This document shows, in pieces, positions 1 through 64,000 of a DNA stretch of 64,000 nucleotides. The stretch comes from an uncultured Actinomycetes bacterium (GTDB lineage Bacteria > Actinomycetota > Acidimicrobiia > Acidimicrobiales > RAAP-2). The DNA lies in assembly GCA_903900235.1 (NCBI GenBank), contig CAIUMH010000134.1, forward strand, positions 1 to 64,000, given 5' to 3'. A program made the position numbers and the translations under genes. Numbering within the stretch: position 1 is the stretch's first letter; the number at the start of each line of letters is the position of its first letter. Below the pieces are notes generated by a model. It worked only from the letters and a program-made list of their open reading frames with translations. It did no database searches and had not been told where the DNA came from.

Positions 1-1
1 C

Positions 2-757
2 TTGGACGATGTCCGCCGCGACTTCATCGCCAACGTCAGCCACGAGCTCAAGACTCCAATGGGTGCCCTTGGCCTCTTGGCCGAGACCCTGATGGACGAG
101 CGCGACCGCGACGTGGCCAGCCGGCTCGCTGCGCGCATCCACCACGAGGCCTTCCGGGTCAGTCGGATCATCGACGACCTCCTCGACCTCTCCCGCCTCG
201 AATCCGAGCTCGGCGACCCGAGCGATCCAGTCCCGGTCAACCTCGCCATCTTTGAGTCCATCGACCGGGTCCGATCGAGCGCCGAGCACCGAGGCATCCG
301 CCTCGATGTCGAGGAGCTCGACCCCCCGATCACCATCATCGGCGACCGACGCCAGATCGTCAGTGCCCTGCACGCCTTGCTTGAGAACGCCATCACCTAT
401 GCCGCCGAGGGCTCCGTGGTCTCCCTCACCGGAGCCGTGGGCGAGGCCGACACGCCAGCGAGCCCCGACGGCCGGCCCTCGGCCACCAGCGACTCCGCCC
501 TGCTCCAGAGCGGGCCCGTTGTGCGGCTTTCGGTGACCGATCGTGGGGTGGGAATCCCCGCCGCCGACCTCGAGCGGATCTTCGAGCGCTTCTATCGGGT
601 CGATCGAGGGCGAAGCCGGGAGACCGGGGGGACTGGTCTCGGGCTTTCCATCGTCCGGCACGTGGCAGCCAACCACCATGGCACCGTCGAGGTTGAGTCT
701 CGTGAGGGCGAGGGGTCCACCTTCACCCTGGTTCTGCCGATCCCGAGGATGCCCTGA
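2..757 (+). CDS. Sensor histidine kinase, C-terminal part (SenX3-like, cut by window edge)
   Basis: This is the catalytic half of a membrane sensor kinase that would phosphorylate the response regulator encoded next. The visible part begins with the dimerisation/phosphoacceptor helix (VSHELKTP, His near residue 14). The ATPase domain follows, with an N box (ENAITYA, about 129), G1 (DRGVGIP, about 180), F box (FERFYRVD) and G2 (GGTGLGLSIV, about 209). The listed start is only the first TTG in an open frame at the window edge, so the sensor and membrane segments are missing. The stop overlaps the regulator start (TGATG), so the two are translationally coupled. The pairing with an OmpR/RegX3-like regulator suggests SenX3, but the input signal cannot be read from this fragment. 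Confidence 0.9.
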   Translation: MDDVRRDFIANVSHELKTPMGALGLLAETLMDERDRDVASRLAARIHHEAFRVSRIIDDLLDLSRLESELGDPSDPVPVNLAIFESIDRVRSSAEHRGIRLDVEELDPPITIIGDRRQIVSALHALLENAITYAAEGSVVSLTGAVGEADTPASPDGRPSATSDSALLQSGPVVRLSVTDRGVGIPAADLERIFERFYRVDRGRSRETGGTGLGLSIVRHVAANHHGTVEVESREGEGSTFTLVLPIPRMP

Positions 758-1488
758 TGTCCAAGACCAAGAAGCCCAAGGACCGCGTTCAGGACCGGCC
801 CATCCGCGTGCTGCTCGTCGAGGACGAGTCCTCCTTCATCGAGGCCCTCCAGATCGGCCTCGGCAATGAGGGCTTCGAGGTGACCGTGGCCACTGACGGC
901 GCCCAGGCCCTCGACCTGTTCGAGGAGACGAACCCTGACCTCGTCCTGCTCGACCTGATGATCCCCAAGATCTCCGGCCTCGACGTCTGCCGACAGATCC
1001 GAGCCACGTCGACGACACCCATCATCATGGTGACGGCCAAGTCCGAGGAGATCGACACCGTCGTCGGCCTCGAGGTCGGTGCCGACGACTACGTGACCAA
1101 GCCCTACCGGCTGCGCGAGCTGGTGGCCCGGATGCGCGCCGTTCTGCGCCGCACCTCAGCCGAGCAGGACGTGGCCGACGTCAATGTGGCCGCCGAGACC
1201 GGTGGGCTGCGCCTCGAGCCCGAGACCCGGCGGGCCTTCGTCCGCGGCGACGAGGTCCAGCTGCGGCGCAAGGAGTTCGAGCTGCTCAGACTGCTGATGG
1301 AGAACTCTGGACGAGTGCTGACCCGCGACGTGCTGATCGATCGAATCTGGGGCAGCGACTATGTCGGTGACACCAAGACCTTGGACGTCCACATCAAGCG
1401 GCTCCGCGCTCAGGTCGAGGAAGACCCGAAGGCTCCAACCCTGATCACCACCATCCGAGGGGTCGGCTACCGCTTCGACGGCAGCTGA
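757..1488 (+). CDS. OmpR/PhoB-family response regulator (RegX3-like)
   Basis: This is a DNA-binding response regulator of 243 residues. The receiver domain (about 16-133) has acidic residues VEDE, the phosphoacceptor Asp66 in LLDLMIP, Thr93 and Lys115 in DDYVTKPY. A winged-helix Trans_reg_C domain follows (about 150-240) and ends with the typical TIRGVGYRF. It probably receives phosphate from the kinase just upstream, whose stop codon overlaps this start. The receiver resembles mycobacterial RegX3, which controls phosphate starvation genes, but the regulon here is inferred only from family resemblance. A short basic lysine-rich leader of about 12 residues precedes the receiver fold. Confidence 0.93.
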   Translation: MSKTKKPKDRVQDRPIRVLLVEDESSFIEALQIGLGNEGFEVTVATDGAQALDLFEETNPDLVLLDLMIPKISGLDVCRQIRATSTTPIIMVTAKSEEIDTVVGLEVGADDYVTKPYRLRELVARMRAVLRRTSAEQDVADVNVAAETGGLRLEPETRRAFVRGDEVQLRRKEFELLRLLMENSGRVLTRDVLIDRIWGSDYVGDTKTLDVHIKRLRAQVEEDPKAPTLITTIRGVGYRFDGS

Positions 1489-1494
1489 CCGGGC

Positions 1495-2805
1495 TCAGGC
1501 GACCGGTACCTCGATCACCAGCTGGCCCTTGAGGTACGGGGCCAACACCTCGGGCAGGTGCACGCTGCCGTCGGCTTGACGGCCGGTCTCGACCAGGGCT
1601 GCCCAGATCCGAGCCCAGGCCAGCGCCGAGCCATTGACCGTGTGGCAGAGCACCGGGCTGCCGCCGGCCGCAGGCCGATAGCGGACATTGGCCCGGCGAG
1701 CCTGGTAATCGCGGAACCAGCTGACGCTCGAGACCTCGAGCCAGCGATCGACGCCGGGTGAGTAGACCTCGAGGTCAAAGGTCCTCGCCGCCGAGCCGCC
1801 GATGTCCCCGCAGCACAGGTCGAGGATCCGATACTCCAACCCCAGGCTCCGCAACAGTCCCTCGGCCCGTTCGAGGATATCGAGGTGGGCCGCGTGGGCC
1901 TGCTCGGCCGTGACGTAGGCGAAGAGCTCGACCTTGTCGAACTCGTGGACCCGGAGCAGGCCGCGAGTGTCGCGGCCGGCGGCCCCAGCCTCGCGGCGGA
2001 AGCAGGCAGTCTGGGCCGTGAAGCGGATGGGCAGATCGGCCTCTGCGAGGATCTCACCACGGTGCATCGAGGTCAGCGGCACCTCGGCGGTCGGGATGGC
2101 CCAGAGGTCATCGCGCTCCATGAGGTAGGCCTCGTCAGAGAACTTCGGAAGGTGGCCCGTCGCGGTCAGCGTCTCGGTCAGGGCGAAGGTCGGAGGTCGG
2201 ATCTCCTCGTAGGCATCGAGATGGGCGTCGAGGGCCAGCTGGCCGAGGCTCCGCAGCAGCCGGGCCCCGAAGCCCCGGTAGAGGGGGAACATCGACCCGG
2301 CGATCTTGGCCCCACGCTCCATGTCGAGCAGGCGCAGCTGCTCGCCCACCTCCCAGTGCGGCACCCGTTGGTGCTCGGCGTAGGTCGGCTCAGGATCGCC
2401 GACGTCGGAACCGGGCCACCAGCGCTCGGTGACCACATTGTCGTCTTCGCTGAGCCCGTCGGGTGCCTCGTCGGCCGGCAGGTTGGGGATGACCAGCAGC
2501 AGGGAGCGCACCTGCTCTCCGACCTCTTCCGCCTCATGGGCCGCCGCACGCTCGGCGTCGCCGAGCTCCCGGCTCCGATCGGCCAGGGCCGAAGCCGCCG
2601 CCTCGTCGCCGACCTTCTTGGCCGCCCCCACCTCTCTCGAGAGCGACTTGACCTCGGCCCGCAGTGCCTCCTGGCGCTGCATCAGGGCCCGGTGGGTGGC
2701 ATCGAGCGCGATGACGGCCTCGATCTCCGAGGCCGGTACACCCCGTCGGGCGAGGGCCGCGGTGACCTGGTCAGGCTCGGAGCGGATGAGATGGAGGTCG
2801 ATCAC
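1495..2805 (-). CDS. serS: Serine--tRNA ligase
   Basis: This enzyme charges tRNA-Ser with serine in the cytoplasm. The N-terminal coiled coil that grips the long variable arm covers about residues 1-105. The class II catalytic core follows, with motif 2 (FTAQTACFRREAG) and motif 3 near the end (GSALAWARIWAALVE, then DGSVHLPEVLAPYL). The ORF track opens at 3087, but the homologous part begins at a GTG at 2805 (IDLHLIRSEPD follows), giving 436 residues, usual for SerS. Upstream lies TACCCT (2812-2817, minus strand), then six bases, then GTG, so the mRNA is probably leaderless. The gene is convergent with the response regulator, six bases away. Confidence 0.95.
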   Translation of the reverse strand: MIDLHLIRSEPDQVTAALARRGVPASEIEAVIALDATHRALMQRQEALRAEVKSLSREVGAAKKVGDEAAASALADRSRELGDAERAAAHEAEEVGEQVRSLLLVIPNLPADEAPDGLSEDDNVVTERWWPGSDVGDPEPTYAEHQRVPHWEVGEQLRLLDMERGAKIAGSMFPLYRGFGARLLRSLGQLALDAHLDAYEEIRPPTFALTETLTATGHLPKFSDEAYLMERDDLWAIPTAEVPLTSMHRGEILAEADLPIRFTAQTACFRREAGAAGRDTRGLLRVHEFDKVELFAYVTAEQAHAAHLDILERAEGLLRSLGLEYRILDLCCGDIGGSAARTFDLEVYSPGVDRWLEVSSVSWFRDYQARRANVRYRPAAGGSPVLCHTVNGSALAWARIWAALVETGRQADGSVHLPEVLAPYLKGQLVIEVPVA

Positions 2806-2851
2806 CTCACAAGGGTAACAACGGCGGGCTGCCGGGCCGTATCGTGGAGCC

Positions 2852-3814
2852 ATGGCGGCGAGCATCGTGATCGAAGACCTCGTCGTCCGCCACGGTGAGT
2901 TGACCGCCGTCGACCACCTCTCCCTCGAGGTCGCCGAGGGAGGCGTCATGGCTCTGCTCGGGCCCAATGGCGCCGGCAAGACCTCGACGGTCGAGACCCT
3001 CGAAGGCCTTCGGGCTCCGAGCGCCGGACGGGTCCGGGTCCTCGGCCTCGACCCGATCTCCGAGCGATCCCGGCTCGTGGCCGACATCGGGGTGATGCTC
3101 CAACAGGGTGGCGTCTATCCCGTCATGACCCCGGATCAGGCCCTCCGTCTCTTCGCCGCCTACTACGCCGATCCGCTCGATCCGGCCGACCTCCTCGAGC
3201 GACTTGGACTCGCTGAGGTGGCCGCAACGCCATGGCGACGACTCTCCGGCGGCGAGCAGCAGCGGCTGTCACTCGCCCTCGCCCTCGTGGGGCGGCCCCG
3301 GGTCCTGTTCCTCGACGAGCCGACCGCCGGGGTCGACGTCCACGGTCGAGCCACCATCCGTGAGGTCATCGCCGAGCAGGCGAGCCAGGGGGTCACGATC
3401 TTGCTGACCACCCATGAGATGGCGGAGGCCGAGGCAGTGGCCGATCGGGTGGCCATCATCCACCGCGGCCGCCTGGCGGTCAGCGGAACCATGGACGAGC
3501 TCACCTCTGGTGGGGTCCGCTTCGGAGCCCCGGCCGGCCTCGACGTGGCGGATCTGTCGGCGGCGCTCGGTGCCACGGTGATCGAGACGGTCCCGGGGTC
3601 CTATGCCATCGACGCCGACACCTCCGGATCACTCGTGGGCGACCTCGCCGGGTGGCTGGCCAGCCGGGGCCTCTCGCTCTCCGACCTGCGCAGCGGGGCG
3701 AGCCTGGAAGATGCCTACCGGGCGGTGGTCGGCGAGCTCGCCCTGGCCGAGGCGTCGGTCGATCGGGGCCTCTCGGGCCGGCCTGCGACCAGCGGACGTC
3801 GGAGGCGACGATGA
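2852..3814 (+). CDS. ABC transporter ATP-binding protein (DrrA-like)
   Basis: This 320-residue ATPase powers an ABC-2 type exporter. Visible motifs are Walker A (LLGPNGAGKTSTV, about 34), the Q-loop region (MLQQGGVYP), the signature LSGGEQQRLSLALAL, Walker B with D-loop (VLFLDEPTAGVD), and the H-loop (LLTTHEMAEAE). A C-terminal extension of about 80 residues is typical of DrrA/daunorubicin-type subunits. The start ATG at 2852 sits six bases after TATCGT (2840-2845), a leaderless layout that also places its promoter back to back with serS (46 bases between starts). The stop overlaps the permease start (ATGA). The substrate is unknown; lipids, drugs or glycans are possible. Confidence 0.92.
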   Translation: MAASIVIEDLVVRHGELTAVDHLSLEVAEGGVMALLGPNGAGKTSTVETLEGLRAPSAGRVRVLGLDPISERSRLVADIGVMLQQGGVYPVMTPDQALRLFAAYYADPLDPADLLERLGLAEVAATPWRRLSGGEQQRLSLALALVGRPRVLFLDEPTAGVDVHGRATIREVIAEQASQGVTILLTTHEMAEAEAVADRVAIIHRGRLAVSGTMDELTSGGVRFGAPAGLDVADLSAALGATVIETVPGSYAIDADTSGSLVGDLAGWLASRGLSLSDLRSGASLEDAYRAVVGELALAEASVDRGLSGRPATSGRRRRR

Positions 3815-4545
3815 AGGCCCTGCTGGCCCAGACTCGAGCCGAGGTCACCATGACGCTCCGGCGCGGAGAGACCCTGCTGCTCACCCTCGGCATCCCCCTC
3901 CTGCTCCTCGTCTTCTTCTCCGAGGTCCGCATCCTGCCCACGCCGGGCATCGCCTCGGTTGACCTCGTGACCCCGGGGATCCTGGCGCTGGCCATCATGT
4001 CGACCTCGATGGTCTCGCTGGGCATCGCCACCGGGTTCGAGCGGGGCTATGGCGTCCTCGAGCGCCTTGGGGTCACACCCCTGGGCCGCGGCCGACTGCT
4101 GGCGGCGAAGATGCTGGCGATCGTGGCCATCGAGGTGCTCCAGGCGCTGTGCATCGTCGGCGTCGGGCTGCTGCTCGGCTGGCACCCCACCGGCGGCCTC
4201 ACCGGAGGTCTCGTGGCGGCGGCGGCCTGCCTGCTCGGCTCGGTGGCCTTCGGAGGGCTTGGCCTGGCGATGGCGGGACGACTGCGGGCCGAGGTGAACC
4301 TCGCCGCTGCCAACGGCCTCTACCTGGTCCTGTTGCTGCTCGGCGGCATGGTGGTGCCACTCTCGTCGCTGCCCGTTGGCATCCGCTCCGTGGCCGAGGT
4401 GCTCCCCGCCGCCGCGCTGTCGAGCACGCTCCATGAGGCCATCGGGCCGGTGTCGGGCTACACCGGGTGCTGGATCGTGCTCGTGGTCTGGGGTCTCGGT
4501 GCTCCGCTGCTCGCCGTGGCGACCTTCCGTTTCCGGGGTGACTGA
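3811..4545 (+). CDS. ABC-2 type transporter permease
   Basis: This is the membrane partner of the ATPase just upstream, with 244 residues and about six hydrophobic segments. The first follows a short cytoplasmic start (MKALLAQTRAEVTMTLRRGE), and the layout matches ABC2_membrane permeases. The track opens the frame at 3652, but the region before 3811 has no membrane character and overlaps the ATPase. The ATG at 3811 gives the usual ATGA coupling. LERLGVTPLGRGRLLAAKML resembles the conserved coupling region of DrrB-like permeases. The gene ends one base before the convergent tlpA-like gene. Substrate not predictable. Confidence 0.9.
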   Translation: MKALLAQTRAEVTMTLRRGETLLLTLGIPLLLLVFFSEVRILPTPGIASVDLVTPGILALAIMSTSMVSLGIATGFERGYGVLERLGVTPLGRGRLLAAKMLAIVAIEVLQALCIVGVGLLLGWHPTGGLTGGLVAAAACLLGSVAFGGLGLAMAGRLRAEVNLAAANGLYLVLLLLGGMVVPLSSLPVGIRSVAEVLPAAALSSTLHEAIGPVSGYTGCWIVLVVWGLGAPLLAVATFRFRGD

Positions 4546-4546
4546 C

Positions 4547-5167
4547 TCAGCGAGCTGAGACGCCGGCCCGGAGGAGGGCTGGGGTGGTGGGTCCTCGGTG
4601 GACACCGGTGACGATCCCTCGGCCATTGACGAAGACCGTCTCGGGTAGGCCAAAGAAGCCGAACTTGCCCGCCGTCACCGCGTAGTCGGGGTCCCGGCCC
4701 ACGGGGAAGTCGATGCCAGTAGAGGCCACGAAGGCCCGAGCGGCCGCGGTGGTGTCCTGGCCGTCAATGCCGATGACTGCCGCCCCACCGGCATCGCCGG
4801 CCGCGATCGCCTTGGCCAGACCGGGCATCTCGCGCTGACAGGGTCCGCACCAGCTGGCGAAGAACACCAGCACCAAGGGTGTGCCATGTCCTCCGCCCGA
4901 TGCCGGGACGGCCACGATGCCGTGGCCGTCGAGGTTGGCCAGGCCGAAGGCCGGGACCCGGTCGCCCACCTTGATCATCGCCGCCGATGTCGATGAGTCG
5001 GTGCTCTGGGTGTGGCGGCCCATCAGGAGCGAGGCGGCACCGATGAGGACCAGCACGATGCCGATCAGGCCCCAGATGATAAGGCCGCGCACGGCCGGTG
5101 GTGACTCGGCCGGAACGACGGCTGCCTCAGTCCCCGCCGGTGGGGCGGGGTCAGTGGGAGCCGACAA
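4547..5167 (-). CDS. Membrane-anchored thioredoxin-like protein (TlpA/ResA/DsbE type)
   Basis: This is a 206-residue extracytoplasmic thiol-disulfide oxidoreductase. A single N-terminal membrane anchor (about 28-50) is followed by a thioredoxin fold with active site FFASWCGPCQREMPG and a cis-Pro region FFGLPETVFV. The start at 5167 is a TTG overlapping the end of ctaB by 17 bases. A later ATG (MIKVGD) would remove the anchor, so the TTG is preferred. Co-transcription with ctaB, and the nearby heme A synthase gene, suggest a role in cytochrome c or cytochrome oxidase maturation, perhaps by keeping cysteines or Cu-site thiols reduced. That role is inferred from context. Confidence 0.85.
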   Translation of the reverse strand: MSAPTDPAPPAGTEAAVVPAESPPAVRGLIIWGLIGIVLVLIGAASLLMGRHTQSTDSSTSAAMIKVGDRVPAFGLANLDGHGIVAVPASGGGHGTPLVLVFFASWCGPCQREMPGLAKAIAAGDAGGAAVIGIDGQDTTAAARAFVASTGIDFPVGRDPDYAVTAGKFGFFGLPETVFVNGRGIVTGVHRGPTTPALLRAGVSAR

Positions 5168-6083
5168 GGTTCGCCACCAGCACGTCGGCGGCCATGGCCA
5201 CGAAGAGCAGAGTCAGATACGTGATGGAGAAGTGGAAGATCTTCATCGCCGCCTTCTCTCCCGCCTCGCCCCGCTTGGCCTGCTGATAGAGCCGCATGGT
5301 CATCACGATGAAGCCGAGGTTGAGCACCAGCGCCACCACTGCATAGAGCAGACCGAGATCGGCCACCGGGCCGAGCAGCATGGTGCAGGCCGCCAGGGCG
5401 ATCGTGTAGATCAGCATCTCGAGGCTGGTGCGCTCCATCGAGGCCACCACCGGCAGCATCGGCACATCGGCCGCCGCGTAGTCGTCGCGATAGCGCACGG
5501 CCAGAGCCCAGAAGTGAGGTGGCGTCCAGATGAAGATGGCCAGGAACATCAGCACCGGTGCCCACGCCAGCGAGTCGGTCACCGCCGACCAGCCGACCAG
5601 GACCGGCACCGCTCCTGCCGCTCCGCCGATCACGATGTTCTGTGAGCTACGACGCTTGAGCCAGATCGTGTACACGAAGACATAGAAGAGGGTGGCCGAG
5701 ACCGCCAAGACGGCCGAGAGCAGGTTGACCAGGCCCCAGAGCTCAACGAAGGCCAGGATCTCTAGGCCGATGGCGAAGATGAGTGCCGCCCGAGGCGTCA
5801 TCACGCCGGTGACGAGGGGTCGCTTCTTGGTCCGCTCCATGAGCCGGTCGATGTCGCGGTCGATCACCATGTTCATGGCATTGGCACCACCGGCGGCCAG
5901 GGTACCTCCCACCAGGGTCTCGAGCACCAGCCAGATCGACGGCCAGCCCTTCTGGGCCACCACCATGGTCGGTACCGTCGTCACCAGCAGCAGCTCGATG
6001 ATCCGGGGCTTTGTGAGCGCCACGTAGCCCGCGACGGTGGTCCGCCATGAACTCGTGGGTGCCTCGAAGACCTCTGCGACCAT
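5151..6083 (-). CDS. ctaB: Protoheme IX farnesyltransferase (heme O synthase)
   Basis: CtaB attaches a farnesyl group to heme B, the first step toward heme A for aa3-type cytochrome oxidases. The UbiA-type motifs are present: NMVIDRDIDRLMERTKKRP early and YRDDYAAADVPMLP in the middle, with about eight to nine membrane helices. The ORF track begins at 6320, which would run into ctaA. The start chosen here is ATG 6083 (310 residues), because TATGCT lies eight bases upstream (6092-6097), a leaderless layout. An in-frame ATG at 6104 lies upstream of that -10, making it less likely. The gene is divergent from ctaA and overlaps the downstream TlpA-like gene. Confidence 0.93.
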   Translation of the reverse strand: MVAEVFEAPTSSWRTTVAGYVALTKPRIIELLLVTTVPTMVVAQKGWPSIWLVLETLVGGTLAAGGANAMNMVIDRDIDRLMERTKKRPLVTGVMTPRAALIFAIGLEILAFVELWGLVNLLSAVLAVSATLFYVFVYTIWLKRRSSQNIVIGGAAGAVPVLVGWSAVTDSLAWAPVLMFLAIFIWTPPHFWALAVRYRDDYAAADVPMLPVVASMERTSLEMLIYTIALAACTMLLGPVADLGLLYAVVALVLNLGFIVMTMRLYQQAKRGEAGEKAAMKIFHFSITYLTLLFVAMAADVLVANLVGSH

Positions 6084-6165
6084 GGTGTCTGAGCATAGGG
6101 CCATCCCGATGTACCCGCCTCGCTGGAAGAACTTGTCGTCAAGCCCGGTGTGTAGGGTCGATGGG

Positions 6166-7128
6166 GTGAGCCGCTCCTCGACCACCACGCGCCTGATCGC
6201 AAGCCCCCAGACGGTGACCCGACTCTCGCTGGCCTCGTTCATCGGTCTGGCGCTGATCGTGGTCTCTGGCGCTGCCGTCCGGCTCACTGGCTCGGGCCTC
6301 GGCTGTCCGGACTGGCCCACCTGCTACCGCAACCGGCTCACCGTGTCGACGTCGCTGCACCCTCTGATCGAGTTCTCCAACCGCATGGTGACCGTGTTCC
6401 TGGTGGTGGTCATCGCCGCCCTGGTCATCGCCGCCCACCGCCGAACGGTGAGGCGCCGTGATCTGATCTGGCTCAGCTGGGGTCTGGTCGGAGGCGTCGT
6501 CGGCGATGCCGTCCTCGGTGGCATCGTCGTCTACACGAAGCTGAACCCCTACCTCGTCATGGTCCACATGTGGTTCTCGCTGGCCCTGCTGAGCCTCGGT
6601 GTCGTGCTCTACCACCGCTCACGCTACGACTATGCCCCCCAAGCGCGCGCCGAGATCGTAAGCCCAGCGACCCGCAAGGTGGCGTGGCTGCTCGACGGGA
6701 TCTTCGTGCTGATCGTGATCGCCGGGACCGCCACCACCGGTGCCGGCCCTCACGCCGGCGGCAGCGAGGGCCAGGTCTTGGCCAAGCGCATCCCGGTCGC
6801 GCTGCGCGACATCGTGATGGTCCACTCCTCGCTCGGCGTCATCTTCCTCGGCGTGGTGGCCGGGATGTTCCTCGTCCTCGAGGGCACCGGGGCACCGTCG
6901 AGGCTGCGCGGAGCAGCCAAGCGGCTCCTCATCGTGGGCTTCGCCCAAGGGATCATCGGGTTCGTGCAGTACGCCACGCACCTTCCCCCCCTGCTCGTCG
7001 AGCTCCACGTCCTCGGGGCCACATCGCTGACCATCGGGGTGACCACGTTCCAGTTGACCCAGGTGGCCCGGGACAAGGATCCTGACTACGCCGCCCAACG
7101 AGCGCTAGCTGGGAGTCCCGCCGTCTGA
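6166..7128 (+). CDS. ctaA: Heme A synthase (COX15/CtaA)
   Basis: CtaA oxidises heme O to heme A in the membrane. The protein has 320 residues and about eight transmembrane helices. The heme-ligand histidines fall in LHPLIEFSNRM, VMVHMWFSLALL, VMVHSSLGVIFL and LVELHVLGATSL. The extracellular cysteine pair (GCPDWPTC) seen in many bacterial CtaA proteins is present. The track ORF starts at 6037, inside ctaB on the other strand. GTG 6166 is chosen because TAGGGT (6153-6158) lies seven bases upstream, making a leaderless transcript, and because the first helix follows soon after. The divergent layout with ctaB suggests joint control from an 82-bp region. Confidence 0.93.
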   Translation: MSRSSTTTRLIASPQTVTRLSLASFIGLALIVVSGAAVRLTGSGLGCPDWPTCYRNRLTVSTSLHPLIEFSNRMVTVFLVVVIAALVIAAHRRTVRRRDLIWLSWGLVGGVVGDAVLGGIVVYTKLNPYLVMVHMWFSLALLSLGVVLYHRSRYDYAPQARAEIVSPATRKVAWLLDGIFVLIVIAGTATTGAGPHAGGSEGQVLAKRIPVALRDIVMVHSSLGVIFLGVVAGMFLVLEGTGAPSRLRGAAKRLLIVGFAQGIIGFVQYATHLPPLLVELHVLGATSLTIGVTTFQLTQVARDKDPDYAAQRALAGSPAV

Positions 7129-7159
7129 TCGCAATGGGCCCGGGATGACCCGCCGCCGT

Positions 7160-8374
7160 TCAGGCGACGGTGAAGGCCAGGGGAAGCGAAGACGGACCCC
7201 AAATCCCGAAGGACGGAGGCTTCCAGGTCACCGGTCCGGCCAGCTCGACGGTGGCGAAGCGCTCGAGCAGCACCTCGAGCGAGGTCTGCAGCTCGGCGCG
7301 AGCCAGCGCCGCTCCGAGGCAGCGGTGGATGCCCGAACCGAAGGTCATCTGCTCGACCGGCCGGCTCGAGTGGAAGTCGAGCTCGTTCGGGTCCTCGAAG
7401 ACCGCAGGGTCCCGGTTGGCCGCCGCCAGATGGGCCGAGATGAAGGTGCCCTCGGGGAACGTCACCCCGCGGTACTCGACGTCCTCGGCCGCCACCCGGA
7501 CCGTGAGGCGGACCGCTCCGAGATAGCGCAGTGACTCCTCGATGGCCCGCGGGATGAGGCTTCGGTCGGCCCGCAGCTCAGCCCAGCGATCCGGCCGGGT
7601 GGCCAGCACCGCCATCAGGCATCCCAGCTGGTTGCGAGTCGTGTCGGTCCCGGCCATCAGCACGGCCTCGGCCAGCATGCACAGCTCAGAGGTGTCGAGG
7701 CGGTCGCCCTCGGATTCCATGGTGATCAGGTCACTCAGCAGGTCATCGCCCGGCGTCCCTCGGCGCTGCTCGACCAGGGCGGCGATGTAGTCAGCCAAGG
7801 ACCGCGATGCTGCCTCGATGGCTGGGTAGTCCTCGCTGAGGTTCCCGTTGAAGATCTTGAAGATCCCCGTCGCCCACTCACTGAAGAGCCGCCAGTCCTC
7901 AGCCGGCGCCCCAAGCACCTCACAGATGATCGGGATCGGATATGGCTCGCAGACCTCAGCCACCAGCTCGATCCGACCGGCGGCGAGGTGCGGCTCGAGG
8001 AGGTCGCTGATCACCCGGCGCATGGCCGGGCGGTGCCGGTCGGCGGCAGCAGGGGTGAAGGCCGGCGACACGAGGCGTCGAAGCCGGGTGTGCTCGTCGC
8101 CCTCCATGCTCAAGATAGAGGGTCGACGGCTGGCGAAGAATTCACTCTCTGGGCCCTCGACGCCGTTCATCTCCCGGATCCTCGACAGCGCCGAGTGGAA
8201 GCGTCGGTCACGCAAGATGGCGGCCACGTCAGCCTGGTGGAGCACGGCGACACCGAGGTCGGTCCGGGCGATCCAGGACTCGGCGGCGACGCTGTTGGCC
8301 TCCTCGAGTGCCTCCAAGCGATCGAGCTCATCGGTCTTGAGCACGGGCAGGTCGAGGTCGAAGACGGAGGTCAT
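7160..8374 (-). CDS. Cytochrome P450
   Basis: This is a soluble bacterial P450 monooxygenase of 404 residues. The I-helix oxygen-activation motif AGTDTT is at about 241, the ExxR pair is in EESLR at 279, and the heme-binding loop FGSGIHRCLG (345-354) has its axial cysteine at 352. The length and CYP107/CYP125-like motif spacing are normal for actinobacterial P450s, but substrate and subfamily cannot be assigned. The ATG at 8374 lies six bases after TAGCCT (8381-8386), so the message is probably leaderless. The intervening GAGGAG touches the ATG and is too close to act as a ribosome site. No ferredoxin gene is adjacent. The gene is convergent with ctaA. Confidence 0.95.
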   Translation of the reverse strand: MTSVFDLDLPVLKTDELDRLEALEEANSVAAESWIARTDLGVAVLHQADVAAILRDRRFHSALSRIREMNGVEGPESEFFASRRPSILSMEGDEHTRLRRLVSPAFTPAAADRHRPAMRRVISDLLEPHLAAGRIELVAEVCEPYPIPIICEVLGAPAEDWRLFSEWATGIFKIFNGNLSEDYPAIEAASRSLADYIAALVEQRRGTPGDDLLSDLITMESEGDRLDTSELCMLAEAVLMAGTDTTRNQLGCLMAVLATRPDRWAELRADRSLIPRAIEESLRYLGAVRLTVRVAAEDVEYRGVTFPEGTFISAHLAAANRDPAVFEDPNELDFHSSRPVEQMTFGSGIHRCLGAALARAELQTSLEVLLERFATVELAGPVTWKPPSFGIWGPSSLPLAFTVA

Positions 8375-8461
8375 CTCCTCAGGCTACGCCCGCCGGTCCG
8401 AGCCGGTCGATCGACGCGGGATGGGACGGTCATCTCGAAGCGATACGCTCGCTGCGTCCCT

Positions 8462-8537
8462 GCTCCCATCGTCTAGTGGCCTAGGACGCGGCCCTTTCAA
8501 GGCTGAAACACGGGTTCGAACCCCGTTGGGAGCGCCA
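8462..8537 (+). tRNA. tRNA-Glu (anticodon UUC)
   Basis: The cloverleaf folds cleanly. The acceptor arm GCTCCCA pairs with TGGGAGC, the anticodon loop CTTTCAA gives UUC, and the T arm ACGGG-TTCGAAC-CCCGT is standard. A CCA end is encoded (8535-8537). It stands alone between the divergent P450 gene and the 3' end of the TauE/SafE gene. Confidence 0.95.
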
Positions 8538-8603
8538 TGCCTCGCGCCCTGGCGCGCCCGAATCACTGATCCAGCCCACCTCAATGGTCCAAGCGGCATG
8601 TCG

Positions 8604-9521
8604 CTAGGGGGCGGCCAACCCTGCTGGCTCGTCGCTGGCATCCGCCGAGGTCGACCGCTGCCATGGCTTCTTGGTCACGATCAGGAACGTGCACATGGCC
8701 AGGGCCACGAACAAAAGCGTCCACCCGAGCGCCACCGTCGGGAGGCCCACGTACTTGAGCCCAGAGGCCAGCACGGCAAACCCGATGATCGGTCGGATGA
8801 TCCCATCGGGGGCTCGCGACGAGAACAATGAACCGACGATGACCGCTGGGATTGCGCCGATGAGCATCGATGTCGTGACCGAGACCTCGACGTGGCCGAA
8901 GAGCAATGCGCCGCAGGCGGCGGCCACGGTGAGCGGCACGGCCTGGGTGATGTCGGTGCCGACGAGCTTCTTGGCACTGATCGCCGGGTAGAGGAAGAGC
9001 ATCAGGACGATCATCATCGAGCCCGACCCCACCGAGGTCATGCCCACCACGAAGCCACCGATGAGGCCGATGGCCAGGGTCGGCAGCGGCCTGACGACGA
9101 CATCGGCCACCGAACCGGTCCGGGCGTTGTGGCCCCGGCGGTCCATGATCGCTCGGACGACCATCGAGGCCACCCCGACGAGCAGGGCGATGCCGAGGAC
9201 CAGCTGCACGGTGTCCTCCGCTCCGGAGCTGTTACCCAGCAGATGCAGGAGGTAGGCGCCGACGAAGGCGGCCGGGACTGACCCCAGCGCCAGCCACTTG
9301 ACCAAGTGGAGGTTCACCGTGCCTCGGCGAAGGTGCACGGAGGCGCCGAAGGGCTTCATCAGCACGGCGGCGACCAGGTCGCTCGAGATCGCCGTCGAGG
9401 GCTTGACGCCGAAGACCATGATCAACATCGGCGTCATGAGGGCCCCTCCGCCGACGCCCGTCATGCCAACGAGGAGGCCGATCACGGCACTGCCGAGGGC
9501 GATGTACGGGTCGAGGTGCAT
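8604..9521 (-). CDS. TauE/SafE (TSUP) family membrane transporter
   Basis: This is a probable anion exporter of the TSUP family, members of which move sulfite, sulfonates or organosulfur compounds. It has about eight to nine hydrophobic helices. The two homologous repeats each open with a glycine-rich motif (GMTGVGGGALMTPMLI near the start, GMTSVGSGSMMIVLML in the middle), diagnostic of the family. The track begins at 9647. ATG 9521 is chosen because AGGAG lies six bases upstream and the first helix follows directly, giving 305 residues. A 14-bp-arm palindrome overlaps the predicted promoter (see 9564-9594), implying control by a dimeric repressor. The substrate is inferred only at family level. 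Confidence 0.9.
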   Translation of the reverse strand: MHLDPYIALGSAVIGLLVGMTGVGGGALMTPMLIMVFGVKPSTAISSDLVAAVLMKPFGASVHLRRGTVNLHLVKWLALGSVPAAFVGAYLLHLLGNSSGAEDTVQLVLGIALLVGVASMVVRAIMDRRGHNARTGSVADVVVRPLPTLAIGLIGGFVVGMTSVGSGSMMIVLMLFLYPAISAKKLVGTDITQAVPLTVAAACGALLFGHVEVSVTTSMLIGAIPAVIVGSLFSSRAPDGIIRPIIGFAVLASGLKYVGLPTVALGWTLLFVALAMCTFLIVTKKPWQRSTSADASDEPAGLAAP

Positions 9522-9563
9522 GACGATCTCCTGTCGGTGGGGTTGCGAGGAACGATGATAAAT

Positions 9564-9594
9564 TATTATTTCTAGTGGTTCACTAGAAATAATA
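9564..9594. promoter_or_regulatory. AT-rich perfect palindrome, likely operator upstream of the TSUP transporter
   Basis: Two 14-bp arms (core ATTATTTCTAGTG, then GTT, then its exact complement) lie between the divergent transporter and aldolase genes. On the transporter strand a -10-like TATCAT (9555-9560) sits 17 bases from GTGAAC in the loop, so the palindrome would cover the -35 and spacer. It is too AT-rich for the surroundings and lies between two gene starts, so an operator fits better than a terminator. The cognate regulator is not in this window. Confidence 0.7.
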
Positions 9595-9658
9595 GCAGAC
9601 AACACCAAGGTGAACACTCCTCCTACGATGAGAGCGCACGCCGTCACGAGGAGCCTCC

Positions 9659-10441
<783 letters not shown>

Positions 10442-10449
10442 CCTCGCCG

Positions 10450-11244
10450 TCAGCCACCTAAGGGATCGACCGCCGGCAGCGTCGCCTTGATGGCCCCCAA
10501 GAGCGTCTCGCGATGCTCCTCGTCGAAGAGCGAGACGTGGTTGCCGGAGATGGGCATGACCCGGCAGTGCTCTCCCACGATCGTGCTCCACCAGAGATCG
10601 GGCTTCGCGTAGTACGCAACGCTCGCCGCGGTGGCGTACACGGTCACCGGAATGGTCGACTCCACGAGGACGATCAAGGCCGCCACGCGCATGTTGGCCA
10701 CGATCGAGGGGTTGAGGTAGCGAGCGATCTCGCCATTGGGTCGTTCCTTGAGCAGCTGCGCTCGACGACGACGCGGCACCACGACGCTCAGGGCCCACTT
10801 GCTCCGCCAGAGGATCCTGCTGAGTGGACCACGTCGGATGAGCTTCCATCGGACCCCAGCCGTGCGCTCGGCGCGCAGCATCCGGGCGAGCCAGGGCAGG
10901 GAGGAGGGCCGGAGGCTGGGCCACTCGCTCGCGGCGTCGATCACTCCGAAGAACGCCACCGTCCGACCGAGCTGCTCGAGACGGGTGGCGACGACGTATC
11001 CCAAGCGACCGCCGAGCGACCAGCCCAGCAGGTGCACAGGCCCGTCGGGCTGAGCTGCCATGATCGACGACGCGGCCGTCTCGATCCAGTGCTCGTAGCG
11101 GGCCCGTGGGGACACCGAGTCATCGAAGGGAGCGGCAGCAACCGCAATGATGTCCCACTCGGGGAGAGCGACGGCTAGGAGGGAGTCGTGGTCGGCATCG
11201 ACCTCCCAGACGTGGATGGAGAACATCAATGGTGGCTGGTTCAT
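10450..11244 (-). CDS. Thioesterase-type alpha/beta hydrolase
   Basis: This 264-residue protein resembles the thioesterase domains that release or edit products of peptide and polyketide synthases. The nucleophile elbow is GWSLGGR (about 94-100), a candidate acid is in FGVIDAAS, and the catalytic His is in SGNHVSLFDEEH near the C-terminus, which matches the GxSxG-D-GxH layout. No synthase genes are near, so it may act as a free-standing type II thioesterase or on another acyl substrate. The ATG at 11244 is preceded by GAGG at a seven-base spacing, a weak site. The gene is convergent with the aldolase gene, eight bases away. Confidence 0.75.
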   Translation of the reverse strand: MNQPPLMFSIHVWEVDADHDSLLAVALPEWDIIAVAAAPFDDSVSPRARYEHWIETAASSIMAAQPDGPVHLLGWSLGGRLGYVVATRLEQLGRTVAFFGVIDAASEWPSLRPSSLPWLARMLRAERTAGVRWKLIRRGPLSRILWRSKWALSVVVPRRRRAQLLKERPNGEIARYLNPSIVANMRVAALIVLVESTIPVTVYATAASVAYYAKPDLWWSTIVGEHCRVMPISGNHVSLFDEEHRETLLGAIKATLPAVDPLGG

Positions 11245-11327
11245 CGCAGGGCCTCACGGATAGCCCGACAGGGATGCCTCGGGGAGTCCAACCGTAGTGC
11301 CCACGTCGGGGGCCTACTCCTGACTGC

Positions 11328-12449
11328 TCAGGTCTCGGCCACCGGGCCGGTGAGACGCTTCTCCATCGACCCGAGGTGCCACACGGCGATGGCCAGGATC
11401 CAGGTGAGCGCGAACACGCCGACGACCACGAAGCCGAGCACGTTGAGGTCGATCGACGTCACTGCTCCGAGAACCGGGCCACCGGCGTGGAGCTGGGTGC
11501 CGACCAGGCTCAGGATCTCGATGGTGCCGATCACCACGGCCACCGCCACCGAGACCACCGTGATGATGAGGTTGTAGTAGATCTTCCTCGCCGGCGTCGA
11601 CAGGGCCCAGCCGTAGGCGAAGTTCATGAAGCAGCCGTCGATGGTGTCGAACAAGCTCATGCCGCCGGCGAAGAGCAGCGGAAGGCTGATGATGGCCCAG
11701 AAGGGTAGACCGCCGGCCACGGCGGTGCCCGAGACCACCAGGAGGCCGACCTCGGTAGCGGTATCGAAGCCGAGACCGAACAGCACGCCAAGCGGGTACA
11801 TCTTCCACGGCTCATCGACCCTGCGGGCCAATGGGGCGAGGATCTTGTTCATGAACCCCCGTTCGGCCAGACGCCGCTCGACCTCGTCCTCGTCGTAGCG
11901 ACCGCTGCGCAGCTCGCCCATGGCTCGGATGATGGCCACAAGGATCACCACGTTGAGGGCGGCGATGCCGTAGAGGAAGGTCCCCGAGATCACGGTCCCC
12001 ACCACCGAGGTCACCTGGTGCAGACCCGAGGCCGAGTCGGTCAGGGCGGATCCCAGGCCCCGGACGCCGGCGGCGAGCAGCACCGTGAGCACGAGGACCA
12101 CTGTGGAGTGGCCAAGCGAGAAGTAGAAGCCCACGCTCAGCGGCCGGCGACCCTCGGCCATGAGCTTGCGGGTGGTGTTGTCGATGGCGGCGATGTGGTC
12201 GGCGTCGAAGGCGTGGCGGATGCCGAGGGTCAGGGCGAGGACTCCGGTTCCCACCCCGAAGACCTCGGTCTTCGAGATCCGGTAGTGATGTCCCGAGGCC
12301 GCAAGGAGCAGCAGGCCACCGACACCGAGCAGGCCGAGGATCACGACGGCCATGGCCACGAGCCGGAACCGCTCCGAGGCTGTCAGCGCCCCTCGGCCCG
12401 TCACGCTCGAGGCGACCGAGTCCGTCGGGCGGTCAGCGATCTGGGTCAC
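11328..12449 (-). CDS. NiCoT-family nickel/cobalt permease (HoxN/NixA)
   Basis: This is a high-affinity Ni/Co importer of 373 residues with about eight helices. The diagnostic helix II signature RHAFDADHIAAIDN is at 78-91, followed by FSLGHSTVV, LGFDTATE and a third conserved stretch around SLFDTIDG. The start is GTG 12449. A -10 element TAGGTT lies six bases upstream (12456-12461), so translation is leaderless. A sequence matching the actinobacterial Nur box overlaps this promoter, pointing to nickel-dependent repression. Nickel rather than cobalt is inferred from that box. No Ni enzyme is encoded nearby. Confidence 0.93.
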   Translation of the reverse strand: MTQIADRPTDSVASSVTGRGALTASERFRLVAMAVVILGLLGVGGLLLLAASGHHYRISKTEVFGVGTGVLALTLGIRHAFDADHIAAIDNTTRKLMAEGRRPLSVGFYFSLGHSTVVLVLTVLLAAGVRGLGSALTDSASGLHQVTSVVGTVISGTFLYGIAALNVVILVAIIRAMGELRSGRYDEDEVERRLAERGFMNKILAPLARRVDEPWKMYPLGVLFGLGFDTATEVGLLVVSGTAVAGGLPFWAIISLPLLFAGGMSLFDTIDGCFMNFAYGWALSTPARKIYYNLIITVVSVAVAVVIGTIEILSLVGTQLHAGGPVLGAVTSIDLNVLGFVVVGVFALTWILAIAVWHLGSMEKRLTGPVAET

Positions 12450-12471
12450 TCTTGCAACCTATTCGCAAGAG
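12449..12471 (-). promoter_or_regulatory. Nur-box-like operator overlapping a leaderless -10 element
   Basis: On the minus strand the sequence reads TTGCGA-ATAGG-TTGCAA (12452-12468). This agrees at 11 of 12 defined positions with the reported Streptomyces Nur box tTGCaa-N5-ttGCAA. Flanking bases extend the inverted repeat to 7-bp arms. The predicted -10 (TAGGTT, 12456-12461) lies inside the box and the GTG start lies at its edge, so a bound Nur would block the polymerase. Confidence 0.75.
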
Positions 12472-12592
12472 CGGGGGACTCGCAACACCTTGGCGATCCC
12501 ATCGATGGCCATCGCGAAGGAGAGGGTCGCGGTCCCGGTGTAGAGTACTAGTCCGCTCATCGCTTACCCGGCGCTGAGCGGAACGAGGTCAC

Positions 12593-12667
12593 GGACCTGT
12601 GGTGCAGTCTGGAGTGCACGCCGCCCTGTCAAGGCGGAGGTCGCGGGTTCAAATCCCGTCAGGTCCG
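12593..12667 (+). tRNA. tRNA-Asp (anticodon GUC)
   Basis: The acceptor arm GGACCTG pairs with CAGGTCC, the anticodon loop CTGTCAA gives GUC, and the T loop TTCAAAT is standard. CCA is not encoded (CTC follows the discriminator G). An AT-richer stretch with TAGAGTACT at 12541-12549 lies about 45 bases upstream and may be its promoter. It is followed after 36 bases by tRNA-Phe, probably on the same transcript. Confidence 0.95.
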
Positions 12668-12703
12668 CTCGGATTCCAGGGGTTCGCCCCGGGATGATGA
12701 TGA

Positions 12704-12779
12704 GGTCGGGTAGCTCAGTTGGCAGAGCGCGCGCCTGAAAAGCGCGAGGTCACCGGATCGACGCCGGTCCCGACCACCA
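12704..12779 (+). tRNA. tRNA-Phe (anticodon GAA) with A at position 54
   Basis: The acceptor arm GGTCGGG pairs with CCCGACC, the D arm is GCTC/GAGC, the anticodon stem CGCGC/GCGCG holds loop CTGAAAA (GAA), and CCA is encoded (12777-12779). The T stem ACCGG/CCGGT closes a loop reading ATCGACG, so the nearly universal T54 is an A. All stems are intact, so this looks like a real tRNA with an unusual T loop. Confidence 0.92.
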
Positions 12780-12917
12780 GGTGTGGGTTCCCCGAGGAGC
12801 CCGTCAAGATTCCTCACGTGCCGGCTCGTGCTGCTTGGACCTGTCGATCTGGCAGGTCGAGAAGCGCTCCCTGCCGTTGTGGGTGACCGCCTCATGCTGA
12901 GGCCAGCAGAGCCTGAC

Positions 12918-14213
12918 TCACGGGCCGAGCAGCGCAGCGGGGATGACGGCGATCCCATCGGTGCGTCGATACGCGAACTCGCCCGTGGTGATGACCGCCG
13001 CATCGACCAAGTCGTCACCGATCTCCCGTTGCAACCACGTGAGGTGGCGCACGTCGTCGTCGTTGACGTCACCGGACAGCTTGACCTCGAGCGCCACGAT
13101 CTGACCCCCAGGGCCCTCGACGATCAGATCGATCTCGTGGTTCCCTCGGTGCACTCGAAGGTGGCTCGTCCTCGCGTCGATCGCGTCAGCGAAGACGCGG
13201 ACGTTGAGCGTGACGAGCGACTCGAACAGTGCCCCGAGGAACGTGCCATCGCGGAAGTTGCCGCCGCCTACAAGGTTGGGTCCGAGGAGCGACCTCTTGT
13301 CCAGCCCGAGCAGCGTGGCGGCCAGTGCCGGATCCGCCAGCTGGTGCTTTGGCGCCATGCCAAGCTGCCCAAGGTGGTTCCTCGACGGAATCCATGCAGG
13401 CACCGGCTCGACGATCCACATCCGTTCGAGGGCATCGCGGTAGGCGGAGGCCGTCTGCTTCGCCGGTGACGTGCCGTCCTTCGGGGTCGCGGCGTTTCGG
13501 ATTCGATCGGCAGCTGCGGTGGTGGAGATCGCAGCGGCATAGGCCGCCATCCACCTTCGGAGGGCGACGGGTTTCCTGAGGGTCATGCCCAGCTCCGCGA
13601 AGTCCTGGTCCACGATGCGGTCGACGTAGCCCCGGAGCTGCGCACTTCGGAGGCGATCCGAGAGCGACCGGATCGCCGGGAACCCCGATCGGAAGATCTC
13701 GTCTACGTACTCCTCGAGGTTGGTCGTAGTCTGTCCTCGGACCTCCGGTCGCGATCCCGCCACCATCTCCGTCAGGCTTACCGTGGCGGCCCCAACTCCA
13801 CGCTCGAACAACGTCATCGGTCGCATCCGGAGCCGCACGATCCGCATGGCCCCCGTGTGCGTCGGAGCCGATGACGGCGAGGCCGAGCCCGTCAGGATGA
13901 ACTGGCCGGGCGACGTGTCGGCGTCGACGGCGCGACGGATCAGGTCCTGTGATGGTGGGTAGCGCTGCCATTCGTCGAAGAGGATCGGCGTTGGGGATCT
14001 CAGCAACTGGCCGAAGTCAGCCTCGGCGAGTTCCCGGACGTGGGGTCGGTCGAGCTCGAAGACGGTTGCTGCCTTCCGTGATGCCGTCGCCGTCTTGCCC
14101 ACCGCCTTCGGCCCTTCGATGGCAACGGCGGAGAGTCCTTGGAGGTATGCATCGAGGACGGCGTCGACGACCCGCTCTCGATAGGCGTCACTCCGGTCCA
14201 TGGCGTGCTCCAT
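12918..14213 (-). CDS. AAA-family ATPase with DUF4143 domain
   Basis: This 431-residue protein has an N-terminal AAA_14-type P-loop ATPase and a C-terminal DUF4143 domain. Walker A is GPKAVGKT (about 34), Walker B is PILFDEWQ (about 77), and the sensor region is ILTGSAS. The C-terminal part has a restriction-nuclease-like strand pattern (EIDLIVEG, then ALEVKLS). Such proteins are widespread in accessory DNA and their function is unsettled. ATG 14213 lies six bases after TAAAGT (14220-14225), suggesting leaderless translation. The track's GTG 14216 is three bases earlier. The promoter is built into tandem 23-bp repeats, and the gene sits between tRNA-Phe and a possible Fic fragment, consistent with recent arrival. 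Confidence 0.85.
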   Translation of the reverse strand: MEHAMDRSDAYRERVVDAVLDAYLQGLSAVAIEGPKAVGKTATASRKAATVFELDRPHVRELAEADFGQLLRSPTPILFDEWQRYPPSQDLIRRAVDADTSPGQFILTGSASPSSAPTHTGAMRIVRLRMRPMTLFERGVGAATVSLTEMVAGSRPEVRGQTTTNLEEYVDEIFRSGFPAIRSLSDRLRSAQLRGYVDRIVDQDFAELGMTLRKPVALRRWMAAYAAAISTTAAADRIRNAATPKDGTSPAKQTASAYRDALERMWIVEPVPAWIPSRNHLGQLGMAPKHQLADPALAATLLGLDKRSLLGPNLVGGGNFRDGTFLGALFESLVTLNVRVFADAIDARTSHLRVHRGNHEIDLIVEGPGGQIVALEVKLSGDVNDDDVRHLTWLQREIGDDLVDAAVITTGEFAYRRTDGIAVIPAALLGP

Positions 14214-14217
14214 CACA

Positions 14218-14275
14218 AAACTTTACCATTTCGTCGACTCAAACTTTACCTTTTCGTCACTTCAAACTTGGCCAT
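14218..14275. repeat. Tandem 23-bp direct repeats (two and a half copies) at the DUF4143 promoter
   Basis: Two adjacent 23-bp units (14218-14240 and 14241-14263) begin AAACTTTACC and share TTTCGTC, agreeing at 19 of 23 positions. A third partial copy starts with AAACTT at 14264. They are AT-rich against the local background, and one copy contains the predicted -10 of the ATPase gene. Direct repeats at two helical turns suggest a regulator binding site, possibly for autoregulation. Confidence 0.75.
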
Positions 14276-14460
14276 ACCGAGCCCTCGAGTGCGGTGGAGT
14301 GGTGCACCTCCACGTGCCGGATCAAGGTCCAGATCGAACCAGCCTCCGCCGAGGTCAGAAGGCCGCCGAGCTGGTGGTCCAGCCCTGCCACCGCCTCGCC
14401 GAGCTGCCGGTAGATGGCCTGCCGCGTCGGGCGTCCAGGAGCGGCTTTGTCGAGTTTCAC
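14257..14460 (-). pseudogene. Possible N-terminal remnant of a Fic-family protein
   Basis: A 67-codon reading frame from GTG 14460 encodes a helical segment ending HVEVHHSTALEG. It resembles the N-terminal region of Fic proteins, where the inhibitory helix motif (S/T)xxxE(G/N) occurs; STALEG fits. After that motif the similarity stops, a few nonmatching residues follow, and the frame ends inside the 23-bp repeats of the DUF4143 gene. The Fic core (HPFxxGNGR) is absent. The call rests on a short motif and could be wrong. If right, the repeats plus ATPase gene replaced the rest of the fic gene. Confidence 0.35.
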
Positions 14461-14547
14461 CAAAGATGACCACAACACGACAACTTCTGTCTGCCGCCGC
14501 CTCGAGGTGCTCCGCGAGCCACGAGCGCCGACGGCTAGGTTCGCCTC

Positions 14548-15804
14548 ATGGATCCGACCTACTCCCCTGACGCCGAGGCCTACCGGGCCAAGATCGCCGC
14601 CTTCCTCGACGAGCACCTGCCGGCCGGCTTCACCGGCCTCGGGTCGATGGAGGCCGACGAGGCCCGGGCCTTCGCCGCCGAGTGGCGCACGACCCTGCAC
14701 GCCAACCGGCTCCTCGCCGCCTCCTGGCCCGCCGAGTACGGGGGCGGGGGCCTGAGCGAGCTCGAGCAGGTGATCCTGGCCGAAGAGTTCTACCGGGCCG
14801 GAGCCCCCATGGGCACCGAGAACGACACCTTCGGCATCCAGATGGTGGGCAACACCATCCTGCAGTGGGGCACCGACGAGCAGAAGGCGCACTTCCTGCC
14901 CCGCATCCTCTCGGGCGAGGACCTCTGGTGTCAGGGCTACTCCGAGCCCAACGCCGGGTCCGACCTCGGCAACGTGGGCACCCGAGCCACGCTCGACGGC
15001 GACGAGTGGGTGATCGAGGGCCAGAAGATCTGGACCTCGGCCGGCCACTTGGCCAACTGGATCTTCGTCCTTGCCCGCACCGACGCCGATGTGGTCAAGC
15101 ACAAGGGCATCACCTTCCTGCTCGTGCCCATGGATCAAGAGGGTGTCGAAGTCCGGCCCATCAGGATGATGACCGGGGACTCAGAGTTCAACGAGGTCTT
15201 CTTCACCGGAGCTCGCACCAGCGTCGACAATGTCGTCGGAGGCGTGAACAACGGCTGGTCGGTGGCCATGACCCTGCTCGGTTACGAGCGGGGCGAGGCG
15301 GCCGCCACCTTCCCGATCATGTTCCGCACCGAGATCGATCGGCTCATCGCCCTGGCTGGCGAGTCCGGTCGCGGGGACGATCCCGTCATCCGCCAGCGGA
15401 TCGCCGCCGCCTACAGCCGGGTCGAGGTCATGCGCTTCCTCGGCATGCGCACCCTGACGAAGTTCCTCGCCGGTGGCCACCCCGGCCCCGACGCCTCGAT
15501 CTTCAAGCTCTTCTGGAGCGAGCACCACAAGGTCACCACCGAGCTGGCCATCGACATCCTCGGCCCTGAGGCCATGGTCCCCTCGGGCCGGTGGCCGATG
15601 AGCTCGTTCCACACCGACCAGCCCGGAGCCGCCAACTCGAGCGCCTCGTGGGCCGGGAGCTTCATGGTGGCCCGGGCGGGGACGATCTATGCCGGGACCT
15701 CACAGGTGCAGCGCAACATCATCGGCGAAATGGTCCTCGGCCTGCCCAAGGAGCCCGCAGGCCCTCGCGGTACCTGGCGCGAGCTCCAGGGCCAGACGGC
15801 CTGA
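14548..15804 (+). CDS. Acyl-CoA dehydrogenase (FadE-like)
   Basis: This is a flavoprotein of 418 residues that would oxidise an acyl-CoA to its enoyl form. The N-terminal helical domain covers about 1-125. The middle beta domain has the FAD/substrate-contact stretches CQGYSEPNAGSDLGN and IEGQKIWTSAGH. The C-terminal helical domain ends with IYAGTSQVQRNIIGEMVLGLP. The Glu used as base in medium-chain enzymes (YEGT) is Ala here, as in many actinobacterial paralogs, so the base must lie elsewhere. ATG 14548 follows TAGGTT (14536-14541) by six bases, a leaderless start. The substrate is unknown; no operon partners are next to it. Confidence 0.93.
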   Translation: MDPTYSPDAEAYRAKIAAFLDEHLPAGFTGLGSMEADEARAFAAEWRTTLHANRLLAASWPAEYGGGGLSELEQVILAEEFYRAGAPMGTENDTFGIQMVGNTILQWGTDEQKAHFLPRILSGEDLWCQGYSEPNAGSDLGNVGTRATLDGDEWVIEGQKIWTSAGHLANWIFVLARTDADVVKHKGITFLLVPMDQEGVEVRPIRMMTGDSEFNEVFFTGARTSVDNVVGGVNNGWSVAMTLLGYERGEAAATFPIMFRTEIDRLIALAGESGRGDDPVIRQRIAAAYSRVEVMRFLGMRTLTKFLAGGHPGPDASIFKLFWSEHHKVTTELAIDILGPEAMVPSGRWPMSSFHTDQPGAANSSASWAGSFMVARAGTIYAGTSQVQRNIIGEMVLGLPKEPAGPRGTWRELQGQTA

Positions 15805-15821
15805 GCTGCGAGCAGGTCCGC

Positions 15822-16346
15822 CTAGAGCGCTTCGGCCCTGCGGACCTCGATCGCCAGGTCGGCCCGAGCCCGAGCGACACGTGACCGGATGGTGCCGATC
15901 GGCACCTCACAGGCGGCCGCAGCCTCGGTGTAGCTGAAGCCCAGCATCTGGGTCATGACGAAGGCGGTGCGGCGATCGTGGTCGAGGCCGTCAAGCAGGA
16001 CGGTCACGCCCGAAGGCGTGTGGTCGGCGGTCTGTATCCCAGTGAGGTGCTCGCCGACCAGCCGGTCGACGAGCCGTCGCGAGCGGTAGCTCTTGCGAAA
16101 GTCATCAGAGCAGGTCCGTCGGGCAATCCCGGCCAGCCAGACCTTGACCGGGCTGTCTCCTCGGAACTGCCCGAGTGCCTGGAGCGCACGCAGGTAGGTC
16201 TCCTGCGTGAGGTCATCCGCCTCGCCACGTCGGCCCACCAGCGAGCACAGCCGCCAGACGTCCTGCTGGGTGGCCCGAACGAAGGCGGCGATCGCACGGG
16301 GGTCGCCCGAACGCGCCTCGATCGCCAGATGGGTCACAGGATCCAC
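15822..16346 (-). CDS. ECF RNA polymerase sigma factor
   Basis: This is a group 4 sigma factor of 174 residues. The sigma-2 region includes the polymerase-contact stretch DLTQETYLRALQALGQFRGD. Sigma-4 contains the helix-turn-helix YTEAAAACEVPIGTIRSRVARARADL. The track opens at 16379. GTG 16346 is preferred because TAGCCT (16354-16359) lies seven bases upstream and the region before it is not conserved in ECF factors. It is divergent from a zinc-binding anti-sigma-like gene that carries an ECF-type promoter, so the pair probably forms an autoregulated switch for the downstream sco operon. Confidence 0.92.
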   Translation of the reverse strand: MDPVTHLAIEARSGDPRAIAAFVRATQQDVWRLCSLVGRRGEADDLTQETYLRALQALGQFRGDSPVKVWLAGIARRTCSDDFRKSYRSRRLVDRLVGEHLTGIQTADHTPSGVTVLLDGLDHDRRTAFVMTQMLGFSYTEAAAACEVPIGTIRSRVARARADLAIEVRRAEAL

Positions 16347-16395
16347 GGGGGTCAGGCTATCGTCAGGCCGCCAGACCAATCACCGCAATATTCCG

Positions 16396-16423
16396 GGAAC
16401 TTCTCAGCCCCGAGGGACGACTT
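16396..16423 (+). promoter_or_regulatory. ECF-type promoter for the anti-sigma/sco operon
   Basis: GGAAC at 16396-16400 and CGACTT at 16418-16423 are separated by 17 bases, matching the usual GGAAC and CGT-like elements of ECF promoters. The GTG of the anti-sigma gene follows seven bases later, so the transcript would be leaderless. It faces away from the sigma factor gene, whose own -10 (TAGCCT) looks housekeeping. Confidence 0.65.
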
Positions 16424-16430
16424 GTGTGAC

Positions 16431-17066
16431 GTGGATTGCACTCAAGCGATCGAGATCCTCTCGGCCGACCTCGACGGAGAGGCGGAGCTGACCGAGGTGG
16501 CGGCCGCCACCGCCCACGCGGCGCGATGCATGCCCTGCCGGTTCCTGCGCCGCGAGATGCTGCAGATGGATGCAACTCTGCGAGGCGATCCGGCGCCGCC
16601 CTCCCCTGACTTCGCCTCACTCATCGTCGATGCCACCAGGCGATCAGCCAAGATTCGCCGCCTCGTGGCTCGCGTGGCGCTGTTCGTGGTTGGCCTCGCG
16701 TTGCTCGCCGACGTGATCCCCCAGATCCTCGCCACCTCGAGTGATGCCCACATGGAGCACCACCTCGCCGTGTGGGGCCTCACCTTCTCCGTCGCACTGC
16801 TCACCATCGCCCTGCGGCCGTCGCTGTCTCGGGTGATCCGGCCGATCGCCACGCTGTTCGCCCTGTCGATGTTGGTGATCGCCGTCATCGACATCGGACG
16901 CGGCGAGACGCCGATGCTGGCCGAGACCCATCACCTTCTCGAGGTGGTAGGGGTCGCCCTGATCTGGGTGCTCTCCCTTCCGATCCGCACCCCGATCGAC
17001 GCCGCGCCCGCAGCCGGCCTGCGCCTCGTCACCGAGCCCGATGATGCCAGGACCGAGGCCAGCTGA
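16431..17066 (+). CDS. Zinc-finger anti-sigma factor-like membrane protein
   Basis: This 211-residue protein starts with a ZAS-type domain: Cys3, LSADLDGEAE, then HAARCMPC (His29, Cys33, Cys36), the H-x3-C-x2-C motif of zinc anti-sigma factors. Four hydrophobic helices follow (about 83-185). The track opens at 15978, but that part is antisense to the sigma gene. GTG 16431 begins VDCTQAIEIL and lies just after the ECF-type promoter. It probably holds the divergent ECF factor at the membrane and releases it on a redox or metal signal. Four helices are more than the one usual for this family, so it may sense something within the membrane. Confidence 0.8.
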   Translation: MDCTQAIEILSADLDGEAELTEVAAATAHAARCMPCRFLRREMLQMDATLRGDPAPPSPDFASLIVDATRRSAKIRRLVARVALFVVGLALLADVIPQILATSSDAHMEHHLAVWGLTFSVALLTIALRPSLSRVIRPIATLFALSMLVIAVIDIGRGETPMLAETHHLLEVVGVALIWVLSLPIRTPIDAAPAAGLRLVTEPDDARTEAS

Positions 17067-17089
17067 TGCCGGCCCCAAGGAGGACCCCC

Positions 17090-17863
17090 ATGCCCGCCAC
17101 CCAATCCGTCTCGTGCTGGATTCGCCGATCTATCCCCCTGCTGGTCGGCGGCATGCTGCTCGCCGCATGCTCGAGCACGCCACCCAAGCCTGCGGCGTCG
17201 ATCGGCACCGCTGGGACGCGCAACGTTCCTGCCGACATCGCGTCCATCCCGCTGACCACGCAGACCGGTGCCACCACCACCATCGGCAGCCTGGTCGGTA
17301 AGACGGTCTTCGCCGTTCCGTTCTTGACGCTCTGCCCAGACGTGTGCCCGTTCACCACCGGTAACCTGCTGAGCGTGCAGGCCTCCGTCGACGCAGCAAA
17401 GCAACGGAGCAACGTGGTGCTTCTCGAGTGGTCCGTCGATCCCGAGCGCGACACCCAGGAACGACTTGCCGCCTACGCCAAGATGGTTGGTGCGACCTGG
17501 ACCATGGTTCGCACCTCGCCGGCCAACACCACCAAGCTTGAGGCGTTCTTCGGTGCCACGGCCACTCGCCAATCAGTCGACGACCCGGCGCCCATCGACT
17601 GGATGACCCACCAGCCCATCACCTATGACGTCTCGCACTCCGACGGGTTCAACGTCATCAACACCAAGGGTGTCGAGAAGTTCATCTCCGGTGCCCCACC
17701 CGCCTTCCACGGCACCTTGAACCCGACGCTCAACTCCTACCTCTCGGCTGATGGCAAGGACACGCTCAAGAACCCGCCCAAGAACGGGTGGACACCATCG
17801 GACGCCCTCGAGGCCATTTCGTACGTGAGCGGCACGCAGATCTCCCTGAGCGCACCGAAGTGA
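17090..17863 (+). CDS. SCO1/SenC-family copper chaperone lipoprotein
   Basis: This is a thioredoxin-fold copper protein of 257 residues that likely loads the CuA site of cytochrome oxidase. A signal peptide ends in the lipobox MLLAAC (Cys27). The copper-binding CPDVCP motif lies in FLTLCPDVCPF, and the conserved distal histidine is probably in YDVSHSDG. ATG 17090 is preferred over the track start at 17066 because AAGGAGG precedes it at six bases. The gene follows the anti-sigma gene closely, so copper-enzyme assembly appears to be under ECF control. The CtaA/CtaB genes 10 kb upstream serve the same enzyme class. Confidence 0.88.
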   Translation: MPATQSVSCWIRRSIPLLVGGMLLAACSSTPPKPAASIGTAGTRNVPADIASIPLTTQTGATTTIGSLVGKTVFAVPFLTLCPDVCPFTTGNLLSVQASVDAAKQRSNVVLLEWSVDPERDTQERLAAYAKMVGATWTMVRTSPANTTKLEAFFGATATRQSVDDPAPIDWMTHQPITYDVSHSDGFNVINTKGVEKFISGAPPAFHGTLNPTLNSYLSADGKDTLKNPPKNGWTPSDALEAISYVSGTQISLSAPK

Positions 17864-17864
17864 C

Positions 17865-18410
17865 ATGAGCGCACGGACCCGAGCTTTCACCCTCGGCGGC
17901 ATCGCGCTGCTGCTGACGGCCAACCTCGCCATCGGCGTGGTCTTCCTCGTCAGCCGCCCGAACGCTGCCACGACGATGGTGATGCCCGCACACCCGATGG
18001 CCATGACTGGCCACACGATGAGCGCCTCGTCGTGCACCCTGGTCTCCACCACCCAGCTGGCGGCAACCGTCGGTCGGATCGTCGAGACGCCAGCGCCGCG
18101 ATCGAACCCGCGCGAGACGGTCTGCGTCTATCCCATCTCAAGCTCGGCCCAACGAGTCCGGATCACGTACTCGATGTTCGTCTCCCCACGCGGGTTCGCC
18201 CGATGGGCCAGTGACGTCACGGCCACCGGGCACCTCGCCCGACACCTCTGCGGCATCGGCGACTCGGCCTACCTCGCCACGGTGCCCAGCCGGCACGGGA
18301 GCGTCACCGCCCTGACCATGCTCGTCGGCTCGACCCAGGTGCTCATCGAGGCTCCGGCACCGGCCAGCCGGGTCACCAGCCTGGCCCATGCCCTGGTCCC
18401 GGCCGTCTGA
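17865..18410 (+). CDS. Secreted Met/His-rich protein, possible copper binding
   Basis: This 181-residue protein has one N-terminal hydrophobic segment (about 9-30), either an uncleaved anchor or a signal peptide. A Met/His cluster follows, MVMPAHPMAMTGHTM (38-52), of the kind seen in periplasmic Cu(I) proteins. The rest, with three cysteines (SSCTL, ETVCVYP, RHLCGIGD), loosely resembles DUF3558-like exported domains. It begins one base after the sco stop, so it is in the same operon. A role in handing copper to Sco, or in sensing copper, is inferred from the metal-binding cluster and context only. Confidence 0.7.
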   Translation: MSARTRAFTLGGIALLLTANLAIGVVFLVSRPNAATTMVMPAHPMAMTGHTMSASSCTLVSTTQLAATVGRIVETPAPRSNPRETVCVYPISSSAQRVRITYSMFVSPRGFARWASDVTATGHLARHLCGIGDSAYLATVPSRHGSVTALTMLVGSTQVLIEAPAPASRVTSLAHALVPAV

Positions 18411-18640
18411 GGCTCACCAGACCTGGCGGGCCTCCTCGGCGAAGCCCTGGACCACGATGCGCTCAAGGCGGACCCTTGTCGTTCACTCCAACGCCGCCGC
18501 AGGCCTCCCTTGCCGTACCCCCAAGCGCGCTGAGCTTCTTAGGGATGCTGATCACCCTGCAGCGACTCCATCAAACCCGGCGCTGGCCTGGCGTGGACCC
18601 GTCCCTCAGGCAACCGCTTCGTTGAGTGGCAATACGGGCG
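18411..18640. other. Intergenic stretch, no clear gene
   Basis: This 230-bp space between two convergent genes holds no convincing gene. On the minus strand a short frame ends RIVVQGFAEEARQVW just before the stop at 18417-18419. It has protein-like composition and may be the eroded C-terminus of a lost gene, but it has no start and is too short to assign. Confidence 0.4.
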
Positions 18641-19906
18641 CTATTGCGACCGGTCTTCGGTCGCGGCGCTGGGGGATGACCACCAGGCAAGCCGGCCCTT
18701 CAACCGCAACGCCGGCTTCTCGACGACGAAGTAGCTGATGGTGGCCACCAGGGTCGCCAGGGCAAGGGTCGGAGCAAAGACATGGAAGAAGGTCATCCAG
18801 TAGTGGTGGCCACGAATGAAGTTGCGAACCATGAACATGATGTTGAGATGCCACAGGTAGATGCCGTAGGACACCACGCCGAGAGAGGCTACGGGCCAGC
18901 AGCGCAGCAGCCATCGCACGACGGAGCGGTCTTGCGGTCCGAAGACGGCGGGGACGATCAGGAAGAAGGCCGTGAAGACGGAGAGCGGCTCAGCGAGCAT
19001 GCGAACGCGGAGGGAGGTGAAGTTGATGATGTGGTGATCGGTGATCAGCAGGCCGCTCACTACGAAGGCGCAGATCGCCAGCAGCCAGCTCATTGAGGGC
19101 ATCCAGCGGTTCGAGAGGAATCGAGGCTCGTTGCGGTGCCCTGCGTACCAGGCGCTAAGGAGTGCGATGAGCATCCCGGCACCGAAGAGGTCGATACGGG
19201 CGGGCAGCCAGGTTGACACAAGCGAGGAAAGGGGGGTACTCGTCGAGCAGTGTGGCTTGCAGATGGCGACCACGTGGCCATTGACAGCCTTGAAGATCGG
19301 CTGGCTCAACAGCCAGAACCGGACGCCGAAACTGATGACAAACATGCCTGCAATCCCGATGAGCTCACGCCTGAGCTGGCTGCGCTCCGTCTTCCTGCGA
19401 TATCCGATGGCTGCCGCATAGAAAGGCAGAAACAGATAGAAGGACATCTCGGTGCACAGCGACCAAGCCGGAGTGATGCCCAAGAAGATCTCTTGGGGAA
19501 AGTAGATCTGGAGAAAGAAGTAATGGGACACCAGGCCCTGCCAGCCTCCGCCAAGTGAGATCTGCCCCATGACCGAGAGCACCGTCAGCGCCAGCCAGTA
19601 GGCGGGGATGATCCGCAGGAGGCGACGCTCGAAGTAGCGAAGAGGGTTCGGTCGATCCAGGCCGGCCAAGTTGGAGACGGCGAAGGGCCGATAGAGGAGG
19701 AAGCCCGAGATCAGGAAGAAGATCGTGACCCCGACGTCGCCACGAGCAGTGAGGAATCCAAGAGGAGCGCGCATCGAGTAGCGCGACTGTGCTGCTGTGT
19801 GGAGCACCACCACGCAGACCACGGCGATGGCGCGGAGACCATTGAATCCAGCGAACTGCCGAGGCTTCACGAGCGAAATCGCCGGCGGGGCTGAGACCTC
19901 AGACAT
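18641..19906 (-). CDS. Acyltransferase 3 family membrane protein
   Basis: This integral membrane O-acyltransferase has 421 residues and about ten helices. The family hallmarks are FNGLRAIAVVCVVVLHTA (helix 1, with the catalytic-type His), the RRLLRIIPAYW loop, SLCTEMSFYLFLPF, and SYGIYLWHLN near the end. Such enzymes usually acetylate or succinylate surface sugars or lipids. The track opens at 20011. ATG 19906 is used because TAGGAT (19914-19919) lies seven bases upstream. The fragment upstream of it belongs to a decayed gene. Confidence 0.9.
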   Translation of the reverse strand: MSEVSAPPAISLVKPRQFAGFNGLRAIAVVCVVVLHTAAQSRYSMRAPLGFLTARGDVGVTIFFLISGFLLYRPFAVSNLAGLDRPNPLRYFERRLLRIIPAYWLALTVLSVMGQISLGGGWQGLVSHYFFLQIYFPQEIFLGITPAWSLCTEMSFYLFLPFYAAAIGYRRKTERSQLRRELIGIAGMFVISFGVRFWLLSQPIFKAVNGHVVAICKPHCSTSTPLSSLVSTWLPARIDLFGAGMLIALLSAWYAGHRNEPRFLSNRWMPSMSWLLAICAFVVSGLLITDHHIINFTSLRVRMLAEPLSVFTAFFLIVPAVFGPQDRSVVRWLLRCWPVASLGVVSYGIYLWHLNIMFMVRNFIRGHHYWMTFFHVFAPTLALATLVATISYFVVEKPALRLKGRLAWWSSPSAATEDRSQ

Positions 19907-19914
19907 CAATGTGA

Positions 19915-20174
19915 TCCTACTTGGGCACACCGAACGTGGGCCGAGTCGATCACGTCGATGCCCGAAGAGATGGAGGACACCTCGAGGTTGCCGGCCACGA
20001 TGACCCAGCACTCCCAGCGCTCGTTCTTCCCCAGATCCACTCCGTCGAGGTTGGCTTGGTGAAGGGGGCGTCGTGACCAGGCCTTGGCCACCAGGTTGAG
20101 CACGCCACCGCCGGGGGCACAGAGGTCGATGGGCTGGTGAGTTCAGGCTCGTGGGTCACGGCACCGTTCACCAC
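19915..20174 (-). pseudogene. Decayed N-terminal fragment resembling DUF2804
   Basis: Two overlapping minus-strand frames joined by a one-base shift read like the start of a DUF2804 protein: ELTSP, then VLNLVAKAWSRRPLHQANLD, then KNERWECWVIVAG. Intact relatives have the same order of SRRPLH, ANL and a tryptophan-rich stretch. Here the frame breaks near the first block (a missing base around AGCCC), and similarity ends after about 75 residues, where the acyltransferase promoter begins. The remaining 250 or more residues of the family are absent. The family call is from memory of the motif. Confidence 0.4.
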
Positions 20175-20212
20175 CTCCCATCGACCAGAAGTCGACCGCC
20201 CGCCCAGTCTGG

Positions 20213-20959
20213 CTAGCCCGCGGTCTCGAGCGAGTAGCTATCGCCAAAGTCGTCCTGGAGGACGTGGGCCACCTTGCCGGTGGTCTGGACCACTAGTGGC
20301 GAGGTGAGCTTGCGGGTGGCGTAGCTCCAACCGGTGGGCAGGGAGAGCTTGTCTGCGAGGCCGGGCAGCGCGGCGGCGGTCAGGGTCGGGTCGATCTGCT
20401 GGCTCCAGGACTGCATGACGTAGACGGAGCCGTCCGCGCTGGTGAGTTCACTGACCGTGCGTCCGGCCTTGAAGGTGAACGACGCCTTGCGATCAACCTC
20501 GTGGGTCACGTAGCGGGTCTGCGCCTTGGCGAGGTCGCCGAGGGCCACCGTGGCCTCCTCGTCCATCACAATGCCGCCGAAGGTGGTGGTGACCTTCTTG
20601 CCCGTCCGAAGCTTGGAGATCGAATCCATGGCCCAGTAGCGCGGACCATTGAGCAGGGCGATCGGTACCTTGTTCTCCTTGGCCAGGGCCGTGGTTTCTA
20701 GGGTCTTCCACTTCGCCTCCGGGCAATCGCTCATCGGGAATGAGCTGTACACCCGGGCGGTCGGACCGCCTGGCGCCGCCGGGTCGACGAGAAGGACCTC
20801 GCAGTAGCGCTTGGCATAGACGTCATCGACATGCGGGAGGGTGGTCGTCGTTGGCGCCGAGGTGCTCGATGTGGAGCACCCGGCCAAGACGAGCGCAATG
20901 GAGACGAAGGCCGCCAATCGGCGCACCGTTGTCTTGTCAGTTCGAGTGTCAGAAGCCAT
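20213..20959 (-). CDS. Predicted lipoprotein of unknown function
   Basis: This 248-residue exported protein has a signal peptide ending in the lipobox LVLAGC. A serine/threonine-rich linker follows, then a globular domain containing GPRYWAMDSI and ADGSVYVMQSWSQQ. Two cysteines (YCEVLL, SDCPEAK) could form a disulfide. I do not recognise an enzyme motif. The GPRYW block occurs in uncharacterised bacterial lipoproteins. The track opens at 21499, inside the divergent methyltransferase. ATG 20959 follows TACGTT (20966-20971) by six bases and directly precedes the signal peptide. Confidence 0.8.
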   Translation of the reverse strand: MASDTRTDKTTVRRLAAFVSIALVLAGCSTSSTSAPTTTTLPHVDDVYAKRYCEVLLVDPAAPGGPTARVYSSFPMSDCPEAKWKTLETTALAKENKVPIALLNGPRYWAMDSISKLRTGKKVTTTFGGIVMDEEATVALGDLAKAQTRYVTHEVDRKASFTFKAGRTVSELTSADGSVYVMQSWSQQIDPTLTAAALPGLADKLSLPTGWSYATRKLTSPLVVQTTGKVAHVLQDDFGDSYSLETAG

Positions 20960-21010
20960 GCGCTGAACGTAGCACCGCGAGGAACGCGATGCTCCGCTAC
21001 CTTGCCCCCC

Positions 21011-21631
21011 ATGGGCCTCTACCGCGATCACGTCGTCCCGAGGCTCGTCGAGCTCACGTGCGGTGCCAAGGGCATCGAGCGATTCCGCCAAGCAGCGATG
21101 GAGGGACTCTCCGGTCGGGTCCTTGAGATCGGCTTCGGCTCGGGCCTCAACATCCCCCACTACCCCGATGAGGTCACCGAGGTCTTCGCCGTCGAGCCGG
21201 CCGCCACGGCTCGGCGGATTGCCGAGGAGCGCATCGCTGCCGCCGCCATCCCGGTGCTCCATGTCGGACTCGACGGTCAAGCCGTCGAGCTGCCCGACGC
21301 CTCGTGTGATGCCGCCCTCTGCACCTTCTCGCTGTGCACCATCCCCGACCCCGGCCGCGCCCTGAGCGAGGTCGCCCGGATCCTGCGGCCCGGGGGGCGC
21401 CTGCACCTGCTCGAGCACGGTCGCTCCCCCGAGCCAGGCGTGGCGCGCTGGCAGCAGCGCATCGACCCGCTCGAGCGTCGACTGGCCGATGGCTGCCACC
21501 TGTCGCGCGATCCCGTAGCGCTGCTCGAGGATGCCGGCTTCACCCTCGAGCGCTGCGACCAGCGCTATGTCAAAGGCCCGAAGCCCTGGAGTTATTTCAC
21601 CGTGGCCGTGGGCGTCGTCGGGGCGATCTAG
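21011..21631 (+). CDS. Class I SAM-dependent methyltransferase
   Basis: This 206-residue methyltransferase has motif I VLEIGFGSGLNI (about 37), an acidic motif II FAVEPA, and a UbiE-like post-motif stretch LSEVARILRPGGRLHLLEHG. It belongs to the Methyltransf_11 group, and the substrate is not predictable. The track opens at 20831 within the lipoprotein gene. ATG 21011 follows TACCTT (20998-21003) by seven bases, giving a leaderless transcript from a 51-bp divergent region. Its stop overlaps the stop of a small antisense-facing zinc-ribbon gene. Confidence 0.88.
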   Translation: MGLYRDHVVPRLVELTCGAKGIERFRQAAMEGLSGRVLEIGFGSGLNIPHYPDEVTEVFAVEPAATARRIAEERIAAAAIPVLHVGLDGQAVELPDASCDAALCTFSLCTIPDPGRALSEVARILRPGGRLHLLEHGRSPEPGVARWQQRIDPLERRLADGCHLSRDPVALLEDAGFTLERCDQRYVKGPKPWSYFTVAVGVVGAI

Positions 21632-21774
21632 GGACAGCCCAGGCCCTCGCCGGCAGCGCAGGCGGGGCAGAGCCAGACCACTCCGTCCCCGGAGCTATAG
21701 GCCAGAGCTGGCACGCCGCCGCAGGCCGCGCAGGTGGCGTGGGATTCGGTGTCCTGGCGAGGCTCGTCCGTCAC
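21628..21774 (-). CDS. Small zinc-ribbon protein (48 aa), absent from the ORF track
   Basis: This short frame from GTG 21774 to TAG 21628 encodes 48 residues with two CxxC knuckles, TCAACGG and LCPACAAG, separated by 17 residues between the inner cysteines. This is a compact zinc-ribbon layout. TAGCGT lies six bases before the start (21781-21786), the same leaderless arrangement seen at many genes here, so it is likely real. The start is preceded by the 3' end of the GH43 gene and the stop overlaps that of the methyltransferase gene. The function is unknown; similar mini-proteins bind nucleic acids or other proteins. Confidence 0.6.
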   Translation of the reverse strand: MTDEPRQDTESHATCAACGGVPALAYSSGDGVVWLCPACAAGEGLGCP

Positions 21775-21783
21775 GTCGTCACG

Positions 21784-23016
21784 CTAGCGAGGGCGACCGC
21801 TGACCTCGAGCGGCACCACGAAGAGACGACGGGCACCGGTGCTGCATCCCGATGGGGTCGACTGGCCGGGATACCCCACGCAGGTGGGATTCCAGGCCGC
21901 CACCGCCATGTCGAGCGTCCCGTCCACCGTCAGTACCGAGCCACCTCCCGGGCCAACCGCCGTCGGTGTGCTCGTCAGGAACGGTCGGTTGGGCTGTCGG
22001 CATGGGCCAGACGGTCCGGTGCAGGTCGCCATGGCCTCGCTATAGCCGGCGGTGTTCCACGGCCCGGCAGAGAACAGCAGCCGATACCGACCCTGGATCT
22101 GCACCATCTCAGGGTTCTCGATGGTTGCCTCCCAGGGCAAGGACGCTGAGTCCTGGGTGAGGAGCAAGTGGGCCTTGCCGGTCAGGTGAAGGCCATCAGG
22201 GGTGAGCTGCTGAGCAAGCAGGACAGCGGCGAGCGGGCTCGAGCCATCGTTCGCCTTGTACGCCAGCCAGGGAGTGCCGTCGACCGGGTCGACGAACACC
22301 GATGGGTCGACGAGCCCCATGGTCCGTCCGAAGCGACTCGGTGGTTCGCAGCGCAGCGGACCGGTCGAGGTGGGCGGCGCGATGAACAGGGGAGGCGACG
22401 TCGGGTCCGTGGGCAACCTGATCGCCGTCGCCCGTCCGGCGTAGCGCTCATCGAGCACAGCCACGCCGAGACAGTACCGCCCAGTACTGGCGCTGCGCCC
22501 GGCGAAGTAGAGCACCCATCGCCCATCGAGGAAGGCGGCGGCGGGAGCGAGTTGGGTCCCCGGGAGGGTCCAGGAAGGGAGTCCTTGTCGGCCGTCGATC
22601 CCAAAGGCTGAGGATCCATAACGCAGACGGCAGGCCACCGAGCCGCCGGGGGTCGGGCACTGACCCATGGGCCATGCGTGGTATCCGGAGGTCGCGTGGT
22701 CCGAGACGAGCACCTGAAGCGAGTTGCCGAGGGGCGTGCCCGTGCTGATGGCCAGGAAGGCCGCTCCGGCCTTGATGATCGTGGGGTCTGGGGCGTCGCC
22801 AGTGCAGCTAGCAAGCCGCGAGCAGCGGTTCCAGGTCGGGCAGGACGGATCATCACGGGCCGGATGGCCGCAGGGGTTGCCGTCGAAGGCGGGTGTGGCG
22901 AGCGGACCGGCGGTGACGGTCGCCCGAGGAGCGGGTGCGCTCGAAGCCGTCACCATCGGCGCCATGAGGACGGCGAGACAGAGGACGGCGAGCGCGAGAC
23001 CGAGACGAGCACCCAT
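21784..23016 (-). CDS. Secreted GH43-like glycoside hydrolase
   Basis: This 410-residue exported protein has a five-bladed propeller pattern of family 43 arabinanases/xylosidases. The three carboxylates can be placed: Asp77 in DPTIIKAG (base), Asp in GLVDPSVFVDPVDGTPW (pKa modulator), and Glu in TIENPEMVQIQGRYRLLFS (acid). An N-terminal signal peptide ends around VTASSAPAP. Many cysteines (at least ten) suggest disulfides. The track opens at 23181; ATG 23016 is where the signal peptide begins. It probably trims arabinose-containing glycans, from plants or from actinobacterial envelopes. Confidence 0.8.
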   Translation of the reverse strand: MGARLGLALAVLCLAVLMAPMVTASSAPAPRATVTAGPLATPAFDGNPCGHPARDDPSCPTWNRCSRLASCTGDAPDPTIIKAGAAFLAISTGTPLGNSLQVLVSDHATSGYHAWPMGQCPTPGGSVACRLRYGSSAFGIDGRQGLPSWTLPGTQLAPAAAFLDGRWVLYFAGRSASTGRYCLGVAVLDERYAGRATAIRLPTDPTSPPLFIAPPTSTGPLRCEPPSRFGRTMGLVDPSVFVDPVDGTPWLAYKANDGSSPLAAVLLAQQLTPDGLHLTGKAHLLLTQDSASLPWEATIENPEMVQIQGRYRLLFSAGPWNTAGYSEAMATCTGPSGPCRQPNRPFLTSTPTAVGPGGGSVLTVDGTLDMAVAAWNPTCVGYPGQSTPSGCSTGARRLFVVPLEVSGRPR

Positions 23017-23059
23017 GACGCAAGAGTCTCTCAGATCTTCGTTCGGGCGAACGGTCAGA

Positions 23060-23548
23060 TCACCGGGCGAGCAGCTCGGCATTGACGGCGTTGAGTTCGA
23101 CGACCCATGCCATCTCGGCGAACGGCGTGCAGTGTTCCGCCGAGAGCTCCTCGACCGCCCACTCCGGGATAGGTCGGCCATTGGTCAGCGCTCGCTGCGC
23201 CGCGAATCGCGCCTCGAGCACGTTCACCCTCACCCCTGCGGCATCGATGCGGAGCGCCTCAGGGGTTCGCTCCACCAGGTGAGCAGCCTCTTCGAGGCCG
23301 CGACGGATCTGCCAGGTCATGGTGGCCAGGCGGCGGCCCAGGCGGCTCTCGGCGGCCGTCGGCCACAGCGCCGGCGCCAACTCGTCGACGGCCAGCCGCT
23401 TCTCGGCAGCGGTGCAGAGCCAGAGCAGTGCGCAGGTGGCATGGCGGGTGGCGAGACGGACCGGACGGTCGCAGACCATCAGCGTCCCCTTACCGCGAGT
23501 CGAGACCTCGAGGAGCACCTCGGGCGCTGGAAGGGAATGGTCGGACAT
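23060..23548 (-). CDS. Winged-helix regulator of the SARP/OmpR type, single domain
   Basis: This 162-residue protein contains a winged-helix domain like that at the N-terminus of SARP/AfsR regulators: LATRHATCALLWLCT, DELAPALWP, SRLGRRLATMTWQIRRGLEE and a wing ending LRIDAAGVRVNV. The bacterial transcriptional activator (BTAD) and ATPase domains that usually follow are missing, leaving about 55 C-terminal residues of unknown role. The track start is GTG 23566; ATG 23548 is equally possible. It lies 43 bases upstream of the GH43 gene on the same strand and may control it, which is inference. Confidence 0.65.
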   Translation of the reverse strand: MSDHSLPAPEVLLEVSTRGKGTLMVCDRPVRLATRHATCALLWLCTAAEKRLAVDELAPALWPTAAESRLGRRLATMTWQIRRGLEEAAHLVERTPEALRIDAAGVRVNVLEARFAAQRALTNGRPIPEWAVEELSAEHCTPFAEMAWVVELNAVNAELLAR

Positions 23549-23587
23549 GGCCGGAAATGCTCGCACGCTGCTGTGACGGCGGTCGGG

Positions 23588-23866
23588 CTAGTCCGACTCC
23601 TCCTCGATGAGCTCAGGACCAGGTGACCTGCCCGTCTTGTCGTCGGTGTAGTCGTCGAGCGGGATCGGCGGAGTCATCCAGCTCTCGGAACCCTTGCCCT
23701 GGATGCCCTCTCCTTCGCGCACCAGGACCGGGCCGATGGAATTGCCCACGAACCGCAGGACCCAGGCATTGCGGCCGTTGGACCAGCGCAGGAAGGGCCG
23801 CAATAACGTAACGGTGGAGTGCTTCACGACAACGCGTTGACGAGGTGTCCTGTTACGTTTTGCCAT
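23588..23866 (-). CDS. Small hypothetical protein with basic N-terminus
   Basis: This 92-residue protein has a very basic start (MAKRNRTPRQRVVVKH), a central beta-like part with two tryptophans, and an acidic tail (ELIEEESD). I do not recognise a family. ATG 23866 is favoured over the track start at 23881, since the sequence before it is not protein-like and GGGGTGAG precedes it. It is divergent from the amidohydrolase gene across about 145 bases, which hold a 10-bp palindrome CTTTCGAAAG. Confidence 0.5.
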   Translation of the reverse strand: MAKRNRTPRQRVVVKHSTVTLLRPFLRWSNGRNAWVLRFVGNSIGPVLVREGEGIQGKGSESWMTPPIPLDDYTDDKTGRSPGPELIEEESD

Positions 23867-24010
23867 GCTCACCCCCACCACATTCGCGTGTCACAACACT
23901 TCACCTTTCGAAAGAGTAGTGCCAGCCGGTAGAGAGCGGTCAGAACGCCGTCTTGCATCGGACAGGCGTTTGATGCTGACCTAACGTTCGGGGACTGTTC
24001 GAGGAGAGAC

Positions 24011-25195
24011 ATGGACGATCTGGGCTACAAGCCGTTCGATGCTGACAACCACTACTACGAGGCGCTCGACGCCTTCACCCGACATCTCGACCCCGCGCTG
24101 GGCTCGCGCTGCGTGCAGTGGTGCGAGATCGATGGTCGCCGCTACCACGTCGTGGGTGGCAAGGTCAGCCGGGCCGTCACCAACCCGACCTTCAACCCCA
24201 CCGCCCCTCCCGGCGCCATGCACGACTACTTCCGAGGCAACCCTGATGGTCGCAACCCGCTCGAGTTCCTGACCGTGCGCGAGGAGATCCGACCGGCCTA
24301 TCGCGATCGGGCGGCGAGGGTGGCCACCATCGCCGAGCACGGCCTGAGTGCGGTGTGGTTGTTCCCCACCTTGGCCATGCTCTACGAAGAGCTCCTGCGT
24401 GAGGATCCCTATGCCGTCTGCGCCACCTTCTCGGCCTTCAACCGCTGGCTCGACGAAGACTGGGGCTTTGACCGAGGAGACGACCGGATCTTTGCCGCTC
24501 CGTATCTCTCCCTGGCCGACGTGGACTGGGCGGTGGCTGAGCTTGAGTGGGCACTCGACCGAGGCGCCCGGATGATCGTGATGCGCGCCGCCGCCCCCAC
24601 CACGGTGACCGGCCGGCGATCGCCCTTCGATGAGTCATTCGACCCATTCTGGGCGCGGGTCAACGAGGCAGGAATCACGGTGGTGATCCACGCCGGCGAC
24701 AGCGGCTGGGCCACCAACGGCTATGCCGACGAGGGATTCGGAGCCACATTCTCGGGGGGCTGGAAGCCGTCCATCAAGTCCTTCGGGATCGAGCGGGCGG
24801 CTGGAGACTTCGTCATCACCAGCATCTTCGAGAAGCTCTTCGACCGGCATCCGAACGTCCGCATGGCCTCGATCGAGAACGGGTCCACCTTCCTTCCCGA
24901 TGTCTTCGCCAAGCTTCGCTCGACCCACAACAAGATGCCGGGCTACTTCACCGAGGATCCCACGCTCACCCTGCAGCGGAATTGGTGGATCAACCCGTTC
25001 TGGGAGGACGATGTCAATGAGGTGGTCGACCTGATGGGGCCTGAGCGCGTCCTGTTCGGCTCCGACTGGCCACACATCGAAGGTATGCCCGAGCCCCTCG
25101 ACTATGTCCCTGAGTTGGCCAAGCTGAGCGACGCCGATCGCCGCCGGGTCCTGCTCGACAACGTCACCGAGCTCACCGCCCCACGACCCGCATGA
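24011..25195 (+). CDS. Amidohydrolase family protein (amidohydro-rel type)
   Basis: This TIM-barrel hydrolase/decarboxylase has 394 residues. The opening metal motif is altered to DADNHYYE (D-x-D/N-H), as in the Amidohydro_2 group. Later ligands are in VVIHAGDSGW, and the terminal Asp is in LFGSDWPHIEG. Actinobacteria carry many paralogs acting on aromatic or lactone substrates, and the true reaction is not known. GAGGAGAG lies close before ATG 24011. It overlaps the serine hydrolase gene by four bases (ATGA), so the two form an operon and may act on one substrate. Confidence 0.88.
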   Translation: MDDLGYKPFDADNHYYEALDAFTRHLDPALGSRCVQWCEIDGRRYHVVGGKVSRAVTNPTFNPTAPPGAMHDYFRGNPDGRNPLEFLTVREEIRPAYRDRAARVATIAEHGLSAVWLFPTLAMLYEELLREDPYAVCATFSAFNRWLDEDWGFDRGDDRIFAAPYLSLADVDWAVAELEWALDRGARMIVMRAAAPTTVTGRRSPFDESFDPFWARVNEAGITVVIHAGDSGWATNGYADEGFGATFSGGWKPSIKSFGIERAAGDFVITSIFEKLFDRHPNVRMASIENGSTFLPDVFAKLRSTHNKMPGYFTEDPTLTLQRNWWINPFWEDDVNEVVDLMGPERVLFGSDWPHIEGMPEPLDYVPELAKLSDADRRRVLLDNVTELTAPRPA

Positions 25196-26292
25196 CCAGC
25201 GACGCCTCCGCTCCCGCCGGCGTGACCGGCGGGTACCTGAACGGCGAGTGGCCCGACGCCGACTGGTCGACCGCAGCATCACCGGTGGACCTGTCCGTGC
25301 TGCTCGACGCGGCAGTCGACGACGATGGCCCGCTCGCCACCACCCACTCGGTGGTGGTCGTCCACCGGGGCCGAATCGTGGCCGAGCGGTACCACGGCAC
25401 CCTCGGGTCCTTCGTCTCCGAGCCGACTCCCGTGACCTCCGAGGTGCCCTTGCTCAGCTGGTCGATGGCCAAGACGATGCTCTGCGTCGTGGTCGGCATG
25501 CTGGTCGACGAAGGTCGCCTCGACCTCGATGCCCCCGCCGCCGTTCCCGAGTGGTCCGGCCCGGGCGATCCTCGCAGGGCCATCACCCTGCGGCACCTGC
25601 TCGCCATGCGTGACGGGCTCGCCTTCGCCGAGGACTATGAGGACTCCGGGGCCAGCGACGTCATCGACATGCTCTTCGGATCCGGCAAGGACGACATGGC
25701 CCACTTTGCCGCCGACCGGCCTCTGGCCGCCGAACCCGGCACCCGCTACAACTACTCCTCGGGGACGACGAACATCATCTCTCGGCTCGTCGGCGACCAT
25801 CTCGGCGGCCCGGACGCCATGGCCCGCTTCCTCGCCGAGCGGCTCTTCGGCCCGCTCGCCATGACGACGGCGACGCCCACCTTCGACGCGGCGGGGACCT
25901 TCGTGGCCTCGTCCTATGTCAACGCCACTGCCCGGGACTTCGCCCGATTCGGCCTGATGCTCTGTCGGGGCGGTCTTGCTGGGTCACAGCGCCTGGTCAG
26001 CGAATCCTGGATCGATGGGCTCCGAGTGCCGATCTCGCTCGATCCCGACGACGGCCGCTGGTACTCGCTCCAGACCTGGGTGGCCGGCGACCACCTCGGC
26101 ACCTTCTGGTGCAATGGCTTCGAAGGTCAGCGCATCGTGGCGGTCCCGCCACTTGACCTTGTGATCGTGCGCACCGGGGCCACCTCGTCCGACCACGCCG
26201 CCGAGCTCGACGACTGGTGCCGAGAGATCATCGAGGCCTTCGAAGCGGTCGAGCTCAGCGCAACCGCCACTCGAGGCGAGTCCCCGAACTGA
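25192..26292 (+). CDS. Serine hydrolase, beta-lactamase/esterase family
   Basis: This 366-residue protein has the class C beta-lactamase fold, which is shared by many esterases. The nucleophile motif SMAK lies in LLSWSMAKTML, the second motif is YNYSSGTTN, and the third is near HLGTFWCNGFEGQ. No signal peptide is seen, so a cytoplasmic esterase or amide hydrolase is more likely than an antibiotic resistance enzyme. It overlaps the amidohydrolase gene at its start. Its 3' end overlaps the convergent enoyl-CoA hydratase gene by 38 bases. Confidence 0.87.
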   Translation: MTSDASAPAGVTGGYLNGEWPDADWSTAASPVDLSVLLDAAVDDDGPLATTHSVVVVHRGRIVAERYHGTLGSFVSEPTPVTSEVPLLSWSMAKTMLCVVVGMLVDEGRLDLDAPAAVPEWSGPGDPRRAITLRHLLAMRDGLAFAEDYEDSGASDVIDMLFGSGKDDMAHFAADRPLAAEPGTRYNYSSGTTNIISRLVGDHLGGPDAMARFLAERLFGPLAMTTATPTFDAAGTFVASSYVNATARDFARFGLMLCRGGLAGSQRLVSESWIDGLRVPISLDPDDGRWYSLQTWVAGDHLGTFWCNGFEGQRIVAVPPLDLVIVRTGATSSDHAAELDDWCREIIEAFEAVELSATATRGESPN

Positions 26293-27070
26293 ATCGCTCC
26301 TGGCCGGCAGCCAGGCTCTGCTTGTCGGTGCCGAGTGCCGTCATCAGGTAGGCCTGGTCGAGCGCCTGGCGTCGGGAGAGCTCTCTGGCCATCCAGAGGC
26401 TTCGCAGCGTGCCCTGGGTGACCAGGGCGGGTGACGCAGCGATGGTCCGAGCGATCCACATCGCCGCCTCGAGCAGATCTTCTGGTGCAGTCACCTCGGA
26501 CACCAGTCCCGACGCCATGGCTCGGGCCGCACTCAGCCGCTCCGAGGCGCCCATCAACGACATGCGCACGAGGTCGCCGAAGTCCATCTTCCCCACCAGT
26601 TGCATGGGCTCAAAGGCGGCGGTCATGCCGTAGGTGACGTGCGGGTCGAAGAAGGTGGCGGTGTCGGCGGCCACGATGACATCGGCCTCGCCGAGCAGGT
26701 AGAACGCTCCCCCGCAGGCGATCCCATTGACCGCGCAGACCACCGGCTTCCAGAGCTCGTTGGCCTTCGGGCACATCGCCTTGCCGGGGTCGTCGAACAT
26801 GAAGGGCGTGATGTAGCCGTCAAGGCCGTCGGATTCGGTGTCGATGTCCCCCATGGCCTCGGTCCGGTCGATCCCGGTGCAAAAGGCCCGGTCGCCGGCG
26901 CCAGTGACCAGGATGCAGCGCACCTCGTCGTCCTCGCGCAAGGTAGCCCAGAGGCTGGTGAGCTCAGAACGCATGGTGGCGTTGAACGAGTTCATCACCT
27001 CGGGTCGGTTGAGGGTGACGACGGCGACACCGTCAGCGATGTCGACGAGCAGGGTCTCGTAGGTGGGCAT
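26255..27070 (-). CDS. Enoyl-CoA hydratase/isomerase family protein
   Basis: This crotonase-fold protein has 271 residues. The N-terminal strand VAVVTLNRPEVMNSFNATM and the oxyanion-hole stretches (GAGDRAFCTGIDRTE and NGIACGGAFYLLGEAD) are clear. The hydratase glutamates are not obvious at both expected positions, so an isomerase or other crotonase activity is possible. The track begins at 27130. ATG 27070 follows TAGGCT (27078-27083) by seven bases. The 3' end overlaps the convergent serine hydrolase gene by 38 bases. Confidence 0.88.
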   Translation of the reverse strand: MPTYETLLVDIADGVAVVTLNRPEVMNSFNATMRSELTSLWATLREDDEVRCILVTGAGDRAFCTGIDRTEAMGDIDTESDGLDGYITPFMFDDPGKAMCPKANELWKPVVCAVNGIACGGAFYLLGEADVIVAADTATFFDPHVTYGMTAAFEPMQLVGKMDFGDLVRMSLMGASERLSAARAMASGLVSEVTAPEDLLEAAMWIARTIAASPALVTQGTLRSLWMARELSRRQALDQAYLMTALGTDKQSLAAGQERFSSGTRLEWRLR

Positions 27071-27113
27071 GGCCGACAGCCTAGGACTCGCCGATACGAC
27101 GAGCCGGGTTGGC

Positions 27114-27686
27114 TCAGGCCTCAGCGCCACCCTCGTAGTCGAATCCCAGGTCCGGCGCGCTGAGCACCGCCCGGAAGGCCCAGCCCTCGGCGGCCGCTAG
27201 GCGCTCGGCCGAACCGCCTCGGTCGACGATGGCGGTGAGGAGAACCACTTTGGCGCCGAACTCCTCGACCGCTCGGGCTGCCTCGAGCAGCGAGGTCCCT
27301 CGCGACACGGTGTCCTCAGTGATCACCACCCGGTCACCCGGCTCGAGCGCTCCAGCGATGCGGCCTCCGGCCCCATGGTCCTTGACCTCCTTGCGGACGC
27401 TGAAGATCTTGAGATTGCGGCCCTTGGTGGCGGCGATGCCACCGGTCACGAAGGCCACCGGATCTGCCCCCATGGTCAGGCCACCAATGGCGGTGGCGTC
27501 GTCGGGGATCAGCTCGAGAAGCGCCTCGGCGACGAGCACCATGGCCTCGGGCCGACAGACCGTCTGCTTCGAGTCGATGAACCAGCTCGAACGCTTGCCG
27601 GACTTGAGGACGAAGTCTCCGGTCTTCACGGAGTGCTCACGCAGGTGGGCGGCCAATGCCGCCCTGGTCGGATCAAGGTCGCTCAC
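27114..27686 (-). CDS. pyrE: Orotate phosphoribosyltransferase
   Basis: PyrE joins orotate to PRPP to make OMP in pyrimidine synthesis. The protein has 190 residues with the PRPP loop VVITEDTVSRGTSLLEA and the substrate stretch KSGKRSSWFIDSKQ. The track merges it with upstream sequence. GTG 27686 overlaps the purM stop (GTGA), which sets the start. Its place at the end of a purF-purM operon ties pyrimidine supply to purine synthesis. Confidence 0.92.
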   Translation of the reverse strand: MSDLDPTRAALAAHLREHSVKTGDFVLKSGKRSSWFIDSKQTVCRPEAMVLVAEALLELIPDDATAIGGLTMGADPVAFVTGGIAATKGRNLKIFSVRKEVKDHGAGGRIAGALEPGDRVVITEDTVSRGTSLLEAARAVEEFGAKVVLLTAIVDRGGSAERLAAAEGWAFRAVLSAPDLGFDYEGGAEA

Positions 27687-28729
27687 AAGATCACCTTTCC
27701 ACTTCCCGGAACGGTCGTCCCGATGATGGCTGCCGTCACGCCCGAGGAGGCGAGGCCGGAGAGGACGTCGTGGGCTCGATCGGCCGCCACGGCCAGGATC
27801 ATGCCGATGCCCATGTTGAACACCCGGTCCATCTCCTCGGGAGCCACCGCTCCGAGGCGAGCGATCTCGCTGAAGATCTCCGGCACCGCGAGGGTCGAGC
27901 GATCCACCGTCGCGTCGAGATGCTCGGGAAGCACCCGGTTGAGGTTGCCGGGGATGCCACCTCCGGTGATGTGGGCGATGGCGTGGACGGCACCCGGGCA
28001 AGCCTCGAGCACATCGAGGATGGCGGGCGAGTAGATCACCGAGGGACGGAGCAGCTCGTCGGCCACCGTGACCTCGGCTCCCTCCCAGGCGGGGTCGTCG
28101 AGGGAGCGACCGGCCCGCTCAAGCAGCACGTGACGCGCCAACGAGTAGCCATTGGACCGCAGGCCCGGCGAAGCGAGGCCGATGAGGATGTCGCCAAGCT
28201 CCACGCGCCCCGAGCCCAGCTCTGTGCCTCGCTCGAGGACACCCACGGCAAATCCGGCGATGTCGAGATGATCAGCACCCATGACGCCGCCGTGCTCCGC
28301 AGTCTCTCCACCGAGCAGGGCGCAGCGGGCCTGGCGGCAGCCCTCCGCCACGCCACCGACGACCTCGGCGATCCGGTCAGGGTCGACAGCCCCCACGGCC
28401 ACGTAGTCGAGCAGGAACAGGGGCTCGGCGCCGATGCAGACCAGGTCGTCGACGCACATGGCCACGAGGTCGATCCCCACCGTGTCGAAGCGGTCGGCGA
28501 GACGGGCGACCTCGAGCTTGGTGCCCACACCGTCGGTGGACGAGACGAGCACGGGGTTAGGGGTGCGGCTGGTGTCGAGGGCGAACATGCCACCGAAGCC
28601 GCCGATGCCACCGAGGACCTCAGGACGAGAAGTGGAGGCGACAACATCCTTGATGGCCTCGACAGCGGCGTCGCCTGCGGCGATGTCTACGCCGGCGGCG
28701 GCATAGGTAGCACTCGACTGTTCGGACAT
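27683..28729 (-). CDS. purM: Phosphoribosylformylglycinamidine cyclo-ligase (AIR synthetase)
   Basis: PurM closes the imidazole ring to form AIR, step five of purine synthesis. The 348-residue protein shows the family's N-terminal stretch TYAAAGVDI, the ATP-binding loop VLVSSTDGVGTKLEVA, LLGGETAEHGG and ASPGLRSNGYSLAR. It starts two bases after the purF stop and overlaps pyrE at its end, so the three genes are one transcription unit. Confidence 0.95.
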   Translation of the reverse strand: MSEQSSATYAAAGVDIAAGDAAVEAIKDVVASTSRPEVLGGIGGFGGMFALDTSRTPNPVLVSSTDGVGTKLEVARLADRFDTVGIDLVAMCVDDLVCIGAEPLFLLDYVAVGAVDPDRIAEVVGGVAEGCRQARCALLGGETAEHGGVMGADHLDIAGFAVGVLERGTELGSGRVELGDILIGLASPGLRSNGYSLARHVLLERAGRSLDDPAWEGAEVTVADELLRPSVIYSPAILDVLEACPGAVHAIAHITGGGIPGNLNRVLPEHLDATVDRSTLAVPEIFSEIARLGAVAPEEMDRVFNMGIGMILAVAADRAHDVLSGLASSGVTAAIIGTTVPGSGKVIL

Positions 28730-28731
28730 GG

Positions 28732-30201
<1,470 letters not shown>

Positions 30202-30296
30202 CCGATCGCCTCCGGGTGCACCGGTGGCGCCAGCCGGACGGCAGCGAAGGTGGGGCGCATCAGGACCCCATCGTACTCATCGCGAGACCGGGTGAC

Positions 30297-31505
30297 TCAA
30301 CCGGCCTCGGCGTCCGACGCGCTCGAGCGTCGCAGGCTGAGGGACTTGAGCCGCAGCGCGTTGCGCTCCACCACCCACCAAGAGGCCAGGGCGAAGGGGA
30401 CGGTCAGGAGCAGGGTCAGCACGAGGACCACGGGGCGCGGCCAGTGCTGGTCGAGGAGGGCGATGACGAACAACTGCACGGGGAAGCCATAGAGGTAGAC
30501 CCCATAGGAGTAGTCGTGGACGGTGCCGACCCGACGGAAGGGCAGGTGAGCTCCCAGCCACAGCACCGGGTAGACCAGCGCCGGGATGAAGACTTGGGTG
30601 ATCGTGATGCACAGGGCGAGGCGGTCGGTCGAGGGCGTCAGCCACAGCGAGCCATAGGCCACGGCCGAGCAGCCGATCGCCAGCCAGCCCGAGTCGGGCA
30701 CCGAATCGCGGTAGAGGTAGAGCAGCGTTCCGACGAGGAACACCGCCAGGAACTTCAGGATGTTCATCGGCACCCAGTTGTAGAACACGTTGAAGTGGCT
30801 GTTCCACCCCGGGACGAGGGCAATGGCCCCGATCGCCACGAAGATTCCTCCCGTCAGCACCACCACCGAGAGTCGGCGTCTGAGCAGTCCGACCAGAGCC
30901 AAGCCGGCCAGCACCAGGTAGCAGATGAACTCGTAGTAGAGGGTCCACAGCGAACCGTTGTGCATGGTGCCCGAGATCCAGATTTGGCGCATCTCGAGCC
31001 ACCAGTTGCTGAGCACGTAATTCACCGGCGACGTCGTGGGGAGAAAGATGTGCCTCGTCGGGGAGAAGTAGTGGCCGAGGCCGGCGTGGGGGGTCCCGCG
31101 GTGGATGACAAGCCACACGATGGGCCCGAAAAAGAAAGCGGTCATCAGTAGCGCCACCCAGAAGCCGGGGAAGATCCGGAGCGCTCGCATCCAGAGGAAC
31201 CGCAGGGTCCCGTGGGTCTCGGCGCTGCGAGCGATCAAGTAGCCGGAGATCCCGAAGAAGCCGAATACCGCCACCGACCCGAGTTCCCCATTGTGGAAGA
31301 TGGCAATCTGTGCGCGGCTCAGGTCGTATACGTGGCTCACAATGACGGAGATGGCCAGCACTAGGCGCATGAAGTTCAGGCTGTTGTCCTTGAGGGACAA
31401 TGCCTCTCCGAGGCTGCGATACGGGGAGCCTCGTCGAACGATGGCCCGACGATAGCCAATGCCTGACCTCTCCACAAGGTGGACGCTCACCCCGTGGGAT
31501 TTCAA
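30297..31505 (-). CDS. Acyltransferase 3 family membrane protein
   Basis: This membrane acyltransferase of about 402 residues has around ten helices. Family markers are NFMRLVLAISVIVSH (helix 1 with the key His), FFGISGYLIARS, RALRIFPGFW, TLYYEFICYLVL and SYGVYLYGFPVQ. It probably transfers an acyl group to a surface glycan. The track starts at 31535. TTG 31505 is chosen because AGGAGG lies seven bases before it. It is divergent from the glycosyltransferase-methyltransferase gene and marks the edge of the glycan region. Confidence 0.85.
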   Translation of the reverse strand: MKSHGVSVHLVERSGIGYRRAIVRRGSPYRSLGEALSLKDNSLNFMRLVLAISVIVSHVYDLSRAQIAIFHNGELGSVAVFGFFGISGYLIARSAETHGTLRFLWMRALRIFPGFWVALLMTAFFFGPIVWLVIHRGTPHAGLGHYFSPTRHIFLPTTSPVNYVLSNWWLEMRQIWISGTMHNGSLWTLYYEFICYLVLAGLALVGLLRRRLSVVVLTGGIFVAIGAIALVPGWNSHFNVFYNWVPMNILKFLAVFLVGTLLYLYRDSVPDSGWLAIGCSAVAYGSLWLTPSTDRLALCITITQVFIPALVYPVLWLGAHLPFRRVGTVHDYSYGVYLYGFPVQLFVIALLDQHWPRPVVLVLTLLLTVPFALASWWVVERNALRLKSLSLRRSSASDAEAG

Positions 31506-31594
31506 AATTCTACCTCCTCGCCTTGTCTCGACCAAGACTCGGCGGTATGTTCGAGAATCGAACGGATCGTCATCCGGTCCGAGGGGGGCCCACT

Positions 31595-33052
31595 ATGACA
31601 GAAGGTACGGCAGCGAGGTCACAGGAAAACGTCGGCGTCGTGGTGGTGGCCTATAACGCCGCATCGACGCTCACCCAGGTCCTCGACCGCCTCCCCGAGT
31701 CCTTCCGGTCGCGCGTGGCGGACATCATCGTCTGCGACGACGCCAGCTCCGACACGACCTACGAGATCGGTCTCCAGTACAAGGAAACCAGCGACCTTCC
31801 TCTCACGGTCATCCGTCGGCCCCAGAACCTTGGCTATGGCGGCAATCAGAAGGCGGCCTATGCCTGGGCTATCGAGCGCGGCCTCGACATCGTGGTGCTC
31901 CTCCACGGCGATGGCCAGTATGCGCCCGAGGTCATCGAGGACATCGTGCGCCCCTTCGCCGAGACCGACGCCGACGCCGTCTTTGGTTCGCGCATGTTGC
32001 GCAAAGGTGGCGCCCGTTCCGGCGGCATGCCGATGTACAAGTTCGTCGGCAACAAGATCCTCAGTACCTTCTCCAATGCGGTCACCGGTCTCGATCTCTC
32101 CGAGTGGCACAGCGGCTACCGGGCGTATCGCACCAGCGCTCTGGCCGAGATCCCACTGTCGGTGAACTCCGACGGCTTCGACTTCGACACCGAGATCATC
32201 CTCCAGTTGCTCGAAGCCGGAAAGAAGATCGTCGAGGTGCCAATCCCCACCTACTACGGCGACGAGATCTGCTACGTCGACGGCATGGGCTACGCCAAGG
32301 ACGTCGTCATCGACGTCCTGCGCTACCGCTCCCACAAGATGGGCTTCGGCTCCGGCGAGCTGGCCTTCGCCGAGGAGGGCTACGACCTCAAGCTGTCCTC
32401 GTCCGCCGACTCGTCCCACCAGCAGCTGCTGACCTGGCTCGACGAGGGCGGCCCCAAGCGAATCCTCGACCTCGGGTGCTCGCACGGACAGTTCGGCGAA
32501 CTGCTCCGGCTCCAAGGCCACACCGTGATCGGCGTCGACATGGAGAAGCTCGATGGCGTCTCCGAGCGCCTCGACGGGTTCGTGGAGGCCAACCTCAACG
32601 ACGGGCTGCCGGCCGAGGTGGGCAGTGACTTCGACGTGGTCATCGGCGCCGACGTCTTCGAGCACCTCGCCGAGCCACTCAACCTGCTCGTCGACGTCCA
32701 GCGCGTCCTGAGCCCTCGAGGTGTCATCCTCGTGTCGATCCCCAACGTCGCTCACTGGTACGCACGAGGCAAGGTGCTCGCCGGATCCTTCGACTACGAG
32801 CGACGCGGCATCTTCGACTCAGGTCACCTTCGCTTCTTCACCCGCAAGAGCTTCGAGCGCCTGGCCAACAAGGCCGGGCTGCGCGTGCGGCGTCAGGTCG
32901 GAGTCGGCCTGCCCATCGCCGTGATCGACCGCGGTGGCCCATCGCCGAGCCGATCCATGCGGACCCTCGGGACCCTCGACCGGACCGGACTCAAGTTGGC
33001 TCCCGGCCTCTTCTCGTATCAGCTGCTCTTCGAACTCGAGCCCGTCGAGTAG
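31595..33052 (+). CDS. Bifunctional glycosyltransferase (GT2)-methyltransferase
   Basis: This 485-residue protein has two enzymes in one chain. The N-terminal GT2 domain (about 10-235) resembles dolichyl/polyprenyl-phosphate mannosyltransferases, with VVVAYNAASTL, VCDDASSDTT and LLHGDGQYAPE (DxD-like). The C-terminal class I methyltransferase (about 285-485) has motif I ILDLGCSHGQFGELL and VIGADVFEHLAEP. The fusion implies transfer of a sugar followed by methylation, or two steps on a lipid-linked intermediate. ATG 31595, preceded by GAGGGGG, is chosen over upstream starts in the track. There is no membrane segment. Confidence 0.88.
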   Translation: MTEGTAARSQENVGVVVVAYNAASTLTQVLDRLPESFRSRVADIIVCDDASSDTTYEIGLQYKETSDLPLTVIRRPQNLGYGGNQKAAYAWAIERGLDIVVLLHGDGQYAPEVIEDIVRPFAETDADAVFGSRMLRKGGARSGGMPMYKFVGNKILSTFSNAVTGLDLSEWHSGYRAYRTSALAEIPLSVNSDGFDFDTEIILQLLEAGKKIVEVPIPTYYGDEICYVDGMGYAKDVVIDVLRYRSHKMGFGSGELAFAEEGYDLKLSSSADSSHQQLLTWLDEGGPKRILDLGCSHGQFGELLRLQGHTVIGVDMEKLDGVSERLDGFVEANLNDGLPAEVGSDFDVVIGADVFEHLAEPLNLLVDVQRVLSPRGVILVSIPNVAHWYARGKVLAGSFDYERRGIFDSGHLRFFTRKSFERLANKAGLRVRRQVGVGLPIAVIDRGGPSPSRSMRTLGTLDRTGLKLAPGLFSYQLLFELEPVE

Positions 33053-33129
33053 TCCACGAGACCCGCACGAGCCAGGAATAGTATCGACAGAGTGCTCCGG
33101 CCAAGGAGCACACGGAGGAGATGGGTGCG

Positions 33130-34008
33130 ATGACAGACAGCGCAACAGCTGGGAACCTCCACGAGGTGATCGATCTCCCGGCCCTGAACGCACAGCTCCC
33201 TGCACTCAAAGCGGCCTATGCCGCCGGCGCGCCCTTCCCCCACATCGCCTTCGAGGACTTCTTGAACCCTGACATCCTCGCCGATGCCATCGCCGAGTTC
33301 CCCGCCTCCGACAGCGAGGAGTGGAAGGCCTACGCCCACGTCAACGAGCGCAAGTTCTCCAACACCCACCCCGAGACCTGGGGCCCGACGCTGCAGTCCA
33401 TCCTCGGCGCGCTCAACTCCGACGAGTTCATCGCCTTTGTGGGCGAGCTCACCGGCATCGAGGGCATGTTCGCCGACCCGACCCTTGAGGGTGGTGGCCT
33501 CCATCAGTCGATGCGCGGTGGCTACCTCAACGTCCACGCCGACTTCACTGTCCACCCCCTCCATCAGAACTGGCGGCGTCGGGTCAACATCCTCGTGTAC
33601 TTCAACGAGGACTGGGATCCATCCTGGGGCGGCGATCTCGAGCTGTGGAGTCGGGACATGAAGACCTGCGGCAAGAAGGTCGCCCCAATCGCCAACCGCT
33701 CGGTCATCTTCACCACCGAGGCCGACACCTTCCACGGCCACCCTGAGCCGATGACCCTGCCGGAAGGTCGAGCTCGCCGCTCGCTGGCGCTCTACTACTT
33801 CAGCGTCGATGACCACGCGGTGGTCCAGTCCACCGAGTACCGCGCTCGCCCGAGCGACGGCAATGCCCACGGTTTCGCCATCTGGGCTGACAAGCACCTC
33901 CTGCGAGCCTTCGACTGGTCCAAGCGCCACCTCGGCGTGTCCGATGACCAGGCCCGCAAGGTGCTCGATCTCATCGACCGGCTGAAGGGCTCCCGCTCAA
34001 AGGGCTGA
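33130..34008 (+). CDS. 2-oxoglutarate/Fe(II)-dependent oxygenase (prolyl 4-hydroxylase-like)
   Basis: This 292-residue dioxygenase has the iron triad HADF (His and Asp) and a distal His in TFHGHPEP. A 2-oxoglutarate-binding Arg lies in RRSLALYYFS. It belongs to the P4Hc-like group, often found in sugar or peptide tailoring clusters. GGAGGAG is followed by an ATG at 33121 and a second at 33130, and the second has the better spacing. TAGTAT upstream (about 33080) may be the -10. The 3' end overlaps the convergent CGCGD-family gene by 38 bases. It may hydroxylate a glycan or an envelope protein. Confidence 0.85.
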   Translation: MTDSATAGNLHEVIDLPALNAQLPALKAAYAAGAPFPHIAFEDFLNPDILADAIAEFPASDSEEWKAYAHVNERKFSNTHPETWGPTLQSILGALNSDEFIAFVGELTGIEGMFADPTLEGGGLHQSMRGGYLNVHADFTVHPLHQNWRRRVNILVYFNEDWDPSWGGDLELWSRDMKTCGKKVAPIANRSVIFTTEADTFHGHPEPMTLPEGRARRSLALYYFSVDDHAVVQSTEYRARPSDGNAHGFAIWADKHLLRAFDWSKRHLGVSDDQARKVLDLIDRLKGSRSKG

Positions 34009-35947
34009 GCCCTCCGCTCCGCCCCACCACGCAGGAGGTGGCGGCGGCGATCCCTGAAGTCGTCGCCCGGCCGGCGCAGGCCATCATCTCCGCCGCCGAG
34101 ATCGTCGCCGGAGTCGACGTCGTAGTGAGGTGCCATACCCAGGCTCGATGCTCCAAGCGGGGGGTGACGCCGGTGGCGGCCGTGATCAGTACGGCGAACT
34201 CTGCCGGATGATCGCCGCGGTCATAGGCGGGCAGCTCGGGCTCATCGGGCTCGACCACCGTGGTCGTCCCCCATTGGCGCAGGGCGATCGACACCTTGGC
34301 CACCGATCGTGCCGTGAGCCAGGTGGCCGGGTCCCACCCGGTGTCGGTGTGACTGAGCACGACATAGCCCGGCCGTTCACGGCCAGCCCGGCTCGGGTCG
34401 CTGCGAGGACCATCGCCGCCCACGAGCGAGTAGCCCATCGTGTCGACCGCCTGCCAGGCCAGCGGGGCCTGCAGTCCCCCGAAGACCACGGGATAGGTCA
34501 GGATCACCCGGCCTGCCGGCTGGTGGCGGCCAGCCGTGTCGAACCATGCCGGGAGCACCACTGGGGTGGCCGTCAGCGGCGAGGCGGCGATGACTCGAGC
34601 ACCCTGGGGAAGCATCGCTGCCACCACCAGCACCCCGGCAGCCAAGCCACCGAGGACTGGGGCCACGAGGCCCACCGGCCAGCGACGGCGTCCCTGTGCC
34701 TCGACGAGGGCCTGCAGCGCTCGAGCGGCGAGCGCCACCACGGCGATCAGGCCGAAGAGCACCACTGCGGTGAACCGGATCGGCAGGACGTTCTGGACTA
34801 CCGGCACCCGAGCCAGGATCCGCCACGGGACCCAGAAGTCGTTGAGCCTCCGATCAGGTGTGAGGCAGCACCAGACACCGACTGCGCCGACCGCGGCGGC
34901 AACCCACGCCCGCCAGGATCGCCGGCACAGCACCAGCCCCGCGAGCACCGCCACCAGGGCACTCCATCCCAGGTACTGCATCTGGCCGATGGCCGGGCCC
35001 TGATAGCCGCCGAAGCGGTGCACGGTGGTGGTCACGGCGTCCGGCGGGAACCACCGGACGAAGCCCTCGAGCGTGACGCCGAAATAGCCCGGAGGGGCGG
35101 CCAACCACACCAGGCCGCTCAGGTGCGCCGGGCCGGCGAAGGTCACCCACAGCGGATAGGCGAGCAGCACGACCGACACGCCGAGGCCCACGGCGGTGCC
35201 GAGGCCGAGCCGTCGGAGCGCCTCGCCGAGGCCGTCGGGCCGCCGCACCGCGGCGAGGACCCCGAGCACGACCAGGGCCACCAGAGCCGACAGTGCCGTG
35301 ACCACCAGCAGCTCGGTCGACAAGAAGTACTGCACCACCACCAGACCACCGAGCGCGCCGCCGAGCAGCACCGGCGAGCGCCGGCGATCGGTGAGCAGGA
35401 GGTCAAGGCAGAGCACCATCAGCGGCGGGGTGACGAGCACGAAGTTGAGCCAGCCTGAGATCAGACCGGTCATCATGTAGAGCGAGAACCCCCAGGCCAG
35501 GCCCCCGACGAAGGCGATCGGCATCGACTCCACCCACCGGCGGAGCAGCAGGAGCATCCCGGTGGCTGAGAGCACCGGCAGAACGAACAGAGCGGCGTTG
35601 AGCGAAGCCACCGGGCCGGCCAACCACGAGAGGGGGGCCAGTGGGATGCCAAAGCCGAGGACGCTGGTGTCGTCGAGAAGGTTCAGCCCATTCGGCGGGA
35701 AGACCCTCGTGGCATGGAGCAGCGAGGCTCCGTGGGTCAAGGCCCACGCGGGATACTCGACGAACCAGAGGTAGCGAGCTGGATCTCCACAGCCGCAGAT
35801 CGACCTCGTGGTCGGATGGACGGCCACCACGTTCCACAGCACGACCAGCGAACCGAAGGCGTAGAGACCGATGCAGAGACCGATCGATCGGGCGGGCGAC
35901 CAGCGCGACACCACGACCTCGTCGATCCCGGCCTCGACCGTGGTCAT
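33971..35947 (-). CDS. CGCGD-family polytopic membrane protein, copy 4
   Basis: Last of four tandem paralogs. It has 658 residues, about 11-13 helices in the first 450, then an extracytoplasmic C-terminal domain. Loop 1 carries ICGCGD (51-55), followed by LWFVEYPAWALTHG and NGLNLLDDTS. Other family blocks are QYFLSTE, YPLWVTFAGPAHLSG and AWQAVDTMGYSLVGGDGP. Near the end a cysteine pair (ACAGR and TSCVVG) repeats the family pattern. The fold resembles GT-C glycosyltransferases or YfhO-like proteins, but the family is not one I can name. Its start overlaps the stop of copy 3 (ATGA), and its 3' end overlaps the oxygenase gene. Confidence 0.8.
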   Translation of the reverse strand: MTTVEAGIDEVVVSRWSPARSIGLCIGLYAFGSLVVLWNVVAVHPTTRSICGCGDPARYLWFVEYPAWALTHGASLLHATRVFPPNGLNLLDDTSVLGFGIPLAPLSWLAGPVASLNAALFVLPVLSATGMLLLLRRWVESMPIAFVGGLAWGFSLYMMTGLISGWLNFVLVTPPLMVLCLDLLLTDRRRSPVLLGGALGGLVVVQYFLSTELLVVTALSALVALVVLGVLAAVRRPDGLGEALRRLGLGTAVGLGVSVVLLAYPLWVTFAGPAHLSGLVWLAAPPGYFGVTLEGFVRWFPPDAVTTTVHRFGGYQGPAIGQMQYLGWSALVAVLAGLVLCRRSWRAWVAAAVGAVGVWCCLTPDRRLNDFWVPWRILARVPVVQNVLPIRFTAVVLFGLIAVVALAARALQALVEAQGRRRWPVGLVAPVLGGLAAGVLVVAAMLPQGARVIAASPLTATPVVLPAWFDTAGRHQPAGRVILTYPVVFGGLQAPLAWQAVDTMGYSLVGGDGPRSDPSRAGRERPGYVVLSHTDTGWDPATWLTARSVAKVSIALRQWGTTTVVEPDEPELPAYDRGDHPAEFAVLITAATGVTPRLEHRAWVWHLTTTSTPATISAAEMMACAGRATTSGIAAATSCVVGRSGGLSPLSGSPSAGR

Positions 35948-37932
35948 GAGCGAAGGTCGGGGACGGCGAGCAGACAGGAGGTGACCGTGGTGACCGCTCG
36001 CGGGCCACGGGGTCCAGCTCCGGCTAGGCAGGTGTCCACCGCCGACCGAGGGATCAGATGCGGCGGGCCGGCGGCGGAGAGACTCCAGACCCAGGCATGG
36101 GCCTGCCAGATCGGGGCCATGCCGGTCGCCAGGGTGAAGAGCGCAGTGGCCTTGGTGATCCGCTGGATCTGGTCATAGGCCGGCCGGTTCGGCTCGTCAG
36201 GGATGACGACCTTGTCGACCCCCCACTGCGACAATGCACGACGCACCAATCGGACACCTGAGGGGGTCAGCGGGTGGTCGGCGAAGGAGAAGGAATTGTC
36301 CCCGATCACCTGCTGGCCGGGCCGCTCGACCCCGGCGCGTTCGATCGCCCCGTCGGGACCACCTCCGCCGACCATCGAGTAGTGCATCGCGCCGACGGCC
36401 TGCCAGGCCATCGAACTCTCGATCATGGCGAAGGGGACCGGCAGCACGAGAAGCACCTGATGAGCCGGCAGGGTCGGGGCGACGTGGGCGAACCAGTCAG
36501 GCAGCGTCACGGGCTCGGCCGAGATCGGCAGCATGGTGCGCAGGTAGGTCGCCGGCTCGACCACAACGGCCAGGATCAGCACGCTGCCCACCAGTCCGCC
36601 GACGAGCCTCGGAAGGACCGGGGAGCCCTGGGTGGCGGCATGGCCACCGTGGCGACGAGGCTTGACCGCTCCCATGGCCCACGCCCGCGAGCGGTCGATG
36701 ACGATGGCCGCCATGGCTCCGGTGGTCATGAAGGTCATGATCAGGAACCGGCTCGGGATGATGTTCTCGAACAGCGGACGGCTGCCGAGCAGGTTCCACG
36801 GTGCCCAGTGGTGCAACCCAATCCCGAAGGAGGTCCAGGCGGTGAGCACCGAGAGGACGGCGAGCAGCCACATCCGCCGGTCCCGCCACCAGATGACCAC
36901 GCCAAGGGTGGAGACGACGGCAATCCCCCACCCGAAGTACTGGCCCGACAGGGTGACCCCCTGAGACCCCCCGACCCGGTGGGTGAACGCGAGGAAGCTC
37001 TTGGTCCATGGGGTGGCAACGAAGAGGGCCTTGAGGGTCGCCCCCTCGATGCCCAGCGAGATCGTCGGCCACACTCGACCTGAGATGTGGGCTGGCCCGG
37101 CAAGAGCGAACCAGGCCGGATAGGCCAGCAGCACGAGCGCGGTCGCGCTGCCGGTGGCGATCCCCACCAGGGCGTGCCGGGCGCGAGCGCGGGCCAGGTC
37201 GCGATGGTGCAGGCAGCCGAGCAGGACGAGGAGCAGGCCGACACCCACAGTCATGGCCGTGATCAGGAGCACCTCGGTGCCGATGAAGAACTGGAACGTG
37301 ACCAGCAGGCCAAGGGCCACGCCGACGAGGATCGGCCGTATCCGCTGGCGCACCATCAGCTCGTCGAGACACAGCACCACCAGCGGAGGGACGGCGGCCA
37401 TGCCCACCATCAGATGGGCGTCGCTCAGCGCCACGAGCGCCATCGACGAGAACCCATAGAGGGCACCGGCCACGAAGGCGGCCGGTGCCCAGCGCACCCA
37501 GCGGATGGCCAGGGCATACATGGCCATGGCCGACAGCATCGGGGCGAGCAGAAGCGAGACGTTGAGGGTGGCCACCGGACCGAAGAGCCAGGTGACCCCG
37601 GCCAACGGGATACCGAAGCCCAGCTCTGAGGTGTTGGCCAGCAGGTTCGTGCCGTGGGGATACGACATGGCCGTCGAGAACAGTGGGGAGAGGCCGTGGC
37701 TGATCGCATGAGCCGGCCACTCGAGGAACCACAGGAACAGGGCGGAGTCCCCACACCCGCACGTCGTGACCGAGCTCGGGTGCGTCGACCACACGTTCCA
37801 CCAGACCCCGAGCGAGCCGACGAGGTAGAGCATCGACGAGATCAGAAACGGCCGCCACCGAAAGCGATCGGTGGACGCCGGCGACCCACGCTGCGCCGTC
37901 TCCTCGCCGGTCATCTCCTGGACCAGGGTCAT
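35944..37932 (-). CDS. CGCGD-family polytopic membrane protein, copy 3
   Basis: This 662-residue paralog has TCGCGD at 58-62, LWFLEWPAHAISHG, HGTNLLANTS, QFFIGTE, YPAWFALAGPAHISG, PSRFLIM and AWQAVGAMHYSMVGGGGP. The C-terminus has the cysteine pair VDTCLAG and TSCLLAV. It starts at ATG 37932 with GGAGG six bases upstream. TACCAT about 36 bases before the ATG may be an internal promoter, since a 61-base gap separates it from copy 2. Its sequence is about as far from copy 4 as from the others, so the duplications are old. Confidence 0.8.
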   Translation of the reverse strand: MTLVQEMTGEETAQRGSPASTDRFRWRPFLISSMLYLVGSLGVWWNVWSTHPSSVTTCGCGDSALFLWFLEWPAHAISHGLSPLFSTAMSYPHGTNLLANTSELGFGIPLAGVTWLFGPVATLNVSLLLAPMLSAMAMYALAIRWVRWAPAAFVAGALYGFSSMALVALSDAHLMVGMAAVPPLVVLCLDELMVRQRIRPILVGVALGLLVTFQFFIGTEVLLITAMTVGVGLLLVLLGCLHHRDLARARARHALVGIATGSATALVLLAYPAWFALAGPAHISGRVWPTISLGIEGATLKALFVATPWTKSFLAFTHRVGGSQGVTLSGQYFGWGIAVVSTLGVVIWWRDRRMWLLAVLSVLTAWTSFGIGLHHWAPWNLLGSRPLFENIIPSRFLIMTFMTTGAMAAIVIDRSRAWAMGAVKPRRHGGHAATQGSPVLPRLVGGLVGSVLILAVVVEPATYLRTMLPISAEPVTLPDWFAHVAPTLPAHQVLLVLPVPFAMIESSMAWQAVGAMHYSMVGGGGPDGAIERAGVERPGQQVIGDNSFSFADHPLTPSGVRLVRRALSQWGVDKVVIPDEPNRPAYDQIQRITKATALFTLATGMAPIWQAHAWVWSLSAAGPPHLIPRSAVDTCLAGAGPRGPRAVTTVTSCLLAVPDLRS

Positions 37933-37993
37933 CCTCGGCCTCCGCCGGCAGATCGGTGCACGAGACGATGGTACGGCAGCGCGGGCCCCGGGC

Positions 37994-39913
37994 TCAGGAG
38001 GCCGTCAGCCTCGGCGCCAGGCACTGCAGCATCGAGGCGACAGGGACGTCCGGATGCGTCTGGCAGACCTGGTAGCGGGCGACGAGGCTCTCGGACACTG
38101 CGGGGAGCGGGTCCGTCACCGGCCAGACCCAGGCGCCGGGCTGCCGGTGCGGGGCGCGGCCCATGATCGTGGTGAAGAAGCCGACCGCCCATGCGGTGCT
38201 GCGCGCTCGTGCGCCGGGACCGAGGGTCTCCTGGTCCGGCACGACCACCTTGGTCACCCCCCACCGGTGGATGGCGAGGCGTACGTCGAGGACCCGGGCA
38301 GAGATGAGCTGCGGCGACGGGACGAACAGGTAGGCGGCGTCGTTGAGCAGCCGGTAGCCCCTGGCCACCGAACCGGCTCGGGCAAGGGTGCCCGCCGGCC
38401 CGCCCACGCCGGCTTGCGCCCAGCGCATGGCGTTCTTGGCCTGCCAGGCCTGTGAGGCCTGCAAGCCAGAGAACGGCGCAGGATAGGTAAGCAGCACTTG
38501 GCCGGGGGGCAGGTGTGCACCTAGGACGCGGAACCACGTGGGCAGCGTCGATGGCACGGTGGCCAGGGGGAGCACCGGGGCCACCGTGACCACGTTGGGC
38601 ACCAGCAGGGCGGCGCACAGGCCGGCGCCGACTGCGGTGAGCCCCGCCGACGGCAACGAGGGCCGTAGCTCGGCCAGCCGATCGAGTCCCCCGTCGACCG
38701 CCCGGGCGGCAGCCACGATGACGCACAGCAGCGTCACCACCGTGAAGCGGTACTCGGCGATGTTGTTGAGGAACGCGATGTGACGCAGCGTGCTCCACGG
38801 GGTCCAGACCGTTCCGGGAGCCAATGACAAAAGCAGCGCCCCTCCCCCCACCGCGAGTGCGAACTGCAGCACTCGGTCTCGCCGGCAGAGCACGAGGCCG
38901 AGCAGGGCCGCCGCCACGAGCCCGGGACCCAGGTAGCTGTAGCTCGGCAGCACGGGGCCGATCCCCCCGAAGAACTTCTGGATCGCACCTCCATAGGGCG
39001 AACCGGTGGGCCAGACCAGGCTCTGGAGCGTCGTGCCCCACCTCCAGATCTTGGCGTCAGGCCCCCAGATATTGCCGCTGAGGTGGGCGGGGCCTTGGAA
39101 GTAGTACCAGGTCGGGTAGGCCAGGAGCACCACCGACACCCCAGCCGTCCAGGACGCCGCTGTCCCGACGCTGCGAGCAAGGGCTCCCTCGCCGGCACGG
39201 TCAGCGCGCACCGCCACCACCAGGGGCACAATCCCGGCCACCGAGACGATGGCGAAGATCAGCAGGATCTCCGGGCTGAGGAAGAACTGCCAGACCACCA
39301 GGAGCCCGAGGACCATGCCCGCCCGCCGCGGTGGCCAGCGATGCTGCCGGATCACGTCGTCGGCGAGGAGGATCATCAGCGGCGGCAGGGCGATGAAGGC
39401 GAGGTTCAGCTGGCCCGATGCCGCCGGATCGAGGACGAAGGTGGCGAACCCATAGGCCGCCCCGAGGACCAGGGCGACGACGGGTCGGCGGACGAGGCTC
39501 CGGAGCAGCACGAACATGGCCAATGCCGAGCAGGCCGGCGCGAGGAGCAGGGCCACGTTCAGCGAGATGACCGGCCCCGCCAGCAGGGTGAGCGGGATCA
39601 GCGGGATCCCCAACCCGAGCACGCTGGTGTCATTGAGCAGGTTGATGCCGGTCGGGTGGTTGAGCCACGCCGAGAAGAAGGGCGAGTGGCCATGCGTAAG
39701 AGCAAAGGCGGGCCACTCGAGGAACCACAAGAAGCGCGAGGCATCGCCGCACCCGCACACCGAGGTCGACCCCGGCGAGGCCGACCAGATGCCCCACCAC
39801 ACCACGACGGACACCAGCAGATAGAGAACGGTGGCGGCGAGCAACCAGCGCACCGATGAGGACCGGTGGGGAGGGCGGGCTCGAGCGGTGGGTGTCTCGG
39901 CGATGACCGTCAC
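37994..39913 (-). CDS. CGCGD-family polytopic membrane protein, copy 2
   Basis: This 639-residue paralog has VCGCGD (53-57), LWFLEWPAFALTHG, TGINLLNDTS, QFFLSPE, YPTWYYFQGPAHLSG, EYRFTVVTL and AWQAKNAMRWAQAGVGGP. Its C-terminal cysteine pair is QVCQTH and LQCLAPR. The GTG at 39913 overlaps the stop of copy 1 (GTGA), so the two are translationally coupled. The periplasmic C-terminal domain ends in a short segment like IHRWGVTKVVVPDQ, shared with the other copies. Confidence 0.8.
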   Translation of the reverse strand: MTVIAETPTARARPPHRSSSVRWLLAATVLYLLVSVVVWWGIWSASPGSTSVCGCGDASRFLWFLEWPAFALTHGHSPFFSAWLNHPTGINLLNDTSVLGLGIPLIPLTLLAGPVISLNVALLLAPACSALAMFVLLRSLVRRPVVALVLGAAYGFATFVLDPAASGQLNLAFIALPPLMILLADDVIRQHRWPPRRAGMVLGLLVVWQFFLSPEILLIFAIVSVAGIVPLVVAVRADRAGEGALARSVGTAASWTAGVSVVLLAYPTWYYFQGPAHLSGNIWGPDAKIWRWGTTLQSLVWPTGSPYGGAIQKFFGGIGPVLPSYSYLGPGLVAAALLGLVLCRRDRVLQFALAVGGGALLLSLAPGTVWTPWSTLRHIAFLNNIAEYRFTVVTLLCVIVAAARAVDGGLDRLAELRPSLPSAGLTAVGAGLCAALLVPNVVTVAPVLPLATVPSTLPTWFRVLGAHLPPGQVLLTYPAPFSGLQASQAWQAKNAMRWAQAGVGGPAGTLARAGSVARGYRLLNDAAYLFVPSPQLISARVLDVRLAIHRWGVTKVVVPDQETLGPGARARSTAWAVGFFTTIMGRAPHRQPGAWVWPVTDPLPAVSESLVARYQVCQTHPDVPVASMLQCLAPRLTAS

Positions 39914-41778
39914 CTGGCTCCTCCCCTCGCCGTCGTCGAGTCGGAGAGCACGCAGCGTGCCCCAGCCATCGGGCCCCCGACACTCGCGACCGTACAGCGC
40001 CCGAGTCGCCGCTGACGACGGGTATCGACACCGACGGTGGGGTCGAGTGACCAGACCAATGCCTGCTGGTGCACCGCAGGCAGACGGCCGGTGGCCGCCG
40101 TGATCAGGGCCGCGGCGGCGACCGGCTGCAGGGGTCGATCGTAGGCCGGCAGGTCCCGATCGATCGGCAGCACCACCGTGGTGACCCCCCAGTCGTGGAG
40201 GGCCTGGGCTACCGCCGGGACGCTTGCCTCATTAAGTGCGGTCGACGGGAATGCCCCTGAGACCGTCATCAGGGCCTCCTGGGCGTGGCGATGGGTCCCG
40301 GCCATCGACGGATCGGAGCCCGGACCGTCGCCGCCGGCCATAGCGAAGCGGAAGCCAGGGACCACCTGCCAGGCCAGCGAGCTCTGCAGGGCCGAGAAGG
40401 CCACCGGGATCGGGAGCACAACCGGGCGGGGCCCGAGGCGATGAACCGTGGCAAACCACTGCGGAACCACCACCGGCTCGGCGGTCAGCGGCAGCGCGGG
40501 AGCGAGCACGGCGGCGAGAGGCGCCAACGCCAGCAGGCCGGCCCCAAGCCCGAGCCCGCGTCCTCGCCTCGGCCAGCGCGCTGCCACGGCGGCGACCAGG
40601 TGGTCGATGACGAGGCCCAGGCACATCGCCAGGCAGCCGATCGCCACGACCAGGAAGCGGACCGGCACCACGTCGCTGGCCAGTGGGAGGTCGGCGAGGA
40701 GCCCCCACGGCCGGAGACCACCACTGCCCAGGGAGAGGGCGAGGGCGACGGTCCCGATGGCACCGAACAGCCACAGTCGCCGATCGCGGCGGAAGGCCAC
40801 GAGGCCGATCGCCACCACCAGCAGCACCCCGGGGCCGATGAACTCGGCCGACACCGTCGGTCCCTGGTACGCCCCAACCCGGTGGGCGAAGGCCTCAAGG
40901 ACGGTCGAGGAGCTGCTCGGAACGACCAGCGAGTGAAGGCTGGCTCCAACCGACCTGAGCGAGGCCGAGGGGTAGTAGCTCCCGTGCACATGTGCTCTGC
41001 CTCGAAGCGCGAACCAGGTCGGCCAGGCCAGCACGACCACGCTCAGTCCAGCTGCGGTGCTCAGGCCGAGCAGCGCATGGCGACGGCGAGTGGGGCTCGG
41101 TCTGGCGAGCGACGAGCGGACCGCCACCACGAGCAGGCCGATGCCGCAGGCCAGGGCCATCATCGCCAGCACCTCGGTGGAGATGAAGAACTGCCAGGCG
41201 ACGAGGCCAGCGAGACCCAGGCCGACCAGCAGCGGCGAACGGCGCTGGGTGACCACCAGCTCGTCGAGGCAGGCCACGATCAACGGAAGTGCCACCAGCA
41301 TCCCGACCACGAGGTGGGCCTGGGCCAGGTTCATCAGGACGAACGGTGAGAAGCCGAAGAGCAGGCCACCGACGAACGCCGCTGGTCGCCACGCCACCCA
41401 CCGACAGATCAACGCGTACATCGCCATCGCGCTCACTATCGGGGCCACGGTGAGGGCGACGTTGAGCGAGACGACGGAACCGGCGAGAGCGGTGAGCGGG
41501 CTGAGCGGAATCCCGAGGCCCAGCTGCGTCGCACCGTCGAGGACGTTGACCCCTCCGGGATGCCACATCAACGGCGTCCACAGGGGCGTCAGACCGTGGC
41601 CGACGGCGTGGGCGGCGAAGCCCATGAACCACAACGAGTAGGCCGGATCCCCACAGCCGCACATCGAGGTGGTGCTCGGGTCGCTCGTCCAGACCGACCA
41701 GAAGACCCCGACACCGGCGGCGACATAGAGCCCGGCGGCGAGGATCGTCGAGCGCCAGGAGGACACCCGAGTGCTCAC
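39910..41778 (-). CDS. CGCGD-family polytopic membrane protein, copy 1
   Basis: This 622-residue paralog has the earliest loop motif, MCGCGD at 40-44, followed by LWFMGFAAHAVGHG and GGVNVLDGAT. It also carries QFFISTE, WPTWFALRGRAHVHG (Pro replaced by Arg in the usual GPAH) and AWQVVPGFRFAMAGGDGP. The C-terminal cysteine pair is GRCTVAS and ARCVLSD. The GTG at 41778 overlaps the stop of the AftB-like gene, so this copy follows a GT-C glycosyltransferase directly in one operon. That context supports a glycan-assembly role. Confidence 0.8.
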   Translation of the reverse strand: MSTRVSSWRSTILAAGLYVAAGVGVFWSVWTSDPSTTSMCGCGDPAYSLWFMGFAAHAVGHGLTPLWTPLMWHPGGVNVLDGATQLGLGIPLSPLTALAGSVVSLNVALTVAPIVSAMAMYALICRWVAWRPAAFVGGLLFGFSPFVLMNLAQAHLVVGMLVALPLIVACLDELVVTQRRSPLLVGLGLAGLVAWQFFISTEVLAMMALACGIGLLVVAVRSSLARPSPTRRRHALLGLSTAAGLSVVVLAWPTWFALRGRAHVHGSYYPSASLRSVGASLHSLVVPSSSSTVLEAFAHRVGAYQGPTVSAEFIGPGVLLVVAIGLVAFRRDRRLWLFGAIGTVALALSLGSGGLRPWGLLADLPLASDVVPVRFLVVAIGCLAMCLGLVIDHLVAAVAARWPRRGRGLGLGAGLLALAPLAAVLAPALPLTAEPVVVPQWFATVHRLGPRPVVLPIPVAFSALQSSLAWQVVPGFRFAMAGGDGPGSDPSMAGTHRHAQEALMTVSGAFPSTALNEASVPAVAQALHDWGVTTVVLPIDRDLPAYDRPLQPVAAAALITAATGRLPAVHQQALVWSLDPTVGVDTRRQRRLGRCTVASVGGPMAGARCVLSDSTTARGGAR

Positions 41779-43526
41779 CGCTTGGGAGCGCAGAGCTGCT
41801 GGCGCGCCCGGATCGGGTCGGGCGAGAAGCGCAGGAAGGTGTTCGCCACCGAGGCGACCACGTTGCCCAGGGCCCGGCCTGGGGTGAGCGGGGCGGTGAT
41901 GTCGTCGAGGTAGGAGTGCAGGCCTCCGCAGGCCAGCGCACCACGCGCCGCGTCGATCTGGAGTCGGGTGGCCGCGCCGGGGATCGCCGTCGTCCCGGTC
42001 AGGCCGAAGCGACCGAGCATCCAGGCCGGGCCGATGTACTTCTCATGGCCGGGCCGCGCATGGCGGAGCACGGTGACGTGGCTGCCGATTGGATTGGCCA
42101 GCGAGAAGGTGTCGAAGACGTAGACCTCGGGACCCGCAAGGTCGCCGACCACGCCGATGCCGGGGATGTTGGCCGCCAGGCGGAAGGGGAGCGGCGACCG
42201 GGCGGGCCGATGAGTCGCCGAGGCGAGTGGAGCGAAGGGGTTGGTGATGACGTCCATGCGCTGGGTACCCGCGGGCTGGCGTGCGGCCGAGACGGCCAGC
42301 GCCCTACCGGCTCGGCCTGACAGGGCCCGTCGATAGTCAGCCAGAGTGATCGGGTGGGCCTCGGCGGTGGCGGCGATCCAGCTGGCTCGCTCGTCGGAGA
42401 TGAAGATCGTCTGGAGGCCAAGGTGCGTCGGGACCGAGGGCACGTAGCGCAGGCCCACCACGCTCATCCCCGCCCAGACCACCATCGCGGCCGCCGCCAC
42501 CAGCAATGGGGTACGGCGTGGCTCAAGTGAGAGACCCATCGGGAGGCACAGGGCGAAGAGACCGGGGAGCAGGAGCCGTCCGTGCATGTAGTCGCCGCCG
42601 AGGTGGATGACATAGAGGGCGTCGAGGACGCCCACGAGCATCGGGGTCACCACCAGCAGCACGCCACGCCGATCCCCGGCGGCCCACCAGGTCCGGGCGG
42701 GGACCGCCACCAACACCAGACCGAGGACGAGCGGGAGCCACAGCAAGTAGGGATCGATCAGGTCGAGTGCATAGGTGGCTCCCTGTGACCACCAGGAGCC
42801 GGCCGCGTCCTTGGCCAGGCCTGTGGTGGGGATGAGTAGGGCGTAGTACGCCATCCGGAACAGCTCGTAGGCCGCCGGGACGATCGCAGCCAGCGCCACC
42901 AGGACACCCGCCGATCGGAGCCGGCGGGCATGGACCTCGACCGAGACCAGGCTGGCCACGAAGACCGCCGAGGCGATGGCCAGCTCGGGGCGAACCAGCA
43001 TCCCGAGACCCATCACCACCGCAGAGGTGCGCAGCAGCCGGGACTCATCGGTGGCCACAACCAGCAGCCAGAACGATCCGGCCAGCCACGCGAAGGCCAT
43101 CGAGGTCTCGAGGCCAGAGGTCGAGAACTCCCAGACCACGGGCACGGCCGACACCACGAGCAGGCCCAGCGGAGCCACCTGGACCGCGCCACGCCGAACC
43201 CGGAGGCGCTGGAGCGCTCGACCGCCGACGAGGAAGGCGACCAGCGTGCAGACGAGCCCGAGGAGCACTGAGAGCCACTCGAGCGAGGCGAACGGAGCAA
43301 GCAGATGGGCGATCCCGAGCGTGAGAACCCACAATGGGTCGGAGTCGGCCTCGACCCGCTCGCCGATGTTGTAGACGGGGCCGTGGCCGGCGAAGACATT
43401 GTGGAGGATCCGGAAGTTGATGAACGCGTCCTCGTCGACCCAGCGATAGACCCAGGCCCCGACCAGAGCCACCGTGGTCGGGATCGCTACGAGGATCCAG
43501 CCCATGGCGACCCCTCGACGGCTCAC
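41775..43526 (-). CDS. GT-C membrane glycosyltransferase, AftB-like
   Basis: This 583-residue protein has an N-terminal acidic loop WVDEDAFINFRI, then GHGPVYNIGERVEADSDPLWV. This matches the polyprenyl-phosphate-sugar-dependent GT-C group that includes mycobacterial arabinosyltransferase AftB. About nine to ten helices follow, then a C-terminal extracytoplasmic domain (from about 370) with GDLAGPEVYVFDTF, also AftB-like. Two cysteines (ALACGG and QLCAPKR) may form a disulfide. Start: GTG 43526 (GGGGGAG at good spacing), or ATG 43550. It is first in the operon with the four CGCGD proteins. Arabinose as donor is only a family-based guess. Confidence 0.8.
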   Translation of the reverse strand: MSRRGVAMGWILVAIPTTVALVGAWVYRWVDEDAFINFRILHNVFAGHGPVYNIGERVEADSDPLWVLTLGIAHLLAPFASLEWLSVLLGLVCTLVAFLVGGRALQRLRVRRGAVQVAPLGLLVVSAVPVVWEFSTSGLETSMAFAWLAGSFWLLVVATDESRLLRTSAVVMGLGMLVRPELAIASAVFVASLVSVEVHARRLRSAGVLVALAAIVPAAYELFRMAYYALLIPTTGLAKDAAGSWWSQGATYALDLIDPYLLWLPLVLGLVLVAVPARTWWAAGDRRGVLLVVTPMLVGVLDALYVIHLGGDYMHGRLLLPGLFALCLPMGLSLEPRRTPLLVAAAAMVVWAGMSVVGLRYVPSVPTHLGLQTIFISDERASWIAATAEAHPITLADYRRALSGRAGRALAVSAARQPAGTQRMDVITNPFAPLASATHRPARSPLPFRLAANIPGIGVVGDLAGPEVYVFDTFSLANPIGSHVTVLRHARPGHEKYIGPAWMLGRFGLTGTTAIPGAATRLQIDAARGALACGGLHSYLDDITAPLTPGRALGNVVASVANTFLRFSPDPIRARQQLCAPKR

Positions 43527-43589
43527 CGCTCTCCCCCTCGACCCGGCCATCTCTCCATTGTGACCTCGGTCAGGCGAGAGGTGGTGCGG

Positions 43590-43595
43590 TACCAT
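43590..43595 (+). promoter_or_regulatory. -10 element TACCAT feeding a leaderless 14-codon ORF
   Basis: TACCAT followed by seven bases and ATG 43603 matches the leaderless layout seen throughout this window. That ATG is out of frame with the acyltransferase, so the promoter appears to serve a short upstream ORF. Confidence 0.55.
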
Positions 43596-43602
43596 CAGCC
43601 CG

Positions 43603-43647
43603 ATGCCGAGGCCGTGCCGACGTCCGGGAGCGATGCGGTCGAAATGA
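43603..43647 (+). CDS. Leaderless upstream mini-ORF (14 aa)
   Basis: ATG 43603 opens a 14-codon frame reading MPRPCRRPGAMRSK, ending in a TGA that overlaps the acyltransferase ATG (AATGA at 43643-43647). It lies seven bases after TACCAT. Ribosomes loading on the bare 5' end would finish here and could restart on the next gene, which lacks a strong ribosome site. The Arg/Pro-rich sequence and one cysteine hint at possible translation-rate sensing, but this is speculation. The peptide itself may have no function. Confidence 0.5.
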   Translation: MPRPCRRPGAMRSK

Positions 43648-44795
43648 CGGACGCCACCGACGCCCCAGTGAGCCCCCTCAGCAGCGAGGCTCCAACCCCG
43701 GTGCCTCGGTCGCGGGCCTTTCGTCTCGGAAACCGGCCTCCCCTCACCGGGATCCGAGCCCTCGCGCTGGCCACCGTCTTGATCTACCACTCGAACTTCA
43801 AGACCCTGCCGGGCACGTGGGTGGCGTTGCAGATCTTCTTTGTCCTGTCCGGCTTCCTGATCACTGCCATGCTGGCCTCGGAGGGCAAGCGCAAGGGCCG
43901 AATCAGCCTCTCGGGGTTCTACGCCCGGCGCGGGGTGAGGCTCGTGCCTCCGCTGCTCCTGGTCATCGCGCTGCTCGGCATCTACGCCAGCTTCATCCAC
44001 GTGGCCGATGCTGCCCACCGGGTCTGGGGTGATTCGCTGGCGGCGCTCTTCTACTTCGCCGACTACCGCCAGGCCTTCAACCACGCCCCGTTCTTCGGGT
44101 ATCTCGCCCAGACCTGGTCGCTCTCGGTCGAGGAGCAGTTCTATGTCCTCTGGTCGCTGCTGATGGTCGTGGCCGTCGTCACCAAGCATCACAAGCTGGC
44201 CTATGGGTTCGCCGTCATTGGCCTGGTGGCGAGCACGGTGGATCGGACGTGGATCGTGCTCCACGCCCACCCGTTCACCGCAGGGACATTCCTGCGTACC
44301 TACTACGCGTTCGACCCTCGAGCCGATGCCCTCTTCTTCGGCTGCCTGCTGGGCCTGCTGGCCGCCGATGGGTGGCTCCTGCAGTGGGCAAGGTGGGCCA
44401 AGGGCTCAATCACCGTCCTCGCCGGCATCTCCACGCTGTTCTTCTGCTGGATCCTCCAATACACCCATCTGTTCGACCGGTCAGTCGTGTTGTGGTGGAT
44501 CCCGGCCACCACGCTCGCCTCGGGGATCTTGATTGTGTACTTCGTCGTCTGCCCGACAAGCCTCGGATCGCGATTTGCCGGGATCGGCGTGCTGGTGTTC
44601 ATCGGCGACCTGTCCTACACGGTGTACCTGCTCCACTTCCCGGTGTACCTCGCCACCATGCCCAGCGAACTCCACTGGTCCTTCTGGCCCGCCCAGGCCC
44701 TGCGGCTGGTCATCATCTTCGGGATTGCCACCCTCAGCTGGTTCCTCATGGAGCGACCCCTGATGCGCTGGCGCGCCAAGTCCGCCGCTCGCTGA
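43644..44795 (+). CDS. Acyltransferase 3 family membrane protein
   Basis: This 383-residue O-acyltransferase has about ten helices: ALALATVLIYHSNF (helix 1 with the His), QIFFVLSGFLIT, FYARRGVRLVPPL, TWSLSVEEQFYVLWSL and SYTVYLLHFPVY. The first about 35 residues are cytoplasmic and Ser/Pro-rich. The track starts at 43305, antisense to the AftB-like gene. ATG 43644 is preferred because a leaderless mini-ORF ends right on it. It is followed after 41 bases by a second, SGNH-fused acyltransferase gene. Confidence 0.88.
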   Translation: MTDATDAPVSPLSSEAPTPVPRSRAFRLGNRPPLTGIRALALATVLIYHSNFKTLPGTWVALQIFFVLSGFLITAMLASEGKRKGRISLSGFYARRGVRLVPPLLLVIALLGIYASFIHVADAAHRVWGDSLAALFYFADYRQAFNHAPFFGYLAQTWSLSVEEQFYVLWSLLMVVAVVTKHHKLAYGFAVIGLVASTVDRTWIVLHAHPFTAGTFLRTYYAFDPRADALFFGCLLGLLAADGWLLQWARWAKGSITVLAGISTLFFCWILQYTHLFDRSVVLWWIPATTLASGILIVYFVVCPTSLGSRFAGIGVLVFIGDLSYTVYLLHFPVYLATMPSELHWSFWPAQALRLVIIFGIATLSWFLMERPLMRWRAKSAAR

Positions 44796-44836
44796 GCGGC
44801 CGGTACTTTCCGAGGCACCAGCGATACGATGCGGCG

Positions 44837-46924
44837 GTGCGACCCAGCCCGCCCGCGCTAATCGAGCCACCGGTCGGCCAGCGCCATCGAGAGCCACCGG
44901 TCTCCACCATCCCGGCCCTCGACGGGGTTCGAGCTCTCGGCATCATGCTCGTCCTGCTCTTCCACGGTGGCCTGTCGTCGATGGGCGGTGGCTTCTTCGG
45001 CGTCGACGTGTTCTTCGTCCTGTCCGGCTTCTTGATCACCGGGCTCCTCCTCGCCGAGTACCGCCGACAGCGGACCATCGAGCTGCTGCGGTTCTGGGGC
45101 CACCGGATCCGTCGCCTGGTCCCCGCCCTCTTGGCCCTGTTGGCCGCCCTCTGCTGCTATGCCGTCTTCCTTGCCCCCCCCGACACGGTCGGCCAGCTGC
45201 GCAGCGATGCCTTCGCCACCATGCTCTACGGCAACAACTGGCACCTGATCAGCCAAGGCCAGGGCTACTTCGCCGGCCTCGCCCTCCCGCGACCCCTCCT
45301 GCACACCTGGTCGCTCTCGATCGAGGAGCAGTTCTATGTGATCTGGCCGCTGCTGGTCCTCGGGATCCTGCGGCTGACTCGATCACGCGGCGTACTGCTC
45401 GCGGTGGCGCTCGCCGGGGCCACCGCCAGCGCCGTGGAGATGTCCTGGCTCTTCGATGGAGGCAAGGGTCTCGACCGGGTGTACTACGGGACCGACACCC
45501 GGGCCCAGGCCGTCCTGATCGGCGCCGCCCTGGCCATCGTCCTCGCCCGGCCTCTGCGGTCGAAGCGGACCTCGGGAGCCGACTCGTCCACCCATCTGCT
45601 TCGCACTCTCGAGCTCGGACCGGCCAGCCGAGCAGGACTCGGGCTCACCGGCGCCGCGGCCCTCGCCGGAATCCTCGTTCTGGTCATCTCCACCGACGCG
45701 GCGACGACATGGGTCTTCCACGGCGGCTTCGCCGTCATCTCGGTCCTGACCGCCCTGCTCATCGCCTCGGTCGGCCTCGTCCCCCAAAGCCCGGTCGCCC
45801 GGCTCCTCTCGTTGCGGCCAGTCCGCTACGTCGGCGCCATCTCCTATGGCCTCTACCTCTGGCACTGGCCACTCTTCGTGGTCCTCGACCACGACCGCAC
45901 CGGCCTGAGTGGTTTCTGGCTCCTCATCCTGCGCCTGGCCGTCACCGGAGCCGTCGCTGCCCTCTCCTTCCACCTTCTCGAAATGCCCATCCGGCGAGGC
46001 GCCCTTCGAGGGTGGCGCGGATGGGTCGCCGCCCCCCTCGGAATCAGTGCAGTTGCCATCGCCATCGCCCTCGTGACAGCGGGAGCCGCACCGGGCATCT
46101 CCTCCTATGCCACCATCAAGCCCTCGATGGCAAAGGGGCCCATCAGGTACGTTGACCAAGGGATTGGGCCCAATGTCCCGGTCGTCGCCGCCGGGACAGA
46201 CGGGCCCGTGCGGATGCTGCTGCTTGGCAGCTCGGAGGCCACCTTCCTCGCCTTCGGCCTCGGGCCGATCTCGGCGGCCCACGGCGTGTCCTTCTCCGGT
46301 GACGGTGTCATGGGCTGCGGATTCATCCATGCACCCACCGTGCTGCACGGCTCCCTTGAACACGGGCTGGCCGGCAGCCGCGGGGCGCTGGCAAACCTGG
46401 TGCCCTGCTCCACCCAAGAGCAGCGCTGGACCGCCGACCTCGCCGCCTTCAATCCTGATGTCGTGGTCGTCGCCAACGGGGCCTACGAGGTCCGCGACCA
46501 CCGGATCGACGGCCGATGGACCCACGTCGGCGACCCGACCTTCGACACCCTGCTCACCCGGACCATCTCGAACGATGTCCGCCTGCTGTCGTCCCGGGGC
46601 GCCAAGGTGATCCTGCTCACCGCTCCCTACTACCGCCAGGTCGAGGCACCCGACGGTTCAGGCTGGCCCGAAGATGAGACGGTTCGGGTCGATCGCTACA
46701 ACCAGATCCTCCGGCACGTTGCCGCCCAGCACCCGGGCCAGGCCATGATCCTCGACCTCCACCGGCGGCTCGATCCCCACGGCCGGTTCACCCCGGTCAT
46801 CGGTGGGATCCAAGCTCGGATGTCCGACGGGATCCACCTGACTCCCGCTGGAGCGAAGCTTGTGGCCCCGTGGATCCTCGATGCCGCACGCCGCGCCGGG
46901 TTGACTGCTCGCCAGCAGGGCTGA
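44837..46924 (+). CDS. Acyltransferase 3-SGNH fusion (OafA/YrhL-like)
   Basis: This 695-residue, two-part O-acetyltransferase has about eleven helices in the N-terminal half with ALDGVRALGIMLVLLFHGG, FFGVDVFFVLSGFLIT, TWSLSIEEQFYVIWPL and SYGLYLWHWPLF. The extracytoplasmic SGNH domain follows, with block I LLLGSSEATFL and block V DGIHLTPAG carrying the Asp/His pair. Such fusions pass an acetyl group through the membrane and attach it to surface polymers. The track opens at 44249; GTG 44837 follows TACGAT (44825-44830) by six bases. Substrate unknown, probably the local glycan. Confidence 0.9.
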   Translation: MRPSPPALIEPPVGQRHREPPVSTIPALDGVRALGIMLVLLFHGGLSSMGGGFFGVDVFFVLSGFLITGLLLAEYRRQRTIELLRFWGHRIRRLVPALLALLAALCCYAVFLAPPDTVGQLRSDAFATMLYGNNWHLISQGQGYFAGLALPRPLLHTWSLSIEEQFYVIWPLLVLGILRLTRSRGVLLAVALAGATASAVEMSWLFDGGKGLDRVYYGTDTRAQAVLIGAALAIVLARPLRSKRTSGADSSTHLLRTLELGPASRAGLGLTGAAALAGILVLVISTDAATTWVFHGGFAVISVLTALLIASVGLVPQSPVARLLSLRPVRYVGAISYGLYLWHWPLFVVLDHDRTGLSGFWLLILRLAVTGAVAALSFHLLEMPIRRGALRGWRGWVAAPLGISAVAIAIALVTAGAAPGISSYATIKPSMAKGPIRYVDQGIGPNVPVVAAGTDGPVRMLLLGSSEATFLAFGLGPISAAHGVSFSGDGVMGCGFIHAPTVLHGSLEHGLAGSRGALANLVPCSTQEQRWTADLAAFNPDVVVVANGAYEVRDHRIDGRWTHVGDPTFDTLLTRTISNDVRLLSSRGAKVILLTAPYYRQVEAPDGSGWPEDETVRVDRYNQILRHVAAQHPGQAMILDLHRRLDPHGRFTPVIGGIQARMSDGIHLTPAGAKLVAPWILDAARRAGLTARQQG

Positions 46925-46977
46925 GACCGCACCTGCGGCGACAGACCGCTGCGAAGCGTCGCTGCTACATTTCACCC

Positions 46978-49095
46978 ATGGCAGAGACCTTGGCCGAGCC
47001 AGTCGACGCTCTCGACGACGTCTCCCACGATGAGCTCGGAGCCTCCGGACGACTTCTGTTCCGCCAGTGGGCGGTCGTCGGGACACTCTGCGTCCTGCCG
47101 GTCTACGCCTATGTCCTGTTCGCTCTCTTCAGCGGTGCGGCCTATATCAACCGGGCCGTCGGACCGAGCGGGGTCTACACGTACCAGGCCAGCTCGATGC
47201 TCCACGGCCACCTGTGGATGCGGCCCAGCAACCTTGGAATCGAGGGCTTCGTCCATGACGGCCGCAGCTACACCTACTTCGGGATCTTCCCGTCGCTGCT
47301 ACGCCTGCCCTTCGTCGCCATCTTCGGCACCCACGGCAACGCCAACTACACCGCTGGCTCGATGTTCTTGGCCTGGACGGCCACGGCGATCTTCACCGCC
47401 CTGCTGATCTGGCGTCTCCGGCTCATGACCCGAGGCCACGCCGCACTGCACCGACTCGAGGCCGCCAGTTACGGTGTCCTGCTGGCCAGCATCCTCGGTG
47501 GCTCGGTGATCGTCTTTTTGGCCTCGAGCCCTTGGGTCTACAACGAAGACTTCGCCTGGTCCATCGCCCTGAGCATCGGGGTGTTCTGGAGCTTGCTTGG
47601 GGTGATCGACAGCCCGACTTGGGGCCGCATCGCCGGCAGCGGAGCGCTCATCTTGGCCGCGAGCCTCAACCGACTCACCGCCGGCTGGGCCTGTGTGATC
47701 GCCGCCCTCGCCATCGGGGCCTGGTTCTGGTTGTCGAAGCGCCACACCGGAAATCGACAGTGGGTGCTGCCGGTGGTGGCCATCGGCATGATTCCGCTGA
47801 TCGTCAGCTGTGCCATCAACTACGCCAAGTTCGGCCTCCCCTTCGGACTCCCCATGGCTGACCAGGTCTGGGCGCAGGTCAACGCCCACCGCCGGGACTT
47901 CCTCGCCGCCAACGGCGGAAAGGCCTTCAGCTTCTCCTTCCTGCCGTCCACCCTCAATGCCTATCTGAACCCACTGAACCTCAGTGTGAGCGGGGTCTGG
48001 CCCTATGTGCAACCGCCCTCCACGCTGCCGAGGATCATCGGGTCGGCCACCTTCGACCAGACCTATCCGACCGCCAGCATCCCCGCCACCATGCCGCTGC
48101 TCACCGGCCTCGGGATCTGGGGGCTCGTGTGCACCCTGCGGCCACGGCCTCACGGTCGGATCGCCGAGGTCCGTTTCGTGCTCATCCCCGCCGTGATCGG
48201 CTGCGCCGGGGTGCTGCTGTGGGGCTACATCGCCAATCGCTACATGGCCGACTTCATGCCCCTGATCATCGTGGCGGCGAGCGTTGGTCTGATCGACATC
48301 GCCCGGCGGTTCGAGGGCCGTAGCCGTGCCGTTCGCCGCCGGTCCTTCGCCGTGCTGGTCGTGCTCGGCGTCCTCGGCGTGGGGGTCAACGCGGCGGTGT
48401 CCACTACGCCCTCCTCCTCGTGGTCGAAGGGCCAGCTGGTCAACCTGCTGTCGTATCAGCGCATCTTTTCGCCGGGAGCGCTGCGCAGCACGCTGACCGT
48501 CACCAACCACCTCCCCACCTGGGCTCCAGCCGGGCGCCTTTTCGCCACCCCCACCTGCTCGGGTCTCTACCGATCCAACGGCGAGAACTTCGCCGACGTC
48601 CCTGGCCAGCAAGCCGAACACCTCACCATGAGCCCGGTGATCCAAGGTCCGCAGTACGTCCATGATCTGTGGATTTCCATTTCGGTGCCCATCTCGCAGC
48701 TCCACGGCGACACCACCATCTTCCGCATGGGGCCCACCCGAATCGTCATGCGCCCGTTCGACCGCTGGGCCGTCGGCTTCTTCGTCGTCAACCCCGGTCG
48801 GCCCGACATCACGTGGCCCGTGGCCGGAGGGGGATGGTTCCCTCTGGTGCCCGAGCGTCGCTATGCCATGCAGATCGTCGCCGACCCGAACCTCGGCTCG
48901 ATCAAAGTCTTGTGGTACAACAAGCGATTCAAGGACCTCGGCATCCCGATGATCGACCATCTCATCACCACCAAGGCGCCTCAGCACGTCGTGGCGACCC
49001 CCCCGGCCGATCGAGCGACCGCCAAGGTGGTGGTCACCCCCACCGGACGGGTGCTGCCCCCCTACCCACTCTGCCGAGACCTGACCGGTCGCTGA
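46978..49095 (+). CDS. Large polytopic membrane protein, YTYFG family, copy 1
   Basis: This 705-residue protein has an N-terminal loop with SSMLHGHLWMRPSNLGIEGF and YTYFGIFPSLLRLPF, about ten helices, and an extracytoplasmic C-terminal domain with PTWAPAGRLF, CSGLYRSNGENF and a terminal LCRDL cysteine. The layout resembles GT-C-type transferases with an acidic first loop, but the family is not one I can name. A close paralog starts at 51203. ATG 46978 follows TACATT (46966-46971) by six bases. It is convergent with a GT-C-like gene across a hairpin that covers both stop codons. Confidence 0.78.
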   Translation: MAETLAEPVDALDDVSHDELGASGRLLFRQWAVVGTLCVLPVYAYVLFALFSGAAYINRAVGPSGVYTYQASSMLHGHLWMRPSNLGIEGFVHDGRSYTYFGIFPSLLRLPFVAIFGTHGNANYTAGSMFLAWTATAIFTALLIWRLRLMTRGHAALHRLEAASYGVLLASILGGSVIVFLASSPWVYNEDFAWSIALSIGVFWSLLGVIDSPTWGRIAGSGALILAASLNRLTAGWACVIAALAIGAWFWLSKRHTGNRQWVLPVVAIGMIPLIVSCAINYAKFGLPFGLPMADQVWAQVNAHRRDFLAANGGKAFSFSFLPSTLNAYLNPLNLSVSGVWPYVQPPSTLPRIIGSATFDQTYPTASIPATMPLLTGLGIWGLVCTLRPRPHGRIAEVRFVLIPAVIGCAGVLLWGYIANRYMADFMPLIIVAASVGLIDIARRFEGRSRAVRRRSFAVLVVLGVLGVGVNAAVSTTPSSSWSKGQLVNLLSYQRIFSPGALRSTLTVTNHLPTWAPAGRLFATPTCSGLYRSNGENFADVPGQQAEHLTMSPVIQGPQYVHDLWISISVPISQLHGDTTIFRMGPTRIVMRPFDRWAVGFFVVNPGRPDITWPVAGGGWFPLVPERRYAMQIVADPNLGSIKVLWYNKRFKDLGIPMIDHLITTKAPQHVVATPPADRATAKVVVTPTGRVLPPYPLCRDLTGR

Positions 49096-49110
49096 GGAAG
49101 ATTCCTCAGC
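49091..49110. terminator. Palindromic hairpin between convergent genes
   Basis: GCTGAGGAA, then GA, then TTCCTCAGC forms 9-bp perfect arms. It includes the stop codons of both flanking genes and has no U tract, like many actinobacterial terminators. It would work for both strands. Confidence 0.55.
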
Positions 49111-50767
49111 CCGCAGTGGTGTCGAGCAGAGCCATGTCCCCAACTCGGCCCACATAGCCGGGAGTCGAGGGCGAACTCGGCGTCCAGGTCTCGAGGACGA
49201 ACGAGGCGTCCTCGTGGCCCGAGGCCTGGTAGCCCGGACCGAATTGAGCTCGCCAGACCTTGTTGACCTTCGGCGAGAAGCCCTGCCGATCGAGCTCGTT
49301 CACCAACCCGATGAAACGCTCGACGTCGAGCAGCTTGGTCGATGCCGAGCCCGCACCGGCATCGCCGACGGCGACCACCTCTCCGGGTTGAAGGTGCGCC
49401 GCCACGAGGGCGGCGAGTCGTCCCACCTGCGGGTCCGAGACCGACGAGGTGGCCGGAATCGACAGGACCGCCGCCACGAAGGCCAGCGAGCCGGCCACCG
49501 TAAGCGCGGCCAGACCACACCGCAGCGGCCCGAGCCACCGAGGTGACCGCCACGATGCCGGAACTCCGAGGAGCAGGACTGCCACCACCGCCGCCAGCGG
49601 CACCACCACGGCCCACACCACGAGATAGCCGAAGATGAATCCCACGATCCGGCTGAAGGACTCGAGGAGGCCGAGGAGGCTGAGCAGCGAGACGAGGCCG
49701 AGGCCCGCCGCGAACCTGCGGTGCTGCCGCAGACCGACGACCACCGCCATGGCGGCGGCACCCACCGCCACGATCAAGACGGCGATCCCCAGCTCTGCAT
49801 GGGGAGGCTGGTTGCCCAGCAGGCGGGCCATCACTTGGGATGGGCCCACCAGCGTCGAGGCGGCCACGTCGACGAGCGCCCACCAGGCCGCGGAGAGCGG
49901 CTGCCCGCCGGCGTGGCTCGAAAAGTAGCGGATCAACTGGGTCATGTTCCCTGGATGACCGGTGAGCTGCTCGATCACTGGCGGGATCCACATCAGCACC
50001 AACAGCACCGTGCCCGCGCCCGCCAGCGACCGGGTCCGCCAGGTCGTCGGCCTCCGAGTGCCTCGCCCCATCACAAGCGAGACGATGCCTCCGATGCCGG
50101 CCACACCGACCAAACCGACGGCCAGCGGCCCTGACGAGATATTGGCCTGCAGGATCAGCGACCCCACCAACGCTGCTCCCATGACGCTGAGCCTCGATCC
50201 GTCGAGCGATGCCGCGCTCAGCAGGAGCAGGAGAAACAACGGCAGGATCACCACCATTGGGTTCCACGGGCTGACGAGGGCGCCGAGCGGACCCTCCGAA
50301 TAGGTCATGGCGCCCGGACCATGGGCGCACAGCATGATGCCGAGCCAGCACAGCACGATGGACACGAGAATCGTGCGGGTCGGCGTGGTCCGGCGGCGCA
50401 CCACCCACAGGGCAGCCAGGGCCGACAAGCCGCTCAGCAGCACAGCCCCGGCAAACAATGAGGAGGGTCGGTCACCAAGGATCCGGTAGACGAGGGACTG
50501 GGCGTAGAAGTAGGCCGGGCCCGGATGGTTCCAACCATCGTGGTCAAAGACACCGAGCTGCTGGCGCAGGGTCATCGCCCGACGGACGTGGAGGTCGATC
50601 AGGGCCAGATCATCAGGAAGCGTGATGGTCGGTCCGGCCGTGACCATCGTCCGGACCAGTGCCACGAGGTATGGGACGGCGACGGCGAGGAAGGCGACCG
50701 GGGTGAGCCACCGGCCGACCTTCGCGCCGGACCGACGATGGTGCTGCGCCCTGGCCTGCTGGTCCAC
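49106..50767 (-). CDS. GT-C-like membrane glycosyltransferase
   Basis: This 553-residue membrane protein has about twelve helices. The first loop reads LPDDLALIDLHVR, then WNHPGPAYFYAQSL. The acidic residues followed by an HPGP motif are typical of uncharacterised GT-C proteins. A C-terminal soluble part (about 420-553) includes VVAVGDAGAGSAS. The track opens at 50797; GTG 50767 follows TACCAT (50774-50779) by six bases. It faces away from the 50848 gene across a roughly 80-bp divergent region. Donor and acceptor are unknown. Confidence 0.78.
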   Translation of the reverse strand: MDQQARAQHHRRSGAKVGRWLTPVAFLAVAVPYLVALVRTMVTAGPTITLPDDLALIDLHVRRAMTLRQQLGVFDHDGWNHPGPAYFYAQSLVYRILGDRPSSLFAGAVLLSGLSALAALWVVRRRTTPTRTILVSIVLCWLGIMLCAHGPGAMTYSEGPLGALVSPWNPMVVILPLFLLLLLSAASLDGSRLSVMGAALVGSLILQANISSGPLAVGLVGVAGIGGIVSLVMGRGTRRPTTWRTRSLAGAGTVLLVLMWIPPVIEQLTGHPGNMTQLIRYFSSHAGGQPLSAAWWALVDVAASTLVGPSQVMARLLGNQPPHAELGIAVLIVAVGAAAMAVVVGLRQHRRFAAGLGLVSLLSLLGLLESFSRIVGFIFGYLVVWAVVVPLAAVVAVLLLGVPASWRSPRWLGPLRCGLAALTVAGSLAFVAAVLSIPATSSVSDPQVGRLAALVAAHLQPGEVVAVGDAGAGSASTKLLDVERFIGLVNELDRQGFSPKVNKVWRAQFGPGYQASGHEDASFVLETWTPSSPSTPGYVGRVGDMALLDTTAG

Positions 50768-50847
50768 GGGCTCATGGTAGGTCGCGCCGGGCGGCAAAGG
50801 GCCGTGGGTAAGCCCCAGTTGCGAAGGTGAGGGCTAGATTCCGTTCG

Positions 50848-51210
50848 ATGACCCGGGTCGAGCAGTCGAGCAGCATCACGGAGGTCGGGCGCTCGAGCAT
50901 CGCGCCAGATCAGGGTCGGTTCACCCTCGCCCTGCTCGTCGGAGCCGCCGCAGCAGCGGTGACATTCATCTGGGTCCTGTTCGACCTCTGGTCGGGGAGC
51001 CTCTCGCTGACCCGGGTGGCCACCAGCGCTGCGGTCGTCGCCGTGACCTGGCGTGGCGCCCACCCCGGCGACTCCCCGATGGCCATGATCGGTCACCTCC
51101 ACCTGGGCTCGGGCCCGGCGGTCGTGCGCCCCTTCGGTGGCCCCGTCGCCGTCCGGGCAACCGGTGGCGGATCGGACATGGCCCTTTGTCAGTTGCGGGT
51201 CCATGGCTGA
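50848..51210 (+). CDS. Truncated paralog of the YTYFG-family protein, overlapping the intact copy
   Basis: This 120-codon frame follows TAGATT (50835-50840) by seven bases, a leaderless start. After a hydrophobic helix it reads VLFDLWSGSLSLTR, close to ALLDLFSGSVSLTR in the gene immediately downstream. Later it has MAMIGHLHLGSG, echoing QAMIHGHLWVRPGS, but the stretch between is changed and the C-terminal 550 residues are absent. The TGA overlaps the next gene by eight bases. The next gene has no promoter of its own visible, so this remnant may survive because it carries the promoter and delivers ribosomes. It may also be a small membrane protein. Confidence 0.55.
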   Translation: MTRVEQSSSITEVGRSSIAPDQGRFTLALLVGAAAAAVTFIWVLFDLWSGSLSLTRVATSAAVVAVTWRGAHPGDSPMAMIGHLHLGSGPAVVRPFGGPVAVRATGGGSDMALCQLRVHG

Positions 51211-53296
51211 GGTGCCCGTCGCGGCGAGCCGTGCCGACCACCGACGTCCCGCCCTCGCGGCGCGGCGCGCCACCTGGGTGGCCACTGCGGTGGGGACCGC
51301 GTTGGCCGCGCCCTTCTACCTGTGGGCGCTGCTCGACCTCTTCAGCGGCTCGGTGTCGCTGACTCGCTCGGAGTCGCCGTCGAGCACCTACACCCTCCAG
51401 GCCCAGGCCATGATCCACGGCCACCTCTGGGTCCGGCCCGGGAGCCTCGGCATCGAGGGCTTCGTGGTCCACGGTCACACCTACAGCTACTTCGGCATCC
51501 TCCCGTCCCTGCTGCGGATCCCCATCCTGCTCGTCGCCCCGGACATCACGCTCACCGCCTTCACGGCCCCGATGATGATCGCCGCCTGGCTATTGCTCGC
51601 CGCCTCCCTCGCCCCGCTGGTCCTCGGCGTGCGCTCCCTGCTCCGCCGCGGGACCACCATGGGTCGTGCCGAGCAGCTCGGCATCGTCGCCCTGAGCGTG
51701 GCCATCCTCTCGGGCTCGGTGCTCGTCAACCTCGCCTCCAACCCCGCCGTCTACTCCGAGGACCTCGCCTGGTCCGTGGCCCTGTCCTCGTGGTCCATGG
51801 TCGCCCTCCTGGCAGTGTCCACCCGACCGAGCCTCCTTCGGGCCGGCGGCGTACTGATCGCTGTCGGTGCACTGGTGCTGACCCGGCCGACCACCGGGTG
51901 GGCGGCGGTCATCGCCGCGGTCCTCGTGGGGATCCGGCTCCTCGTCACGCATCGCGACCAGACCGGTCGCCGGGTGGGTGCGGCGGTGATCGGTGCCGGC
52001 CTGGCATCGTTCCTGGCCAGCGTGGTGATCATGGAGCTCAAGTTCGGCACGGTGTTCTCCCTGCCCATGACCCGGCAGGTCTGGGTGGCCGCCAACCCCG
52101 CCCACCGGGCGTTCCTCGTCGCCCACGGGGGCAGTGAGATGGGGCTGTCCTTCCTGCCGACGACCCTCGCCGCCTACCTCAACCCCCTCGGCCTCAGTGT
52201 CAGCGGCATCTTCCCCTTCGTCACCCTGCCCACCTCGCCGCCCGCCGCGCTGGCCGGGGCGCACCTCGACCAGACCCTGCTGACCGCCGGCCTGCCGCCG
52301 TCGATGCCCCTGCTGTTCCTCCTCAGCCTCGTGGGAATCGCCACGGCCGTCGCCCGGCGGACCCGGCGGTCGCTGGCCCCTGCGTGGCCCCTGCTGGTCG
52401 CCGGTGCCGCCGCCACGGTGGGCGTCTTGCTGCGCGGCTTCCTCTGCACTCGCTACCTCGCCGACTTTCTCCCGCTGCTGATCGTGAGCGGCACCATCGG
52501 CGCACTGGTCGTACTGCGTCGCCTCGACCGATCGAGCACCCGGGCTCGTCGGGTTGGGGTGGTGGCCATGGTCGTCCTGGCCGCGGCCAGCGTGGCGATC
52601 AACTGCGGCATCGCCGCCGCCCCCACCGAGCACTGGACCCAGGCTCAGGTGGTGAAGCTGGTCACCCTCCAGCGGGACCGCTCACTCGGCTCGCTGTCAG
52701 CGGCCGTCCATCAAGCCACGAGCCTCCCAACCTGGGCCCCGCTGGGCAGCCTCTATGACGTCGACCACTGCTCCGGCCTCTACGTGTCGAACGGCAACGA
52801 CTACTCCTCCATCCCCGCCGAGCAGCTCCAGCACGCCACCTTCCTGCCGGTCGAACAGGGCCCGGGGATCGTCTCGGAGATCACCGTGACGCTCCACGGT
52901 GCTCCCCGCAGCGTCCTGGCCACCGACGTGCCCCTCTTCGCCTTCGGTCGGGCCCGCCTGGTCCTGCGGCACGTGGCCGGACCGATCGTCACCCTCGCCC
53001 TGCTCGACGCGGGGCACCCGGACCTCATCTGGCCCTCGACCACAGGTGGCTATGCCCCGCTGATGGCGGGGCACCGCTACGGCATCCGCGTGATGGCCGA
53101 TCCCCACCTCGGTTCGCTGCGGGTCTGGTGGCAGGGCACCGCGCTGGGCTCGGATGGCAAGCAGGTGATCGCCCGACCGGTGGCCGGCTCGGGTCCCGGG
53201 ATCGTGCTCACCCACGGCAGTCATGACGGCGGGGTGACCGTCGCCGGCCACCTCGTCCGCTCCTCCACGGCCCTGTGCCGCAGCCTCTCGCGCTGA
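51203..53296 (+). CDS. Large polytopic membrane protein, YTYFG family, copy 2
   Basis: This 697-residue paralog of the 46978 protein shares QAMIHGHLWVRPGSLGIEGF, YSYFGILPSLLRIPI, YLNPLGLSVSGIFPFV, CSGLYVSNGNDY and a C-terminal LCRSLS. It has about ten helices, then an extracytoplasmic domain. ATG 51203 is preferred over the track start at 51137, since the latter lies within the truncated paralog and adds nonconserved sequence. No -10 or ribosome site is evident at 51203, so expression probably depends on the upstream overlapping frame. A role in glycan or glycolipid assembly is inferred from location. Confidence 0.78.
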   Translation: MAEVPVAASRADHRRPALAARRATWVATAVGTALAAPFYLWALLDLFSGSVSLTRSESPSSTYTLQAQAMIHGHLWVRPGSLGIEGFVVHGHTYSYFGILPSLLRIPILLVAPDITLTAFTAPMMIAAWLLLAASLAPLVLGVRSLLRRGTTMGRAEQLGIVALSVAILSGSVLVNLASNPAVYSEDLAWSVALSSWSMVALLAVSTRPSLLRAGGVLIAVGALVLTRPTTGWAAVIAAVLVGIRLLVTHRDQTGRRVGAAVIGAGLASFLASVVIMELKFGTVFSLPMTRQVWVAANPAHRAFLVAHGGSEMGLSFLPTTLAAYLNPLGLSVSGIFPFVTLPTSPPAALAGAHLDQTLLTAGLPPSMPLLFLLSLVGIATAVARRTRRSLAPAWPLLVAGAAATVGVLLRGFLCTRYLADFLPLLIVSGTIGALVVLRRLDRSSTRARRVGVVAMVVLAAASVAINCGIAAAPTEHWTQAQVVKLVTLQRDRSLGSLSAAVHQATSLPTWAPLGSLYDVDHCSGLYVSNGNDYSSIPAEQLQHATFLPVEQGPGIVSEITVTLHGAPRSVLATDVPLFAFGRARLVLRHVAGPIVTLALLDAGHPDLIWPSTTGGYAPLMAGHRYGIRVMADPHLGSLRVWWQGTALGSDGKQVIARPVAGSGPGIVLTHGSHDGGVTVAGHLVRSSTALCRSLSR

Positions 53297-53339
53297 GCCC
53301 GCTGGTCGCTGGCGACACCGGGGCGGTACGGTCAGAGGC

Positions 53340-54338
53340 GTGATCGACCTCCACATGCACTCGAAGAAGTCCGACGGCAGCGACCGGCCTAGCCAGATGG
53401 CCCGCTACGCCCAGGCCGTCGGCCTCACCGCCGTGGCCCTGACCGACCACGACACCACCGAGGGCAATGCCCGCTTCCGCTCCGCCCTCGATGACCTCAA
53501 CGCCGAGCGCGGCACCTCCATCGACTTCATCCCCGGCTGCGAGATCTCCTGCAAGCACGAGGCGACCGGGACGAGCACCCACGTGCTGTGCTACTTCGTC
53601 GGCGACGACCCGCACTCGCCGGTCCAGTCCATGCTGGCCGAGCTTCGCGACGACCGCGACAACCGCAATGTCAAGCTGATCAGGCTCCTCCAGGAGCTCG
53701 GCTACACCAAGATCAAGAAGCGTCGGGTGGCCGAGATCGCCAACAAGCCGCTCGGCGAGGCCGGTCGGCCACACTTCGCCGAGGCGTTCCTCGAGGCCTA
53801 CCCGCCCGGGTGCGACGCCCCCGAGGTCGCCTTCCCCGACCTGCCGACGAGCTTCGCCACCATGCAGGAGGTCTTCGACGGCGTCCTCGACGCCTCCGCC
53901 CGGGGCTACATCGCGAAGGCCAACATCACCCCGGCGGCAGCCACGCTGGCGGCGACGGCATCGAACGCCGTGACCGTGCTCGCCCACCCGATCCTGACCT
54001 TCTGCAAAGCCCCCAAGGACGGGTCGTCCCTGACCCTGGCCGACAAGCATGACATCCTCGAGCCGATCTTCGCCGAGATGGCCGCGGCGGGAGTCTCCGG
54101 CGCCGAGGCCCACTACTCACGTAACTCCCCCGAAGAGACCGCCCTGCTGCTCGACCTCTGCCGCACCCATGGCCTCGTGGCTACGGGCGGCTCGGACTAT
54201 CACGGCGAGAAGAAGAAGGACCTCGAGATCGGGATCGGGATGCGCTTCTCGCGCGGCACCGACCGGGAGCTCAAGGTTCCCGACACGGCCATCGCCGAGC
54301 TGCGCTCTCGCCGGGTCGAGCCCGACGCTCCCTGCTGA
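53340..54338 (+). CDS. PHP-domain phosphoesterase (RNase AM/YciV-like)
   Basis: This 332-residue metal-dependent phosphoesterase has PHP motifs DLHMHSKKSDGS, ALTDHDTTEG, GCEISC, VLAHPI and GGSDYHGEKK, which bind three metal ions. Relatives include the 3',5'-nucleoside bisphosphatase/5'-3' exonuclease YciV (RNase AM), but an insert of about 100 residues in the middle is longer than in that enzyme. GTG 53340 follows TACGGT (53327-53332) by seven bases. The stop lies exactly next to the purL stop on the other strand, with no bases between. Confidence 0.85.
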   Translation: MIDLHMHSKKSDGSDRPSQMARYAQAVGLTAVALTDHDTTEGNARFRSALDDLNAERGTSIDFIPGCEISCKHEATGTSTHVLCYFVGDDPHSPVQSMLAELRDDRDNRNVKLIRLLQELGYTKIKKRRVAEIANKPLGEAGRPHFAEAFLEAYPPGCDAPEVAFPDLPTSFATMQEVFDGVLDASARGYIAKANITPAAATLAATASNAVTVLAHPILTFCKAPKDGSSLTLADKHDILEPIFAEMAAAGVSGAEAHYSRNSPEETALLLDLCRTHGLVATGGSDYHGEKKKDLEIGIGMRFSRGTDRELKVPDTAIAELRSRRVEPDAPC

Positions 54339-56606
54339 TCAGCCAGCGGCGTCGAGGGCCGATTCGAGGGCCGTTGCCGAGCGCTGTGCCAGCGTGCTGA
54401 CCGCGAGGTCGAGCTGGCCGACAAGGACGAGCGAGTCTCCCCCGGTGTGACCGAGCACCCGGCAGGGCACGCCGGCGATCTCGGCCTGGGCAGCGACTGC
54501 CTCAGGGTCCGTCGAGGTCACGAGGAAGCGGCCTGGTCGCTCAGAGAACAGCCCCGCCGTCGAGACCCCGGTGGACACCGTGGCTCCCACGTCACCGGCG
54601 ATAGCCATCTCGGCCAGGGCAACGACCATGCCGCCCGAGCCGACGTCGTGGACCGAGCCCAGCAGGCCCGGGCGGCCAGCGGCGTGCTCCGCCACCATCC
54701 CGGCCACCAGTGCTGCGGTGGTGGCGAACTCGGCGAGGTCGAGGTCGAACAGCCGTCCGTCACGGTTGTTCAGGTAGTCCACCGCCAGCTGGCTCCCACC
54801 GAGCAATCCGGCGTCATCCGCCCCGAGCAGCAGTACGGTCTCCCCTTCTGACCAGCCCACCGACGGCGGCCGCTCGACGAGGTGTTCGACGAGGCCCAGA
54901 GTGCCGATCACGGCCGTCGGGTCGATGTCAGAACCACCGGACTCGTTGTAGAGGCTGACATTGCCGCCGATGACCGGCAGGCCGAGAGCCCGGCAGGCAT
55001 CGGCCATCCCGTCGATGGATTCCGACAGCTGCCACATGACCTCAGGGTGCTCAGGATTGCCGAAGTTGAGGCAGTTCACCACGGCCTCCGGCACGGCTCC
55101 CGTGCAGGCCAGATTGGCCACGCCCTCGGCCACCGTCGCCGCGGTGGCAGCCCGGGGATCGAGCGAGCCCCAGCGGGGGTTCGAGTCGGTCGACAACGAC
55201 ATTCCCCGACTCGAAGCCGGCAGGCCAGGGCCGGCGAGGCGGAGCAGGGCGGCGTCAGCTCCGGGGCCGATGACCGTATTCAGGAAGAGTTGGTGGTCGT
55301 ACTGGCGATAGACGGGAATGGGGTCAAGCAGCAACGACAGCAGGGCATCGGCGATATCGATGTCTTCCACCGAGGCCGACGGATCGATGGCGGCCCGGGC
55401 TGCTCGGTTCGCCGGCTCGACCAGCGGGCGCTCGTAGAGGGGAGCCTCATCGGCCAGTGAGGCTGCCGGAACCTCGCCGACGACCGCACCCCCCGCGTGC
55501 AGACGGAGCATGCCCACCGGCTCGCCCGCCTCGTCATAGTCCGGCTCGGTGACCCGGCCGATGACCGTGGCGGCCACCTCCCATCGACCACAGAGCTCGA
55601 TCACCATCGGCAGCGAATCAGGGGTGACGATGGCCAGCATCCGCTCCTGGGATTCGGATGTCATGACCTCCCAAGGCTCCATGCCGGGCTCGCGCCGGGG
55701 GATGGCGTCGACATCGACGTCCATGCCGACCCGTCCTCGAGCGGCGAGCTCGGAGGTTCCACACGCCAGACCGCCACCGCCAAGGTCCTGGATCCCGACC
55801 ACGAGCTTCTCGTCGAGCAGGGCCAAGCAGGCCTCGATCAGGCGCTTCTCCTCATAGGGGTCACCGACCTGGGTGGCCGGTCGCTTCGACTCATCGAGGC
55901 TGGCCGCGCCGTCCTCGCCTTCAAAGCCGGCCGAGGCCAAGACCGAGACCCCTCCGATGCCGTCGCGTCCCGTGGCCGAACCGAGCAGGACGGCGAGGTT
56001 CCCGGTGCCTGAGGCGATGCCGAGGACCAGGCGCTCGACAGGGAGGGCCCCGACGCAGAGCACGTTGACGAGCGGATTGGTCTGGTAGCAGGGGTCGAAG
56101 GTCAGCTCGCCACCGATGGTGGGCACGCCAACGGAGTTGCCGTAGCCCGAGATCCCCGAGACCACGCCCTCGATCAGCCAGCGCTGCCGGGCATCGTCTG
56201 GGGTGCCGAAGAACAGCGGATCCATGACGGCGAGCGGGCGGGCACCCATCGTGAAGATGTCACGCAAGATGCCGCCGACTCCGGTGGCCGCACCCTGGTA
56301 GGGCTCGATGGCGGAGGGGTGGTTGTGCGACTCGATGCGGATGGCGATGGCGATGCCATCGCCGGCGTCGATCACCCCCGCGTTCTCGCCCGGGCCCACG
56401 AGGACCTTGTCTCCGGTGGTCGGGAGGCGCTTGAGGTGGATGCGGGAGGACTTGTACGAGCAGTGCTCTGACCACATGACGCCGTAGAGGGCGAGCTCAA
56501 GGGGGTTGGGCTCTCGGCCGAGGACGGAGATGATGTCCTCAAGCTCGGTGTCCGTGAGCCCGAGGGCGCGGTGTAGCGGTTGGTCAGGGGAGCTCGACGC
56601 GGCCAT
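54339..56606 (-). CDS. purL: Phosphoribosylformylglycinamidine synthase, PurL subunit
   Basis: PurL is the small-type catalytic subunit (755 residues) that makes FGAM with PurQ (glutaminase) and PurS. Visible motifs are ALYGVMWSEHCSYKSSR, IRIESHNHPSAIEPYQGAATGVGG and the C-terminal repeat GLPVIGGNVSLYNES. ATG 56606 lies six bases after TAGGTT (56613-56618), a leaderless start. It is transcribed separately from purQ and purS, which lie about 1 kb away in the same direction. Confidence 0.95.
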   Translation of the reverse strand: MAASSSPDQPLHRALGLTDTELEDIISVLGREPNPLELALYGVMWSEHCSYKSSRIHLKRLPTTGDKVLVGPGENAGVIDAGDGIAIAIRIESHNHPSAIEPYQGAATGVGGILRDIFTMGARPLAVMDPLFFGTPDDARQRWLIEGVVSGISGYGNSVGVPTIGGELTFDPCYQTNPLVNVLCVGALPVERLVLGIASGTGNLAVLLGSATGRDGIGGVSVLASAGFEGEDGAASLDESKRPATQVGDPYEEKRLIEACLALLDEKLVVGIQDLGGGGLACGTSELAARGRVGMDVDVDAIPRREPGMEPWEVMTSESQERMLAIVTPDSLPMVIELCGRWEVAATVIGRVTEPDYDEAGEPVGMLRLHAGGAVVGEVPAASLADEAPLYERPLVEPANRAARAAIDPSASVEDIDIADALLSLLLDPIPVYRQYDHQLFLNTVIGPGADAALLRLAGPGLPASSRGMSLSTDSNPRWGSLDPRAATAATVAEGVANLACTGAVPEAVVNCLNFGNPEHPEVMWQLSESIDGMADACRALGLPVIGGNVSLYNESGGSDIDPTAVIGTLGLVEHLVERPPSVGWSEGETVLLLGADDAGLLGGSQLAVDYLNNRDGRLFDLDLAEFATTAALVAGMVAEHAAGRPGLLGSVHDVGSGGMVVALAEMAIAGDVGATVSTGVSTAGLFSERPGRFLVTSTDPEAVAAQAEIAGVPCRVLGHTGGDSLVLVGQLDLAVSTLAQRSATALESALDAAG

Positions 56607-56729
56607 AGACCAAACCTATCGCCCACCACGAGGACCCGAGGACCCCGGTCCACGCAGGTCCCCCGGCTTCAGCCGACCGTTGTTCATCGTGTTCTCCGCT
56701 CATGTCTCACTCATGGAACCAACCTGGCG

Positions 56730-56906
56730 ATGAACTCCTTGAAATTCAAGCAACAGGTTGGCTTCACCGCATCGGTACAAGAACTTGCAGAAATTATGGA
56801 TGCACACTCCCGCATGGGAGAAACTCCAGATCGCATTCTTCATCAGTTTAGAGAGGCGTCCCTGCCCCTCCGTAACTTTTGTCTACTTCATTTACCTATA
56901 AGGTAA
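56730..56906 (+). CDS. Small ORF in an AT-rich stretch (58 aa), uncertain
   Basis: This 58-codon frame reads MNSLKFKQQVGFTASVQELA and continues with a helical stretch. Codon third positions are unusually rich in A and T for this genome. It has no clear ribosome site or -10, and its stop lies in a small palindrome before the next gene. It could be a leader peptide, a foreign scrap or chance. The whole 56607-56978 stretch has no other gene. Confidence 0.3.
   Translation: MNSLKFKQQVGFTASVQELAEIMDAHSRMGETPDRILHQFREASLPLRNFCLLHLPIR
56892..56906 (+). promoter_or_regulatory. Small palindrome in the AT-rich leader of the basic protein gene
   Basis: TTACCT-ATA-AGGTAA forms 6-bp arms about 72 bases before the start of the 137-aa gene. 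It contains TATAAG, which could act as a -10, so a regulator could cover the promoter. Confidence 0.45.
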
Positions 56907-56978
56907 TAGAAATGACAGATCAATTCTTTACCATGATCTGATCTCAATGAACCAAGAACTACGGAACAAGGAGTTGAA

Positions 56979-57392
56979 ATGGCTGCACAGAAGACAGAGA
57001 TGAGCAAGGAGCACAAGGAGGCTCTGGCCCAGGGTCGACGCGAGGGTGCGGCGGTTCGTCGCTATCTCGAGGCCATCTCCGCCACCCGCGGCAAGCGTGG
57101 ACGCAAGCGCACCCCTGAGTCGGTCCAGCGCCGCATCAAGGCGATCGACACCGAGCTTGAGGGCAGCGATGCCCTCCAGGCCCTGCTGCTGCGTCAGGAG
57201 CGCAAGGATCTCGAGGTGGAGTTCAACCGTCTCGCCACCAAGCTCGACCTCAAGACGCTCGAAAAGGCGTTCATCAAGGCCGCCGGTCCCTATGGGAGCC
57301 GGAAGGGCATCGACTACTCGACCTGGCGCGACGCCGGCGTCGAGCCTTCAGTGCTCGTCAAGGCCGGGATCAAGCGCACCCGTCGCTCGTAG
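56979..57392 (+). CDS. Small basic conserved actinobacterial protein of unknown function
   Basis: This 137-residue, Lys/Arg-rich protein is predicted mostly helical: SKEHKEALAQGRREGAAVRRYLEAI, KRGRKRTPESVQRRIKAID, then a coiled-coil-like stretch and YGSRKGIDYSTWRDAGVEPSVLVKAGI. I recall similar unnamed proteins in other actinobacteria. The charge and helical character would suit RNA, DNA or ribosome binding. AAGGAG lies five bases before ATG 56979, and the long AT-rich leader (over 70 bases with a palindrome) is unlike the leaderless neighbours, suggesting strong or regulated expression. It is convergent with purQ across a hairpin. Confidence 0.75.
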   Translation: MAAQKTEMSKEHKEALAQGRREGAAVRRYLEAISATRGKRGRKRTPESVQRRIKAIDTELEGSDALQALLLRQERKDLEVEFNRLATKLDLKTLEKAFIKAAGPYGSRKGIDYSTWRDAGVEPSVLVKAGIKRTRRS

Positions 57393-57404
57393 CCGAGCGG
57401 AGCC

Positions 57405-57430
57405 CAGCCACCGTCAGCCGACGGTGGCTG
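57405..57430. terminator. Hairpin terminator between the basic protein gene and purQ
   Basis: CAGCCACCGTC, then AGCC, then GACGGTGGCTG forms 11-bp perfect arms. It overlaps the purQ stop codon and has no U tract. Lying between convergent genes, it probably ends both transcripts. Confidence 0.65.
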
Positions 57431-58094
57431 CGGCTGCCGCTCCAAGGAACGAGCGCAGCAGGACCGCTCCGTCCTCGGATCCAAGTAGCGACGAGACCGC
57501 TCGCTCAGGGTGTGGCATAAGTCCGACCACATTGCCCGCCTCGTTGGAGATCCCGGCGATCGAGTCGATCGAACCGTTGGGGTTGTCCACGTAACGCAGC
57601 ATGATCCGGTCCTGGGACTCGAGCTGGCTCAGAGTGTCGAGGTCGCAGGTGTAGCTGCCCGAGAAGTGATTGATCGGCACCGACAGCCGCTGCCCCACCG
57701 TGGCAGACGACGTCAGGACCGACGACGTCGAGACCACCTCGAGCTCGCTCGGCTGGCAGAGGAACGTCAGGCCTCGGTTCTTCTGCAACGCTCCGGGGAG
57801 CAGATGGGCCTCACACAGCACCTGGAAGCCGTTGCAGATGCCCACCACCGGTCCGCCGGCTTCCGCAAAGGTCCGGACAGCCTCCATGATGGGGCTGAAC
57901 CGGGCGATGGCACCGGGACGCAGGTAGTCGCCGTGGGCAAACCCTCCAGGCAGGATCAGCCCGTCGAGCTGGCCGAGCGATGTGTCGGTGTGGAAGATCA
58001 GCCGACCTTCACCACCAAGGGCGTCGACCGCCCCAACCGCATCGTGCTCACAGTTGGTTCCGGGGAAGACGATGACGCCGATCGATGCGCTCAT
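57414..58094 (-). CDS. purQ: Phosphoribosylformylglycinamidine synthase, PurQ glutaminase subunit
   Basis: PurQ is the class I glutaminase that feeds ammonia to PurL. The 226-residue protein has the nucleophile in VGICNGFQVLCEA, the His/Glu pair in LMPHPERAV, and VIVFPGTNCEHD at the start. The track joins it to upstream sequence; ATG 58094 overlaps the purS stop (ATGA). It is the last gene of the purA-D-B-C-S-Q operon. Confidence 0.95.
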   Translation of the reverse strand: MSASIGVIVFPGTNCEHDAVGAVDALGGEGRLIFHTDTSLGQLDGLILPGGFAHGDYLRPGAIARFSPIMEAVRTFAEAGGPVVGICNGFQVLCEAHLLPGALQKNRGLTFLCQPSELEVVSTSSVLTSSATVGQRLSVPINHFSGSYTCDLDTLSQLESQDRIMLRYVDNPNGSIDSIAGISNEAGNVVGLMPHPERAVSSLLGSEDGAVLLRSFLGAAAAATVG

Positions 58095-58345
58095 CCGAGC
58101 GGTTCCACCTCGATGACGCTCTCCTCGATCACCGGGTTGGCCAGAAGCCGATCGGCGAGCGAGGCGGCCATCGATCGTGCTGCCTCGAGGTCGGCAGCGT
58201 CGAGCTCGACTCTGAAGCTGCGGCCAGACTCCACCGAGGCGACGGACGTGAAGCCCAGGGCGGGCAGTGCCCGCAGGATGGTCGCGCCCTCGGGATCTGC
58301 GATCCCATGGCGGAGGCGGACGTCGACGTGGGCAAGGAACCTCAT
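58091..58345 (-). CDS. purS: Phosphoribosylformylglycinamidine synthase, PurS subunit
   Basis: PurS is the small adaptor that assembles PurL with PurQ. It has 84 residues with VDVRLRHGIADPEG, an ALGFTSVASVESGRSF strand and a C-terminal VIEESVIEVEPL. ATG 58345 overlaps the purC stop by four bases; the track start at 58363 is upstream of the conserved part. Overlaps on both sides show tight coupling. Confidence 0.93.
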   Translation of the reverse strand: MRFLAHVDVRLRHGIADPEGATILRALPALGFTSVASVESGRSFRVELDAADLEAARSMAASLADRLLANPVIEESVIEVEPLG

Positions 58346-59253
58346 GGCCGGCCACCATACCAATCGCTGAGGTGCCTCCCGGTCATGCGCTCGTATGCGG
58401 CGACGTAGCGGGCGGAGGTCGTGGCCACCACCTCGTCAGGGAGCGACGGAGGCGGAGGCGTGCGATCCCAGTCCTGGGCGCTCAGCCAGTCCCGAAACGG
58501 CTGCTTGTCGAAGGCCGGTGGCGTCTCGCCCTCGACCACTTCGTCAGCCGGCCAGAGCCGCGACGAGTCCGGGGTGACGACCTCGTCGCACAGCACCAGG
58601 TGTCCGTCGATCACGCCGAGCTCGAACTTGGTATCGGCCAGGATCAGGCCGGCAGCGGCGGCCCGTTCGGTGGCAGCGGCGAAGAGCCGGAGACACAGCG
58701 ACGATGCCTCGGCAAGGCGGGCGTCGCCCACGATGCCGGCCGCGGTGGCGATGTCGATGTTCTCATCATGCCCCTCCTCCGCCTTGGTCGATGGGGTGAA
58801 GATCGGCTCGGGGAGTCGGCTGGCCAGGGTCAGCCCAGCGGGGGCGGCCATGTGATGGATGGTCCCATGCTCCCGATATTCCTCCCAGGCCTGGCCGGCC
58901 AGGAATCCTCGCACGATGCACTCGAGCGGGAGCATCTCGGCTCGTCGGACCAGCATGGTTCGGCCGTGCAGATCGCTGAGTCCGGCAAACCCCGTCACGG
59001 CCTCGTCGATCACCTCGGGATCACAGCTGAGCAGCGACCCTCGGGCTGCATCGCCGAGCTCGGCACACCAAAAGGCCGTCATGGCGGTGAGGACCCGGCC
59101 CTTGTCGGGGATGGGTTCAGCCATCACCACGTCAAAGGCGCTGATCCGGTCAGAGGCCACCATCAAGAGCCGGTCTTCGCCGAGGGCGTAGAGCTCGCGG
59201 ACCTTGCCGGTGTGGATGGGCTCGAGCCCGAGGTCGGAGAGGCTGGCAGCCAT
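58342..59253 (-). CDS. purC: Phosphoribosylaminoimidazole-succinocarboxamide synthase (SAICAR synthetase)
   Basis: PurC joins aspartate to CAIR to form SAICAR. The protein has 303 residues, similar to the long actinobacterial/fungal type. It has the ATP-binding start HTGKVRELYALGEDRLLMVASDRISAFD, ECIVRGFLAGQAW, and SRLWPADE with its metal-binding acidic residues. The start codon overlaps the purB stop and its stop overlaps purS. Confidence 0.94.
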   Translation of the reverse strand: MAASLSDLGLEPIHTGKVRELYALGEDRLLMVASDRISAFDVVMAEPIPDKGRVLTAMTAFWCAELGDAARGSLLSCDPEVIDEAVTGFAGLSDLHGRTMLVRRAEMLPLECIVRGFLAGQAWEEYREHGTIHHMAAPAGLTLASRLPEPIFTPSTKAEEGHDENIDIATAAGIVGDARLAEASSLCLRLFAAATERAAAAGLILADTKFELGVIDGHLVLCDEVVTPDSSRLWPADEVVEGETPPAFDKQPFRDWLSAQDWDRTPPPPSLPDEVVATTSARYVAAYERMTGRHLSDWYGGRP

Positions 59254-60559
59254 CAGACCGTGATTCCCTCGAGGGCGGTCAGGTAGCGGTGACGGTGGGT
59301 GAGCATCCGGTCGAGGTCGAAGGCCCGGTCGAGCTCCGCAACGCTCAGAGTCACCTCGGCATCGGCCTCGACAATCCCTCGGAACTGCTCGCGTGACTCG
59401 ACGGCCGAGCGGGCAGCACGCTGCACGATCCGATAGGCATCATCACGGGTCATCCCATGATCGATGAGGGTCAGCAGCACCGACTGGCTGTAGACGAGGC
59501 CGAGGCTCCCCTCATTGAGGTTGCGCAGGGCACGCTCGTCATTGATCACGAGGCCGTCGACGAGGCCGGTTGCCTTGCGCAGAACATAGAGGGCCAGCAA
59601 ACAGGCGTCGGGCAGGACGACGCGCTCGACCGAGCTGTGCGAGATGTCTCGCTCATGCCACAACGCCACGTCTTCGAGTCCGGCCCCGAGGTAGCCCCGG
59701 AGCACCCGAGCGAGGCCGCAGAGCCGCTCGGAGAGGATCGGATTGCGCTTGTGCGGCATGGCCGACGAACCCTTCTGGCCCGGAGCGAACGCCTCTTCGA
59801 CCTCGCCGACCTCCGATCGCGCCATGTGACGGACCTCGGTGGCCAGATGCTCGATGGTGGCCCCGGTCGCCGCGATCGCCCACAGCAGCTCGGCGTGGCG
59901 GTCCCGGGCGATGACCTGGGTGGCAGGCACCGGCGTGAGACCCAATGCCTCGCAGACGAAGTCCTCGACCGATGGGTCGATGTTCGAGTACGTCCCCACG
60001 GCCCCCGAGAGCTTCCCAACTGCAATCGCCGCCCGGGCCCGGACCAGCCGCTCGCGGTCGCGCTCCGCGGCGAGGGCGAACAGCGCCATCTTCGCCCCGA
60101 AGGTCGTCGGTTCGGCGTGCATGCCGTGGGTCCGGCCCACCACGGGGACGTCGATCAGCTCCCGGGCCCGCCGAACGAGCACAGCCACGAACTCGGTCGA
60201 GGCCTCGATCAACAGATCAGCTGCCTTGGCCAGCTGCCAGCACAGCGCAGTGTCCACCACGTCTGAGGAGGTCAGGCCATAGTGAATCCACGTCCCCTCA
60301 GGGGCGCCGATCCGGTCCTGGACGATGTCCACGAAGGCAGCGGTGTCGTGGTTGGTGATGGCCTCTCGGGCGTCAACATCGGCCACGAAGGCTGCGTCGA
60401 TCTCGGGAGCTCGCGTGCGACAGGCGGCGGCATCGGCCACCGGGACGATGCCCAGCTGCGACAGCGCCTCGGCAGCGAGCAGCTCAACCTCAAGCATGGC
60501 CCCGAAGCGAGCCTCGTCGCTGAACAGGGCCGCCATGTCCTTGGGTGAATAGCGCGGAA

Positions 60560-60563
<4 letters not shown>
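59253..60563 (-). CDS. purB: Adenylosuccinate lyase
   Basis: PurB removes fumarate from SAICAR and from adenylosuccinate, steps 8 and the last of AMP synthesis. The 436-residue protein has the family signature GSSAMPHKRNP, the catalytic His stretch VGRTHGMHAEPT, and TSSDVVDTALCWQL. The start overlaps the purD stop (ATGA), so it is translated from the same message as purA, purD and purC. Confidence 0.95.
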
Positions 60564-63153
<2,590 letters not shown>

Positions 63154-63254
63154 TCATCTTAATCGAACGGGGTGGCCGGGCTCGTCCGCCGCGTGGCCGA
63201 ACCCGCCTGCCGATCCGCCAGGCGGACGACGCTCGCCGGGCGCGCTGGCGACGC

Positions 63255-64000
63255 TCAGCCGCACCGCCCCAGATCAGGGGGGCCAGCCCGCAGGAACAGC
63301 GGCCGGAGTCCCGGGCTGAACATGGCGACCCCCATGGTGCGGGCCTCGAGGAACCCCCGGTTGTAGTGGTCGAAGGCATTGACGTAGCGGAACAGGCCGG
63401 CGGCCACGTACAGGTTCTCTCCGCAGGCCAGCTGCCATGGCGTCAGCCGTGGCGCGTTGACGATCAGGCGACCGGCGGCCTCTTGGTCCACATGCCATCG
63501 CTCCGCGGTCGACCAGGCCGGCACCAGCGAGGCGACGAAGATCGCCACGACGGCCAGCCCCACGGCCACGCGGGCCCCGAGCGCTCTCGCCGGGCGCGGA
63601 CGCCCGTCGGGCGACCCCCAACGACGCGTGAGGTGAAGGACCACGCCGGCCCAGGCGATCCGCGCGGCGAACGCGTAGTACTGCGGGGTCCCGGAGGTGT
63701 AGTGGAGGCGACCGAGCGCGGTCATCAGCGCCACCGCCAGGCCGAAGGCGACCAGCGCCGCGGCGACCGGCACCCGCGGCCCCTGCCGATGCTCGCGCCC
63801 TGCCGACACCAGCACCATGGCGCTGGCCACGAGGAGCGCGCCGCCGAGCACGAGGGGGGCGATCCCGCCCGTCCCCGGAGAGAACGGGACGAGCAGCCCG
63901 AGCACCCGGAAGAAGAAGGGGGCCAGCGCACCGGGGTGGGCGAGCGAGGACAGGAGCGAGCAGTCTCGATGGGGAGGGCAGAAGTGCATGCCCGCCGAGA
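63255..64000 (-). CDS. Polytopic membrane protein, C-terminal part (cut by window edge)
   Basis: The last 244 or more residues of a membrane protein with about five helices end in an extracytoplasmic tail (WHVDQEAAGRLIVNAPRLTP, then CGENLYVAAG). The frame stays open to the window edge, so the true start is outside. The tail with CGE and a terminal cysteine resembles the paired cysteines of the membrane proteins in the glycan region. Function unknown; the helices and tail would fit a GT-C or polymer-assembly protein. Confidence 0.6.
   Translation of the reverse strand, partial: SAGMHFCPPHRDCSLLSSLAHPGALAPFFFRVLGLLVPFSPGTGGIAPLVLGGALLVASAMVLVSAGREHRQGPRVPVAAALVAFGLAVALMTALGRLHYTSGTPQYYAFAARIAWAGVVLHLTRRWGSPDGRPRPARALGARVAVGLAVVAIFVASLVPAWSTAERWHVDQEAAGRLIVNAPRLTPWQLACGENLYVAAGLFRYVNAFDHYNRGFLEARTMGVAMFSPGLRPLFLRAGPPDLGRCG

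Follow-up and report, generated by a model that had tools for sequence, protein, structure and literature searches.

A SigC-type sigma factor and its four-helix anti-sigma probably control copper delivery in an actinobacterial genome

We describe a module that probably constitutes a complete SigC-type (ECF36) circuit for copper delivery, in which the sigma factor is freed on copper shortage; we put the probability of this reading at about 0.6. The window, that is, the whole 64-kb stretch of DNA that was analysed, is part of a 2.4-Mb genome (contig C134 of G000). Relatives of the module across actinobacteria share a near-invariant promoter, often adjoin copper-handling genes and include SigC of tuberculosis bacteria. 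Circuits of this kind are already known, and this member is new; it provides a clear case of a regulon with promoters positioned for leaderless messages. Together with its relatives, the module offers a candidate sensor that may be the regulator so far missing for SigC-type factors, with three residues to probe, and the promoter definition GGGAAC(C/T)-N16-CGAC(C/T), combined with the leaderless position, makes the regulon readable from genomes. Family membership, gene pairing, promoter conservation and geometry, the absence of Shine-Dalgarno sequences, the copper neighbourhoods and the invariant residues were observed by computation, and we infer sigma binding by the anti-sigma, metal binding, the direction of the signal and the function of the Met-rich protein.

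In the circuit we propose, the sigma factor would be made without autoregulation and kept at the membrane by the zinc-finger domain of the four-helix anti-sigma. The outer face of the anti-sigma (His107, Asp154 and His168) would sense extracytoplasmic copper, most likely with the metal bound at ample copper and with the site vacant under scarcity. Copper shortage would free the sigma factor, giving rise to leaderless transcripts from GGAAC-N17-CGAC promoters. The output in the window would be a single operon encoding the anti-sigma, as negative feedback, the copper chaperone Sco and an exported Met-rich protein whose probable role is to capture Cu(I) on behalf of Sco. The output of relatives would additionally include PCu(A)C, DUF1775 and other copper genes.

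Layout of the locus and its promoter

The module comprises the following features, each given with its basis:

15822..16379, minus strand: ECF sigma gene, SigC/ECF36 type (Pfam, PDB matches, tree)
16396..16423, plus strand: ECF promoter GGAAC-N17-CGACTT (direct reading and conservation across loci)
16431..17066, plus strand: anti-sigma gene, ZAS domain and four membrane helices (zf-HC2, alignment, AlphaFold, Foldseek, profile homology)
17090..17863, plus strand (longer start at 17066 possible): Sco (SCO1/SenC) lipoprotein gene (PF02630, motifs)
17865..18410, plus strand: gene for a membrane-anchored exported protein with the Met-rich segment MVMPAHPMAMTGHTM (gene order and Met-rich segment kept in relatives)

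An earlier note on this DNA had described a divergent ECF gene facing a zinc-finger anti-sigma with four helices, and here direct reading and family searches agree. The promoter it had placed seven bases ahead of the anti-sigma GTG is exact in its coordinates: read base by base, GGAAC at 16396-16400 is followed by a 17-base spacer, CGACTT at 16418-16423, seven bases and the GTG at 16431. The Sco lipoprotein that it had put downstream in the operon is borne out by a PF02630 match (E=7.5e-17), a LAAC lipobox at 17159, CPDVC at 17333 and DVSH, with its histidine, at 17627; CPDVC aligns with human SCO1, and both CxxxC and the distal His are present. This Sco protein is one of three in the genome. 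Judged by homologues, the ECF gene probably starts at GTG 16346 rather than at the listed TTG 16379, and the Sco gene probably starts at ATG 17090, which is preceded by AAGGAGG. No sigma-70 promoter or terminator pattern was found in the region, and an Rfam search returned only tRNAs. Three tRNA genes lie upstream of the module, at window positions 8462-8534, 12593-12667 and 12704-12776.

Conservation of the promoter was assessed with a loose motif set before the relatives were viewed (GGAA(C/T), a spacer of 15-19 and CG(A/T)C, within 160 bases upstream of the anti-sigma start). Of 42 loci, 35 have it ahead of the anti-sigma gene, compared with an average of 1.2 and never more than 5 in Markov controls; the loci cover about 20 genera, and eight of them are Amycolatopsis near-copies. 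GGAAC and CGAC are separated by a spacer of 17 in 34 loci, while each of the other spacers from 12 to 23 occurs in 0 to 4; in the nearest matches to the motif the spacer is 17 without exception. On the opposite strand, in the direction of the sigma gene, the loose motif was found in a single locus, and feedback is therefore predicted to run through the anti-sigma.

The distance to the start codon is mostly kept as well, with GGAAC starting 34-37 bases ahead of it in 26 loci and exactly 35 bases ahead in 21; the window, with GGAAC 35 bases before the anti-sigma GTG, has this arrangement. Since the -35 element of an ECF promoter usually begins about 35 bases ahead of the transcription start, the message is predicted to begin at the start codon. 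Shine-Dalgarno matches of at least four are found at 4% of the 47 genes with the motif at 34-37 bases, whereas the 406 remaining genes of these loci have them in 41% of cases (p=2e-9), and the anti-sigma GTG of the window has none at a usable distance. The transcript of the anti-sigma operon should thus be leaderless. Both the leaderless message and the drive of this promoter by the ECF factor had been put forward in the earlier note; the former is strongly supported by this geometry and by the scarcity of Shine-Dalgarno matches, and the latter by the retention of motif, spacer and placement before the anti-sigma gene in about 20 genera and before adjoining copper genes.

The promoter definition given above is a refined form of this motif, with 60 occurrences in 47 loci and none in 40 random windows of five related genomes; because it was defined after the loci had been seen, the figure of 35 of 42 deserves more weight as a test. 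In the window's own genome, the one-mismatch motif set is not enriched over a reversed control (50 versus 73), the refined motif is found 4 times versus 4 in the control, and exact GGAAC-N17-CGACTT occurs only three times. The pattern by itself therefore proves nothing. Apart from the anti-sigma operon of the window, matches at the leaderless position in this genome lie inside coding frames or lead to a 14-codon frame. A second GGAAC-N17-CGAC, at window position 17319 on the minus strand, lies antisense within Sco and precedes a frame of 84 codons by 36 bases; it is probably a chance occurrence.

The sigma factor, its anti-sigma and the mycobacterial fusions

The sigma protein (185 aa) consists of regions 2 and 4 only, with region 3 absent; in Pfam, Sigma70_r2 (E=8.6e-14) and Sigma70_r4_2 (E=1.4e-11) both score over the cut-off. 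Among PDB entries it matches 2o7g best, the sigma-2 domain of SigC from M. tuberculosis; the sigma-4 domain (2o8x) is also matched, and the SigC model ranks second among its NCBIfam matches. A maximum-likelihood tree unites the window sigma, the sigmas adjoining this anti-sigma and mycobacterial SigC in one group versus ten other ECFs, with a branch support of 94/96 and presence in 98% of bootstrap trees, which is good but not starred. In a first tree, long branches due to housekeeping sigmas and to a truncated row had mixed the groups, and both were left out of the tree used here. SigC has been assigned to group ECF36, in some members of which the sigma is fused to an anti-sigma that has DUF2275 and three to four membrane helices (PMC8999054). 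By sequence, the window sigma is a member of the mycobacterial SigC clade and hence probably of ECF36 type, an affiliation that adds to what the earlier note contained. A CorE-like copper sigma was also considered and rejected, since nothing follows region 4 in this protein that would resemble a Cys-rich extension.

In the anti-sigma (211 aa), C3, H29, C33 and C36 form a C-x25-HxxxCxxC pattern, and its zf-HC2 match (E=7e-4, 20.0 bits) falls just under the Pfam cut-off of 22.2. An AlphaFold model with a mean pLDDT of 89.8 contains three helices of a putative anti-sigma domain and four more (62-100, 106-128, 130-156 and 167-182). When this model was searched with Foldseek, the MucA and RsiW domains ranked first, with a probability near 1 and E values of about 0.3 to 1. 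Pfam gave no match of the protein to PF10039 (DUF2275), and a match to SLAC1 (E=0.006) was judged spurious.

Across an alignment of 42 sequences, C3, H29, C33 and C36 are invariant, and so are H107, D154 and H168 in the membrane part, the latter confirmed in a further alignment (A4). In the model, the second and fourth membrane helices begin with H107 and H168, respectively, and the third ends with D154. With the zinc finger placed in the cytoplasm, this helix order predicts an outer-face position for all three residues, as would be required of the ligands of a copper sensor, making them a candidate metal site. Zinc-finger anti-sigmas such as RsrA are redox sensors, and some anti-sigmas of the present kind adjoin thioredoxin-like genes (L124, L127). 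It could be argued from this that the signal is the state of respiration or extracytoplasmic redox, such as a failing aa3 oxidase or thiol oxidation, with the copper genes as its output. We regard this as improbable, given that the invariant histidine, aspartate and histidine of the outer face fit a metal ligand better than a redox switch and that the alignment contains no conserved cysteine in the membrane part.

The two proteins travel together. Searches for the sigma and, separately, for the anti-sigma retrieved the same 12 of 61 related genomes (hypergeometric p = 6e-13, a significance inflated by relatedness), and the genes lie side by side in divergent orientation at almost every related locus within the order, as they also do in many Actinomycetota outside it. 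The nearest named relatives having the anti-sigma are Acidimicrobiales. This pairing and co-occurrence suggest that the anti-sigma probably holds the sigma factor back. The corresponding protein of a low-GC actinobacterium has the anti-sigma's membrane part but no zinc finger, and its gene is divergent from an ECF gene and beside a DUF1775 gene (L128:6037-6519).

In one genus, which the blaC-sigC-cobK-cobM-cobL order (taken from the proteins) and an identity of up to 89% to the solved SigC domain indicate to be Mycobacterium, 42 of 149 genomes carry anti-sigma and SigC in one match that covers practically the full 457 positions, and in 39 of these no stop interrupts it. In other genomes, SigC stands alone or the anti-sigma lies a few kilobases off. 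Matches to zf-HC2, to DUF2275 and to the two sigma regions were found in the fused protein, and profile-profile comparison of the fused-type anti-sigma with the window family gave full-length homology at 99.9% probability. The outer loop of the fused versions is Met/His-rich (HGHDAMPGAPGTMAGAHLLHE in L129). Fused frames are found at L129:6047-7420 and L125:5287-6660 and in about 40 genomes of the genus; stops break the frame of about 457 aa in a few (G418, G441, G464 and G419). M. tuberculosis was not recognised among 397 genomes of the genus (best 89% to the solved domain), so that the absence of an anti-sigma there rests on the literature. Fusions of a SigC-type sigma to an anti-sigma were already known from a review (PMC8999054).

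Going further, it is tempting to regard the four-helix part as a ligand-gated copper receptor, in which copper bound by H107, D154 and H168 would lock the zinc finger onto the sigma factor and the loss of copper would free the sigma without proteolysis. The same receptor, separate or fused, might then govern SigC-type factors across Actinomycetota and have been lost in species with a bare SigC. We offer this extension tentatively and would not bet on it.

Copper genes and the direction of the signal

The earlier note had read the module as copper- or redox-responsive control of cytochrome oxidase assembly, and the copper theme of this reading has strong comparative support. Of 47 loci, 23 have copper-handling genes no more than about 6 kb from the anti-sigma, versus 0 of 40 random windows (p=3.4e-8), a comparison in which the related genomes are not independent samples. 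Control of the oxidase finds no such support: in the window's own genome, the motif is absent from the oxidase cluster (COX2, CtaG and a fused Sco) and from the vicinity of the fused Sco on contig C133. This promoter-free cluster (L292, G000:C133:37500-56000) encodes, besides CtaG, a 579-aa protein whose membrane N-terminal part is fused to Sco (MTGMGNG...) and which has relatives encoded next to the sigma pair in L021 and L025.

About half of the loci, including all those of Amycolatopsis, have no recognised copper gene nearby. Such loci, and the dependence among related genomes, would suit a general envelope-stress sigma factor to which copper genes are only incidentally close. This explanation seems to us very improbable, because copper genes recur although their kind, order and strand differ between lineages, and because the promoter precedes many of them at an unchanged distance from the start codon, whereas random windows have neither.

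The refined motif stands at the leaderless position before genes of the following kinds:

L017 and L113: Sco
L022 and L113: PCu(A)C
L018 and L118: DUF1775
L022 and L112: cytochrome c-Sco operons
L114: a lipoprotein gene beside a metal-type periplasmic binding protein

In the last of these, L114:9225-10375 encodes a lipoprotein with a Peripla_BP_2 domain (metal-chelate type) behind a leaderless-position promoter, possibly serving copper uptake. Two mycobacteria show the same arrangement, with the leaderless pattern before an anti-sigma gene and a PepSY_TM gene in G097; in G397 it precedes a gene for PCu(A)C and a further PepSY_TM gene that is divergent from SigC. Over these few genomes the raw count of the pattern is not above control, so that the weight lies on the identity of the genes behind it. 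The PepSY_TM proteins with a SigC-type leaderless promoter are at L284:1536-3038 and L290:1536-2933, one of them divergent from SigC. In addition, an unnamed exported family of about 340 aa, with the start ...ADPAGPTDY(R/Q/L)SEIV... and no Pfam match, accompanies the sigma pair and copper genes in about 14 loci (for example L017:3723-4715, L022:2935-3948, L113:8571-9605 and L119:808-1851) and may be an unnamed partner in copper handling.

The Met-rich protein of the window has seven Met and His in 15 residues, the top count among 228 window ORFs of at least 100 codons. The earlier note had called it a secreted Met/His-rich protein; the segment is confirmed, and, as a lipobox is absent and the only transmembrane segment is at the N-terminus, "membrane-anchored, exported" is a safer description than "secreted". 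Searches gave no Pfam match. A folded domain at 52-181 is predicted with confidence, and a fold search with it returned weak matches only (best 3v7b, E=0.005) and no known copper protein, so that we read no function from the fold. The order of Sco followed by the Met-rich gene is kept in two relatives of the same genus, G003 and G001, of which G001 is without the sigma pair. The segments of relatives differ and remain Met-rich (MVMPAHPMAMTGKTM; MSGMSMGGGAMGMVGSTM), with the histidines not all kept, a pattern that makes capture of Cu(I) for Sco plausible.

Met-rich exported proteins can also serve copper tolerance. This, and a CopA-type ATPase gene nearby in two relatives (L079, from the promoter-bearing Saccharopolyspora spinosa, and L080), would fit a circuit of the opposite sign, in which the sigma factor is freed by excess extracytoplasmic copper and Sco and the Met-rich protein buffer or detoxify it. 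We consider such a circuit unlikely. The nearby CopA genes are on the opposite strand and lack a motif at the leaderless position, whereas the genes that do carry the promoter are mostly of delivery or uptake types (Sco, PCu(A)C and the metal-type periplasmic binding protein in L114). Moreover, both literature systems respond to copper shortage (PMC7924339, PMC7337898). By gene content and by analogy with these two systems, copper limitation appears to be a likelier signal than excess. A release of the sigma factor on copper shortage is thus the reading we prefer.

Comparison with known systems

The window anti-sigma may share an anti-sigma domain with the class I proteins RsiW, MucA and RsrA, the MucA and RsiW domains being the best Foldseek matches of its model. 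RsiW has one membrane helix and RsrA none, whereas the window protein has four, with invariant histidine, aspartate and histidine predicted on the outer side. CorE of Myxococcus xanthus is, like the sigma factor described here, an ECF sigma tied to copper; in contrast, CorE senses copper via its own Cys-rich C-terminal extension (PMC10141476), and the window sigma has no extension and is paired with an anti-sigma.

In the SigC group itself, a close parallel in architecture is provided by the DUF2275-fused ECF36 proteins (PMC8999054), which share the zinc finger, the four-helix membrane part and the SigC-type sigma, with full-length profile homology. They differ in that the window has two separate divergent genes and an anti-sigma that scores below the Pfam DUF2275 model. 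In Corynebacterium glutamicum, the regulon of sigmaC, a possible member of this clade, is activated by copper deprivation or aa3-oxidase defects and, in contrast to the operon described here, consists mainly of cyd and cta/qcr genes (PMC7337898). M. tuberculosis SigC belongs to the same clade as the window sigma, its two solved domains are among the best PDB matches, and it shares the copper theme (PMC7924339). However, M. tuberculosis sigC has been described as monocistronic, with no known anti-sigma (PMC7924339), whereas the window sigma is accompanied by a divergent anti-sigma gene and a Sco operon.
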